Under the pieces are notes generated by a model. That model had not been told where the DNA came from and did no database searches. It worked only from the letters and a program-made list of their open reading frames with translations. Of a DNA stretch of 64,000 bases, positions 1 through 64,000 are shown piece after piece (position 1 is the first letter of the stretch; each line of letters starts with the position of its first letter). The stretch is taken from contig OZ022594.1 in NCBI GenBank assembly GCA_963669155.1, positions 1,966,939 to 2,030,938 on the forward strand, in the 5' to 3' direction. Origin of the DNA: Arbacia lixula (taxonomy: Eukaryota > Echinodermata > Echinoidea > Arbacioida > Arbaciidae). Both the position numbers and the translations under genes were made by a program.

Positions 1-1268
1 ACAATGTGGTTATCGCTGTAGTGATTCTCTCACATTGATGTCACTGAGGGCAGCATTCGCGGTCCAAATGTCGCAACCTCCACTGGTGTATTTACTGAGT
101 ACATGTACATCTCATGTGCGTACTGAGTAGAGGCCTCATTACTCATCCAGATTCTTCATGTACATGTAGTACGTTGATGCTTTATGCTTCAGAAGACTGC
201 TGAATAGCTGAACACTAGTTTATTAGCACTCTTAATGCCTGCTTTGCAGTCCCAAACAGCCTTCTGGGATGAACCACGAGGGGCCGGCATCTTTCATCTG
301 TTTTCCAGTATGCTTTCTGGCCACTGAAACCAGGTTTTATCACCCTGGTATTGATAAGTGAAGTGGGGTCTTAGCATTCACAGAGAGTGCATGGCTCTTC
401 TATACACAGGACGTCCATTCAAGTTCCTATCCAAGGCACTGAGCTGAGCACTGCCTTCTGTTTAGCCTTTCTTTCAGGCTGTAGAGTCTGCTTCTTTCTG
501 ATGCACCACTGCAACCATGACTTTAGAAGTCACATCTCAACACTTAAGTTCTTAAGTTAAGTCTGGACGCTTACTTCAAACCAAATACTTTCTCTATGGA
601 TTCTGACGGAGAAAGGAATAGTCTACATGTACAGAGTCAGTCGTGGCTCCAGCACCACACCCCATAGAGAAATGGACTCTACAGTCTACAACCTAGGCTA
701 ACTAAGGGACTCTTTTGTCATCTGTCCTTCTGGTAGCCTATAGACAGAGTGGTAAATGTTATGTAATAATCCAATGATAGGGGCTGAGTGTAAACAACAA
801 TACAACATTGTCATGCACCAATGCACCAGTCATATGATCCTAGGGTCTAGACTACTGCTGAATGCATGGATACACAGAAACCCTTTAGTTTTCTTAGCCC
901 CGGACTATCCTTAGCCCCGTACTATCCTTAGCCCCGGACTATTATTTGAAGCTCTTTACACTATCATTTCTTGGCCCCATACCCAGCTAAGGAAACCATC
1001 ATGTTCCCACTCAAAATTGTTAGCCCCGGGCTTTTCTTGACAGCTATTGAATATTTATGAGTGTACGTCTTGCATACATGGAGGTGATAAATTATGCAAC
1101 ATCATATTATGCAAAGGAACCATGTATTGAAAAGCGTTTCAAAACATGTATTGTATTAAGAAATGCTTACTCTTAATTTAAAACCACACATTACAGTGGC
1201 TATTAAGTATTTTGGCTTTTTCAGCTTGCTTAATTAAGTAAAATTCCTTCATGTGATCTGAATATGGC
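1..1268. other. Non-coding stretch, no gene seen
   Basis: No long open frame or recognisable coding motif is present. Around 894-946 a 17-18 bp phrase (ttagccccggactatcc) occurs about three times in tandem and recurs once more near 1020. The same ttagcc word is part of the minisatellite unit that begins just downstream, so the two may share an origin, though this is only a resemblance. Confidence 0.5.
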
Positions 1269-2655
1269 TTATGCCATTTTTCTAAGCCAAGCCAAATGCT
1301 AAGTAAATTGTGTACCTAATCCAAAGAAATAATATGCCATTTTTCTTAGCCAAGCCGAATGCTAAGTAAATTGTGTACCTAATCCAAAGAAATAATATGC
1401 CATTTTTCTTAGCCAAGCCGAATGCTAAGCAAATTGTGTACCTAATCCAAAGAAATAATATGCCATTTTTCTTAGCCAAGCCGAATGCTAAGTAAATTGT
1501 GTACCTAATCCAAAGAAATAATATGCCATTTTTCTTAGCCAAGCCGAATGCTAAGTAAATTGTGTATCTAATCCAAAGAAATAATATGCCATTTTCTTAG
1601 CCAAGCCGAATGCTAAGTAAATTGTGTACCTAATCCAAAGAAATAATATGCCATTTTTCTTAGCCAAGCCGAATGCTAAGTAAATTGTGTACCTAATCCC
1701 AAGAAATAATATGTCATTTTTCTTAGCCAAGCCGAATGCTAAGTACATTGTGTACCTAATCCAAAGAAATAATATGCCATTTTTCTTAGCCAAGCTGAAT
1801 GCTAAGTAAATTGTGTACCTAATCCAAAGAAATAATATGCCATTTTTCTTAGCCAAGCCGAATGCTAAGTAAATTGTGTACCTAATCCAAAGAAATAATA
1901 TGCCATTTTTCTTAGCCAAGCCGAATGCTAAGTAAATTGTGTACCTAATCCAAAGAAATAATATGCCATTTTTCTTAGCCAAGCCGAATGCTAAGTAAAT
2001 TGTGTACCTAATCCAAAGAAATAATGTGCCATTTTTCTTAGCCAAGCTGAATGCTAAGTAAATTGTGTACCTAATCCAAAGAAATAATATGCCATTTTTC
2101 TTAGCCAAGCCAAATGCAAAGTAAATTGTGTACCTAATCCAAAGAAATAATATGCCATTTTTCTTAGCCAAGCCAAATGCTAAGTAAATTGTGTATCTAA
2201 TCCAAAGAAATAATATGCCATTTTTCTTAGCCAAGCCGAATGCTAAGTAAATTGTGTACCTAATCCAAAGAAATAATATGCCATTTTTCTTAGCCAAGCC
2301 AAATGCTAAGTAAATTGTGTACCTAATCCAAAGAAATAATATGCCATTTTTCTTAGCCAAGCCAAATGCTAAGTAAATTGTGTACCTAATCCAAAGAAAT
2401 AATATGCCATTTTTCTTAGCCAAGCCGAATGCTAAGTAAATTGTGTATCTAATCCAAAGAAATAATATGCCATTTTTCTTAGCCAAGCCGAATGCTAAGT
2501 ACATTGTGTACCTAATCCAAAGAAATAATATGCCATTTTTCTTAGCCAAGCCGAATGCAAAGTAAATTGTGTATCTAATCCAAAGAAATAATATGCCATT
2601 TTTCTTAGCCAAGCCGAATGCTAAGTAAATTGTGTACCTAATCCAAGGAAATAAT
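1269..2655. repeat. 63-bp minisatellite, about 22 copies
   Basis: The unit (ttagccaagccgaatgctaa... to ...atatgccatttttc) is 63 bp and repeats with very few substitutions: cc/tg after aagc, a/c in gtaaatt, t/c in gtacct. Because 63 is a multiple of three, the minus strand stays open through most of the array and would encode a 21-residue repeat containing NGILFLWIRYTIYLAFGL. A single-base deletion near 1593 breaks that frame. The regular frame follows from unit length, and nothing upstream suggests a promoter or start context, so it is treated as non-coding satellite DNA. Confidence 0.95.
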
Positions 2656-2734
2656 TGAATACCAGCCAAGACTTTTGACTTTTTATCATCTCTCTTTCTA
2701 AATCTCTGCGTTTTTGTTTGCTTGCCTGTCTGCC

Positions 2735-2781
2735 TCTGCCTCTCCCTCCCCTCCCCCTCCCCCTTCCCTCCCCCTCCACCT
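2735..2781. repeat. Polypyrimidine tract, G-rich on minus strand
   Basis: A nearly pure C/T stretch lies just beyond the minisatellite. The minus strand has several GGG to GGGGG runs separated by one or two purines, which meets the usual pattern for G-quadruplex or triplex-prone DNA. Confidence 0.7.
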
Positions 2782-3855
2782 TGAGTAATTAAGAGTTTTA
2801 TATTTGAAATCATATCATCAATATGCCTCCCCTCACAAGGAATGGAGTTGCTTCATCGAACCTGATCTTGTGCAACTGAACATTTATTATCAGTTTATAA
2901 TACATGAACAAAGTATCTTTGCCACACAATTCTGGTATGTAAAGCTCACTACATTTCACACAACTTTTGTATGTTTAAGGTTTTTATGTAAAAATGTATG
3001 GATTTCAAAATATATTGGTTCAAATATGCCAACACACGTGGCACTGGGCTCTATTCATTGGGGCAGGCCATGGGTTAATATACATGTATGATTGGTATAG
3101 ATGCTTACATGTATCTGTATGTCAATACAATGCACTTATATTTGTTTGTAAGTGTAAATCGGTTTTGAACTATGTCAATGTAATCTAAAGATATTACATC
3201 TTCAGAGTTTGCACTGCCATTGACGTACTTCAATAAATACCATACTCCTAGTAGGAAATAAAGAAATATGTGTACGTGTACAAGTGAAGCTGCCTAGTCT
3301 AGAAATACAGACTCAATCATGAGACACAACATGGGTCTAGTAAGATCAGGTGACCAGCTGACTTGTGCCCCTTGTCTTACTTTGCATGTCCTTGAGTCTG
3401 AACTAAGGAGACTAGCTTCAACATGTCTACATGTATGCCTATCAGACTTACAACTCAGGGGTTAGTCTTAGTTACAGACTCAGATTTTAGGTTTGTGTGT
3501 TGCAATAGAGTTTGTATCTGACTCTCTGTAGACTTCTCTGGTCTAGAAGCATGTCATTAGGAGAAAAACAAAATCAGTTGAGGGGGCTGATATAACAAGC
3601 ACATTGAACTACATTTTTGCATTAAATACCCTATGAAAAACAATTCACATGGTCTCTATCATTAATTGTGGGGTCTACATTTATGTACATCACATTACGT
3701 AACATGAAATACTTATATTTTGACAGACGCACATGTGCAGGTAAGTTGTATACTATCGATGATGGTCTACTTATTCAGACTGACGAGGTTTTGGGCCTAT
3801 GAAATTATCTTAAAGGCAACAACAACAAAAAAAACAAAAATATCAATTAACACTA
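2782..3855. other. Non-coding stretch, no gene seen
   Basis: Short frames of 60-95 codons occur here, but none has a recognisable domain, codon bias or splice context. The DNA is AT-rich with scattered tacatgta words. Confidence 0.4.
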
Positions 3856-4231
3856 AAGGGCATATACTGTACTGGGAAGACAAAAAGGCCTTCAAAAGGA
3901 GATCATGAGCAATCTTCTTGCCAATGGTCTCAAATTCATGTATTTTCCATTTTACAAACTTGATGAAAGGTATTTGCTCTCAAATGATCTACATTTGAAG
4001 TAATACATGTAAATTATTAAATCACAATTCCTCAAAATGTTCAGGCCGAACAATTCAAGGATGTTATTTAATCACTAATTACTCCAAATGTGGATCATTT
4101 GAGAGCAAACAACTTTCAGCAAGTTTCTAAAATGGACATTACATGAATTTAAGACCATTGGCAAGAAGATTGCTCACGGTCACCTTTTGAAGGCTTTGTC
4201 GTCTTCCCAGTACAGTATACTGTATGCCCTT
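3856..4231. mobile_element. Palindromic MITE, copy 1
   Basis: The two halves are inverted copies of each other. The left end begins AAGGGCATATACTGTACTGG and the right end is its imperfect complement ending in ACTGTATGCCCTT. TA flanks both ends (3854-3855 and 4232-4233), matching the TA target duplication of Tc1/mariner-like elements. Internal words such as cttcttgccaatggtct recur inverted. A second copy lies at 19359-19723. No coding capacity is seen. Confidence 0.85.
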
Positions 4232-4330
4232 TAATAGGACTAGGAATAAAACTGAGAATAGCACCACCAGCCATTACAGTAAATGCCGATATTGATGATG
4301 ATAACAGCAATAGCAATAATGATAAAATGA

Positions 4331-4897
4331 TATTAATAATGACAATTAATGATGATATTGTTCAGTGGGATATTAACAATCATGAAAAAGCACCAAAAAA
4401 TGACAACAGTAATATTAATTTGCATCATTACTGAGAAAAATAGAAATCTGGCGACCTGGCCCCCGATATAAAATACATTTTTTGATTGGTTGTGTTTCAA
4501 CAAAAAAGTGATTCAAAGAACACACTGAGGTTGACCTCAAAGGGAAAGTCCCTGAAGTTAAATTGGTTTTGATAAAAGCAGAAACATAAAAGAACCTACT
4601 AGTGATGGTTTGTCAGAAATCCATCAAAGGAGAACAGATTTATGATTTTTTTTCTTCATTCATATGGAATTTTCAAATTCTTGATTTTTCTGATGTCACT
4701 TGCGAGCTTCTACATGTATGCTACAGTAAGTTGTGCACTATTTTTTCTTAAATTTCCATCTTCTAAAAAAAAAAAAAAACATTTTAGCTATTTGCATTTG
4801 ACACATTTTTTACACACATACCTCCGTGAAAAAGATTGACTACTTCATAAAAAAATTGGTAACTAGAGAAATTTGACTGCATTGAAGTATACTGGTA
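4331..4897 (+). repeat. 567-bp direct duplication, first copy
   Basis: The segment from tattaataatgacaattaat to gaagtatactggta is followed immediately by a copy that appears identical, including a 14-15 A run. It contains a diverged half of the CRE-type MITE family (agggaaagtccctgaagtta, and gatgtcacttgcgagcttc in place of the CRE/E-box word). Confidence 0.92.
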
Positions 4898-5464
4898 TAT
4901 TAATAATGACAATTAATGATGATATTGTTCAGTGGGATATTAACAATCATGAAAAAGCACCAAAAAATGACAACAGTAATATTAATTTGCATCATTACTG
5001 AGAAAAATAGAAATCTGGCGACCTGGCCCCCGATATAAAATACATTTTTTGATTGGTTGTGTTTCAACAAAAAAGTGATTCAAAGAACACACTGAGGTTG
5101 ACCTCAAAGGGAAAGTCCCTGAAGTTAAATTGGTTTTGATAAAAGCAGAAACATAAAAGAACCTACTAGTGATGGTTTGTCAGAAATCCATCAAAGGAGA
5201 ACAGATTTATGATTTTTTTTCTTCATTCATATGGAATTTTCAAATTCTTGATTTTTCTGATGTCACTTGCGAGCTTCTACATGTATGCTACAGTAAGTTG
5301 TGCACTATTTTTTCTTAAATTTCCATCTTCTAAAAAAAAAAAAAAACATTTTAGCTATTTGCATTTGACACATTTTTTACACACATACCTCCGTGAAAAA
5401 GATTGACTACTTCATAAAAAAATTGGTAACTAGAGAAATTTGACTGCATTGAAGTATACTGGTA
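4898..5464 (+). repeat. 567-bp direct duplication, second copy
   Basis: This is the adjacent head-to-tail copy of 4331-4897. Matching 65-codon frames (4642-4839 and 5209-5406) sit at exactly the same offset and translate identically, showing that no frame-changing difference exists. The lack of visible divergence implies a very recent duplication or an assembly or haplotype artefact. Confidence 0.92.
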
Positions 5465-5945
5465 TGCCACTGCCCTCCTGCATAGACACTGAAGTATTGA
5501 CCTGTGACCTTTGACCTATGAGACCTAAAATCTGTGCAGTGAACTGTCCTGTCATACGTCATCATTGTACAAATTTTGATAAAATCTGATCCATTATTTC
5601 TCAAGTTATATCATGTAAAAATTGAAATTTGAGGAAGTAAACTTGAAAGATGACATGTGAGCATTGCCCGATCTGACCTAAGATTTAATCACTGAATTAT
5701 ATTATCATTGAAACATTTTTGGTGAAGTTTAGTTTGATATTTCTTGAGTTATCATATAAAAAAATTAAATTTTAAGATTTGACTTAATAAATCCTTTCAA
5801 GGGGAGGTCTTCACCCTGCAGTAGGCCGAACTTGGCTGCTGCTGCTACTATTATCATTGTGCCAACTACCAAGGTTAATGAAATTTGGTCAATTATGTTT
5901 TGAGTTATCAAGTAAACAAGATCCGGATGGACAGACGGACAACCC
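5429..5945 (+). repeat. Dispersed repeat with DR1 half-sites
   Basis: It starts with tagagaaatttgactgc followed by gcctccgccctc-like sequence, also seen at 23106 and 29037, and ends in a gacagacggac tail like that at about 30225. At 5498-5517 three TGACCT half-sites are spaced by one base, giving two overlapping DR1 words. No protein is encoded. Confidence 0.6.
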
Positions 5946-6124
5946 GGAACATACTAGTAATAGTATCGGGCAACTTCCTTTACAACTCCAGGCATAAAAA
6001 GGGCAATTTATGAGATCATACACAGCACAACATGTATACATGTATGGGAGTGCAGCTGGCAAGTGACATAACAAAAAAAAGTCCATGTATGCCTCCACAA
6101 TGAACTAACCATATGGCCATACAG

Positions 6125-6285
6125 AGCATATGGGAGTGCAGCTTGCAATTGATGTCACAACATTAAAACCTTCAAAAGTCCTGACTTTCTTATCTTTGAC
6201 GGATTTTCGTCACACCTTAATATGTTGCTTTCATTTTCCTGCTATGAAGGAAACCAATGTAACTTTAGGGTGGACGCTCTTTTAG
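6125..6285. mobile_element. Diverged half of CRE-type MITE
   Basis: The segment reads gggagtgcagcttgcaattgatgtcac, then gacggattttcgtcacacct, then gaaggaaaccaatgtaacttt and agggtggacgctc. This order matches the right half of the better copies at 23171-23657 and 62021-62320, so it is read as an old fragment of the family. Confidence 0.5.
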
Positions 6286-6509
6286 AGAGATACAACAATG
6301 TTTAGAGTACCAATTTGCAAAAACATCAAAGCTCTAGTGTCTCAGAAAGATACAGCATTGATAAGATAAGATCATTTTCAGGCTAGGATATACATATAAT
6401 TCTGTGGAGGCACAACACTTACTTGCTTCTGACGGCGACCGATGGCACATCGTCTTCCCGTGGTAGCAATCTATCCCTGCTACTGTACTGCACGCTCGGG
6501 TCATCCTCC

Positions 6510-7140
6510 AGGCTCGTCATGGCTGCTCAGGCTTGGATCAATCAGGTCAGACCTCCCAACACGGATATCTACATGTAGGAACATGAATGGAATGGAGAAT
6601 TGCATACGGGTCATCTGATCTAGATCTAGTGACGAAATAGCGAGTTACTTCATGATCGGGATAGCTCAAGTTATCATTCAAGCTCGTCATGGTTGTCTGC
6701 TTGTATAAATCAGGTCAGACCTTCCCAAAACGGATATCTACATGTGGGAACATGAATGGAATGAAGAATTGCATTCGGGTCATCTCATCTAGATCTAATG
6801 ACAAAATAGCGAGTTACTTCATGATCGGGATAGCTCAAGTTATCATCTAAGCTCGTCATTGTTGTCTGCTTGTATCAATCAGGTCAGACCTTCCCAAAAC
6901 TGATCTATATGTAGGAACATGAATGGAATGGAGAATTGCATTAGGGTAAGCTCATCTAGATCTAGTGACGAAATAGTGAGTTATTTCATGATCGGGATAG
7001 CTCAAGTTATCATCCAAGCTCGTTATGGTTGTCTGCTTGTATCAATCAGGTCAGACCTTCCCAAAATGGATCTAGGAACATAAATGGAAGGTAGAGTTGC
7101 ATCAGGGTCATCTTCATCTACATGTACACAGTGGCGAAAT
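6510..7140 (+). repeat. Tandem repeat, about 168 bp x 4
   Basis: Units begin gctcgtcatggttgtctgc at about 6512, 6682, 6851 and 7018 and run through gtcagacc, gaacatgaatggaatgg, tctagatctagtgacgaaat and catgatcgggatagctcaag. Divergence is moderate, and the last unit is degenerate after 7075. Confidence 0.85.
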
Positions 7141-8074
7141 AGGTTGCTACTTTGTTATCGGGTTTAATAGCCCCACAGGAATATGGGGACACACTCAAAG
7201 ACGCGACCTTAAGGGTGCTAGTTATTGAAGTGACAAGTAACAACAAAGCCAGGTATTTTTATAATTTCTTTTTGTATCGTGCTAATAACAGTCATTTGAC
7301 ATCGGAGAGCAGCTAGACACCGCTACAAAAGCTGACAGGAACAAATCTTGAATTTTCTCCTAATGAATTGGTAAGCCGATATGAATTTGTAGGTTTAGCG
7401 GCATGGCATGAATGTTTGAATCATGGGAGGACTTTTAAAATGTCGAAAAATTTGGTGGATTTCAAGTCCCCACAAATTTATTTGCACCATAACCACAAAT
7501 CCTATGGACCTGAACATGTGTATACAGCAAGTATATTACACATGTAACAGGTATGGGTTAGGGTAGGGTAATGTTTAGAAAGTTAAATATCTAATTTTAG
7601 AGGAATTTTGTGGCCCTAAAACCACCAAAATTAATCCCTTTTAATCGCTCACCACAGGTAACAATGGCTTTTCAGTGTGCGGGCACACATTTACTTACTG
7701 CGGGCTGCGTAGTACCGAGCTTTGGAGCAAGGAAGTTGAGATTTGCAGTGTTTAGACTAGTAAATTTGAGGAAATTCTCTTGCTCAAAACTCAAATGTAT
7801 TGTACACATTTACAGAGAATAAACACCTGAATGTTCTCGTGGTTGCTTTGAACATGATTTTAATCCATGTTGCCTTTTTTTTAATTTTAAACATACTCTG
7901 GTAGCTCAGGGCTCCGGTCATGAAAATCTTTGCAGCTGCAATGATGAAGATTGAAGTTTTTGTCATGCGCTAGTTCTCTATTACGATTCGTGTGTATTAT
8001 GTTTTTAACAACAGTCCATCACCGTAGCTCTCTTTTCAGACCATTTTTTTTTCTCTTTCGATTATTATTGAAAA
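7141..8074. other. Non-coding stretch, no gene seen
   Basis: There are no convincing reading frames. The stretch ends at the target duplication of the next transposon. Confidence 0.4.
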
Positions 8075-8082
8075 AGATTTTT

Positions 8083-9736
8083 GGGTATTATGCACTTTAC
8101 CGACTTGCCTTAGCAACGAGTTCAAGTTCAAACCTTGAAAGAGGCCAGAGGCCTCCTTATACTGTATAAGCTGTTATTTTCGCGAGGGTTTTATTTTCGC
8201 GAATTTCGCGAATGAACGAGCAAACGCGAATTTAACAACGCGCGAAAATATTCTCATATCAACTTGCAACATTACGAGATTATACTAAGTACTAACACGC
8301 ATGGCGAACAAATGCAGCAGCATACAGCGCATGCCTCACACACATGTACTACTAGTATGTTATAGATTGGGGCTCGGTGCATGTGATTGTGTGTCCAGCT
8401 GGGTTGGGCCGGCCCTGGGGCGTGCATGCAGTTTGGAGTTGTGTGCACATAGATTGGGGCTCGGTGCATGTGAAAGAAATACTACACACGGCGAAAATAA
8501 GTGAGTAATGGATTTGTTACTGTGAATGGAGCTGTATGTACAAACATCACGAGAACAAGTGAGCTGAGACTGAGTGTTTACAAACAGCATGGTCGTATGA
8601 TGTCAGGGAATTTCCCTGGATGAGTGTACGTGAACGCGAATTTAACAACACGCGAATATGTGGCAGAAGCCGCCATTCGCGAAAATATATGTACGCGAAA
8701 ATAACAGCTTATACAGTAAAGTATTTGAGCCCGGTAGGGCTCAAAACCGGGAAAAAAGGCAGATTTGGGGCCGCAAAAGTGGAAAAAACGGTTCCACAGC
8801 AAAACAAACCCTCCTATACTACAGCTTTAGCTGTAGTAGGTTTGAAAAATCAGCATATTAATTATTAATTAAAAACAATTAATTAATTAGTGAGGAGCTA
8901 AAAATGTTATTTGTGAATGAGAGTCCGGAACTATTTTCAGATGAAAAAGCATGAAAAATAATCAAAGTCCAAAGTTTACACGTGAGTCTATGGAGCTTGG
9001 CATCAGCGCGTCTATGACAAGCGTAATACGCGCGTAATGCGCACTTTTTTCATTGTAGTTGACTGCGATTGCGTGCTATGCACGCTATGTTTTCCATTGC
9101 ATTGACTCCTGTGTTAAAGCCCTAGCTATACTGCCAGCAGTTAACTGTATACTAAACGGCAGTTCTAGAATCGTAGCAATCGTCCAGGAAATCATGTTGT
9201 TATGGTGAAATTGTGTTGTCGTTTATTGCAATTGGATCACGTCGATGAATATCGCGGAGAGAACAATGTTTGAGGATAACTTGTGGGATCAATTTTGCTT
9301 TTTGTTCTAGTGGTTTTTAACCGTCGGCGAGGAGATAATGAATTGGATAATTGATTGGATTTGGATGTGTTAAAGACGGATTTACAATTAAAGGTAAATG
9401 AATCGTTGGCTCGACCTTAAAAAAACCTAGACCTAGGCATAACCCTAACCCTAAACCTAAGACCTACAATTGGCTAACCTAACCCTAATTTTAAGGTATT
9501 TAGGACAGGAACTAGGTGTTTCAGCGGATGGATATCGTCGCCCAAAACACTCTGGATACTAGCGAGTCGCTGTAGAAACCCATGGCAATCGTATCTCGAC
9601 CTAAAACTTGTAGGGACCCAATCACTCAAGTCAGTTCACATCGAGGATTGATCTAGATGACGTCAGATACTCGTTGCTAACCTTCTTAACCTCGTTGCTA
9701 GAGGTGGGACTCAAGTCGGTAAAGTGCATAATACCC
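8083..9736. mobile_element. TIR transposon, 8-bp target duplication
   Basis: Termini are inverted: the left end GGGTATTATGCACTTTACCG and its complement at the right end match over 25 bp (to cgacttg), with a related agcaacgag word further in on both sides. The 8-bp AGATTTTT directly flanks both ends (8075-8082 and 9737-9744), a perfect target duplication. An 8-bp duplication is typical of hAT and P superfamilies. No transposase frame is visible, so it is non-autonomous. A second element is nested inside at 8162-8716. Confidence 0.85.
8162..8716. mobile_element. Nested CpG-rich MITE, TA target
   Basis: Inverted ends begin CTGTATAAGCTGTTATTTTC and both are flanked by TA (8160-8161 and 8717-8718). 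The interior has many cgcgaa and ttcgcg words in inverted arrangement (cgcgaatttaacaac near both ends). It sits wholly within the 8083-9736 transposon, so it inserted later. A related degenerate fragment lies at about 25825-25920. Confidence 0.85.
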
Positions 9737-9744
9737 AGATTTTT

Positions 9745-11080
9745 TTTTATTGAAAAAAGGTTTCATGTCACTCCATGGCCATGATTTTTGCCATTGTCCC
9801 CCACCCCCCCTAACTTACACATGCACAAGTCCCACAAAATAAATAACGTCATTATGAGAGGAAATACTTTGAACTTGAAGTGAACTCTGAAGTACCCATA
9901 TTTTTGGCATATAAATAAGCTTGACAGAGTTTTGTACTTTGTCCGGTGCTTATGACTTTATGTGCTAAGCTGAATGGGGACGAGGGTCGAGGGGTACTTA
10001 TTGGTTACTGCATACTAATGATACTCGTTTTATCATACAATGTTCCTATTCAAGTCGATGTAAATATTAAATGGTTGAAATAATCTGATGACGTGTCCGA
10101 TCTGATGCGTCCACGGGCATGACGGGCCGGGCCATCCGCGCCCCGATACACTCCCGAGTCCCGAGACCTGTCACGAGACCTGCCCCGTGCTTGTGGCTGC
10201 GGCCTTACCTGGCTATGCCTCAGTTTGAAGCCGAGTTAGGCTCTAAACTTTGTCACGAAGAAAGCATCAACATATTCACGATAATATTCATATTTAAACC
10301 CCACATTTAAGAACAAAGTAATCATTATGTTCAGTTTGAAGGTTGGCAATGTTTCTTACCAAAATTTGACGAAAATCGGGAATGTCTTTTCTTCAATTTG
10401 ATGTTTTACTTTCAGCATGAACGGAGAATTTTCACCGACACATCGATCATTAGCTTTGGTGATGGGAAAAGCGCGTTCACATCGCAATAAACTAGCCCAA
10501 AGATCGTACGCTCCTTGGCAAAGGCCCAGGCCAGGGGCGGGTGACAGTGTTATGTACATCTCCTTAGCTAATATTCTCTAGATGCTGTTTCTAAGGTTTG
10601 ATTTCGTCTGAGACTAATTTCACTGAAGTTACAGTGGTATCAGTTGGATCATATGATTTGATTTTCTTTTACCTTCTCAAGTCCAAATCAGCACTTATAT
10701 ACAATATACAATTATACATTCTTTATACATACATTTCTTTGGAATCACCGAATCAGACCATATTTCTAAAATCAAAGTGATATCCATTATGGATGTGAAT
10801 CATGATTACCTTAGGTTAAGACTACAGACAATGGTTTTAAAATGAATATAGTTTGAAACCACAAACCAAATTGCACCTGCCTTACAAAATAATGAACAAC
10901 AATCTTCTAAGCGAGCCTACGTTTAGCCTCTCTTCTCGAATGATGACGGGGAAAAGCCCAAACTTGTGATATATAAGCCATTTTCTTACAAGCCCACTGT
11001 TGTGATTTACTAGTATAATCTTGGATGCATGAGATCCGCCCACCCTTCAGGGGAGGGTGTTGGGGGTATTCCGAAATGAA
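9745..11080. other. Non-coding stretch, no gene seen
   Basis: No coding signal. A small GC-rich patch at 10085-10215 has cccgagtcccgagacctg-like short duplications but no splice-bounded frame that could be supported. Confidence 0.35.
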
Positions 11081-11960
11081 CGATCAATTAGGGCCGACTT
11101 TGTTTACTTTATATTTCTCCACTAGAATCCATGTACATCATATCCAAAAGTTACGCAACTCTGTTTCTTTCACGAGATCGAGTAATTCTGACCCTACCAC
11201 TGAAATTTTTACATACAAATGGTCTCAAAAGAATCGTCCTAAACTGAACAGTAGTAAAACAGAATTCCTTCATTATATATATCATGTTTCCGAGAAACAG
11301 CCCCAATACAGAGTTTAGATCTTGATGAAACATCTATTCCTAGTAGCAAGTCATTTTAAAACTTCGGGGAAATCTCTTACTCACGAATGACATTTAAGAA
11401 ATTTATACCACATAAATGTCGCACTGCATCATATGCCCTTTATCGAACAGCAAAAAATCGAAATTATTTGGATAAACCTACAACTGAAAAACTAATCCAT
11501 GCATTTGTTCTATGTCATATTGATTTCTGTAACAGCCTAATTTTTGGTTTACCACAGCGACAAATAAAGAAACTACAAACTATCCAAAACTCTGCTGCAA
11601 GATTAGTTACTCAAACTGGAAAATATAAATCAATCACCCCTGTACTATGAAACTTACATTGGCTTCCTGTTCATTCTCGTATTTCTTTCAAATTATTATT
11701 TTTTTGCATATGAATGCTTCTATGAGATAGCTCCATCATATTTGACCAAACTATTAACTTTGCATCAGACTACTCGTACTCTAAGATCAAGCACAAAGCA
11801 GCTGTTTGCTATTCCTCCCGTTGTTACCAAAACACATGGTGAACGCTCATTTGCACATGCCTCTTCCGTCTTATGGAATGCACTTCCTAATTATATGAGC
11901 AATATACAAGATTTAGATAAGTTTAAGACTTCCTTAAAAAAGGTATTTGTTTAACAAGTA
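11080..11960 (+). pseudogene. Non-LTR retrotransposon RT C-terminal remnant
   Basis: Fragments in shifting frames match the C-terminal part of CR1/L2/Jockey-type reverse transcriptases. Around 11220-11315 the frame reads KLNSSKTEFL. At 11387-11650 it includes LYRTAKNRNYLDKPTTEKL, HAFVLCHIDFCNSLIFGLP and [16 protein letters not shown] stop follows, then LHWLPVHSRISFKL in the same frame, and 11742-11954 gives RTLRSSTKQLF and SFAHASSVLWNALPNY. This order (KTE, then LxxLQxIQNsAARL, then LHWLPVxxRI, then FsxaaprLWNsLP) is the signature of these elements. Frameshifts and stops make it a dead 5'-truncated copy. Confidence 0.85.
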
Positions 11961-12454
11961 ATGAACTCAGTGCCCAACACTCTTTACTGACTTTCTAATT
12001 TCATTCCTTAATTTCATCTCAGCTGCATAGGGACATGCGTAGCTATGTGTTATGCGCTGTGCAAGAACTGAATATTATTATTATCATTATAAAAACGATG
12101 TGAAATGATGCTGTAAATCACATTATGGATGGGACTTGGGTGGTCCCCAATGTAGAAGACGTGCAGTTTACAAGACTCATTATTATAACACCATGGATCT
12201 GCACCCGTTGATTTGTCAATGTTGTAATTTTTATTGCTTGTCAATCTGTACTAGCTATACATGTACATTCAACTAGGGTAAATGATACCGATGAAAATAA
12301 ATAGAACATTTCACGCCTTCAAATTGCTATATTCAGTATACCCATGTAGGTTGAATAATGTTACTAAATGTCGCTAAATCATTAAGATTGATAAGATATA
12401 CAAATATATGTAAAGTACCTGCTGTACGCAGAATTCTTCTAAATTGCATTTTCC

Positions 12455-12862
12455 CATAACAGCTAGCAAGCTGACGTCAGGCCGATATCGGCAGTCGTCG
12501 GCGAGATCGCGGCCGGCAAACTGACGTCGCGCCAACATCGGGCCAAAGTGGGAAATATGTTGGGAGCGATTGCAATCAAATAAGTTGGTATTTGGTCGTG
12601 CCGACATCGCGCCAATGTCGTATTTTGGGACACTTGAACATGGTGGGAAGGGGTTAAAAATGTAATGTCGGGCAGACATTGTTATTCCGACTTCATTAAT
12701 TTCGAATTATCAAAGCTCACGCCGTGCCGACATCGCGTCAATGTCTTAACTGTTGATAATGAAATGTATCTTAACACGATTGGAAATGGATCTCAGGCTT
12801 ATTTCATTTTTAATTACTTAATAACGATATTTCAAAGCTTACTTCGTGCCGACATTGCACCA
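12455..12862 (+). repeat. Degenerate GCCGACATCG motif cluster
   Basis: The word cgtgccgacatcgcgycaat occurs at about 12597 and 12724, with a weaker copy at 12845 and related forms (ctgacgtcgcgccaacatc, gccgatatcggcagtcgtcg) at 12470-12545. Spacing is irregular (about 120 bp between the best copies). The stretch is unusually CpG-rich for its surroundings. No coding frame is supported. Confidence 0.55.
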
Positions 12863-12869
12863 AAAGGAT

Positions 12870-13665
12870 AATTTTACATGGAAACAATGTGGAGGTGGAC
12901 GACTGGGCGTACGTGTTCTTCTCAGGTTCGGCAGGTGCACCCCACTCTTGTCCATGTCAAATCACACGTTGTCATGGTTGTGATGTTATTCGTCATTGAT
13001 CACATTAAAATAAATTGGCAAAGCTGTTTGGAAACGAGTTTAAAAAGTGTTGCAGATAAAAAAAATAAACACCAAAGCTTCTCTTACTGGGCTACAGATC
13101 GAAACAAATTATTAAGTTCCCACCGTGGGTGCTTTAGGGACAAGTGATTCTAGACAAGGTCCGTTACCTAGGTCATATCATGCTGATATAGTCGTGATAC
13201 CGTATTACGAAAACTTCTGCCTGGAATTACCTTTTCTTCTACAAAAACATGATTTAGCCAAAAAAATATATTTTGTCTGTTTGTTTTCTATTGAGATTTT
13301 TCATTTCTCATCTTTTAGAGCATATATCATTTTGTGATATTTCTCAAAATTTGATCTATCAAGTAATAATACAAAAAAGGTAAGTCATTCTAACTCTTGT
13401 TGTGAAGGGTCGACATCATTTGCAGTAACCGTCAGCTGCACGGGTACTTCGGTGCGGTCTCCCCGTGAGTTCTGGGAGAAAAGTAATCAGAGATTGCCTC
13501 TGAAAAAAGAAATTCATGCAACCATATCGACAAAATACCCCATTTCGCATCTTTCAGAGCTTAAATCTTTGTGTGATATTTATTTAAGTTTCGTCCATGT
13601 AGTAATAACAAAGAAAATGCAGGTCATTCTAAAATACTGAAGTTGGGCTGACATCAACAATAGTC
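12870..13665. repeat. Diverged tandem duplication, otherwise empty
   Basis: Two diverged copies of a segment of about 250-300 bp lie end to end at roughly 13120-13420 and 13440-13665. They share catctttcagagc(tt/at)a, gtgatattt and aggtcattctaa in the same order. Nothing coding is visible here or in the AT-rich DNA up to 14390. Confidence 0.5.
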
Positions 13666-14392
13666 CTAACCATGCGGATGCTTTCAAGACTTGTCATGCA
13701 AAAGTATTTCAGGGATGTTTACAGTTGAGTATATACCATTATCATAATTGCTTTATTGACTCCTTTTTAAAATCAATTATTTCAACGATGGGGAGTGAGT
13801 TGTGTGGAATTAAAAATAAAGTGTGAGACAACTATTTTGTGTATCCAGCAAAGAGTATGAGGCCGTCAGCAAAATGTTTACTTTTGCTTATGGGCTTAAA
13901 GGTCACCAGACATTCCACAGAATCTATTTTTAATCATAAATGTTAAATAGCAAAGATTCACGATTGAAAACATTTGGTTAATTATGGTGATGTTATTACG
14001 CTATTAAAAATGTTTATTGATTTTTACATTAACGCCCTCTATCATCTCTTGTTTTCAACTTTGTATCACACTAACATTTTATTTTAAATTTCTTAAGAAC
14101 AAAACTCGTTTATTTCCATCGAAGGTTATCACATATGTAATATGTTTATATATGAATCAATCAGTTATAAAATCATTGATTGCATATGAATATATTTGTT
14201 GTAAATAGTATACCCACCCCAATCAATATGAACCTAAATTAATAATACATACATACGGTTGTACATCTTAATGTGTATACATGTCACGATGATCTATCGA
14301 AGCTAAACATATATTGTAAATCAAAATGATTGTTTGCGGCAATATGATGTCCATAAGTTCACATTTGAATTCAGTACGTTTCAAGAGTTTCG
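13666..14392. other. AT-rich non-coding stretch
   Basis: No gene or repeat could be supported. Confidence 0.35.
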
Positions 14393-14425
14393 AGGAGGAG
14401 GAGGAGGAGGAGGAGGAGGAGGAAG
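14393..14425 (+). repeat. (GAG)n microsatellite
   Basis: About ten GAG triplets in a row, followed by a purine-rich tail. Confidence 0.9.
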
Positions 14426-14559
14426 AAGGGAAAAGGGGGAGGGGGGCATAATTGATATTTTTTTTTAATTTATATGACAATATCATTATGATGCGGTGAG
14501 TATGTAGTTGGAGTGAAGATTGCAATCTCATTTTCCTTCTCGAATTTTTAATAGGGCTT

Positions 14560-14890
14560 GCGATTTGTCAAACACAGGTCAACCTTCAGAACCATAGACC
14601 TATCATGGGTGGACTGTGCTCGGATAGACTTTCTTTGATCTATGATGACCGCCGCCTCATAAAAATTCAAGACATTGAGATGTTTTAAACAGTTAGCTGT
14701 ATTTCTAATTAGGTAGTGCCTTCCTCTGAATAACAAAAGAAAATCTGTTTTGAAAAATCTGTCAACCGCTCAGCCTTCGCTGGGAGCTCGTAGCTGATCT
14801 TTTTACACACACTGTGAATTAGTTTTGGGGTGAGCGAAGGGAAATTTTTGAAAAATTGGAGAAAGAATTTGGTCCGTAACTTTTCGGACA
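14560..14890 (-). repeat. Dispersed repeat, copy 1 of 2
   Basis: It is clearly homologous to 26540-26830: both read tggactgtgctcgga or tggactgtactcgca, then ttcaagacat, then aatgccttcctctgaat, then acaaaagaaaatctg and cagcctttgc. In the minus frame both give an ELPAKAER or GLPAKAER phrase followed by FSKQIFFC or FSNQIFFC, so the ancestor may have been coding. The family is not recognised. Confidence 0.55.
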
Positions 14891-15091
14891 CCTCCGGACT
14901 AAATGCGTTAAATATTTTATTGTGCTATCAGTGAACGCTACTGGTGTAGGAATGAATTATTCTTCGTGCTCACTACAGTTCTAACACCTTCCTGTTCAGA
15001 ACTGAAAAAACTGTTTTTACTTCAACTCGAATTACATGGCAACCTGCAACACAAATGGTAGGTTGCCTGTCACAAAATATTTCATATCAAT

Positions 15092-15172
15092 GAACTTATG
15101 AGAGTGGTTAAGTAGTGAAAATCCTGTACCCTTAATTTTGCGAAGAGACCAATGGTTCGATCCCCACCCTGT
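15092..15172 (+). ncRNA. tRNA-like block, probable SINE head
   Basis: A box A-like word (gagagtggttaagtag, about 15100) is followed about 50 bp later by a perfect box B (ggttcgatccc, 15154-15164). The stems do not close as a functional tRNA. A tRNA-derived SINE fragment is the most likely reading. It lies just upstream of the triplicated repeat. Confidence 0.45.
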
Positions 15173-15229
15173 TTCCATCTCTCTCCACTGTTTCACGAGT
15201 CTCACAACATACACCTGCAGGGAACCCGC

Positions 15230-17650
15230 TACCGCATGTGACAAACGGCGAACGGAACGTACGAAAGCTTATGAATGGGCCGTGCTTTGACATGTTTCAG
15301 CTTTAGAATCGGAACATCTGAAGGTCACTAAAATACAAGATTGGGAATTTTTTATGCAAAAATAAAAAATGTTTGCTAGAATTATGAGTAATGACTGGAA
15401 GCTACAGATGTATTCAACATTTGATGCTTAAATAAAGTTGACCTTGCACATCACTTGACTTTGGGCATAACATAAACATCCTTATAAATCATGTTTATCT
15501 TCAACAAGTCAAAATGAAAGGCACTTCTTTTAGGTTTCTCACTAATACCAATAGTGCAGGCGAAGGTCAAATCTTCTAGACAATCAAATCTTCTAGACGG
15601 CGAAAATATACAGCGTCCAGCCGCATGATGTACGAACAAAATTGTACAAAATCGTTTTGCACGCAATCGGCTAAATTATAAGACCGCCACCGCATGTGAC
15701 AAACGGCTAACGGTGTCACCGCGTCAGATGAACAGGGCTTGCTGGGTGTGGTATTGATTTGATGCATTCTTTTCAGATTATGAACAATAAACAGAATTTT
15801 TATATCAGCTTTAGCAACGAAACGCACAATGAGTTCATTCAAATGTGAAGGTCACTAAAATTCAAGAGTAGGATTTTTATGCAAAAATCCAAAAAGTTTG
15901 CAAGAATTATAAGTTGTGACAGGAAGCTACAGATGTACACATTGAACATTTGATGCTATAGAAAGGTTGACTTTGCACTTCAAGTTGACTTTGGGCATAA
16001 CATAAACATCCATATAAATCATGTATATCTTCACTAAGCCAAACATGCCGAAATAAAAGGTACTTATTTTAGTTTTCTCACTAATATCAATAGTGTCACC
16101 CGCAGCATACACTTCGTCAACATGTGCTTTAGTCATGCAGAATATCGTCTTCAGAATTTTCACTTTCAATGTCATCTAAATGTTATTTAATTTGATTTTA
16201 GCAGTGGACATCAGCCCCACACTGGCAAAATTCAGTACAGGCTGACGTGACTCACAAAAAGTGCAGGCGAAGGTCAAATCTTCTAGAAAAGATCGAGAGA
16301 CGGCGAAAATATACACCGTGGGAGCATGATGTACGAACGTCGCTTTGCACACAATCGGCTTAAACCAGGGATGTGTTATGGAAGGAGTAGAAACTCGAGC
16401 ATAATACATTCAAACATCTGTAGCGTGCTCATGAATGTCAATGACAATGCTTTGATGTTCCATGTGCCTAGCCGACATTTAGCTGATGTCAACTTGAAAA
16501 GAAATTTCTTTAATTTCCCATTAGTCTGTAGACATTTTGTTTTTGACAAATTCGTTTGCAAACTATAAGGAACTTAACGGCAGATAATGTCAGATCCTAA
16601 TACTCTGCTTTTGTTTCGAAAAGTATTGAGGAATCATTAAAAATTGGACATATAAGCTATTTGTATTACTTACAAAATTGACCAATTTCTTCACTTTTGG
16701 ACATCTTGTGCATTTGGGGGATTCAACCACTCTCAAAATGATATATTAAGCTGTGTATTATCATTAACGGCGTTTGTGTGTGTTTGCGTGAAGCAGATAA
16801 TATTTTACTTGAAAAACTTGTTTATTTGTGTTTGCTGATACCTGTTGTGCTCATGGAAGTATTAATGTCATTAACAGAACGGGACAAGCGAAATGAGACT
16901 GTAAATTTCTTTTGTTCTCTCTGAGAAGCCGTTGCCACACAATCATGTTCATAATTGTTCAAACACCTGAACAGCACCTGTTGAGAACACCATAACTTTT
17001 CAGCGGCTTGGCACATGTGTTCAAAGAAAGAAAGTTGCTTCCTATCCTTCCATAACACATCCCTGCCACCGCATGTGACAAACGGCGAACGGAACGCACG
17101 AACGCCTGTGAATGGGGCCGTGCTTTTACCCAGAGCTTGCTGGGTTTCGTGTTGATTTTAAGCACTCTTTTCAGATTATGAACAATAAACATATTTCAGC
17201 TTTAGCAACGGAACGTACAATGAGTTAATTCAAAGGGGAAGGTCAGGAAAATTGAGATTTGTTTTTGCAAAAATCCAAAATGTTTACCAGAATTATGAGT
17301 TATATGACAGTCCAAGCTGCAGATATAGGCCTACACATTGGACATTTGATGCTTAAATAAAGTTGACATTGCACTTCACTTGACTTTGGGAATAACATAA
17401 ACATCCATATAAATCATGTTTATCTTCAACAAGTCAAAATAAAAGGTATTTCTTTTAGGTTTCTCACTAATACCAATAGTGTCACCCGCAGCATACACTT
17501 CGTCAACATGTGCTTTAGTCATGCAGAATATCGTCTTCAGAATTTTCACTTTCAATGTCATCTAAATGTTATTTAATTTGATTTTGGCAGTGGGCATCAG
17601 CCCCACATTGACAAAATTCAGTACAGGCTAACGTGACTCACAAAAAGTGC
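15230..17650 (+). repeat. Triplicated repeat block
   Basis: Three copies of a composite unit begin with ccgcatgtgacaaacgg (15232, 15679, 17068). They continue through aacataaacatccatataaa, caataccaatagtgtcacc-type sequence, and, in copies two and three, the near-identical tacacttcgtcaacatgtgc and catgcagaatatcgtcttc blocks. The second and third copies also share the stretch ending in gtgactcacaaaaagtgcag. Several minus frames of 60-90 codons recur across copies, but none shows a known domain. Confidence 0.7.
16505..16925 (+). repeat. Dispersed repeat, inverted mate at 60575-60985
   Basis: This stretch is the reverse complement of 60575-60985 over about 420 bp at high identity. Landmarks include the pairs tcttttgttctctctgagaa / ctcagagagaacaaaagaa and gaaaagtattgaggaatcat / atgattcctcaatacttttc. 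It interrupts the triplicated block. Confidence 0.85.
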
Positions 17651-17936
17651 AGAAATGTATAACCAAGCTAGGTTGGGAGACGGCGAAGCGTGCAGGCGCA
17701 TGATGTACGAACAATAAGGTGTGCACAATCGCTTTGCACACAATCGGGATACCAACCTGCGCATTTTCTACGTCGACTACCTTTGCGATATGCTGCTGAA
17801 AAGAAATGGCAGCCATTTTTCAAAATGACCTCTGTATAGAAATGTAGTATTGACCAATATGTAAGATAACATGAATTGAACATTTCTCAATATCAAGATG
17901 GACAACTTTTCATGGTAATTTCCGAGAATGTATTCA

Positions 17937-18454
17937 TTAAAGGTGAAATAAAATCAAATAAATAATAGTTTATTTTATAATTGAACGTGTTATTAAAGCA
18001 ATTTATGCAGCTAACATGCCATGAAAGTGTTCAGTTATGTCTTTAATGAAAGTCAAATTTCACTAAATTGACTCTCTTCCTGACCTACGAAATCGCCTCA
18101 GGAAAAGTGGCGTTGTGTGTACATCACAGCCGGGATATGCTCCACACTGACCAATGTGTATCACACCTGTTCATCCACTCGCAACTGCCATCACAGTTTC
18201 ATTAACAATGCCTGATGCTTCTGGCGGAAAAGAAGCTGCGGATTGGCATGTGTGATGCACAATAACGCCTCCCGTTTCTTACGTCAGACCTAAAGGCCGT
18301 TTCGGATGACAGTAGGTCAAATTTGTCCCCGAGAATACGGTGATTGTTTTCACCCTAATTTCACTTTTTGGAAAGTGATATATTGTTTGAATGTCAACCG
18401 AGCTTATTGTATGGCTTATAAGCTTTCTGGATTTTCTATGAATATCACCTTTAA
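17937..18454. mobile_element. Non-autonomous TIR element, copy A
   Basis: Ends are inverted: TTAAAGGTGA at the left and tatgaatatcacctttaa at the right, with TTAA at both margins. The interior matches copy B (35001-35550) over nearly its whole length (for example ttgactctcttcctgaccta and gaagctgcggattggcatg). There is no transposase frame. TTAA margins suggest a piggyBac-like target, but in copy B the left margin is altered. Confidence 0.75.
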
Positions 18455-18574
18455 CAAAGTGAAACTTGTCAGAAAACTGTCCAAGCCTCTGTCCTACAGG
18501 ACGTGAAAAAAACATTGACAGCGGTTATCTCATGCGCTCAGTGTAGTCGATACGTTTGGCGTAGGCTCATATGT

Positions 18575-19065
18575 AACTCGCTGTTATATACTCGCGATCT
18601 TATGAAACTCGCTATCACTCGCCGTACTCGTTCTAACCTCGTTCAAAACTCTTGGACAAGATCCTGCTAACTCGCGATGCAATTACGAAGTTCGTTCTCA
18701 ATTATGCAAAAGTCGTGCCATACACGTGTTAACTCGTGAAATACTCGTGTTAACTCGTGCCATACTCTAGTCAACTGATGGCAACTCGGCGCAACTCGAG
18801 GTGACTCAAGGCAGATTGAACGCTGCGAGTTACGAGTTTGGAAGAGTGCATCACAAGCTCACCACGTGCACAGCGACTGAACCACGAGTTGTCCCAAGCT
18901 GTCTCGAGTTTAGGGCGAGCTGCACCGAGTTGGTACAATTTTTTTAACATGTTCAAAAAAGGTTGGACCTCTCGCAACTTGCCGACGAGTTGTGGAATGT
19001 TTCCCCAAGGTACGCCGAGTTACACCGAGTTGAATCGAGTTGTGCCGAGTCACGATACGATCTCT
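18575..19065. repeat. ACTCG / CGAGT motif-dense block
   Basis: Roughly a dozen ACTCG words occur between 18575 and 18805, and about as many CGAGT words between 18828 and 19050. The orientation flips once near 18815-18830. Spacing is irregular and the DNA between words is not obviously palindromic. No gene is seen. Confidence 0.6.
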
Positions 19066-19358
19066 GCATGAGTGATTACGAGTGGTCGTAGCATGCAGGC
19101 TCGTGGGAAGGTCGTATGAGTCACTTTTGCAAGAAATTGCCATCTTTGTGTGAACGCGCTTTTCACATCTCAACACACCGCAACTCGGCTAAGTGGGAGA
19201 CATGCATTAGAAGGGTGTGTTTATGAACCAAGGTGTTGGAATATGACATTCGTTATGGCAACTCTGCCACATCAGTGGCCTAGTGTAAGGGCGCAACTAC
19301 CCATGTTTGTTGGCGATCGCCATGTTTAGGGTTATATCGACGACGAATCCATGCATTA

Positions 19359-19723
19359 AAGGGTATATACTGTACTGGGAAGACAAAAAGCCTTCAAATG
19401 GTGATCATGAGTAATCTTCCTGCAAATGGTCTAAAATTCATGTATTGATGTCCATTTTAGAAACTTGCTGAAAGATATTTGCCCTCAAATGATCCACATG
19501 TTGAGTAGTGATTAAATCACAAATCCTGAAATTGTTCGGCCCGAACAATTTGAGGATTTGTAATTTAATCACTAATAACTGAAAATGTGGATCATTTGAG
19601 GGCGAATATCTGTCAGCAAGTTTCTAAAATGGACAATACATGAATTTAAGACCATTGGCAAGAAGATTGTTCATGATCACCTTTCGAAGGCTTTTTTGTC
19701 TTCCCAGTACAGTATATACCCTT
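19359..19723. mobile_element. Palindromic MITE, copy 2
   Basis: Same family as 3856-4231. Left end AAGGGTATATACTGTACTGG, right end its complement, flanked by TA (19357-19358 and 19724-19725). The centre of symmetry is attgttcggcccgaacaat at about 19540. The halves are better matched than in copy 1, suggesting it is younger. Confidence 0.88.
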
Positions 19724-19904
19724 TAATCTTCGACGCGAAATGCAGAGGATTTCATAATATCCTGTTGGGTTTGGGGTTGATGTTGACAAGTATTCGTTTG
19801 ACAGATTTCTTTCACAAACATATTTAGCGTATTCGGTGTGGGCCTGTACCAGATCCATTGCTTTTATTGCGAGCATAATTGCAATTGCCAAACTGACAGG
19901 GCTA

Positions 19905-20352
19905 CGCCATTGAAGTTCTATTTGCATGATTAGCATGATTAGACTTCACGAATTTGTGATAATGTGTCCGTCGTGCCATTTTGTCTGCGCTGAAAAATTC
20001 TCGTTTCTTGTCTATTTCCCGAATCTTTTTACTGGATATAGGGCGTGATTTATCAAGCAAATGAACTCAAGTGATGGCTTATTCACATGCATTAAATTGT
20101 TTGCTAAACTATTATGTTGAATAGTGCTTCCATATAAATCGTCTTTGTTACTTTTGTCATGGTACAGACAGAGTGGAGTCTGTCAAGGTTTATTTAGACA
20201 ACTGAATGATAAATCGATGTAAGGTCATTTTAAAAACAGATTTTGCCGTAGGAACTGCATATTGTACTAAAGTATACTTCTTTAAATGCAAGCTAGTTAT
20301 CTAACTCTGGTCCTGTATCAAGTTATAGATCAAGTAGCTCCTCGTGTTTTCA

Positions 20353-20394
<42 letters not shown>

Positions 20395-20915
20395 CTCTCT
20401 CTATCTATCTATCTATCTCTCTCTCTACGTTCTCAAAGGGTACGTGCGCATTAACTTCCGTGAGAGAAATAAACGCACTATCATTGCTTGTCATGATTGT
20501 ACAAGCGTGGAGGGTGGTATAGCTCTCTCATGGGGAATATTTCTTCAGTTACAAAAGTCACACCCCATCAGTTATCACATATTTGCACCGCAGACAGTTA
20601 ATAACTTGTGGGAGGCTAGTCCAGTTGTTGGAAAGTAGCATTTATTAAGGTACAGGTCTACGCCAGTGAAGCTCTATTTGCATGATTAGGCATCTGAATT
20701 TGCGATATTGTGTCCGTCATGCCATCTGCACTGTATTAGCATAAGCATTCATTTGTTTGCTCGTCTATTATGTGAAATATCCTATAAATTGTCTTTGCCA
20801 TGTTTACATATACAGGGTGGTGCATGTCAAGGTTTATTTAGGGAACGTAAATAAATCTGTGTCAGATCCTTTTGAAAACAAATTTAGCAGCAGGAATTTC
20901 ATACTGTACTGATTA
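19905..20915 (+). repeat. Diverged direct repeat pair
   Basis: Segments 19905-20275 and 20655-20915 share ctacgccattgaagttctat, ttgcatgattag, tgtgtccgtcgtgccat and gtcaaggtttatttag in the same order with moderate divergence. A (TC)n microsatellite lies between them at 20358-20425. Confidence 0.6.
20358..20425 (+). repeat. (TC)n and (ATCT)n microsatellite
   Basis: A long TC run is followed by ctat repeats. Confidence 0.95.
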
Positions 20916-21837
20916 TATTTCGGGGAAAAGTTTCTCGTACATTCTTCTTTACGAGTGCTGCGAATCTATCTAAGTATGATAATGTGTATGACGGCTCAAT
21001 TTCTTTTACAACATAATGGATTCTTGAACCATAATGTATTCATATTATGCAATAAAGAACAGAGGATCGCTACCCTTTATTCATTGCAAGACAACGTCCA
21101 CTCGTGTTAATAGACGCATACACAAACAAACAAATAGAATTTTGACTAAAATGTTCATCTTAAAAAAATGAGGAAATGTTTCAACGAAGCACAACGAAAC
21201 ACATTCATGGTCGCTTTCAGACCTTTCTGTGGTCATGGAAACGTAACTCGAGATACTCCGCTGATCGTGGTTTGTGAAGTCATTGCTTTGATAGATTACA
21301 ACATATTCCTTAATTTGAAATATGATGGGATATTATTTCATCTTTTATAAAAAGGAACATAAAATCCATGATCACCAGCGCATTATGAGTCATGCTTCAG
21401 TGATTACAGAAAGATCTGAAAATGGCCATTATTGTACTTACTGGACAATATCTCTTCGTTCTTGAATGATCGAGAATATCAAAGACTATTGATCTGGTAT
21501 GTGTTCACCACTTGCATGATTTGGTAATAGTCTGCAGTTGTCATGTTAGTCTTTTTGCCAGAATGTCTAAAATTATGCAATGGGGATTGAATCATCCTGG
21601 CAACTGTATATACGAGAGTGAGTGAACTATAAGATATACGATAGGAGTAGCATAAAAACATTTTGATTGCGATCGGACAGCCGAGATCTTTGACCTTTGT
21701 CCTTTTAAGGTTAAGGCAAATCAGACAACAAAAAAGAAACTCAGGTTTCAATGGTGAAAATATTGTCTAATTTTCCACAAACATTTTTGCTCTGCTTCTT
21801 TTCTATTTTCTTCCCATATGTCCCCCTCCCCCCCCCC
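20916..21837. other. Non-coding stretch, no gene seen
   Basis: Short frames only, with no recognised domain. Confidence 0.35.
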
Positions 21838-21848
21838 AAAAAAAAAAA

Positions 21849-21914
<66 letters not shown>
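21838..21914 (+). repeat. (AAT)n microsatellite
   Basis: About 22 AAT triplets follow a poly-C and poly-A run. Confidence 0.95.
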
Positions 21915-21916
<2 letters not shown>

Positions 21917-22243
21917 AAATAGTTTCATTTCATTCAATTTAATTTAAAAAACAGAATCAAACACTTTGGCATCGCAGAGTCTTCCTCCTTTGAATAACGG
22001 TTCAACAAAAACTCTATAGTTGATCTTAGTGATACTGTGCACATGCAGGGACATTTCTTGGTGTAAAATAAAATATATATGAAGGCACATCCAAGAAAAC
22101 CATAACTCATAACTCAGCTTGCATAGGGAAAAAAAGGTAAGCTGTGTATTAGATTTATTCAGGATAAATGTATGTGTTCATTTCCATTATACAGTATGCC
22201 AAGAAAAGTAACATTGCACTTGATACTAGACAAAATAAACACT

Positions 22244-23105
22244 GAATAATACATTACTTACGAACATACTATTCAACATAAACATCACATTTCTATTAGT
22301 TCTGGGTAATACTCCTTTATTCCCGCAATAATGAACAGAAAACTGAATAATACATAGCTTAGAAGTATACAAATTCAAGGTAAACACCAAATATCTACTA
22401 GTACTGGGTAATACTCCTTTATTCCCGCAATAATGAACAGAAAAACTGAATAATACATTGCTTAGAAGTATACAAATTTAGGATAAACTCCAAGTATCTA
22501 CTAGTACTGGGTAATACTCCTTTATTCCCGCAATAATGAACAGAAAAACTGAATAATACATTGCTTAGAAGTATACAAATTTAGGATAAACTCCAAATAT
22601 CTACTAGTACTGGGTAATACTCCTTTATTCCCGCAATAATGAACAGAAAAACTGAATAATACATTGCTTAGAAGTATACAAATTTAGGATAAACTCCAAA
22701 TATCTACTAGTACTGGGTAATACTCCTTTATTCCCGCAATAATGAACAGAAAAACTGAATAATACATAGCTTAGAAGTATACAAATTCAAGGTAAACACC
22801 AAATATCTACTAGTACTGGGTAATATTCCTTTATTCCCGCAATGATGAACAGAAAAAATGAATAATACATTGCTTAGAAGCATACAAATTTAAGATAAAC
22901 TCCAAATATCTACTTACATTACTTACAAACATACTATTCAACATAAACACCACATATATATTAGTACTGGGTTATATTCTTTTATTCCCGCAATAATGAA
23001 CAGAAAAACTGAATAATACATTGCTTACACACATACAAATTCGACATAAACACCACATACGGGTAATACAATGCACTCCTTTATGATCCCAACAATAATG
23101 AACAG
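22244..23105 (+). repeat. 103-bp tandem repeat, about 8 copies
   Basis: The unit contains tactgggtaatactccttta, ttcccgcaataatgaacag and gaataatacattgcttag. The interval between matching starts is exactly 103 bp in the middle of the array (22505, 22608, 22711). The first and last copies are diverged. No frame is conserved. Confidence 0.9.
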
Positions 23106-23170
23106 AACTAGAGACATTTGACTGCGTACAGTCGATTGGTATGCCTCCGCCCTCACGCACATACACTTAT

Positions 23171-23657
23171 AGGGATAGTTCACTCTGAAATTATTTTGTT
23201 TTCAATAAAAGGAGACACATGAAAGAAACATATGAGTGAAGGTTTGACGAAAATCGTTCAAAAGAAAAATTTAAAAAGTTATTTGATTTTAAAGTATTGA
23301 TTTTGTGACGTCACGTGCGAGGTGCTCTCCGTTATGTTGTGCAGAATTTTTTGGAAAATATTCTCAAAAGGATATTTTCCATTTTACCTGTGCGTTTGTT
23401 ATATCATTAGACACACGTTTCTACACACATATCGCTATGAGAAGAATGTATTTCTTCATCAAAGAACATAAAAAGGCAATTAATGGAAAAAAGGTTGTAC
23501 ACAACATAATAGGAGAGCACCTCGCATGTGACGTCAGAAAAAAAATTAACATCAAATAGCTTTCTTTTCCTTTGACCGATTTTCGTCAAACCTTCATGAT
23601 TCTTTCATGCGTCTCCTTTTATTGAAACCAAAATAACTTCAGGGTACACTGTCCCTT
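23171..23657. mobile_element. Palindromic CRE/E-box MITE
   Basis: Left end agggatagttcactctgaa and right end cagggtacactgtccct are imperfect complements, and the interior arms mirror each other (ttcaataaaaggagacacat against gcgtctccttttattgaa). Each arm has a TGACGTCA-type word beside a CACGTG or CATGTG word and gagagcacctcgc. The left arm reads TGACGTCACGTG at 23306-23317. Related copies lie at 33125-33500, 38765-38935 and 62021-62320. Confidence 0.8.
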
Positions 23658-23751
23658 ATTTGAGTAGACTGTTGATATCGGCACCGTCACGGTCTCACCT
23701 TGGGGTTCCCATATATCATTCTTGCGATACGGACACCGTGGCGATGGGACT

Positions 23752-23935
23752 TTACTCCCAGTACCCCATACAAAATCTCCTCACCCCCTCACACCCCATA
23801 TAACCCCCCCCCCCCCCCCACAGCATCCCCTTGATATCCCACCCCATACAAATCCCCTGCATCCCCTCACACGCCATAACACCCATCCCCTCCCATCCAA
23901 TACAAAATCTCCTCACCCCCTTATAAACCCTCACG
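23752..23935 (+). repeat. C-rich low-complexity tract
   Basis: Degenerate repeats of words such as ccccctcacaccccatac and a run of about 16 C. It lies downstream of the sulfatase gene's 3' end. Confidence 0.8.
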
Positions 23936-24009
23936 GATTTTTAAATGCAAATAATTTAAAAAGATATGTCTCATGCACTTTTCTTCAACTTTTTTTCCAA
24001 TAAATCCAT

Positions 24010-24015
24010 TTTATT
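24010..24015 (-). terminator. Candidate polyadenylation signal AATAAA
   Basis: The minus strand reads AATAAA about 136 bases past the stop codon of the arylsulfatase gene. Position and sequence fit a poly(A) signal, but AT-rich DNA gives many chance matches. Confidence 0.45.
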
Positions 24016-24150
24016 TCTTTGTTTTTCTTCAATTCAATTTATCACTATAAAAAAATTAACTGAAAGTCCACAAAAAATCCTCAATTCTTTAGAAAGGAGG
24101 AAGACTGAGAGGGTAAATCAAATTACATAATCACATCTTAATTATGTGGA

Positions 24151-24503
24151 TTAGTTTGCCCTATCGCTGCCGCTCTTTCCTGTTTTTGATTGCGGCCGAT
24201 CTACCCGCGGCGAAGCATGCTGCTCGTCTGTGGTCTCCGAGGCCTGGCCCGGGATGCAGCGACAACATGACGGGAAGGGAGAGCATCCGGGGTTACAGCA
24301 GGGCATGAGGTCGGCGTGAGAGGGCTTGTGGATCTCCGACTGCCCCCACACCATCTTGGAATCAAACTCCTCCCGCAGCTGGGTCGCCCTGGCAACCACT
24401 GCCTGCAGGGCGGGGTCAGCTGCGCGGGGGAGGTTGTAGTTCTCCGAGGGGTCCTCGAATAGGTCAAAGAGCAAGGGCGGGTCGTGCATCTCTGGGAGAC
24501 TCA
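24151..24503 (-). CDS. ARSA-like: Arylsulfatase exon 6 (C-terminus)
   Basis: 353 bp including the stop. The acceptor is cctcatgcag. It encodes [32 protein letters not shown] and the Cys-rich [18 protein letters not shown]. About 30 hydrophilic residues follow, a tail longer than in human arylsulfatase A. Confidence 0.95.
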
Positions 24504-27500
24504 CTGCATGAGGAAGGTCGAGGTAGGGGGGGGGATACCATTTATAAACAAAACATGACTATCATAGATTATCAGTTTGGTAAAGTTTGTTCAAATACAT
24601 CTGAAAATATCACACGTACACACAATGAAATTTTAGGATTTGACCTTCGCGCGTTCTTTACCGAGCCTGCGCATTTGCGGGCTAGATATTTGCCATTAAT
24701 ACCCCCATCTCACTAGATGGAGATGCCGCTTCGATCGCAAAAATCGACAAAGCGTGGTATATCGTAGCTTGATCATGGCTTGATCTGTTCAATATTCTCC
24801 GTCGTACCTTGATCTCTTCTGAAGAAAAGAGAAAGAACATGAGAGAAAGAACAAGAGATATGGTGGTGGTATAGAGGAGGAGGATGAAAATCTTACTGCT
24901 GAGCCAGCTGGAAAGAGAAAAAAAGACGCTCACATGTCTTGATGACGAACAGGAGGAAAGTATGGTGGAATGGTTTATTGAAAATCTGGTCATCTACAAC
25001 AAGAAGATGCGAGATAGAAGGATACATCGATGAAGGAGAGACTATGGATGGCCAAGGCTGCTGAAATTGGCAAGGAGCAGCGTCGCATGTGCCGCGATTG
25101 ATATGCCGATTGCTTGAAATCGTTTCAAGCTAGAGCCCATCATGAACGTAACACAATCGCTCCATGCATTCGTAGCACCACCGTAGCGAGGTCCTAATTA
25201 GCGTATGAGCCTCGTTGTACGGTCGCTTTGATCGCAGAAGCAGCAGCGCATCACATCTGCCTCGAATCGTGGCAAGAACTAAAGTGGCAGCGTCATACTC
25301 TCAGCGTATTACCATCGCCTTCTGCGCAGGTCGATCGCAGTGAAATTGCAGTGCAATCGCCTCGCAGGCTAAAAATACAATTCGAAGAAGATTCTGCTAC
25401 GCTTTGCGGGATTTACACAGATCGCCACGGTCGCCATGATCGCCTTCCTAGTGAGATGGGGGTAAAAGATACGGAGCAGCGCAAATATCGCGTAATCTGC
25501 TGTGCGGACAATAGGTGACAAGCTATCAATAAACTTTAAATTCGTTATAGCACGCAATTTAGCCCCAAACATAGACTTTACGAACGACTGGTGATCTCTT
25601 CTTGTGCTAAGTGCGATACCACACTTTGTCCATTGAGAATCTGATTTAGCACAAGAAGGGATTACCAGTCGTTCGTAAAGTCGTTCGTAGCTTACGAACA
25701 GCTTGGTGAAACACCCCCTGGTCCTTTGAACTTAGGCAAACAAAATGTCAAAGGGTCCGTTTCAATTTTGTTTGATTGTTACAAAATATCATGTTCATAT
25801 TTGGTTAATTAATTCATACGTAATGACTTTTATTTTCGCAAGGGTTTTACATTTGCGAATTTAGCCAATCGCTTTAGGGTCGCGAATGTAACAACACGCG
25901 AATATATTGTCGCATAATCTTGGTCGCTAGGCGCATGCGCCTCGTAGTACCAACGCTATCCACCCCATGTTGGGGCACAGGCACCGTATACTATGGGCGG
26001 TCGCAAGCTTGCTAGCTTGCATAGCAGTTTGATTTCAGTGGTTACTTTGTTATTTTTCAATAGTGTAGGATATCTTTTATAAAATGCTTGTATTACGATC
26101 TATCCTAGTTTGGCAACAATTATGGATACACAATTGTGAAATATTTGAATCACCTCTGCAATCTAGATCCTTGTTTTCATTACTGCTCTGGGGATTGCCT
26201 TGGGTGATGAACACCACCTTGTACTGGTTGTGACGGATAGCGTAAGACTTCAACGCTTTGCTGCATGACTCCGGGTAGTAGTAGAAGACTTCTCTTAGAC
26301 TCTGTGATTAGGATAAGAGCAACATACACGAGGCAAGAAACACTGATCAACATACAAAGGAATTATCTTGGATATTATATTGGTATAGAAACGAAGTATG
26401 CATCCATAGGGTACAGGTTCGTAAAAAAAACTTCTCTCAGACTTTGTAATTTTACATATACATGTACCTTAAGCAACACACACCAAGCAAAAAGCACTGG
26501 TCAACATTAGACAGAATCATTTTAGATCATGTTCCATCATGGACATATCATGGATGGACTGTACTCGCACAACTTCCTTTGATCTTACAAGTCCGCTGCC
26601 ACATAACATTCAAGACATCTAGGTGTTTCAAACGATACGCAGCATTTCTAAGTAGGCAATGCCTTCCTCTGAATTACAAAAGAAAATCTGGTTTGAGAAA
26701 TATGTTGACCGTTCAGCCTTTGCAGGTAGTCCATTGTCCGTCTTAATACACAAAGTGTGAAGTAGTTTGGGGGTGCGCGAAAGAAAATTAATTTTGTTGA
26801 AATTGTAGAAATCGGTAAATGGGCTACCATGTCTATGAGTGTATTGAACTACATGCATTTGTAGTAACTACCTAAGCTAGTAAAGTGCCATGAATATGGC
26901 CCCTGCCCCCCCCCCCCCCTTCTCATCCCCTCTGTCAACGCCGACTTACTGGTTGCCCGTTGAAGAGGAAAGGTGACATGTCGTACCCATCCAGGGTCAC
27001 ATTCGGCAGAGGGGCTCCCGTTACCGCGGCGATGGTGGGAAGCACATCTAGGGTACTCGACAGGGCTAGACTCCGTCCAGGGCCGATCTGACCTGGCCAA
27101 TGAACGATAGCCGGCACCCGCATGCCCCCTTCATACGTCGTGCCTTTGCCACACTTCAATAGTCCTGCATTGCCACCAAAGTTTTTCCATGTCAGGGAGG
27201 GCCTGGGGGGGGGGGGCATTTCAGACACAGATAGTAACATGAATGTATTTTACAAAACATATCAGCAAAAGAATCTTATCACATCATCAGACCATCACAA
27301 ACATGTTCTACATGCTCAAAAAAGTTTAGTCTATAGAAAGTGAATGGACAGTGTCAAGTGGGGAGATCTCTTTTCCTAGATGGGCAAAATCAGACGGGGA
27401 TGTGAAAGCAGTTTTTAATATGCAAGTAACAACTAATTAACTAATTTATTTATTTATTTTTTTCATCTTCTTTTCTCAGGGTAGCCTTGTCAGTGATCAA

Positions 27501-30500
27501 AGCACTGATCTCCCTGGGGGCACTGGAAACACCAATCAACAAACATAACAATTAAACAATCAAAACAATTTGATGATTGACTAAAAAACTACATTACACA
27601 AAACTCACATTATAATAATAATAATATTTGATTCTTAAAGAAGCATAATATCATTCAAGTAGTCTCTATGCATGTGAAAGTAAAAATTGATTATGTGAGA
27701 GTTGAGTTGATCGAAGTCTTTCATTGATCTAATGCCTTGGGGAGGTTATTTCATAATTTGGGTGCCGTATTTGCAAAAGCTGTATCACCGAATATCTTAG
27801 ATATTACACGAATTTCAGAGAGAAGATTTGTTTATTGAGAACGATGATTACGACTAGGCTGATATCGTGTGATGAGTTCAGTAAGATAGACAGGAGCATT
27901 TCGACACAGGCATTTGAATACAAGAGTAAGAATTTTAAACTAAACGCGAGCCCTTTTCGGAAGCCAGTGGAGACAACGTAGGATTGGAGTTATGCGTTCA
28001 AATTTCCTATTTGGCGTCACAAGCCTTGCCGCTGAATTCTGTACACGTTGGAGTCTATTTAGTTGAGTCTCGGAGATTCCCAGAAACAGACCACTATTGA
28101 AATCAAAGTAATTAAATATAAATGCGTGAACGAGCCTCTCTGTGGTCGCTTTATCCAAAAAAAATGCCTAATCTTCCCAATCCTATGTAGTCCAATGGCA
28201 GCCGATTTACAAATATTATCAATGTGAGTGTTCATACTCAGATCATCCTGAACAATAACTCCAAGGTCACGTACTATTGAAACGGACAAAACGGGAATTT
28301 CAGAGACCGTTGACTGCAATGGTTGTAATTTATCACGTGGTTTTACATGCACAACTTCAGTTTTTCATAGAGTTAACTTTAGACTGTTTTGCAGTGACCA
28401 CTCCTGTATTTCACACAAGATTCAATTTGAGTTATTACTGTGACACGACGAGTAAATTTTGGTGTTGAAACATGAATTTGGTTATCATCAGCATATATCG
28501 TTTTGCTGATACCACACTTATTACATTTTTATTACATTTTCCAATGGAGCCGTGTACATAGAGAAACATAATGGCCCCATAACTGAACTCCGAGGAACCC
28601 CCTCACTTAAAACACATGGAGCAGATAAAGTGCCCTTGAGAGACACACTTTGAGTGCGGTTGCTGAAATATGAATGAAACCAGTTCAATGCAGTACATGT
28701 TCTTGTTATTCCAATATTTTAACGAACATCGATTAAGCGTAATGTCATGGTCAATAGTGTCAAATGCAGAGGAGTAACCCAGCATTAGCATTCAAGTACT
28801 GGATACAGGAGATGACAGAGAGAAACCGGATGCCCAGTGGTGCTATACTTTACCAACATTGTAAATTGTAATGGAATATTCCAAAGATTATTACACAAAA
28901 TATGACTAAATGTCATAAAACCTGCCACTAAAAATACTTGACATCATTTGACTTTATCATGTGTAAATTTAAGCTTCATTTCAGTTGCAAGTTTTTTTTA
29001 TCTTTTTTTCAAAAGTGTCTAGTACAACAAAAATAATTAGAGCAATTCAACTGCCACGCAGTCGATAAATATGCCTCCGCCTCTTTGCAAGCTTCATTAT
29101 GAAAATATCATATTTTGTTTTTCCATTTTTAGCCAAGTTTGGCAATGTTCATTGACCTTAGACCTCCTACTTCTTTGACTTCCAATCTAATCAGTCTGTC
29201 TAAATCCATCCTTGTATCACGCTTATTAAAACATTAGCCAATTTTGTGTGAAGTTTATTGACATTTGACCTTTGTAAGGAATTTTACCTAGACTTTCGCA
29301 AGTCTACCTCCATGAAGTGATACATCTCTGTACCATGTTTGGTTTGCATTGAATCATTAACTTTCGATTCAATGTGAAAAATATCATTTTGGGGACAAGT
29401 TCAGCCAATTTTGGCAAAGTTCATTGACCTTTAGCCTTTGACCTTGAGAAATTTCACCAAAACTTTTGTCAGTCTACCCCTAACTAGTGATCCATCTTTG
29501 CACCATGTTTGGTTGGTATTGCACTATTGGATATGGATTCATTTTGAAAAATCACTTTGGGGGCAATTTTCAGCTAATTTTTTGGCAAAGTTCATTGACC
29601 TTTGACCTTTACCCTTTCAGGAATTTTATCCAAATATTCACCGGTCTATCTCCATGAAGTAATTTATCTCTGTACCATGTTTATTTGAGTTGCACCATTG
29701 GATTTGAATTTGGGTTTATTTTGAAAAATATCAATCTGGGGGCAATTTTAAGCCAATTTTTGCAAAGTTAATTAGCCTGTGACTTTTGACCTTCCAGGAA
29801 TTTCACCAAAAATGTCACCAATCTACCCCCAAGTAGTGATCCATCTTTTGATTACGTTTGGTTGGAATTGCATGCACCATTGGATTTTTATTTATTGTGA
29901 AGAATACAAAGATTGGGGCAGTTTTTAGCCAATTTTGGCAAAGTTCATTCACCTTTGACCTCTGACCTTTCAGGAATTTCACCAAAAATGTCAGCAGCCT
30001 ACCCCAAAGTGACCCATCCTCGCATCATGTTTAATTACAAGTGCATCCTTGGATTTGGATTTATTGTGACAAATGTCAATTTGGGGCAATATTTCACAAA
30101 GTTCATTGACCTTTGGCCTCAATCAGAATTGACCCCTATTGTTCATGCAATACACACATGTACCAAGTTTGAAGCATATGTGGTAAGCGGTTCTAAAGAT
30201 ATTGCCTAAACGGATTCGGGACGAACGGACAGACGGCATAAAAACAGAAACTTACCCGTTGTCTGCAGTAAAGATGAAAAACGTTTCTTCCAATACGCCG
30301 CTTTCTTGAAGTTGGTCGTAGATCTGACCCACCTCCCAGTCCAAGGCCGCCAGGGAATCACCAAAGCGCCCTCTAGGGCACGTACCCGATGTCTCCTTGC
30401 CTGCATACTGGGGGTGGTGGGTGTGCTGGGAGGCGTAATACAGGAGGAACGGCGTGCCCCTCTGGGCCTTGGTCTGAATCATTTGCCTCGCTTGGGCCGT

Positions 30501-33500
30501 GTACCTCTCATCCAGGGTGAGCAGATCAACGGGCTGCTGGATGATCCTGGTGCCGTTGAACAGAGCGCAGGCCGTGTACTGGGTTTTGCACCCGGGGGGG
30601 GCACTCAAATTATATTTTGATGGGGGTGTGCCTCACGAAACCCTGAAATGGGGGTCTAAGGAACTGACTACAAGGGTAAATTCCGCATAAAATGTGGGGT
30701 CTTAGGAACTAAAAATACACCGCCCGGCATTGTGAAAAACAGGGTCTACAGAACGATCCTCGCTGCACATGCGACGCGCGTTGTGTTTACGTCAGGGTTT
30801 TCTTGCAGCTCGCTCGGCCGGCGGGTCGGGCGGCCGGGTTGATGTTGAAGCGTAGCAAGCTGCACGCAAGCCGCGGACCTGGAGAACGGAGGGAGGGGTA
30901 GACCGAAAAATCAGTCTCTACAGGACGTTGGATCCGCTGAGATTGCATCTGGCTCCTCTGAACGCCCTATTTAGAGACTGAACATTGCACCTGTACACTG
31001 TATGGCGATCTATGCGAGTCGCCATTTTGAATATAAAAACGCTAATGAAATGCATATATGAATAAGTAATTTCACGCATGCGCACATTTTTTTCCCGCTC
31101 GTTTGCCGTGTGCTGTTTTTTTTCGTCGAACCGATTGACAATTTAAATATTCATAGCCAACAACCCGTCGAAAAATCTGATTGGTCAAATTTATGTCAGA
31201 CTCGAGCAGATTGAAAATGTCTGCGATAAACGTGTGATCGGCAGAAAGTAAGTCTTTAATTTTCACCTTTCTATACATTTAGTGGAATCTTAGACCTAGA
31301 ATTGATAAATATATAATATAGATCTAATTTTGATATAAGTACATTTGTTGCATCATAGCTTGAAAGATGTTAGATTTTGAAACGAAGTCGCTATGTCTAG
31401 TTCCAAAATCCGTCTTCCCATAGACTTTGCACTAATTCCTCTAACTTTAGCAGAAACTGTATTTGCTTGTACACATAAGAACCTGGCCACTGTGCGTTCG
31501 GTGTGGATGTACCGTCTCTATTCGGGGGGTATGTCCAAAAATGTCATTTTGATTAAAGAATGCCCCCGAATGAGACGGTTATTCCTGTCTAGAGGGAGGG
31601 GCAAAGCGGGGAGGCTAAGGAGCGGAACTTTCGCGGAACTTTCGCCATGCGTAGGATATAGAGGATCTAGAGAACTAATATCGAGGTCTCAAAAAGGGGG
31701 TCTTCAAAGCGGCACGTCCCCGTACCACCAATGTATGTGAGTGCCCCCCCCCGGGGTTTTGCAGGGGGCCTGGTGGCACGAGACGTTAGGATAGAAACAC
31801 ACGGAGCAGGGACACTGGGCTGGGGAGGCAGGCAGACCTAGAGAGAAGGAAGATAAGATGGTCTCTATTCACATGCAGGGCGTACAGTGAATCCTGTATA
31901 TAAAGCCCGCTCAAGGGAAACAAGATATCCAGGTGGTCTTTATGAGCAGGTGGTCCTCATGACAGGTTACTTCCAAAACAGGGTAGCCCTTTTGCAGGTC
32001 AAACAAATACAATTTTGTATAAACCATGGACAACGGAAAAAAAAGTATAAGAACTTCCCTTTCAATAATCGAACTGGAAACTGACTGTAAGCGGAATTAC
32101 AATGTTTGCTAGATTTGGAGGTATTGGGCGGGTCGTCGATTGCCTCCCTGCCCTTGTAAAATAAAAAAAACAGAAATTTTTTGTCCGCAGCACTGTGCAT
32201 GCGTACAATGCGAGCAATGCCTGCATTGACACTATTGATTTCTCGTAACATAACTACGAATTAATGATATTTTAGGTTGGTTCTCCTGCACTAAATCAGA
32301 TGACTTAAATACCATTCAAAAGCTGTGAATCTAATTTTCAGAATATCAATGTATAGACTGATTAATGGTTTCGAGGCAACAGGGTCACAATTTATGCAGA
32401 ATAGAGAAATGATGCTGAACGCCTGTACCTAGGAATTCATCGAATCCGTGGTGAGGGGGAAGATATTTGCCGTCTTCGCCGAGGCCCAGGTGCCATTTGC
32501 CCACCATAGCGGTGTAGTATCCAAGGGGCTTTAGCATCTCAGCGACCGTTGTCTCATTATGGGGAAGTCCCCCGGACTTCAGCACATTGAACACCCCAGG
32601 GTAGATCCCAGACCGCATCTGGAATCGCCCGGTCAATAGGGCAGCCCTATCACAAAGTAGTAAAATAGAGAAATCAAATAGTAGATGTAAAGTCAAACCT
32701 GTCTTACCGGCCACCTGTCTATAGCAGCCAACCTGTTTATAAAGGCCACTAAAATGATTCCCCCGGGGAGAGATTATGTGTTAAAGAACCTGTCTATAGC
32801 AGTCACCTGTCTGTAAATGTCACAATTTGTGTTTCCCTTGGGTGGCCACTATAGACAAGTTTCACTGTACTTGCAATCCAAGACAAACCCACCCTACTTT
32901 GACAAAAGGAAGCACATAACATATCACTGAAATTTTAGTTGCTCATGTTTTTTGGTTGTTCCCACCTTACCCTACATATACATGTAGGCAAAATCTGAAA
33001 AAGGAATATTCATCGCGATGTGACGTATTGATGTAAATGAAAATGAACAACACCTTTTGCTCACTCACAAAAAGTCAAATTTGTTACTTGCTTCCTATTG
33101 TCAAAGCAGGGCAGAAATGTCATTTAAAGTGATAGTTCACCCTGAAGTTATGTCTGTTTTGATAAAAGCAGCACATGAAAGAAACATTTTAGTGAAGGTT
33201 TGACAATCGGTCAAATGAAAGAAAGTTATTAAATTTTAAAGTTTTGATTTTATGACGCCACGTGCGAGGTGCTCTCCCATAATGTTGTGTACAGAATAAT
33301 TCTATGAATTGCTGTCTTTCTGTTTCTGACATCGGAATTGTTTTTGTTCATACAGGTATTTGTGTAAAGACATATTTCAAATGATATCAAATGCACAGGT
33401 AAAAGAATACATATCTTTTTGAGCAAATGCACATTTTCAAAAAATATGTACACAACATATGGGAGAGCACTTTGCACGTGACGTCACAAAATCAAAAATT

Positions 33501-34057
33501 TAAAAGATCATATTGATGGACATTGAAGCGAAATATCATTGCCAGTTTCATGACGTCACACCATGAGCTCGATGGTGTTAACATGCAAAATACATGAAAG
33601 GACGTATTACAGGGTGCCTCATGGCTGCGCTCATTAATATGGGGTAAAATCCTCCTATATTTTTTTTTTGGAATACCAAAAGACGAAATATATTTTATCT
33701 TAGGGGAGGTAATACTTTTTTTTCTCTTTGGATTTTCAGAATACCCCCCAGAATTTTTAAACCAATTGATGGCCTTTCTTACGAAACTCTGCAATAGTTG
33801 ATGAAATACCAAATTGAAATATGGGATCAAGTGTTGTTTAAAACTTTGGTTATTCTATGGCTTGATATGAATAACAAAATTGTAGAGGGGTCATATTTTG
33901 ATACTCACAACATATGATATCTTGATCAAATACACAATGGGAAAACTTACCAAGAAATACAAGAACAATAATGTGTTTAAAATAAACAAAGATTGATGTT
34001 AAAATGTTGGCACGTTCAGACTAGCTATCTAATTTATGGAAAACGTGAATGCTTATG

Positions 34058-34100
<43 letters not shown>

Positions 34101-36770
34101 ATAGAATTTATGCTCAAGGCACTTCAGAGCAAATTAAAGAGAGAGAAAAAAATACAATACAGGAATTAACTTGTATGTCAAAAAGCACCATTATACAGGT
34201 ATGTCTTTAGGTTGCCCTTGAAGGTGGTCACTGACGTCAGGGATTTCAAACTCTGTGGAAGAGAATTCCACAGGGTTGGCCCTGCATGTGCAAAGGCCCG
34301 TTCTCCCCACGATCTCTTTGAAACCAGAACTTGCATAAGACCGGATGTGGAGGATCTTAAGGTTCGTGATGGTTGGTACGTAGTTGTGAATTAAAGATTT
34401 ATTGTAGCTGTTCGAACTATTAAGTTAGAGGTATGTATGTATAGTTAATTTATGTATTCATTATTTATTAGTATTACTTTATTTCGCAAACATGTGCATA
34501 AAAACATACAAAGATATACATATACATACACAAATTTAATATATTATACACAAAGACAAAACATACCATACTAATGCCTTGCCACTTCAACTACCCCACT
34601 CCCCCCAATCCAAAAATTAGTGGTCCATCCCTACTACGAAACAGCATCTCAAACTTCCACCCCCCATTACACATGTATCCAACTTAACCCACATGCTATC
34701 CAACTAATCCCCCCTCCCCCCCCCCCCCCCCCCCCCACCCAATTAATCAAGAACCTTCAGAGTCCACCAACCAGCCCAGGCAAGACAGGGAGACAAAGAA
34801 AGAAAAAAAAATACATACATGTACATGTAGAAATATACATAACAAGAGCAGAGGTCATCCCGGCCCAGAAAGCTCGTGGGGACAACAGCCAAACCACAAC
34901 CGCAGCAGCAACGCGCTGCACGCTGCACACATACCTCTATCAGGGCGACCTCACACCTCATGATTTAAAAAAAAAAATGAAATTCCACTGCTATTGTATG
35001 AAAGGTGATATTCATAGGAAATAAAATCAAATAAATATAGTTTATTTTATAATAGAATGAGTTATTAAAGCAATTTATGCAGCTAACATACCATGAAAGT
35101 GTTCAGTTTTGTGTTGAATGAAAGTCAAATTTTACTAAATTGACTCTCTTCCTGACCTACGAAATCGCCTCAGGTAAAGTGGCGTTGTGTGTACGTCACA
35201 GCCGGGATACGCTTCACAATGACCATTGTGTATCACACCTGTTAATCCACTAGCAACTGCCATCACAGTTTCATTAACAATGCATGCTTCTGGCGGAAAA
35301 GAAGCTGCGGATTGGCATGTTTGATGCACAATAACGCATCCCTTTTCTTACGTCAGACCTAAAGGCCATTTCGGATGACAGTAGGGCAAATTTGTCCCCG
35401 CGAATACGGTGATTGTTTTCACCCTAATTTCGCTTTTTGGAAAGTGATATATTGTTTGAATCTCGATCATCCAAGCTCATTGTATGGCTCATAAGCTTTC
35501 TGTAGATGAATATCTTCATATTTTTGAATTTTCTATGAATATCACCTTTAACACCAATCGCATCTAGACACCCCCAAACCCACCAGCACAGACGACGCAC
35601 TAAGGGCAGCCAACCAACCGAAGGAGGGGCCACGCCCACCACCCCACGTTCTTCTAGTACAACGTAGAATGCCAAGCACGGCCCATCCCCGAACCAGGCA
35701 ACAGCCCCCGTACGCCACCCTTACAAGTAAATTGCCCATGAAACTAAAAATAGACTTTCTCATATATACTCCCCGAAGCTCGGGGAGTAATTATAATAAT
35801 CAATTACCTGCTTCAGAATAAAAATACACATATCAGTTGAATGTTGAGATTTAAAGGCAAACTGGCGGTCGTCTGTACCCAAACCATCACAACAAAAATC
35901 AATAAGCAAATATTCCAGTAATTTAGATGAAATACATGCCAGAGCAATTGGTCTATAATTGCTCATAGCTGTTACATCACCTGTTCTACATTTCACTATA
36001 GGAACCAGAATGACTTTTGTAAGTGATTCTAGAACAAAACCATGGCGAATCATTGCATTAAAACACAGAGACAACAAAACATTAACTCTATCGCTTGAAA
36101 AAATAAAGTGCTCCGCAGCGATTTGATCAAAACCTGCTGCCTTTCCACGCTTCAATTTCAGAACATGATCCTTAACATTTTGGTGAGTAGCGCACAAGGT
36201 AACTTATTAGCAGTACACTTATTATTCTGAATATGTTCATTAACCACATTTTGTTCTGAAGTATTTTTTACACTATCAAAAAGGCTTTCATAATGCATAG
36301 CCCACATTTTACATATTTCATCATCTCCAGTAGCATTCTCTATTACATTTGTAGATGTTGTCACTGTTGTTAACAAACATACCCGTGCCATATGGACCCT
36401 ATAACTCTGTCTCTGATATATGAAAAACAGATATATTATGTGCACTCAAAAAATCTATATTATATTCATTTTTCATTATTCATGTTTCATTATACTCTCA
36501 ATAAGTTTTAAACACGCACCTGGAAGGACTGCATACTGCCGCAGCAGAGTAAAACTCAGTCAGCACTTTCCCACCGGCCGCTAGCCGGGCAAGGTTCGGC
36601 GTGGACGACGTCGGATGTCCGTACACATCTAAATCCCCGTACCCCAAGTCATCTCCAAAGAATATCACGATATTTGGTCGGTTATTCCGAGTTAATCCAT
36701 AACATTCTGTCGCACATATCATTAAGATGGCAGCAATTGCCACCCCTGAGAGAACTGTACTATAATTCAT
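24151..36770 (-). CDS. ARSA-like: Arylsulfatase A-like gene (6 exons, exon 3 interrupted)
   Basis: Joining exons at 36770-36520, 32646-32429, 31837-31756 plus 30582-30256, 27202-26950, 26301-26154 and 24503-24151 gives 1632 nt, 543 residues. Residues 1-25 form a hydrophobic signal peptide. [14 protein letters not shown] carries the metal-binding Asp40-Asp41. [12 protein letters not shown] holds Cys80, the residue that becomes formylglycine in sulfatases. Next come [13 protein letters not shown] (Lys134, His136), [13 protein letters not shown] (Asp291, Asn292) and [18 protein letters not shown] and the Cys-rich end [15 protein letters not shown] point to the arylsulfatase A branch. Established function: sulfate-ester hydrolysis in the lysosome or outside the cell. 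Five introns use GT/AG, and the frame closes across all of them. The oddity is the transposon inside exon 3, so this allele may be null unless the insert is removed from the RNA. The exact sulfatase substrate is not known. Confidence 0.93.
24700..25464 (+). mobile_element. PIF/Harbinger-like element remnant
   Basis: Inverted ends TACCCCCATCTCACTAG (24700-24716) and CTAGTGAGATGGGGGTA (25448-25464). Inside, the plus strand reads [17 protein letters not shown] then VIYNKKMRD, then after a stop or frameshift [15 protein letters not shown]. This is the pattern of the Myb/SANT- or MADF-like protein carried by Harbinger elements. The frame is broken and no nuclease frame is seen. It lies in the last intron of the sulfatase gene. 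Confidence 0.65.
25575..25681. repeat. Strong hairpin, 36-bp arms
   Basis: Arms 25575-25610 (actttacgaacgactgg...) and 25646-25681 are complementary with about two mismatches, around a 35-nt loop. A further gtcgttcgta copy follows at 25681-25690. It could be a tiny foldback element or a transcribed hairpin in the sulfatase intron. Confidence 0.75.
25825..25920 (+). repeat. Degenerate copy of CpG-rich MITE
   Basis: ttttattttcgcaagggttt, gcgaatttagcc and gtaacaacacgcgaatat follow the order of the 8162-8716 element. Confidence 0.5.
26154..26301 (-). CDS. ARSA-like: Arylsulfatase exon 5
   Basis: 148 bp, residues 378-426 plus one base. The acceptor is tatcctaatcacag. It reads [28 protein letters not shown] and NENKDLDCR, matching the FYPSYP...VRTGKYKAHFFTQG region of arylsulfatase A. 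The frame is too short to appear as a long open frame, so it was found by splicing and homology. The donor is GTGATT. Confidence 0.9.
26540..26830 (-). repeat. Dispersed repeat, copy 2 of 2
   Basis: Homologous to 14560-14890. It sits in intron 4 of the sulfatase gene. Confidence 0.55.
26950..27202 (-). CDS. ARSA-like: Arylsulfatase exon 4
   Basis: 253 bp. The acceptor follows a long C tract (cccccccag). It encodes [37 protein letters not shown], then [19 protein letters not shown]. The Lys in [10 protein letters not shown] is the conserved active-site lysine. The donor is GTAAGT and the exon ends on a full codon (377). Confidence 0.95.
27430..28860 (-). pseudogene. CR1/L2-type LINE remnant in intron 3
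   Basis: Minus-strand fragments in order: 28791-28603 with [18 protein letters not shown] (RT core motif), 28352-28059 with [20 protein letters not shown] and HIDNICKSA, then 28158-27940 with [33 protein letters not shown] and [13 protein letters not shown]. Frameshifts separate them. An (AAT)n run at about 27612-27630 may mark the 3' tail region. The catalytic YADD region is not intact. Orientation is the same as the host gene. Confidence 0.85.
29037..30236 (+). repeat. Dispersed repeat with internal 170-bp tandem, DR1 words
   Basis: Starts tagagcaattcaactgcc and gcctccgcctc as in 5429-5945, and ends cggacagacggc. Between them about five to six units of 157-177 bp repeat around aaagttcattgacctttgac (about 29416, 29586, 29763, 29940, 30096). 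Perfect DR1 nuclear-receptor words occur at 29596-29608 (TGACCTTTGACCT) and 29956-29968 (TGACCTCTGACCT), and the others are diverged. It lies in intron 3, just downstream of exon 3 in gene orientation. Confidence 0.75.
30256..30582 (-). CDS. ARSA-like: Arylsulfatase exon 3, 3' part (after insertion)
   Basis: 327 bp. It resumes exactly after the second TGCAAAAC copy (30590-30583) with CCAGTAC, continuing codon 184 in frame to give [13 protein letters not shown]. It includes [14 protein letters not shown] and ends at TADNG with donor GTAAGT. No splice acceptor that would precisely skip the insert is evident at the junction. Confidence 0.92.
30591..31755. mobile_element. TIR transposon inside arylsulfatase exon 3
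   Basis: On the plus strand the element begins CCCGGGGGGGGCACTCA and ends TGAGTGCCCCCCCCCGGG, 17-bp inverted repeats differing by one base in the G run. It is flanked on both sides by gttttgca (30583-30590 and 31756-31763), a perfect 8-bp target duplication. The interior is about 1.1 kb with no transposase similarity. A 115-codon plus frame (31393-31740) and other short frames look incidental. The 8-bp duplication fits hAT or P superfamilies, but neither has been confirmed from the termini. Confidence 0.9.
31756..31837 (-). CDS. ARSA-like: Arylsulfatase exon 3, 5' part (before insertion)
   Basis: 82 bp. The acceptor is ccttctctctag with a good pyrimidine tract. It reads [11 protein letters not shown] then [16 protein letters not shown], with a potential N-glycosylation site (NVS). 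The frame stops being host sequence at TGCAAAAC (31763-31756), the first copy of the 8-bp target duplication, in codon 184. An alternative acceptor 17 bases downstream (cctccccag) has a different phase and omits the GLPASP stretch. Confidence 0.85.
32429..32646 (-). CDS. ARSA-like: Arylsulfatase exon 2
   Basis: 218 bp. The acceptor is tttgtgatag and the first base completes Arg84, then [30 protein letters not shown] and [11 protein letters not shown]. The donor GTACAG follows cctag, leaving one base of codon 157. All sulfatase signature II residues are present. Confidence 0.95.
32685..32872. mobile_element. Palindromic MITE upstream of exon 2
   Basis: The left end gtaaagtcaaacctgtctta and right end gactatagacaagtttcactgtac-like sequence are imperfect complements. 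The word cctgtctatagcag is repeated inside. A diverged partial copy (gtggtcctcatgacaggtt) lies at about 31935-31970. It begins about 40 bp from the exon 2 acceptor. Confidence 0.6.
33125..33500. mobile_element. CRE/E-box MITE, 3'-truncated
   Basis: Begins taaagtgatagttcaccctg and includes the inverted arms ccacgtgcgaggtgctctcc and gggagagcactttgcacgtg. CACGTGACGTCA stands at 33475-33486. The right terminal segment is missing after atcaaaaatttaaaag. Located in intron 1. Confidence 0.75.
34056..34100 (+). repeat. (AAT)n microsatellite
   Basis: About 14 AAT triplets. The 300 bp that follow include gaattccacagggttggccc and look like an old repeat, family not recognised. Confidence 0.9.
34620..34985 (+). 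repeat. C-rich low-complexity block
   Basis: Contains a run of more than 25 C broken by a single T, and an open frame of 134 codons produced by that composition. A similar C-rich style resumes at 35551-35740 beyond TIR element copy B, so the element may have split one older sequence. Confidence 0.5.
35001..35550. mobile_element. Non-autonomous TIR element, copy B
   Basis: Ends aaaggtgatattcatagg and its complement ctatgaatatcaccttt. The interior matches copy A at 17937-18454 but includes an extra stretch near the right end (tagatgaatatcttcata). Located in intron 1 of the sulfatase gene. Confidence 0.8.
35760..36445 (-). pseudogene. LINE reverse-transcriptase fragment in intron 1
   Basis: Minus strand. 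36197-35760 encodes [52 protein letters not shown] and [18 protein letters not shown], the N-terminal half of a non-LTR reverse transcriptase (fingers and palm before the catalytic YADD). Upstream, 36445-36158 gives the linker [21 protein letters not shown] frameshift joins the two near 36190. It is cut off at 35760, so the catalytic part is missing. Confidence 0.88.
36520..36770 (-). CDS. ARSA-like: Arylsulfatase exon 1 (signal peptide, catalytic Cys)
   Basis: Residues 1-83 plus two bases of codon 84. The start [16 protein letters not shown] opens a signal peptide ending near CYG. The exon ends after CCTTCCAG with donor GTGCGTG, cutting inside the Arg codon of CSPSR, so the formylglycine signature is completed only by splicing. 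In the unspliced frame a stop follows within seven codons. Confidence 0.95.
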
Positions 36771-37640
36771 GTCCTCTTATGAAAATATTTTGACATGCGT
36801 ACGTTGTCGTTGCTGCTGAGTAGTGATTAAGGTGCGGCCTCTGCGACGCCTGTTGAGGTTCTAATCTAACCCCGACAATTACCCCGTAATATAGAGTAAC
36901 TCACTCAATGCTCATTGACAATTTGTTAGGTGCGTACTGCCTCTGTGCCGATTGTGTACATTACGTCGTGGTATAGTTCAGTGATTATATCCCGCATTGA
37001 TATAATTCCAGTTCATTGATTGGTTAAAAGGATGTCGCATGACCACAATAGACCAGTTCGTAGTTACACGATGGTTGGACAATTCACTGAATAAATACTA
37101 CAAGAATGCAGACTGGGATCTGTTCATTAAGGCGGATGGGATGATGGATGTGAATACATTTTACAATGTGCCCAAAACAACAATACAAACAGGTGCGCAT
37201 GGTGGAATGTTCTTTTACTGCCTTTCAAAGCTGAATGATTGTTGTCATATCTACATGATAATGAAGAGAAACCTGGTTGAGTATCTAATGAATTTTAAAT
37301 TTACTCTGTGAGTTGTTCAATTGACCCGAGGTTATTCGTACCAGCAACAATCTGCTCATGCGCACATTGTAATTACGAACTCGCTTATTAGATGAACTAT
37401 TTGCGAGGAGAGAGCTCAGATCAGAGGGTAGAAAAATACTATTTTGTGACGTCATTACAAAAAAAAAATCGTTTTTTTTTCCTTCTGTCTCGACATCGGT
37501 TCATTCCGGGTAAATGCGTGACACGCAAAATCTACGCAATACATTTCTTTTCAATTGCTTTTTTGCGTTTTAGCGGAAAATCATTGGGCGCACTAGGGAA
37601 ATCGTAGCGGAAGTTCTAATGTAAATTGGCTCTAACGGTA
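36771..37640. other. Upstream flank of sulfatase gene
   Basis: This should hold the 5' UTR and core promoter of the minus-strand gene, but no TATA box or initiator can be placed with confidence. A 90-codon plus frame at 37039-37311 has no recognised domain. Confidence 0.3.
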
Positions 37641-37805
37641 ACTCATTAGAGCCAAGTTACACTTAATAGAGCCATGTTACACTTTTGAGCAAGGTTGCAT
37701 TGTAGAGATAAGTTTACACTTTAAAGCCAGGTTACACTTTATAGCCAGTGTACACTTCAGAGACGGGTTACACTATAAAGACATTTTACACTTTATAGGC
37801 TCCTT
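37640..37805 (+). repeat. Degenerate 18-20 bp tandem repeat
   Basis: About nine copies of a gagccaagttacacttta-like phrase, with variable spacing and several substitutions each. Confidence 0.75.
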
Positions 37806-38554
37806 AATGCCAAAATAGACTATGCTTACACTTGGCTTTGAAGGGGTTTTAAACTTTTGTTAGAATCCAAGTCAGGGGTCTTTTCCAACGTACTCAATAC
37901 TAAAAAAAATCGAATAGTCTAGATTCTACGACTTTGAAACGTTAGATCTCCATGTTTCATTAAATTTGATGTAACTTTTAAGATCTAATTAACTTTTTTG
38001 TTACAGGGCTCCTTAATCATTAAAGTTAGTATTAACCGTTACAAGTAGTTTAATGTTAGATATATATCTAATCTATATATAATCTAAATGATAGGCCAAC
38101 GGTAAGCTAAGTTAGGCCTAGAGCTAGATCTACTAAATCCAGTCCCGGCCAGGTAAGGGACTCGGATGCGGTACTCTGTTACTGTTACTTTTAGCATAGT
38201 TCAGTTTCTGAACGATTTTATTATAAGAGCAATCTCCCAAAGAGTGCGATATCCCCCACCGCTGCCCGAGAGATGGCGTGATCCCGAATTGTACGGGCGT
38301 TCAGAAATCGTTCAGAATCTGAACTACTGTTAGCATCGCGATCGGCTCGTATGGGACTCCGGAGTCACCCCGTGGAGGCTCTCCTCCGCTCCTGGTCTAC
38401 ACTAGACAATACATGTGGAGTAGAGGGGCCCATTGGGGTACGCATGTATGCAGGCACGAACAAAAACAACAAAACTACCAAAAATACGTCGACTCGATTC
38501 ATTTGGACATTCCTAGAAAAAAAAAACTAATAAACTGATGATAATTAGTCAAAG
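37806..38554. other. Non-coding stretch, no gene seen
   Basis: The word tctgaac(g/t)attt appears in inverted positions around 38205 and 38310. Nothing further could be supported. Confidence 0.3.
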
Positions 38555-38760
38555 TGATGAAATTTCGTGTAGATCTAGCTACTCTCTATTTCTTCCCGCC
38601 TTTCTCCCCCCTTCCACTTCTCTCTTTGCCGTCCATCCCATGCACTCCCTTCTTCTCGCTTTCTTCCCTTCCACCCCATAGTCTCTGTCTCCCCCCCCCC
38701 TCTCTCTCTCTCTTTCTTTTAATTTATTTATCTCTCTAGCTCTGTCTCTCTTTTTTTCAA
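38555..38760 (+). repeat. Polypyrimidine tract with C10 and (TC)n
   Basis: C/T-rich over 200 bp. It includes ten C at 38691-38700 followed directly by a (TC) run. In sulfatase gene orientation this is a G10 and (GA) tract about 1.9 kb upstream of the ATG. Confidence 0.8.
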
Positions 38761-38764
38761 CTCT

Positions 38765-38935
38765 TCATGGGAGAGCACTTCGCACGTGACGACACGTACG
38801 AAATCAAAACCTTAGTGTCTTTAAAAAGTTTCTTTTCCTTTCGACCGTTAACCTTCACTATTGTTCTTTCATGTTTCTGCTTTCCTTAAAACCAACTTAA
38901 CTTCAGGGAGAACTATCCCTTCAAAATGCCTGTTG
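38765..38935. mobile_element. CRE/E-box MITE, right half only
   Basis: gggagagcacttcgcacgtg, then gacgacacg in place of the CRE, then ttctttcatgtttctgcttt and cttcagggagaactatccct. The left half is absent. Confidence 0.7.
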
Positions 38936-39445
38936 TGAATGTGTTCATCATCATTAACACAAATCCCATGGAACAGCATTTTATCTGACACAGAGGGTCT
39001 AGAAATGTTTATAGAAAAACACGGGTCTGATCACTGAGACTACGACCAGAAGAACGCGTGATGCTCCCAGCCCACCTCTCATCGTGACCCGAGATGACCC
39101 CAAGCCATTCTCTTTCAGCCTGCCCTGTGATTAGAGAGATTGCCCGGGAGATCGGCCCACGACTCGCCAAGAAAGCTATCTAGGCTGGGGTCAGATCGGT
39201 CAGGTCGCGCACACAAAGTGGTGGAGACTGTGTCGCAAGTAGCGCGTATTTACCGCGACTGTAGGCTTATCTCACGAATTGTGGCTTTATCCGAAGGTAC
39301 GGAATTCTCTGACCGTTTTTTCTATAGACTGTTGATATCGACACCACTGCAGTGTCCCTAATAATATATATTTGCGCTGCGGGCAGCTATAAACTTCTTT
39401 TACTATGAGCGTGATAATATTCCAGTGTCATGCGTAATAAATGTG

Positions 39446-39474
39446 TTTGTGTGTGTGTGTGTGTGGGTGTGTGT

Positions 39475-39510
<36 letters not shown>
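39446..39510 (+). repeat. (GT)n microsatellite
   Basis: Uninterrupted GT for most of its length, with a few GGGT variants at the start. Confidence 0.95.
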
Positions 39511-39511
<1 letters not shown>

Positions 39512-39529
39512 ATGTGTAGTGTCATGCAA

Positions 39530-40230
39530 AAATGTTAGCAAAATATCGGTCCTCCTTGATAAAGTACACTACTAGTATAATTATTGGTATGCAAGAAATG
39601 CATGTTGGGGTAAAACTGCTGTTTTTTTCTCCCTCAAACTAATGAAGTGCGTTTCCAACTGTCGATAGGGAGATGTGATTTTGAACTGTTGTTAGGCAGC
39701 AGTTTTGTAAAGCAAAACATTTATTTGCAGCATCACTTCTCAGGTTGTCATTCATGGGTCTCGGACTATCATGTACAAGATTGAGTTGCAAATTGTTTCG
39801 TTATACATTTGAACGTCTGAACCTCTAAAGATAATGCCATGTTGATTTGCAATGTGAAGTGTAGGAAAAACGTTGAAAAATGTCGATCCTTTATGATGGA
39901 ATATACTGCACCTAATTGAAATGCAATTAATGCGTGTAGGGTTAAAGCTGCTATCTTCTCCCTCAAACTAGTGAATTGCGTTTCCAACTGTCGTTAGGGA
40001 GATGCGTTTTTAAAGTGTTGTTAGGCAGCTGTTCTGTCAAACAAAACACTTATTTACAGTATCAATTCTCAGGTTGGTCATGCATGGATTGCAGTAACAA
40101 AGATTGCATTGTAACAGTTTCGCTATGCCTTTTGAACGTTTGAACCTCAAAAGATAACGCCGTGCTCAATTGCAAGGTAAAGATGGGGAAAACTCTTGGC
40201 AAAATGTCGGTCCTTCATGATGATAATACT
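39530..40230 (+). repeat. 330-bp tandem repeat, 2 copies
   Basis: ctccctcaaacta followed by gcgtttccaactgtcg recurs 330 bp apart (about 39631 and 39960), with gttgttaggcagc and tttgaacgt(c/t)tgaacct in the same order. A third copy lies at 60300-60555, on the far side of the large array. Confidence 0.8.
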
Positions 40231-40642
40231 ACTTGAACATACATGTATTTGATATATATATATTTTATTATCTATCTCACCACTGTGGTCGTACAAGTGC
40301 TCCAGAATTTTACAGAATTTCACTCGATTTTACTCGATTTTACTCGGAAAGTGCATCACATTTGACTGCAAGTGACTTGCTACAATATCTGGACATGATG
40401 AGGATGCTCTAGTAACCATCGTAATGGAGTAGTACCAGCTTATAAAATGGAGGCAAGTTTTCGTCAAAATTGATGTGAGTTTACTTTAGACCCATGTATA
40501 TACAATTTTGCTGCCTCTAGCTACATCCACTAACATTGTCATTCTTGTGAATGTCAAAGCCAAGTCAACGAACTTTTGCTGACTGACCTGGATCCTCCAC
40601 AGTTCATCTCACTTCTATTGTTATTCAAATCAACCTAGCACA

Positions 40643-41398
40643 ATGTCTGTCCCTCCACTGAATACCAGGCAAACCGCTGCCATTACATTACAAGTAATGG
40701 AAGATCTTCTTAAGAAACCGGAATTTTCTAAGCTCCTTGAATCTATTGTGGGCAAGGCTATAGACAAGAAACTGGGGGAGTTGATGGTATAAATCGACGA
40801 AATCCGAGGGGATGTGTTCGACTTACAACACAGACTTGAAGAAAAACACACAGAGGTCAACAAGCTAAGTGAAACGGTAAAAAAACAGCATCTGGAAATT
40901 GCTGCTCTACAGAATTCCGTTAATGGAATGGAGCAATACTCCAGACGGACTAGTATCCGAATCTTCGGCGTGCTCGAAAAGCCGGGAGAGAGCACAGACT
41001 CAATCGCTGTTGACATCGTCAAAGGAAGATTGGGGGTGGCCATCGATCTGGAGAAGGATGTCGACCGGAGTCATCGGACTGGGAAGATGCCTGATCCAGC
41101 GACTGCTTCATCCTCCAAGGATACTCAATCGCGAGCGCGGTCTATCATCGTGAAGCTGACTAGTTATAGGAAAAAGAGAGAAATCATCCTCAATAGGAGG
41201 AAACTGAAAGGGACAGGCGTGTCCATTGTGGAAGACCTTACTCTTCGCAACCAAGCATTACTAGCGAAAGCAAGAAACTCGGAAAAGGTGAACTCGGCAT
41301 GGTCGAGCGATGGGCGCATTATCGCACTTATACCCGCCTCCGGAGGACGAACAATCACAAGACTAATAAGAAATGAGGAAGATTTAAACAAACTTTAA
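40643..41398 (+). pseudogene. LINE ORF1-type protein with premature stop
   Basis: From ATG 40643 the frame reads MSVPPLNTRQTAAITLQ to a TAA at codon 50 (40790), then continues open in the same frame to 41398. The downstream part is a coiled coil (DLQHRLEEKHTEVNKL, KKQHLEIAALQNSVNGMEQY) followed by SRRTSIRIFGVLEKPGEST, VDRSHRTGK and AAs typical of an RRM-like nucleic-acid binding core (ARSIIVKLTSYRKKREIIL). NxxEQYSRRxxIRIxGV is characteristic of ORF1 in non-LTR elements of the L1/Tx1 or CR1 type. Intact apart from the single stop, so a fairly recent copy. Its reverse-transcriptase partner is not adjacent: the 17-kb array begins 126 bp downstream. Confidence 0.85.
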
Positions 41399-41523
41399 AC
41401 AACTTTGTTGATAATTAAGGAGTGCCTTCCTCTCTGACTTTGTCCCGATTGTAGGCCTATATGGTGATAAACTGAAATCTGAAACTGATTAATGTACTAC
41501 TCTTCCCTGTTTGGGAACTTTTT

Positions 41524-41635
41524 AGGTGGTCTGCCATGCAGATCACCTTTTGTTTTCGTCCGAATTTTCTTTCTTTATTAGGTGGTCTGCCATGCCATGG
41601 CAGATCACCTCTTGTTTTTGTCCGAATTTTCTTTC

Positions 41636-41671
<36 letters not shown>

Positions 41672-43289
41672 TATTTTTATTCCTATTTTTTGTGACATGG
41701 ATATCTCAACAATGCATGGACCATGTTTCATGAAATGTTCATCATGTATAGGTATATATGTGAACATGGTCCAGCAACATTTTCAAGGTCATTACGTAAT
41801 CGTGACGTCATGCACGAGCAATTTAATGAAAATCTATTATCTCGTGTAGCTCTAAAACCGTTCATCTCTGTGTAATGAAATTTGGCATGTATATAATTAA
41901 TGACAAGACAATTAATTTCAATGAAAAAAACGCGCGCGTACGCGTACGTTAGTGCATTAACGCGCGCGTAAAATAAAAAAATGCTCCAAATCAACTAGAA
42001 ATTGTTTTGCATATGTTGGAGGCCATTTCTAGCATTTTTCAAATTTCCGCGCGTACGCGCGCGCGCGCGCGTTTTTCCGTGCGTTTAGCAAACGCAACGT
42101 CGGAAAACCGTTTTTTCACTGGATTCATGTTTCTGACACTGCAAACAACACATCCTGAAATTTTCAGCCATTTCTATGCAATAATAAGGTCGTGCGGGTG
42201 CGTCAAAGTTCAAAGTCCGCGCGTGCGTCAATACGTTTTTGTGTGCAAAAACATGACCACCTTCAATCGGCCATAGCTCCTCAGAATGGCTGGTGACCCC
42301 CAATTTTTTTTTCATATTTTGAAAGAGTGGGAACTGTAGATGCTATTTCATGTATCATTTGGTCGTTAAATACATCGTAACGTCATCATATTGCCATATG
42401 AATCGAAAAAATCAATTTTCATGTATTACGTCATAAACTTTTTTACCCGTTCTTGCGTATCTCATTAATCTTTGGTCAATTTTGTTCCAAATTTCAGTAT
42501 GTGATAGCTGAGACATTGCTCTATGAGAAAGTAGCCCTAATATTTCAATAGGATTCTATCTTCATGGTATGAATTTGATTATAGACATTAATGTCAAAAT
42601 CGATCGTAAGTACGTGTTATGTCAATGGAAGAGGTATTTATTAAATGACATGACGATCTTCTAGGAGCTGTATCTCGCTTATGTTCAATTCTGTTACTCT
42701 GAAATTTTAGTATGTTGTAGCTGAGTCTACTAGCTTTCGGGGACGTCATCTTTATTTTTCAATCAGATGTCGCGATCATGGCGAAATTTCATCTTGAATA
42801 TCAATTTCTTAATCATTCTAGCCCCTGCTGGGCATTACGTGTTAAGTGAATGGGAAGATGTGTGGCTCAATTGGTAAGGCGCCGCGTTTTAAGATCTCGA
42901 GGCCCCCGGTTCGATTCCTGGAGTGGGTAGGGTAAATTTTCGCATTCCTTTTACAATGTTTCTTTTGCCATCTTCTTCTGTTCTATCCCTCACTTTGTCT
43001 TTCTCTTTGAGATTTTCTTTCCCATTCGTTTTCTCTCGCCCCTTTATCTTACGTGGCTATTAATTACATGTTAGCACAATATACATGTACCATTTAGGCA
43101 TGTCTCTGAAATGTACGTTAGTAGACATTGTAGGTGTGCTCTGAGCTTTCTTGAGCGGAGTCTCTGATTGCTTATGAATAGATGGTGTCACGATTGAAGG
43201 TCCATATCACCGTGCATTTTCTAGCCCATGTCAGTGCATGAATTTGCCAATGCAGACCACCTTATACTTGTCCACAAGTATGTCTCGTT
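41524..43289 (+). repeat. Array unit 0 (type A, two 5' hairpins)
   Basis: 1766 bp. It opens with a shortened palindrome (41524-41548, central ccatgg lost) and a full one (41580-41610), each followed by cttttgt or cttgttt, then gtccgaattttctttcttta. A long (TTA)n follows at 41636-41670. It shares with unit 8 the deletion of tattgc in gtgtgcaaaaacatgacc. Confidence 0.8.
42856..42928 (+). ncRNA. tRNA-like module, unit 0 (type A)
   Basis: Box A-like tggctcaattggtaagg (42863-42879) and a perfect box B ggttcgattcc (42908-42918) are 45 bases apart, as in a tRNA. The anticodon-loop position reads TTTAAGA, giving TAA (Leu) if folded in standard register, and aaggcgcc plus ttaagatc resemble tRNA-Leu. 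The acceptor stem does not pair and the T and anticodon stems have mismatches. A tRNA-derived relic or SINE head with potential pol III promoter is likelier than a working tRNA. Confidence 0.65.
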
Positions 43290-45050
43290 ATTATTAGGTG
43301 GTCTGCCATGCCATGGCAGATCACCTCTTGTTTTTGTCCGAATTTTCTTTCTTTATTATTATTAGGTGGTCTGTCGCCAACGACAGATCACCTCTTAATT
43401 TCGTTAGAATTTTCTTTCTTTATTATTTATTTATTTATTTTTATTCCAAATTTTTGTGACATGGATATCTCAACAATACATAAGCCATATTTCATGAAAT
43501 GTTCATCATGTATGGACATATATGTGAACATGTTACAGCAACATTTTCAAGGTCATGACGTCATCGTGACGTCATCTACGAGCAGTTTAATGAAAAACTA
43601 TTACCTCATGTAGCTCTAGAACTGGTCATCTCTGTGTAATGAAATTTGACATGCATATAATTAATGAGTAGCTAATTAATTTCATTGAAAAAAAACGCGC
43701 GCGTACGCGTACGTTAGTGCAAAAACGCGCGCGCAAAATTTTAAAATGCTCCAAATCAACTCAAAATTGTTTTGCATATGTTTCAGGCCATTTCTAGCAT
43801 TTCAAAAATTTCCGCGCGTGCGCGCGCGTTCGCGCGTTTTTTCGTGCGTAACGCGAACAAAACGTCAAAATTCTGTTTTTTTACTGGTTTCATGTTACTG
43901 ACACTACATACAACACATCCTGTCATTTTGAGCCATTTCCATGCAATAACAAGGTCGTGCGGGTGCGTCAAAGTTCAAAGTCTGCGCGTGCGTCAATACG
44001 TTTTTGTGTGCAAATATTGCAAAAAACATGACTACCTTCAATCGGCCATAGCTCTTCAGAATGGCCGGTGACCCCCAATTTTTTTTCAATATTCTGAAAG
44101 AGTGGGAAATGTAGATGTGATTTAATGTTCGATTTACCTTTTAAATTTATGGTGATGTCATCATATTGCCATATGAATCGAAAAAATGATTTTTCATGTA
44201 TGACGTCATGAACTTTTTTACCCGCTTTTGTGTATCTCAGTAATTCATGGTCAATTTTCTCCCAAATTTCAGTATGTTGTAGCTGAGACCACGCTCCATA
44301 GTAAGAGTTGCCTTCATTTTTCTTTTTGATGACGTCTTCACGGTGTAAATTTCATTATACGCATGAATGTCAAAATCGCACTTCCGTGTTATGTCAATGG
44401 AAGTGGTATTTATGAAATGACATGACGAGCTTCTAGGAGATGTATCTCACTAATATGTCAAGCTTTCACTCTGAAATTTCAGTATGTTGTAGCTGAGTCT
44501 ACGAGCTTTCCGGAACGTTGTCTCCATTTTTTAATCAGATGTCGGGATCATGGTGAAATTTCAGCTTGAATATCGATTTCTTAATCATTCTAGCCCCTGC
44601 TGGGCATTACGTGTTAAGTGAATGGGAAGATTTGTGGCTCAATAGGTAAGGCGCCGTTTTAAGATCTCGAGGCCCCCGGTTCGATTCCTGGCGTGGGTAG
44701 GGTCAACTTTTGCATTCCTTTTGCAATGTTTATTTTGCCATCTTCTTCTGTTCTATGCCTCACTTTGTCATTCTCTTTGAGATTTTCTTTCCAATTCTTT
44801 TTTCTCTCACCCCATTCTCTTACATGACTATTAATCACGTTAGCATAAACATGTTACCATTTAGGAAATTCTCTGAAATTTTAGTATAATAGGTGCCCTA
44901 TGAGCTTTCTTGAGCGCTGTCTCACATTGCTTATGGATAGTTGGTGTCACGAATGAAGGTCTATAGTTCACCGTGCATTTTCCAGCCCATGTCTGTGCAT
45001 GAATTTGCCAATGCAGACCACCTGATACTTGTCCACAAGTATGTCTCGTT
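43290..45050 (+). repeat. Array unit 1 (type B, two 5' hairpins)
   Basis: 1761 bp. Hairpins at 43296-43326 (ccatg stem) and 43364-43393 (gtcg/cgac stem) differ in stem sequence while remaining paired. Confidence 0.8.
44628..44698 (+). ncRNA. tRNA-like module, unit 1 (type B)
   Basis: Boxes at about 44635 (tggctcaataggtaagg) and 44678-44688. Two bases shorter than type A in the anticodon stem (gccgttttaag). Confidence 0.6.
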
Positions 45051-46683
45051 ATTTATTTATTATTTATTTATTTTTATTCCAAATTTTTGTGACATGGATA
45101 TCTCAACAATGCATACGCCATATTTCATGAAATGTTCATCATGTATGGACATATATGTGAACATGTTACAGCAACATTTTCAAGGTCATGACGTCATCGT
45201 GACGTCATCTACGAGCAGTTTAATGAAAAACTATTACCTCATGTAGCTCTAGAACTGGTCATCTCTGTGTAATGAAATTTGACATGCATATAATTAATGA
45301 GTAGCTAATTAATTTCATTGAAAAAAAACGCGCGCGTACGCGTACGTTAGTGCAAAAACGCGCGCGCAAAATTTTAAAATGCTCCAAATCAACTCAAAAT
45401 TGTTTTGCATATGTTTCAGGCCATTTCTAGCATTTCAAAAATTTCCGCGCGTGCGCGCGCGTTCGCGCGTTTTTTCGTGCGTAACGCGAACAAAACGTCA
45501 AAATTCTGTTTTTTTACTGGATTCATGTTACTGACACTACATACAACACATCCTGTCATTTTGAGCCATTTCCATGCAATAACAAGGTCGTGCGGGTGCG
45601 TCAAAGTTCAAAGTCTGCGCGTGCGTCAATACGTTTTTGTGTGCAAATATTGCAAAAAACATGACTACCTTCAATCGGCCATAGCTCTTCAGAATGGCCG
45701 GTGACCCCCAATTTTTTTTCAATATTCTAAAAGAGTGGGAAATGTAAATGTGATTTAATGTTCGATTTACCTTTTAAATTTATGTTGATGTCATCATATT
45801 GCCATATGAATCGAAAAAATGATTTTTCATGTATGACGTCATGAACTTTTTTACCCGCTTTTGTGTATCTCAGTAATTCATGGTCAATTTTCTCCCAAAT
45901 TTCAGTATGTTGTAGCTGAGACCTCGCTCCATAGTAGGAGTTGCCTTCATTTTTCATTTTGATGACGTCTTCACGGTGTAAATTTCATTATACGCATGAA
46001 TGTCAAAATCGCACTTCCGTGTTATGTCAATGGAAGTGGTATTTATGAAATGACATGACGAGCTTCTAGGAGATGTATCTCACTAATATGTCAAGCTTTC
46101 ACTCTGAAATTTCAGTATGTTGTAGCTGAGTCTACGAGCTTTCCGAAACGTTGTCTCTATTTTTTAATCAGATGTCGGGATCATGGTGAAATTTCAGCTT
46201 GAATATCGATTTCTTAATCATTCTAGCCCCTGCTGGGCATTACGTGTTAAGTGAATGGGAAGATTTGTGGCTCAATAGGTAAGGCGCCGTTTTAAGATCT
46301 CGAGGCCCCCGGTTCGATTCCTGGCGTGGGTAGGGTCAACTTTTGCATTCCTTTTGCAATGTTTATTTTGCCATCTTCTTCTGTTCTATGCCTCACTTTG
46401 TCATTCTCTTTGAGATTTTCTTTCCAATTCTTTTTTCTCTCACCCCATTCTCTTACATGACTATTAATCACGTTAGCATAAACATGTTACCATTTAGGAA
46501 ATTCTCTGAAATTTTAGTATAATAGGTGCCCTATGAGCTTTCTTGAGCGCTGTCTCACATTGCTTATGGATAGTTGGTGTCACGAATGAAGGTCTATAGT
46601 TCACCGTGCATTTTCCAGCCCATGTCTGTGCATGAATTTGCCAATGCAGACCACCTGATACTTGTCCACAAGTATGTCTCGTT
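45051..46683 (+). repeat. Array unit 2 (type B, no hairpin)
   Basis: 1633 bp. Begins directly with a TTTA run after the previous gtctcgtt. The body is nearly identical to unit 1. Confidence 0.8.
46261..46331 (+). ncRNA. tRNA-like module, unit 2 (type B)
   Basis: Same sequence as the unit 1 module, both boxes intact. Confidence 0.6.
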
Positions 46684-48374
46684 ATTATTAGGTGGTCTGC
46701 CATGCCATGGCAGATCACCTTTTAATTTCGTTAGAATTTTCTTTCATATTTATTTTTATTTAATGCACCCCACTTTTTTGTGGGAGGTATATCTCAACAA
46801 TGCATGGACCATGTTTTATGAAATGTTCATCAAGTATACATGTACATGTGAACTTGTCACAGCAAAATTTTCAAGGTCATGACGTCATCGTGACGTCATC
46901 TACGAGGAGTTTAATGAAAACCTATTACCTCATGTAGCTCTAGAACCAATCATTTATAGCTCATGAAAGTTGACATGCATAAATTTAATGATAATACAAT
47001 TAATTTCAATAAACAAAAACGCGCGCGTACGCGTACGTTAGTGCAAAAACGCGCGCGCAAAATTTTTAAATGCTCCAAATCAACTCAAAATTGTTTTGCA
47101 TATGTTTCAGGCCATTTCTAGCATTTCAAAAATTTCCGCGCGTACGCGCGCATTCGCGCGTTTTTTCGTGCGTAACGCGAACAAAACGTCAAAATTCTGT
47201 TTTTTTACTGGATTCATGTTACTGACACTACATACAACACATCCTGTCATTTTGAGCCATTTCCATGCAATAACAAGGTCGTGCGGGTGCGTCAAAGTTC
47301 AAAGTCTGCGCGTGCGTCAATACGTTTTTGTGTGCAAATATTGCAAAAAACATGACTACCTTCAATCGGCCATAGCTCTTCAGAATGGCCGGTGACCCCC
47401 ATTTTTTTTTCAATATTCTGAAAGAGTGGGAAATGTAGATGTGATTTAATGTTCGATTTACCTTTTAAATTTATGTTGATGTCATCATATTGCCATATGA
47501 ATCGAAAAAATGATTTTTCATGTATGACGTCATGAACTTTTTTACCCGCTTTTGTGTATCTCAGTAATTCATGGTCAATTTTCTCCCAAATTTCAGTATG
47601 TTGTAGCTGAGACCTCGCTCCATAGTAGGAGTTGCCTTCATTTTTCATTTTGATGACGTCTTCACGGTGTAAATTTCATTATACGCATGAATGTCAAAAT
47701 CGCACTTCCGTGTTATGTCAATGGAAGTGGTATTTATGAAATGACATGACGAGCTTCTAGGAGATGTATCTCACTAATATGTCAAGCTTTCACTCTGAAA
47801 TTTCAGTATATTGTAGCTGAGTCTACGAGCTTTCCGAAACGTTGTCTCCATTTTTTAATCAGATGTCGGGATCATGGTGAAATTTCAGCTTGAATATCGA
47901 TTTCTTAATCATTCTAGCCCCTGCTGGGCATTACGTGTTAAGTGAATGGGAAGATTTGTGGCTCAATAGGTAAGGCGCCGTTTTAAGATCTCGAGGCCCC
48001 CGGTTCGATTCCTGGCGTGGGTAGGGTCAACTTTTGCATTCCTTTTGCAATGTTTATTTTGCCATCTTCTTCTGTTCTATGCCTCACTTTGTCATTCTCT
48101 TTGAGATTTTCTTTCCAATTCTTTTTTCTCTCACCCCATTCTCTTACATGACTATTAATCACGTTAGCATAAACATGTTACCATTTAGGAAATTCTCTGA
48201 AATTTTAGTATAATAGGTGCCCTATGAGCTTTCTTGAGCGCTGTCTCACATTGCTTATGGATAGTTGGTGTCACGAATGAAGGTCTATAGTTCACCGTGC
48301 ATTTTCCAGCCCATGTCTGTGCATGAATTTGCCAATGCAGACCACCTGATACTTGTCCACAAGTATGTCTCGTT
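46684..48374 (+). repeat. Array unit 3 (type B, one hairpin)
   Basis: 1691 bp. Hairpin at 46690-46720. The first 350 bp (tttttgtgggaggtatatctc) is closer to unit 4, the rest to unit 2, so it looks recombinant. Confidence 0.75.
47952..48022 (+). ncRNA. tRNA-like module, unit 3 (type B)
   Basis: Same sequence as the unit 1 module, both boxes intact. Confidence 0.6.
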
Positions 48375-49610
48375 ATTAGGTGGTCTGTCGTGCACCGACA
48401 GATCACCTTCTAATTTCGTCAGAATCTTCTATCTTATTTTTATTTTTTGCCCCCCACTTTTTTGTGGCATGGATATCTCAACAATGCACGTGTCATATCT
48501 TATGATATTTTTACCATGTATAGGTATACATGTGAACTTGTGAAAATAACATTTTCAAGGTCATGACGTCATCCTGACGTCATCTACGAGCAGTTTAATG
48601 AAAACGTATTACCTCATGTAGCTCACGAACCAATCATTTATAGCTAATGAAAATTGATATGCATAAATTTAATGATAATACAATTAATTTCAATAAACAA
48701 AAACGCGCGCGTACGCGTACGTTAGTGCAAAAACGCGTGCGCAAAATTAAAAAATACTCTAAATCAACTCAAAATTGTTTTGCATATGTTTTAGGCCATT
48801 CCTAGCATTTCAAAAATTTCCGCGCATGCGCGCGCGTTCGCGCGTTTTTTCGTGCGTAGCGCGTACGCACCATCAAAATTCTGTTTTTTTACTAGTTTTA
48901 CGTTTCTGATACTACTACCATCACATCCTGAAATTTTGAGCTATTTTTATGCAATAACAAGGTCGTGCAGGTGCGTCAAAGTTCAAAGTCCGCGCGTGTT
49001 TCAATACGTTTTTGTGTGCAAATATTGCAAAAAACATGACTGTGTATAATCGGCCATAGCTCTTCAGAATGGCCGGTGACCCCCACTTTTTTTTTAATAT
49101 TTGGAAAGAGTATGAACTATAAATAAGATTTCATGTATCATTTTACCTGTAAGTACATTGTGACGTCATCATATCGCCATATGAATCGAAAAAATGAATT
49201 TTCAATTATGACGTCATGAATTTTTTTACCCGCTTATGCATATCTCAGTAATCCTTTGTCAATTTTCTCCCAAATTACAGTATGTTGTGCCTAAGACATG
49301 GCTCTTTGGCAGGGTTGCCTTAATTTTTCGTTTTGATAATATCTTTAAAGTGTAAATATGATTATAGGCATTAATGTCAAAATCAGATGTTTCTAATTGT
49401 AATGTCAATGGGAGGGTCATTTATGTCTCTGAAATGTTAGTAGACATTGTAGGTGCGCTATATGAGCTTTCTTTAGCGGATTCTCTGATTGCTTATGAAT
49501 AGATAGCGTCACGATTGAAGGCCCATATCACCGTGCATTTTCTAGCCCATGTCTGAGCATGAATTTGCCAATGCAGACCACCTTATACTTGTCCACAAGT
49601 ATGTCTCGTT
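48375..49610 (+). repeat. Array unit 4 (type C, deleted, no tRNA-like module)
   Basis: 1236 bp. Hairpin 48378-48408 with the gtcg/cgac stem. An internal deletion joins gggagggtcatttatg to tctctgaaatgttag and removes the whole tRNA-like segment. Confidence 0.8.
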
Positions 49611-50928
49611 TATTTATTTTTATTCCAATTTTTGTGGCATAGATATCTCAACAATGCATAAACCATTTTTCATGAAATCTTCATCATGCATGGGTATGTA
49701 CGTGAACATGTTCCAGCAACATTTTCAAGGTCATGACGTCATCGTGACGTCATCTACGAGCAATTTAATGAAAATCGATTGTTGGATATATCTCTTGAAC
49801 CAATCATTGATATGTAATGAAATTTGACATGCATCAAAGTAATGATAAGTCAATTGATCTCAATTAATAAAAACGCGCGCGTACGCGTACCTTAGTGCAA
49901 AAACGCGCGCGCAAAATTTTAAAATGCTCAGAATCAACTCAAAATTGTTTTGCATATGTTTCAGGCCATTTCTAGCATTTCAAAAATTTCCGCGCGTGCG
50001 CGCGCGTTCGCGCGTTTTTTCGTGCGTTACGAGTACGCAGCCTCAAAATTCCATGTTTTTATTGGTTTCATATCCCTGACACTACAAACAACACATCCTG
50101 CAATTTTGAGCAATTTCCATGCAATAGTAAGGTCGTGCGGGTACGTCAAAGTTGAAAGTCTGCGCGTGCGTCAATACGTTTTTGTGTGCAAATATTGCAA
50201 AAAACATTAGTGTCTTCAATCGGCCATAGCTCTTCAGAATGGCCGGTGACCCCCAATTTTCTTTTTAAATTTGGAAAGAATATGAAATGTAGATGTGAAT
50301 TCATGTGTCATTTTACTGGTAAGTACATCGTGACGTCATCATATTGCCATATAAATCGAAAAAATGAATTTTCAATTATGACGTCATGAATTTTTTTACC
50401 CGCTTTTGGATATCTCAGTTATCCTTGGTCAATTTTCTCCCAAATTTCACTATGTTGTAGCTGAGACCTTTTTCTACAAAAAACTTTCAGCCATTAGTCA
50501 TTTTGATGACGTCTTTATGGTTTTAATTTCATTATACGCATTAGTGTCATAATCGGACGCATGTACGTGTAATGTCAATGGAAGGGATATTTATGAAATA
50601 ACATGACGACCTACTAGGAGCTATATCTCGCTGATGTTTGAATCTGTTACTCTGAAATTTTAGTATGTTGTAGCTCAGTCTACTAGCTTTCGGAGTCGTG
50701 GGCTCTACTTTTTAATCAGATGTCGGGATCATGGTGAAATTTCAGCTTGAAAATCGATTTCTAAATCATTCTAGCCACTGCTAGCGGGCATTACGTGAAA
50801 AGTGAAGGCGAAGATTTGTGGCTCAATGGGTAAGGCGATGTTTTAAGAACGTGCATTTACCAGCCCATGCCAGTGCATGAATTTGCCAATGCAGACCACC
50901 TTATACTTGTCCACAAGTATGTCTCGTT
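49611..50928 (+). repeat. Array unit 5 (type C, truncated tRNA-like module)
   Basis: 1318 bp. No 5' hairpin. The tRNA-like module is cut after gatgttttaagaac and joined straight to gtgcatttaccagcccatg. Confidence 0.8.
50812..50850 (+). pseudogene. tRNA-like module, 3' half deleted (unit 5)
   Basis: Box A is present (tggctcaatgggtaagg), box B is lost. Confidence 0.6.
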
Positions 50929-52402
50929 TATTAGGTGGTCTGCCATGCCATGGCAGATCACCTCTTGTGTTTGTCCGAATTTTCTTTCTTTCTTTATTTA
51001 TTTATTAGGTGGTCTGCCATGCCATGGCAGATCACCTCTTGTGTTTGTCCGAATTTTCTTTCTTTATTTATTTATTTATTTTTATTCCAAATTTTTGTGG
51101 CATTGATATCTCAACAATGCATAGACCATGTTTCATGAAATGTTCACCATGTATAGGTATATATGTGAATATGGTCCAGCAACATTTTCAAGGTCATGAC
51201 GTCATCGTGACGTCATCTACGAGCAGTTTAATGAAAACCTATTACCTCATGTAGCTCTAGAACCAATCATTTATAGCTAATGAAAATTGACATGCATAAA
51301 TTTAATGATAAAACAATTAATTTCAATCAATAAAAACGCGCGCGTACGCGTACGTTAGTGCAAAAACGCGCGCGCAAAATTTTAAAATGCTCAAAATCAA
51401 CTCAAAATTGTTATGCATATGTTTCAGGCCATTTCCAGCATTTCGAAAATTTCCGCGCGTGCGCGCGCGTTCGCGCGTTTTTCCGTGCGTAACGCGAACA
51501 AAACGTCAAAATTCCGTTTTTTTACTAGATTCATATTACTTACACTACATACAACACATCCTGTCATTTTGAGCCATTTCCATGCAATAACAAGGTCGTG
51601 CAGGTGCGTCAAAGTTCAAAGTCTGCGCGTGCGTCAATACGTTTTTGTGTGCAAATATTGCAAAAAACATGACTACCTTCAATCGGCCATAGCTCCTCAG
51701 AATGGCCGGTGACCCCCAATTTATTTTTAACATTTGGAAAGAGTATGAAATGTAGATGTCATTTCATGTGTCATTTTACCAGTAAGTACATGGTGACGTC
51801 ATCATATTGCCATATGAATCGAAAAAATGAATTTTCAATTATGACGTCATGAATTTTTTTACCCGCTTTTGCATATCTCAGTAATCCTTGGTCAATTTTC
51901 TCCCAAATTTCAGTATGTTGTGCCTAGGACATTGCTCTGCGGCAGGCTTGCCCTAACTTTTCAATTCGTTAACGTCTTCAAGGTGAAAATATGATTATAG
52001 GCATTAAAGTCAGAATCAGACGTTTTCACGTGTAATGTCAATAAAAGGGTCATTTATTTGAAATCATGAAATGACAAGGCAATCCTTCAGGAGCTATATC
52101 TTTTCCTATGTTACGATCTTTTACTCTGAAATTTTAGTATGTTGTAGCTGAATCTAGTAGCTTTCGGCCATGTGGTCTCCATTTTTTCATTAGATATCGG
52201 GATCATGGCAAAATTTCAGCTTGAATATCGATTTCTAAATCATTCTAGCCACTGCTAGCGGGCATTACGTGAAAAGTGAATGCAAAGATTTGTGGCTCAA
52301 TGGGTAAGGCGATGTTTTAAGAACGTTCATTTACCAGCCCATGCCAGTGCATGAATTTGCCAATGCAGACCACCTTATACTTGTCCACAAGTATGTCTCG
52401 TT
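50929..52402 (+). repeat. Array unit 6 (B/C mosaic, two hairpins)
   Basis: 1474 bp. Hairpins 50933-50963 and 51007-51037 are each followed by the same gtccgaattttctttct stretch, as if one copy was inserted in the other's TTTA tail. The 5' half is type B, and the 3' half has the type C truncated module. Confidence 0.8.
52286..52323 (+). pseudogene. tRNA-like module, 3' half deleted (unit 6)
   Basis: Same break point as unit 5 (after ttttaagaacg), showing the deletion spread between units. Confidence 0.6.
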
Positions 52403-54028
52403 ATTATTTATTTTTATTCCTATTTTTTGTGACATGGATATCTCAACAATGCATGGACCATGTTTCATCAAATGTTCATCATGTATAGGTATATATGTGA
52501 ACATGTTACAGGAACATTTTCAAGGTCATTACGTAATCGTGACGTCATGCACGAGCAATTTAATGAAAATCTATTATTTCATGTAGCTCTAAAACCGTTC
52601 ATCTCTGTGTAATGAAATTTGGCATGTATATAATTAATGACAAGACAATTAATTTCAATGAAAAAAAAACGCGCGCGTACGCGTACGTTAGTGCATTAAC
52701 GCGCGCGTAAAATAAAAAAATGCTCCAAATCAACTAGAAATTGTTTTGCATATGTTTGAGGCCATTTCTAGCATTTTTCAAATTTCCGCGCGTACGCGCG
52801 CGCGCGCGCGTTTTTCCGTGCGTTTAGCAAACGCAACGTCGGAAAACCATTTTTTTACTGGATTCATGTTTCTTACACTGCAAACAACACATCCTGAAAT
52901 TTTGAGCCATTTCCATGCAATAATAAGGTCGTGCTGGTGCGTCAAAGTTCAAAGTCCGCGTGTGCGTCAATACGTTTTTGTGTGCAAATATTGCAAAAAA
53001 CATGACCACCTTCAATCGGCCATAGCTCCTCAGAATGGCTGGTGACCCCCAATTTTTTTTTCATATTTTGAAAGAGTGGGAACTGTAGATGCTATTTCAT
53101 GTATCATTTGGTCGTTAAATACATCGTAACGTCATCATATTGCCATATGAATCGAAAAAATCAATTTTCATGTATGACGTCATAAACTTTTTTACCCGTT
53201 CTTGCGTATCTCAGTAATCTTTGGTCAATTTTGTTCCAAATTTCAGTATGTGATAGGTGAGACATTGCTCTATGAGAAATTAGCCCTAATATTTCAATAG
53301 GATTCCGTCTTCATGGTATAAATTTGATTATAGACATTAATGTCAAAATCGATCGTATGTACGTGTTATGTCAATGGAAGGGGTATTTATTAAATGACAT
53401 GACGATCTTCTAGGAGCTGTATCTCGCTTATGTTCAATTCTGTTACTCTGAAATTTTAGTATGTTGTAGCTGAGTCTACTAGCTTTCGGTGACGTGATCT
53501 TTATTTTTTAATCAGATGTCGCGATCATGGCGAAATTTCATCTTGAATGTCAATTTCTTAATCTGCTGGGCATTACGTGTTAAGTGAATGGGAAGATGTG
53601 TGGCTCAATTGGTAAGGCGCCGCGTTTTAAGATCTCGAGGCTCCCGGTTCGATTCCTGGAGTGGGTAGGGTAAATTTTTGCATTCCTTTTACAATGCTTT
53701 TTTTGCCATCTTCTTCTGTTCTATCCCTCACTTTGTCATTCTCTTTGAGATTTTCTTTCCCATTCGTTTTCTCTCGCCCCTTTATCTTACGTGGCTATTA
53801 ATTACATGTTAGCACAATATACATGTAACCATTTAGGCATGTCTCTGAAATGTACGTTAGTAGACATTGTAGGTGCGCTCTGAGCTTTCTTAAGCGGAGT
53901 CTCTGATTGCTTATGAATAGATGGTGTCACGATTGAAGGTCCATATCACCGTGCATTTTCTAGCCCATGTCAGTGCATGAATTTGCCAATGCAGACCACC
54001 TTATACTTGTCCACAAGTATGTCTCGTT
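52403..54028 (+). repeat. Array unit 7 (type A, no hairpin)
   Basis: 1626 bp. Carries the A-type (CG)n block (cgcgcgcgcgcg at about 52798) and ccgcgttttaag in the tRNA-like module. A short deletion removes cattctagcccc. Confidence 0.8.
53594..53666 (+). ncRNA. tRNA-like module, unit 7 (type A)
   Basis: Type A, with ggctcccgg in place of ggcccccgg before box B. This restores no extra stem pair. Confidence 0.6.
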
Positions 54029-55654
54029 ATTATTTATTTTTATTCCTATTTTTTGTGACATGGATATCTCAACAATGCATGGACCATGTTTCATCAAATG
54101 TTCATCATGTATAGGTATATATGTGAACATGTCACAGGAACATTTTCAAGGTCATTACGTAATCGTGACGTCATGCACGAGCAATTTAATGAAAACCTAT
54201 TATTTCATGTAGCTCTAAAACCGTTCATCTCTGTGTAATGAAATTTGGCATGTATATAATTAATGACAAGACAATTAATTTCAATGAAAAAAAACGCGCG
54301 CGTACGCGTACGTTAGTGCATTAACGCGCGCGTAAAATAAAAAAATGCTCCAAATCAACTAGAAATTGTTTTGCATATGTTTGATGCCATTTCTAGCATT
54401 TTTCAAATTTCCGCGCGTACGCGCGCGCGCGCGCGTTTTTCCGTGCGTTTAGCAAACGCAACGTCGGAAAACCGTTTTTTCACTAGATTCATGTTTCTGA
54501 CACTGCAAACAACACATCCTAAAATTTTGAGCCATTTCTATGCAATAATAAGGTCGTGCGGGTGCGTCAAAGTTCAAAGTCCGCGCGTGCGTCAATACGT
54601 TTTTGTGTGCAAAAACATGACCACCTTCAATCGGCCATAGCTCCTCAGAATGGCTGGTGACCCCCAATTTTTTTTTCATATTTTGAAAGAGTGGGAACTG
54701 TAGATGCTATTTCATGTCCCATTTGGTCGTTAAATACATCGTAACGTCATCATATTGCCATATGAATCGAAAAAATCAATTTTCATGTATGACGTCATGA
54801 ACTTTTTTACCCGTTCTTGCGTATCTCAGTAATCTTTGGTCAATTTTGTTCCAAATTTCAGTATGTGATAGCTGAGACATTGCTCTATGAGAAAGTAGCC
54901 CTAATATTTCAATAGGATTCTATCTTCATGGTATGAATTTGATTATAGGCATTAATGTCAAAATCGATCGTAAGTACGTGTTATGTCAATGGAAGGGGTA
55001 TTTATTAAATGACATGACGATCTTCTAGGAGCTGTATCTCGCTTATGTTCAATTCTGTTACCCTGAAATTTCAATATGTTGTAGCTGAGTCTACTAGCTT
55101 TCGGGGACGTCATCTTTATTTTTCAATCAGATGTCGCGATCATGGCGAAATTTCATCTTGAATATCAATTTCTTAATCATTCTAGCCCCTGCTGGGCATT
55201 ACGTGTTAAGTGAATGGGAAGATGTGTGGCTCAATTGGTAAGGCGCCGCGTTTTAAGATCTCGAGGCCCCCGGTTCGATTCCTGGAGTGGGTAGGGTAAA
55301 TTTTCGCATTCCTTTTACAATGTTTCTTTTGCCATCTTCTTCTGTTCTATCCCTCACTTTGTCTTTCTCTTTGAGATTTTCTTTCCCATTCGTTTTCTCT
55401 CGCCCCTTTATCTTACGTGGCTATTAATTACATGTTAGCACAATATACATGTAACCATTTAGGCATGTCTCTGAAATGTACGTTAGTAGACATTGTAGGT
55501 GCGCTATGAGCTTTCTTGAGCGGAGTCTCTGATTGCTTATGAATAGATGGTGTCACGATTGAAGGTCCATATCACCGTGCATTTTCTAGCCCATGTCAGT
55601 GGATGAATTTGGCAATGCAGACCACCTTATACTTGTCCACAAGTATGTCTCGTT
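54029..55654 (+). repeat. Array unit 8 (type A, near-identical to unit 0)
   Basis: 1626 bp. It shares the tattgc deletion and most single-base variants with unit 0, although unit 7 lies beside it. Confidence 0.8.
55220..55292 (+). ncRNA. tRNA-like module, unit 8 (type A)
   Basis: Identical to the unit 0 module over the boxes and loop. Confidence 0.6.
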
Positions 55655-57285
55655 ATTTATTTATTTATTTATTTTTATTCCAAATTTTTGTGGCATGGAT
55701 ATCTCAACAATGCATACACCATTTTTCATCAAATCTTTATCATGCATGGGTATATACGTGAACATGTTCCAGCAACATTTTCAAGGTCATGACGTCATCG
55801 TGACGTCATGCACGAGCAATTTAATGAAAATCTATTATTTCATGTAGCTCTAGAACAGGTCATCTCTGTGTAATGAAATTTGGCATGCATATAATTAATG
55901 AGTAGCCAATTAATATCATTGAAAAAAAACGCGCGCGTACGCGTGCGTTAGTGCAAAAACGCGCGCGCAAAATTTTAAAATGCTCTAAATCAACTCAAAA
56001 TTGTTTTGCATATGTTTCAGGCCATTTCTAGCATTTCAAAAATTTCCGCGCGTACGCGCGCGTTCGCGCGTTTTTCCGTGCGTAACGCGAACAAAACGTC
56101 AAAATTCCGTTTTTTTACTGGATTCATGTTACTGACACTACATACAACACATCCTGTCATTTTGAGCCATTTCCGTGCAATAACAAGGTCGTGCGGGTGC
56201 GTCAAAGTTCAAAGTCTGCGCGTGCGTCAATACGTTTTTGTGTGCAAATATAGTAAAAAAACATGACTACCTTCATTCGGCCATAGCTCTTCAGAATGGC
56301 TGGTGACATCCAATTTTTTTTTAATATTCTGAAAGAGTGGAAAATGCAGATGTGATTTAATGTTCGATTTACCTTTTAAATTTATGTTGATGTCATCATA
56401 TTGCCATATGAATCGAAAAAATGATTTTTCATGTATGACGTCATGAACTTTTTTACCCGCTTTTGTGTATCTCAGTAATCCATGGTCAATTTTCTCCCAA
56501 ATTTCAGTATGTTGTAGCTGAGACCTCGCTCCATAGTAGGAGTTGCCTTCATTTTTCATTTTGATGACGTCTTCACGGTGTAAATTTCATTATACGCATG
56601 GATGTCAAAATCGCACTTCCGTGTTATGTCAATGGAAGTGGTATTTATGAAATGACATGACGAGCTTCTAGGAGATGTATCTCACTAATATGTCAAGCTT
56701 TCACTCTGAAATTTCAGTATGTTGTAGCTGAGTCTACGAGCTTTCCGAAACGTTGTCTCTATTTTTTAATCAGAAGTCGGGATCATGGTGAAATTTCAGC
56801 TTGAATATCGATTTCTTAATCATTCTAGCCCCTGCTGGGCATTACGTGTTAAGTGAAAGGGAAGATTTGTGGCTCAATAGGTAAGGCGCCGTTTTAAGAT
56901 CTCGAGGCCCCCGGTTCGATTCCTGGCGTGGGTAGGGTCAACTTTTGCATTCCTTTTGCAATGTTTATTTTGCCATCTTCTTCTGTTCTATCCCTCACTT
57001 TGTCATTCTCTTTGAGATTTTTTTTCCAATTCTTTTTTCTCTCGCCCCATTCTCTTACATGACTATTAATCACGTTAGCATAAACATGTTACCATTTAGG
57101 AAATTCTCTGAAATGTTAGTATAATAGGTGCCCTATAAGCTTTCTTGAGCGGTGTCTCACATTGCTTATGAATAGATGGTGTCACGATTGAAGGTCTATA
57201 GTTCACCGTGCATTTACCATACAATGTCTGTGCACAAATTTGCCAATGCAGACCACCTTATACTTGTCCACAAGTATGTCTCGTT
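55655..57285 (+). repeat. Array unit 9 (type B, no hairpin)
   Basis: 1631 bp. The body follows units 1-3, with a few changes such as gcgtgcgttagtg in the first CpG block. Confidence 0.8.
56863..56933 (+). ncRNA. tRNA-like module, unit 9 (type B)
   Basis: Both boxes intact. Upstream aagtgaaagg differs by one base from its neighbours. Confidence 0.6.
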
Positions 57286-58887
57286 TATTTTTATTCCTAA
57301 TTTTTGTGGCATTGATATCTCAACATTGCATGGGCAATTTTTCATGAAATCTTTATCATGCATTGCTATATACGTGAACATGTTCCAGCAACATTTTCAA
57401 GGTCATGACGTTATCGTGACGTCATCTACGAGCAATTAAATGAAAATCTATTATCTCATGTAGCTCTAGAACTAGTCATCTCTGTGTAATGAAATTTGGC
57501 ATGCATATAATTAATGAGTAGCCAATTAATTTCAATGAATAAAAACGCGCGCGTACGCGTACGTTAGTGCAAAAACGCGCGCGCAAAATTTATAAATGCT
57601 CTAAATCAACTCAAAATTGTTTTGCATATGTTTCAGGCCATTTCTAGCATTTCAAAAATTTCCGCGCGTGCGCGCGCGTTCGCGCGTTTTTCCGTGCGTA
57701 ACGCGAACAAAACGTCAAAATTCAGTTTTTTTACTGGATTCATGTTACTGACACTACATACAACACATCCTGTCATTTTGAGCCATTTCCATGCAATAAC
57801 AAGGTCGTGCGGGTGCGTCAAAGTTCAAAGTCTGCGCGTGCGTCAATACGTTTTTGTGTGCAAATATTGCAAAAAACATGACTACCTTCAATCGGCCATA
57901 GCTCTTCAGAATGGCTGGTGACCCCCAATTTTTTTTCAATATTCTGAAAGAGTGGGAAATGTAGATGTGATTTAATGTTCGATTTACCTTTTAAATTTAT
58001 GTTGATGTCATCATATTGCCATATGACTCGAAAAAATGATTTTTCATGTATGACGTCATGAACTTTTTTACCCGCTTTTGTGTATCTCAGTAATCCATGG
58101 TCAATTTTCTCCCAAATTTCAGTATGTTGTAGCTGAGACCTCGCTTCATAGTAGAAATTGCCTTCATTTTTCATTTTGATGACGTCTTCACGGTGTAAAT
58201 TTCATTATACGCATGAATGTCAAAATCGCACTTCCGTGTTATGTCAATGGAAGTGGTATTTATGAAATGACATGACGAGCTTCTAGGAGATGTATCTCAC
58301 TCATATGTCAAGCTTTCACTCTGAAATTTTAGTATGTTGTAGCTGAGTCTACGAGCTTTCCGGGACTTTGTCTCCATTTTTTAATCAGATGTCGGGATCA
58401 GCTTGAATATCGATTTCTTAATCATTCTAGCCCCTGCTGGGCATTACGTGTTAAGTGAATGGGAAGATTTGTGGCTCAATAGGTAAGGCGCCGTTTTAAG
58501 ATCTCGAGGCCCCCGGTTCGATTCCTGGCGTGGGTAGGGTCAACTTTTGCATTCCTTTTGCAATGTTTATTTTGCCATCTTCTTCTGTTCTATCCCTCAC
58601 TTTGTCATTCTCTTTGAGATTTTCTTTCCAATTCTTTTTTCTCTCGTCCCATTCTCTTAAATGACTATTAATCACGTTAGCATAAACATGTTACCATTTA
58701 GGAAATTCTCTGAAATGTTAGTATAATAGGTGCCCTATGAGCTTTCTTGAGCGATGTCTCACATTGCTTATGGATAGATGGTGTCACGAATGAAGGTCTA
58801 TAGTTCACCGTGCATTTTCCAGCCCATGTCTGTGCATGAATTTGCCAATGCAGACCACCTGATACTTGTCCACAAGTATGTCTCGTT
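57286..58887 (+). repeat. Array unit 10 (type B, last)
   Basis: 1602 bp. Missing atggtgaaatttc between gggatc and agcttg. Its end, gtctcgtt, meets unique DNA (gtatttgttttgtac). Confidence 0.8.
58465..58535 (+). ncRNA. tRNA-like module, unit 10 (type B)
   Basis: Both boxes intact. This is the last module before the array end. Confidence 0.6.
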
Positions 58888-59045
58888 GTATTTGTTTTGT
58901 ACTTTAAGTGATTTTCTACAATAGTTACTTTTCAATGTCATGATGTTTATGGTATATCATACATTTGTCAATTTCTTCTCTGTATCCCTGTTTTCTTTCC
59001 TCTCTATACTCTTTCTAAGTTCTTGCATTTGGAGAATACTCCTAA

Positions 59046-60300
59046 TTGTACAAACGACTAGACAACACTTCGATGTCGGGTTGTAATATGCAAAGCCATG
59101 ATACCGTTAATTCACCTGTTGTTCTACACACTGTAGTCTGTACTATATGTTTGTCGTCATATACGACACCTCTTGAACACATCAGTGTTACTGCCTGTAA
59201 TAACTACATATGTATTTTGTGTATGGGTGATATATTCCCTTTTAATCATTTTGATAGACATGACGATTATGTACAAGCCATTAGTATTATTGGTTTAACC
59301 GAAACATGGCTTACAGACAGTTCTTTGTTAGATCTCTACAATATCTGTGACTATGATTTTGTTAGTAACCCAAGAACTGTAAAGCGAGGTGGAGGAACTG
59401 GTGATACCTTGTATTCGTTCTATTCAAAACTGAACAATATTCAATGGAATGTACCTAATAATGCAGATATAAATATTACGTATAATGTATTTTTTGATAA
59501 GTTTACCAAGATTTATGAAAACCGTTTTCCAGTAAAAACTATCACATATCGAAACAAGTGCAACAGAAAACCGTGGATGAATCGTAAGTTATTAAAATTA
59601 TGCCGTAAACGACACAAGTTATACAAAAAATATGTCAAGCATCCAACCTCGTATAAAGAACGAAATTATAAAAGATATCGAAACTTTGTAACAATGAAAT
59701 TAAGGCAAGCAAAGTCTGAATATTATTTTCACAAATTTAATAGTATAAAGTATAGCATAAAATCTACTTGGAAATTGATAAACGATATATTGCAGAAAAA
59801 ATCTGGAAAATCTAATCATATTGAATCACTTTTAGTTCATAATGAGGTTATAACAGATAAACATGAAATTGCAAACGCGTTTAATGATTTTTTTGTGAAT
59901 GTTGGCCATAGAATCAATGACCTCGTCAGAAGCCCACATGTCAAATTTGAATCTTACCTAAGCAGTCCGAATACACACTCTATATATTTTAAGCCCATTG
60001 AATACCGAGAAATATTGGATATTGTTGCAACTATGAAAAACAATACTAGTGCAGGAATAGACTCAATTAGTATTACTGTTGTTAAAAAATAATTTCATTA
60101 ATTTGTGCACCACTTTGTCAAATATTCAATTTGAGTTTGTCTACTGGTAGGATCCCAATACAACTAAAAACAGCACGTGTTACCCCTGTTCACAAAAAAG
60201 GTCATACGAATGATCTAAATAATTATAGACATCTTGTTTTTTAAAGTGGAATAAATTGAATTGAATTGAATTGAATTGAAATAACGCATGCAAATAATAC
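59046..60300 (+). pseudogene. CR1/L2-like LINE ORF2 fragment with internal deletions
   Basis: A 348-codon frame (59046-60092) begins with a Cys-rich stretch (ICILCMGDIFPFNHFD) and jumps to SIIGLTETWLTDSSLL (endonuclease core). It then jumps to the linker before the reverse transcriptase (KPWMNRKLLKLCRKRHKLYK, YKRYRNFVTMKLRQAKSEYY, STWKLINDIL, NAFNDFFVNVGHRIN) and NNTSAGIDSISITVVKK. After a frameshift LSLSTGRIPIQLKTARVTPV and HKKGHTNDLNNYR continue the RT, then it stops. It ends with four to five ttgaa repeats at about 60257-60280. Most of the endonuclease and all catalytic RT motifs are missing, yet the joins stay in frame. Confidence 0.85.
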
Positions 60301-60555
60301 ATGTATGGCTACAGCTGCTGCTTTTGTATTTTTAACCCTCAAACTAGTGAAGCGCGTTTCCAACTGTAGTTATGGGAGATGTGTTTTTTTTAACTGTTGC
60401 TAAGCAACCGTTTTGTAAAAACAAAGCTTTTATTTGCAGTATCACTTCTCCGGGTCCCAGGCTTTCATGTACAAAGAAAAAACTTACGTAACAAAGGTTG
60501 AATTGCAAATAGTTTCCTAATACCTTTTGAACGTTTGAACCTCGAAATATAATGT
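60300..60555 (+). repeat. Third copy of the 330-bp repeat
   Basis: ccctcaaactagtgaagcgc, gtttccaactgtagtt and cttttgaacgtttgaacct align with 39630-39830 and 39960-40150. Confidence 0.7.
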
Positions 60556-60574
60556 TGAATTAATTTCTCAGAGA

Positions 60575-60985
60575 GAACAAAAGAAATGTACAGTCTCATT
60601 TCGCTTGTCCCGTTCTGTTAAAGGCATGAATACTTCCATGAGCACAACAGGTATCAGCAAACACAAATAAACATTTTTTTTTCAAGTAAAATATCTCTGC
60701 TGCACGCAAACACACAAAAACGCCGTCAATGATAATACACAGCTTAATATATCATTTTGAGAGTGGTTGAATCCCCAAAATGCACAAAATGTCGGAAAGT
60801 GAAGAAATTGGTCAATATTGTAAGTAATACAAATAGCTTATATGTCCGATTTTTAATGATTCCTCAATACTTTTCGAAACAAAAGCAGATTATTAGGATC
60901 TGTCATTGTCTGCCGTTAACCTCCCTTTAGTTTGCAAACGAATTTGTCAAAAACAAAACGTCTACAGACAAATGGGAAATTATAC
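60575..60985 (-). repeat. Inverted mate of 16505-16925
   Basis: Reverse complement of the first copy at high identity. It stops where the LINE fragment below begins. Confidence 0.85.
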
Positions 60986-61320
60986 AACATTTATTTCTTG
61001 ACTGTCCAAAATTTAAAAAACTATGGCAGGAAATAGTTAAAAAGCTACATTTAACTGAAGTTCAGCAACATAATTGGAAATTAATTTTTATGGGGTATGC
61101 GCCAGTACTGCTCGAGTATCTGTAGTAAATTGTATCATATATGTAGTTAAATACATCATTTCTATCTCTAGAAAACATGGGACTCTACCATCCGCACAGA
61201 AAGGAATAGATATGCTGAAAAATTACAGAGATGATGAACACAATATAGCCTTCCAAAGGGGAAAAATAGGGACACATCTACAGAAGTGGGAAACAGTGGA
61301 TGCGTTTTTGTTTCAATAGA
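60975..61320 (+). pseudogene. LINE C-terminal fragment
   Basis: TDKWEIIQHLFLDCPKFKKL, WQEIVKKLHL then, after a frameshift, ISISRKHGTLPSAQ and HLQKWETVDAFL. The HLFxxCPxxxxLW pattern is the Cys-His region at the C-terminus of L1/Tx1-type ORF2 proteins. It is a short 5'-truncated piece. Confidence 0.65.
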
Positions 61321-61379
61321 GTTGATGTTTTTTGGTTTTCCTTCATTTGCGAGCAATTAAACTGAAGACGGAGGCATAC

Positions 61380-61490
61380 ATGTGTGTGTGTGTTCGTATG
61401 TGTGGGAGTTGGTTTTTTTTTGTGTGTGTCTTTGTGAGAGTATGTGAGGTGTGTGTGTGTGTGGGTGGGTGTGTGTTAAGCGCGGGTGAG
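61380..61490 (+). repeat. (GT)n-rich microsatellite
   Basis: Interrupted GT runs with gtatgtg and ggtgggtg variants. Confidence 0.85.
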
Positions 61491-62020
61491 TGTGTTTTCA
61501 TATAACTTCCTCAAAATCATTGTGATTAAAAAGGATATTGTAATTGGAAAAAATGTATAATTTCAAATTTATATAATTCTGTCTATATTACAAGTCCTAT
61601 AACTGTTAAAGAACATGTTAATGTTAAAGAATTTGTAAAGATGGATTCAAGTTTATTCATTTTTTCGGATTTATATGATTAATGCTATTTCATATCAAGT
61701 AAAACTGTTCATGACTGATATAATGAAAAAAAAAATGAATATTGAATTTTCTATGTAAATGATTTCAAATGATTTCAAATATTATTGTCATGTGCTATGA
61801 GGAAGGAATAAAATACGATTTAAAACAAAAAAAAAATAATGAATTAACTATGATATCGGCACCATCCAGTGCAGGTTCTCCGCTGTGGTGTCCCCAAGGT
61901 ATGACAAGTAGAAAAAATTGTTGCTTACGGCCACCAACACTGCGCGTGGTGCGTGCGAAGCAATAAAAGCAAAAGTAAAATCCACTTGCATCCTTGCAGT
62001 CCCGATTCCCATTTGTTCCT
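61491..62020. other. AT-rich non-coding stretch
   Basis: No gene seen. Contains the short direct repeat atgatttcaa. Confidence 0.35.
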
Positions 62021-62320
62021 TAAAGGGATAATCCACCCTAAAGTTAGGTTAGTTTTAATTAATAAAATCAGAACTATGAATAAGACATATTAATGAAGGT
62101 TTGATCTTTTGAGATGTTAATTTTTGCACAGGTCAAATAACGTATATACGTTTGAGAAAATGAACATTTCCCCCTCAAAAAATTCACATTATATGGGAGA
62201 GCACCTCGCACGTGACGTCACAAATTTTAAACGGATTTTCATCAAACCTTCACTCATTTGTTTCTTTTATGTTTCTACTTTAATTGAAACCAACCTAACT
62301 TCCGGGTGGACTATCCCTTT
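62021..62320. mobile_element. CRE/E-box MITE, short copy
   Basis: Left end aaagggataatccaccctaa and right end cgggtggactatccctt are imperfect complements. CACGTGACGTCA lies at 62209-62220 beside gggagagcacctcg. Only one arm retains the motif. Confidence 0.8.
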
Positions 62321-63045
62321 TACTCTGCATGTGCCGTTGGTGCAAATGTGCACAAGTATTAAGCCTACACTTGCACGAATCACATTGAGCAGCCATTACG
62401 AAGACAGGCAAGAGGTTGACTCGGTCTACTGAAGATAGCAACACTTGGGCCCTGTTGCATAAAACTTACCATTAATGGTAATTACTATCAATGGTAACTA
62501 ACATTGTAACATCGCTCAACAGCCAATCAAATTCAAGGTTTTCATAGAGATTGCCATTATGATGAATAGTAGTATGCAAAGGGGCCCTTTTTTATATAAC
62601 CTATTGTATGTATTTATATCATAACGTTAGACTGGGCACGGATGCCAGTTAAAAATGTTTTATATCGTGTTTTGATGTTTTATAATCATCGCGATATTTA
62701 TTTGTTTTTTTTACTTTTATTCATGTTGACTATTTTTTGATGTACTCCCATACCCCTAGAGGGGGTCGATAGCGTTGCATTAAGAAAAAAAAATCTACCA
62801 CCGTGGGAAAGACAATACACAGCACATGATAACACAAATCTTAATAATAAAAATAAAAAATCCTGATTATATCCTGTGTCTGTTTATTCTGAAAAATGTG
62901 CCATTCTGTATCTCTAGTTTGGTTATTATCAGGGTTTTATTCCATTTTAACCCTTTGTGTGCCAGATAAAGTGCTGCTCTATGAGAATTGCGTGTATTTA
63001 TCGTGAAAAGGGGTGACGTGTGACTGTATATAAAAAAAAAAGTTC
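62321..63045. other. Non-coding stretch, no gene seen
   Basis: Includes a short palindromic phrase (taccattaatggtaattac, about 62467). Otherwise AT-rich with nothing to support. Confidence 0.35.
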
Positions 63046-63059
63046 ATGCAGGGTAGGAG

Positions 63060-63371
63060 ATGCCGCGGTTTTTCAGTACACACGTGCTTGTTTTTAGGAA
63101 GGTCTCCCGCCGCTATGTTGTCAACGAGATCGGCGGAGAAACCCAATCCCTGCTCCACACAATCTTCTCCGATATATGCTGCTCGTCCGCTCAGGTTACT
63201 CTCGCTACCCTGGGTTCAGCTGATGGGCTGGACTTGGAGCAGCTGTGTGCATGCACTAGCTGCGAGTTATTTATCGGGGTACGTCTGGGAGAGAACAAGG
63301 CGAGAGTTCGAGCGTGTGGAGCCATGCATAGCTACCTAGCTCTATCCACCCGCGCATCGCCTCAGTGCTGA
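63060..63371 (+). CDS. GC-rich candidate exon, function unknown
   Basis: A GC-rich island with an open frame. A plausible acceptor (cgtgcttgtttttag, ending about 63098) precedes KVSRRYVVNEIGGETQSLLH and TIFSDICCSSAQ, and a plausible donor (cgctcag/gttact, about 63199) follows. The frame runs on to 63371 without a stop, and an overlapping frame (63046-63339) is also open, which is common in GC-rich DNA. No family is recognised. It could be one exon of a gene extending beyond the window, or chance. Confidence 0.25.
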   Translation: MPRFFSTHVLVFRKVSRRYVVNEIGGETQSLLHTIFSDICCSSAQVTLATLGSADGLDLEQLCACTSCELFIGVRLGENKARVRACGAMHSYLALSTRASPQC

Positions 63372-64000
63372 CAGCGGAGTATGCGAGATTGTGAGCAACC
63401 GTCGATCATCCGACCGTGGTCGATTTCGCTTGTTTACGGCTGGCTTAAATTTCACTCGTCGACGGCGCGTACCTACACGTAGGCCTTCACACTCGGTTTC
63501 TACACAAGTCAAATGCCGTTCAATAACGTGTGCTATATTAACAGCATTATTTTAGCTCAAAATCATTGCAGTTTTAATGTCTGCGTTTTCCGAACGGGGG
63601 AGATTTGTCTAGCCACTATACGCATGCACAGCTGATGGCAGCGGGATGCGCTACGCGGATATAATGTGACCGACCGGACCTGTGCTTGAATGTATCGTCA
63701 GCTGATCGTGGATTAAACGGCACTCCTTTTGGCATAGCCTTCCACACTGCGCTCTCGTCAATGGAAAACAGCTGATTTGAAGTAGCAGAACATCTCAATT
63801 ATAATTGTAAGTACTGTTCGGCCTTGCTCATTTTTAAAAATTATCGTAAGGGGGCTGGGAACTGACATCGTCATTCAGATTCAGTTTTTATCTGATAGGA
63901 AAAATTAGATTTTTATGGTCATGGTGTTGGATGTACAATCACAAATAGGCCTATGACATGTATGATATCACCATACCGTAGGCTGAAATATATTTTTGTT

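Follow-up and report, generated by a model that had tools for sequence, protein, structure and literature searches.

An arylsulfatase A-like gene of the sea urchin Arbacia lixula is interrupted within its third exon by a 1165-bp insert, located at positions 30591-31755 of the window (the whole 64,000-nucleotide stretch of DNA analysed here), and this insert consists of one transposable element nested inside another. Both insertions and their target site duplications (TSDs), the many relatives of both elements, the empty site in a paralogous gene and the otherwise open reading of the interrupted gene are direct observations. As an explanation of the whole, we consider it very probable that the insertion is very recent and has produced a null allele of a duplicated gene, with the paralog providing cover and/or the allele still segregating.

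The interrupted sulfatase gene

The gene lies on the minus strand of contig C19 in an unphased 607-Mb assembly of 590 contigs. Apart from the insert in exon 3, its six exons keep an open frame between the start ATG and the stop codon, with GT and AG found at all intron edges (Table 1), in agreement with the otherwise open six-exon gene that an earlier reading of these letters, made without database searches, had described (hereafter the sequence-only reading). The gene is arylsulfatase A-like by its sulfatase domain, its C-x-P-S-R motif and its metal and catalytic residues. PF00884 is matched by exons 1 and 3b (Pfam), and the best protein matches of exon 3b are arylsulfatase A chains; a comparison of exon 3a with phage records gave no match. 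The window copy carries DDLGYGD, CSPSR, GKWHLG, HTHHPQ and FTADNG in addition to a 10-residue motif in exon 4, with CSPSR and FTADNG each straddling an intron. These motifs contain the sulfatase catalytic residues that the sequence-only reading had claimed to be present, their catalytic roles being those we presume from human ARSA.

Other repeats, some of them putative, lie in and around the gene. In introns 3 and 1, minus-strand frames at 28059-28791, 34178-34390 and 35760-36203 resemble LINE reverse transcriptase by eye; the frames at 28059-28364 and 35760-36203 had no Pfam match at E 0.001. Past the 3' end of the gene, a 103-bp unit is repeated in tandem (22237-22914; 6.6 copies, 93%), and blocks related to this array are found near the paralog too.

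Table 1. Exons of the window sulfatase gene and components of the insert in exon 3, in gene order (window positions)
Feature	Position	Strand	Remarks
Exon 1, coding	36520-36770	-	ATG to donor; CSPS of sulfatase motif; PF00884 match (Pfam)
Exon 2	32429-32646	-	Contains AALLTGR and GKWHLG
Exon 3, upstream part (3a)	31756-31837	-	Ends in first target copy, TGCAAAAC in gene sense
8-bp TSD, copy 2, GTTTTGCA	31756-31763		Exact
Outer non-autonomous TIR element, right part	31592-31755		TIR 31739-31755; 97-100% matches
10-bp TSD of inner element, copy 2, GAGGGAGGGG	31592-31601		
Inner nested non-autonomous element, 693 bp	30899-31591		Separate, apparently commoner family
10-bp TSD of inner element, copy 1, GAGGGAGGGG	30889-30898		
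Outer non-autonomous TIR element, left part	30591-30898		TIR 30591-30606; 97-100% matches
8-bp TSD, copy 1, GTTTTGCA	30583-30590		Exact
Exon 3, downstream part (3b)	30256-30590	-	Starts with second target copy; holds HTHHPQ and FTADN
Exon 4	26950-27202	-	Holds 10-residue sulfatase motif
Exon 5	26154-26301	-	
Exon 6, to stop codon	24151-24503	-	

Two nested elements and their families

The ends of the insert, CCCGGGGGGGGCACTC and GAGTGCCCCCCCCCGGG on the plus strand, form inverted repeats (CCCGGGGGGGGCACTC versus CCCGGGGGGGGGCACTC) with 20-nt arms that are 90% complementary. Within the window, the core of these terminal inverted repeats (TIRs), GGGGGGGCACTC, has two matches, one at each end of the insert, where 0.04 would be expected by chance (up to one mismatch). 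The exact GTTTTGCA pair and the TIR core matches bear out the coordinates, the 8-bp duplication and the inverted ends given by the sequence-only reading. That reading had further taken the insert to be a single 1165-bp element; the length stands, and the single element has to be replaced by an element of about 460 bp with a 693-bp element of another family nested within it. An Rfam search of 30400-31900 gave no match at E up to 1.

The outer element, about 460 bp long without the inner insertion, is non-autonomous and of TIR type, and shows no long open frame of its own. Identity to other copies is 97-100% in the best 40 of 327 candidates for 30592-30898 and in the best 40 of 300 candidates for 31592-31754, the window's own copy included in each case. 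Genome-wide, 274 left and 274 right ends are found at up to two mismatches (139+135 and 143+131), with none for the reversed control. From the loci read, 48 full-length copies were reduced to 40 distinct sites, which were the best-scored and hence lean young. In these other copies, the two outer parts adjoin and GAGGGAGGGG occurs once, and none of the 40 is interrupted. Exact 8-bp TSDs flank 33 of 39 distinct copies (L034 dropped), and none was found in the other six. Thirty of the 33 directly abut CCCG...CGGG from outside, and the other three are offset by a single C, extra or missing; the duplication at L012, a run of C, is uninformative. The sequence-only reading had proposed a genome search for further copies, and these end matches and duplications are what such a search returns.

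In having TIRs and a TSD of fixed length, as well as in its shortness and its hundreds of end matches, the outer element is like MITEs and other non-autonomous TIR DNA transposons. Its target leans to the palindrome G(T/G)TNNA(A/C)C. The target preference of the hAT type is nTnnnnAn; T stands at position 2 in 13 of 34 targets and A at position 7 in nine of 34 (window copy included), and membership in hAT was rejected. The 8-bp TSD and the palindromic tendency were also compared with the P superfamily. The P-type transposase family PF21787 has 39 matches in this genome, and the seven stretches read around such loci (L063-L069) lack the outer TIR and provide no autonomous partner; in this set, element ends are undefined, L063 lies within L069, L064 is 99% like L069, and L067 and L068 share a 9-kb near-identical segment. 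Those last two loci, on different chromosomes (G000:C10 near 25.0 Mb, C14 near 0.377 Mb), are 99.94% identical over the 9 kb, and the same 784-aa P-type transposase frame, with the same score, occurs at four places. These findings suggest either a recent burst or a large segment that is mobile or has been duplicated. Unpaired outer ends at three places (L070-L072) belong to one complete copy, one copy that is partly missing and carries an inner-family insertion, and one truncated copy. A literature search with part of the outer TIR sequence gave no match. The accessible portions of the literature on Zisupton and target site duplications contained nothing matching the outer TIR, and those of the literature on sea urchin MITEs and exons and on spliced-out exonic transposons contained nothing on the outer element.

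The best 40 of 2627 candidates for the inner element comprise itself and 39 others at 95-99% identity, with 16 weaker pieces in addition. Among seven other inner copies read for their TSD, six have an exact 9-bp duplication, and the two arms of the seventh match at 8 of 9 bases. A duplication of 9-10 bp is shared with non-autonomous Mutator-like elements (MULEs), from which the inner element differs in that its TIR, identified by eye (TAGAC...), is no more than short and imperfect.

Elsewhere in the genome (L071, 29-1371; G000:C1:15661240-15664700), an outer element carries an inner-family element of 82.6% identity that is oriented the other way round; its 9-bp duplication, AGCGGGGAG, lies some twelve bases away from the nesting site in the window. 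This is an independent nest at a G-rich site, and the nesting site may be a hot spot for nested insertion.

The paralog, the age of the insertion and its predicted effect

Exon 3b has two matches in the genome only, itself and, on another chromosome, C20:16436591-16436925 at 94% identity, and no further exon 3b allele, broken or whole, is found on any contig. The C20 locus holds a whole sulfatase gene with an open reading frame for an intact 547-aa protein, on which Pfam places PF00884 and PF14707 and whose best protein relatives are arylsulfatase A-like (68% and 67% in two sea urchins, 69% in another source). Exon 3 of this paralog is contiguous: the counterpart of exon 3a continues directly into that of 30256-30590, and there is one target copy, TGCGAACC in gene sense, against TGCAAAAC twice in the window gene. 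On this comparison, exon 3 of the paralog is a natural empty site for the insertion, and the window gene is one of a duplicate pair, which the sequence-only reading had missed. More arylsulfatase-A-like exons, 39-80% identical to the paralog protein, are clustered at G000:C8:10676112-10738429, an arrangement that suggests a local sulfatase gene family.

An assembly that is unphased and derives from a highly heterozygous animal might have joined unrelated loci inside the exon. Such a misjoin is unlikely because the paralog shows the empty site, and it would not create exact TSDs at both nested levels, two full-length elements with many relatives each, or flanks that are contiguous in the paralog. 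We rejected misassembly on these grounds and regard it as scarcely credible.

The two genes differ unevenly along their length. Exons 1 to 4 are 92.5-96% identical, exon 5 86% and exon 6 88%; non-coding sequence aligns at about 84-92% in clearly alignable stretches and at 70-80% in repeat-rich blocks. With the exon 6 tail after DEQHA excluded, the pair has a dS of 0.154 and a pairwise dN/dS of 0.39, and both dS and dN are highest in exons 5 and 6. At 24151-24260 on the minus strand, a 2-bp indel and further indels between the paralogs change the frame of the last residues, and the outgroup proteins do not tell which C-terminal frame is ancestral.

These differences bear on whether the window duplicate was already decaying, such that the elements landed in a neutral pseudogene. 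When amino acid changes are polarised with three outgroup proteins, 20 fall on the window copy and 12 on the paralog, with 25 unresolved and 461 positions the same. The excess on the window lineage is in the direction that prior decay would produce, as are five versus two changes at positions identical in all three outgroups (for example, Tyr to Phe after LTGR) and the fact that exons 5 and 6 are kept no better than many intron stretches. However, the difference of 20 to 12 is not significant (p = 0.215), and the 1640 nt of coding sequence contain no internal stop or frameshift, save an in-frame 3-bp gap and the indels in the variable C-terminal tail, which may have arisen on either lineage. 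The close match of exons 1 to 4 and the dN/dS value, calculated with that tail excluded, likewise argue against decay before the insertion, which we consider unlikely.

The preferred explanation, a very recent nested insertion, is also consistent with the small number of substitutions within the insert. Compared with the majority sequence of 40 others, the outer copy shows five differences in 432 core sites, of which two are private, one is found in one other copy, and two are found in nine or ten. The inner copy has two substitutions, of 693 sites, that are absent from seven other copies. For the whole insert, this gives private substitutions at 4 of 1125 sites, or 0.36% (0.10-0.91%), a figure that rests on four substitutions and on 40 other outer and seven other inner copies all chosen for similarity. 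Silent divergence per lineage since the gene duplication is about 7.7% (half of dS), and the private substitutions amount to 5% (1-12%) of this. The low level accords with the claim of the sequence-only reading that the insertion is recent. The heterozygosity of A. lixula given in the accessible part of a published report is 3.47-4.40% (PMC11310861), which converts to about 1.7-2.2% per lineage. Because the insertion would then be younger than a typical pair of alleles, we infer that it most likely still segregates in the population.

If exons 1-3 are read into the insert, a stop is reached after 200 aa, with DDLGYGD, CSPSR and GKWHLG before it and HTHHPQ, FTADNG and the 10-residue exon 4 motif beyond it. 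Transcripts of the window copy that read into the insert would hence lose H229, D281, N282 and K302, which we take, in human ARSA numbering, to be catalytic residues. Such truncated transcripts would probably be degraded by nonsense-mediated decay, and for this reason the window allele is predicted to be null. The paralog protein matches residues 32-509 of human ARSA (PDB 1auk) at E about 1e-140, active-site motifs included, whereas the frame of the window copy breaks off before H229, in a variable loop that contains cysteine. In gene sense, the insert contains one ATTAAA and no AATAAA.

Two ways of keeping a product were ruled out. Without the insert, exon 3 has a length of 409 nt, which is not a multiple of 3, so skipping of this exon would shift the frame and is no rescue. 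The insert being read through as a domain insertion is excluded by the stop.

On the explanation that we favor, a non-autonomous cut-and-paste element of about 460 bp, which has a 693-bp element of a second family nested in it, entered exon 3 very recently; the nest may have formed before or after that entry. The insertion would persist through cover by the intact C20 paralog, through segregation, or both.

Splicing of the insert

The intactness of all the presumed catalytic motifs and the dN/dS value also fit a gene that is still used by some splicing route. Under this alternative, the insert would be spliced out of the RNA as an incipient intron by a cryptic in-frame pair, in which a donor (GTG|GTACGG in gene sense) some 30 nt into the outer element is joined to an acceptor 44 nt into exon 3b; the resulting in-frame protein would be shorter by two residues and would retain the catalytic motifs. 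There are 53 in-frame, stop-free donor/acceptor pairs that keep both HTHHPQ and FTADN; all splice scores come from weight matrices not trained on A. lixula, and cover GT-AG pairs only. The donor of the best pair, at 1.37, is within the spread of -0.82 to 6.51 that the ten real donors in both genes show, but its acceptor, at -1.97, falls under all ten real acceptors (0.66 to 8.34). The sum of the pair, -0.6, is equalled or beaten in 65 of 200 shuffled inserts (single-base shuffles). At and around the TSD, the interval that reaches from 23 nt ahead of the upstream junction to 26 nt past it has no GT, and hence no GT-AG pair removes the insert exactly, as the sequence-only reading had stated for obvious splice pairs.

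In the accessible part of a published account, introners have TSDs of 3-9 bp, with one family at 8 bp, and recruit splice sites from the TSD, the element or the neighboring exon (PMC9860276). The window insert is like the introners of that account in being a TIR element with a TSD inside a coding exon, and differs from them in that its ends lack splice sites for exact removal; splice sites from the element or TSD that would restore the mRNA were not found.

A further comparison with introners concerns the location of other outer copies, which the sequence-only reading had raised as a check. The 33 sites with exact TSDs, part of about 274 copies, were judged by the open frame across the empty site, with the 152 aa of the window's own exon as yardstick, a coarse test that could miss short exons. 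One site (L041), with a 303-aa frame, falls where a LINE-type endonuclease frame (PF03372) begins. At L040, L047 and L048 (99-113 aa), five of the flanking peptides were compared with Pfam and none of these five matched, and the frames of the remaining 29 sites (33-97 aa) were judged by length alone. By this test, one of the 33 sites lies at a LINE-type frame and none shows a host gene exon, so that other outer copies give no evidence of residence in host gene exons.

Taking both sides together, we consider removal of the insert from the RNA very unlikely. The fuller version, in which cryptic in-frame splicing makes the nested insertion tolerated and a 1.2-kb intron has been born in one step and still segregates, appears less likely still. 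Among the options named by the sequence-only reading (a null allele, a polymorphic insertion or an insert removed from the RNA), a null and probably polymorphic allele fits best, and the incipient intron is without positive evidence.

The event adds one more case to a well-known class, the disruption of an exon by a transposon, and in mechanism it is ordinary. It nevertheless provides a clean natural experiment, in which an exon insertion that is very young and probably still segregates can be set against an intact paralog, its empty-site control. The sulfatase pair thereby allows a direct test of whether such an insertion is tolerated by redundancy, by splicing, or only in heterozygotes.
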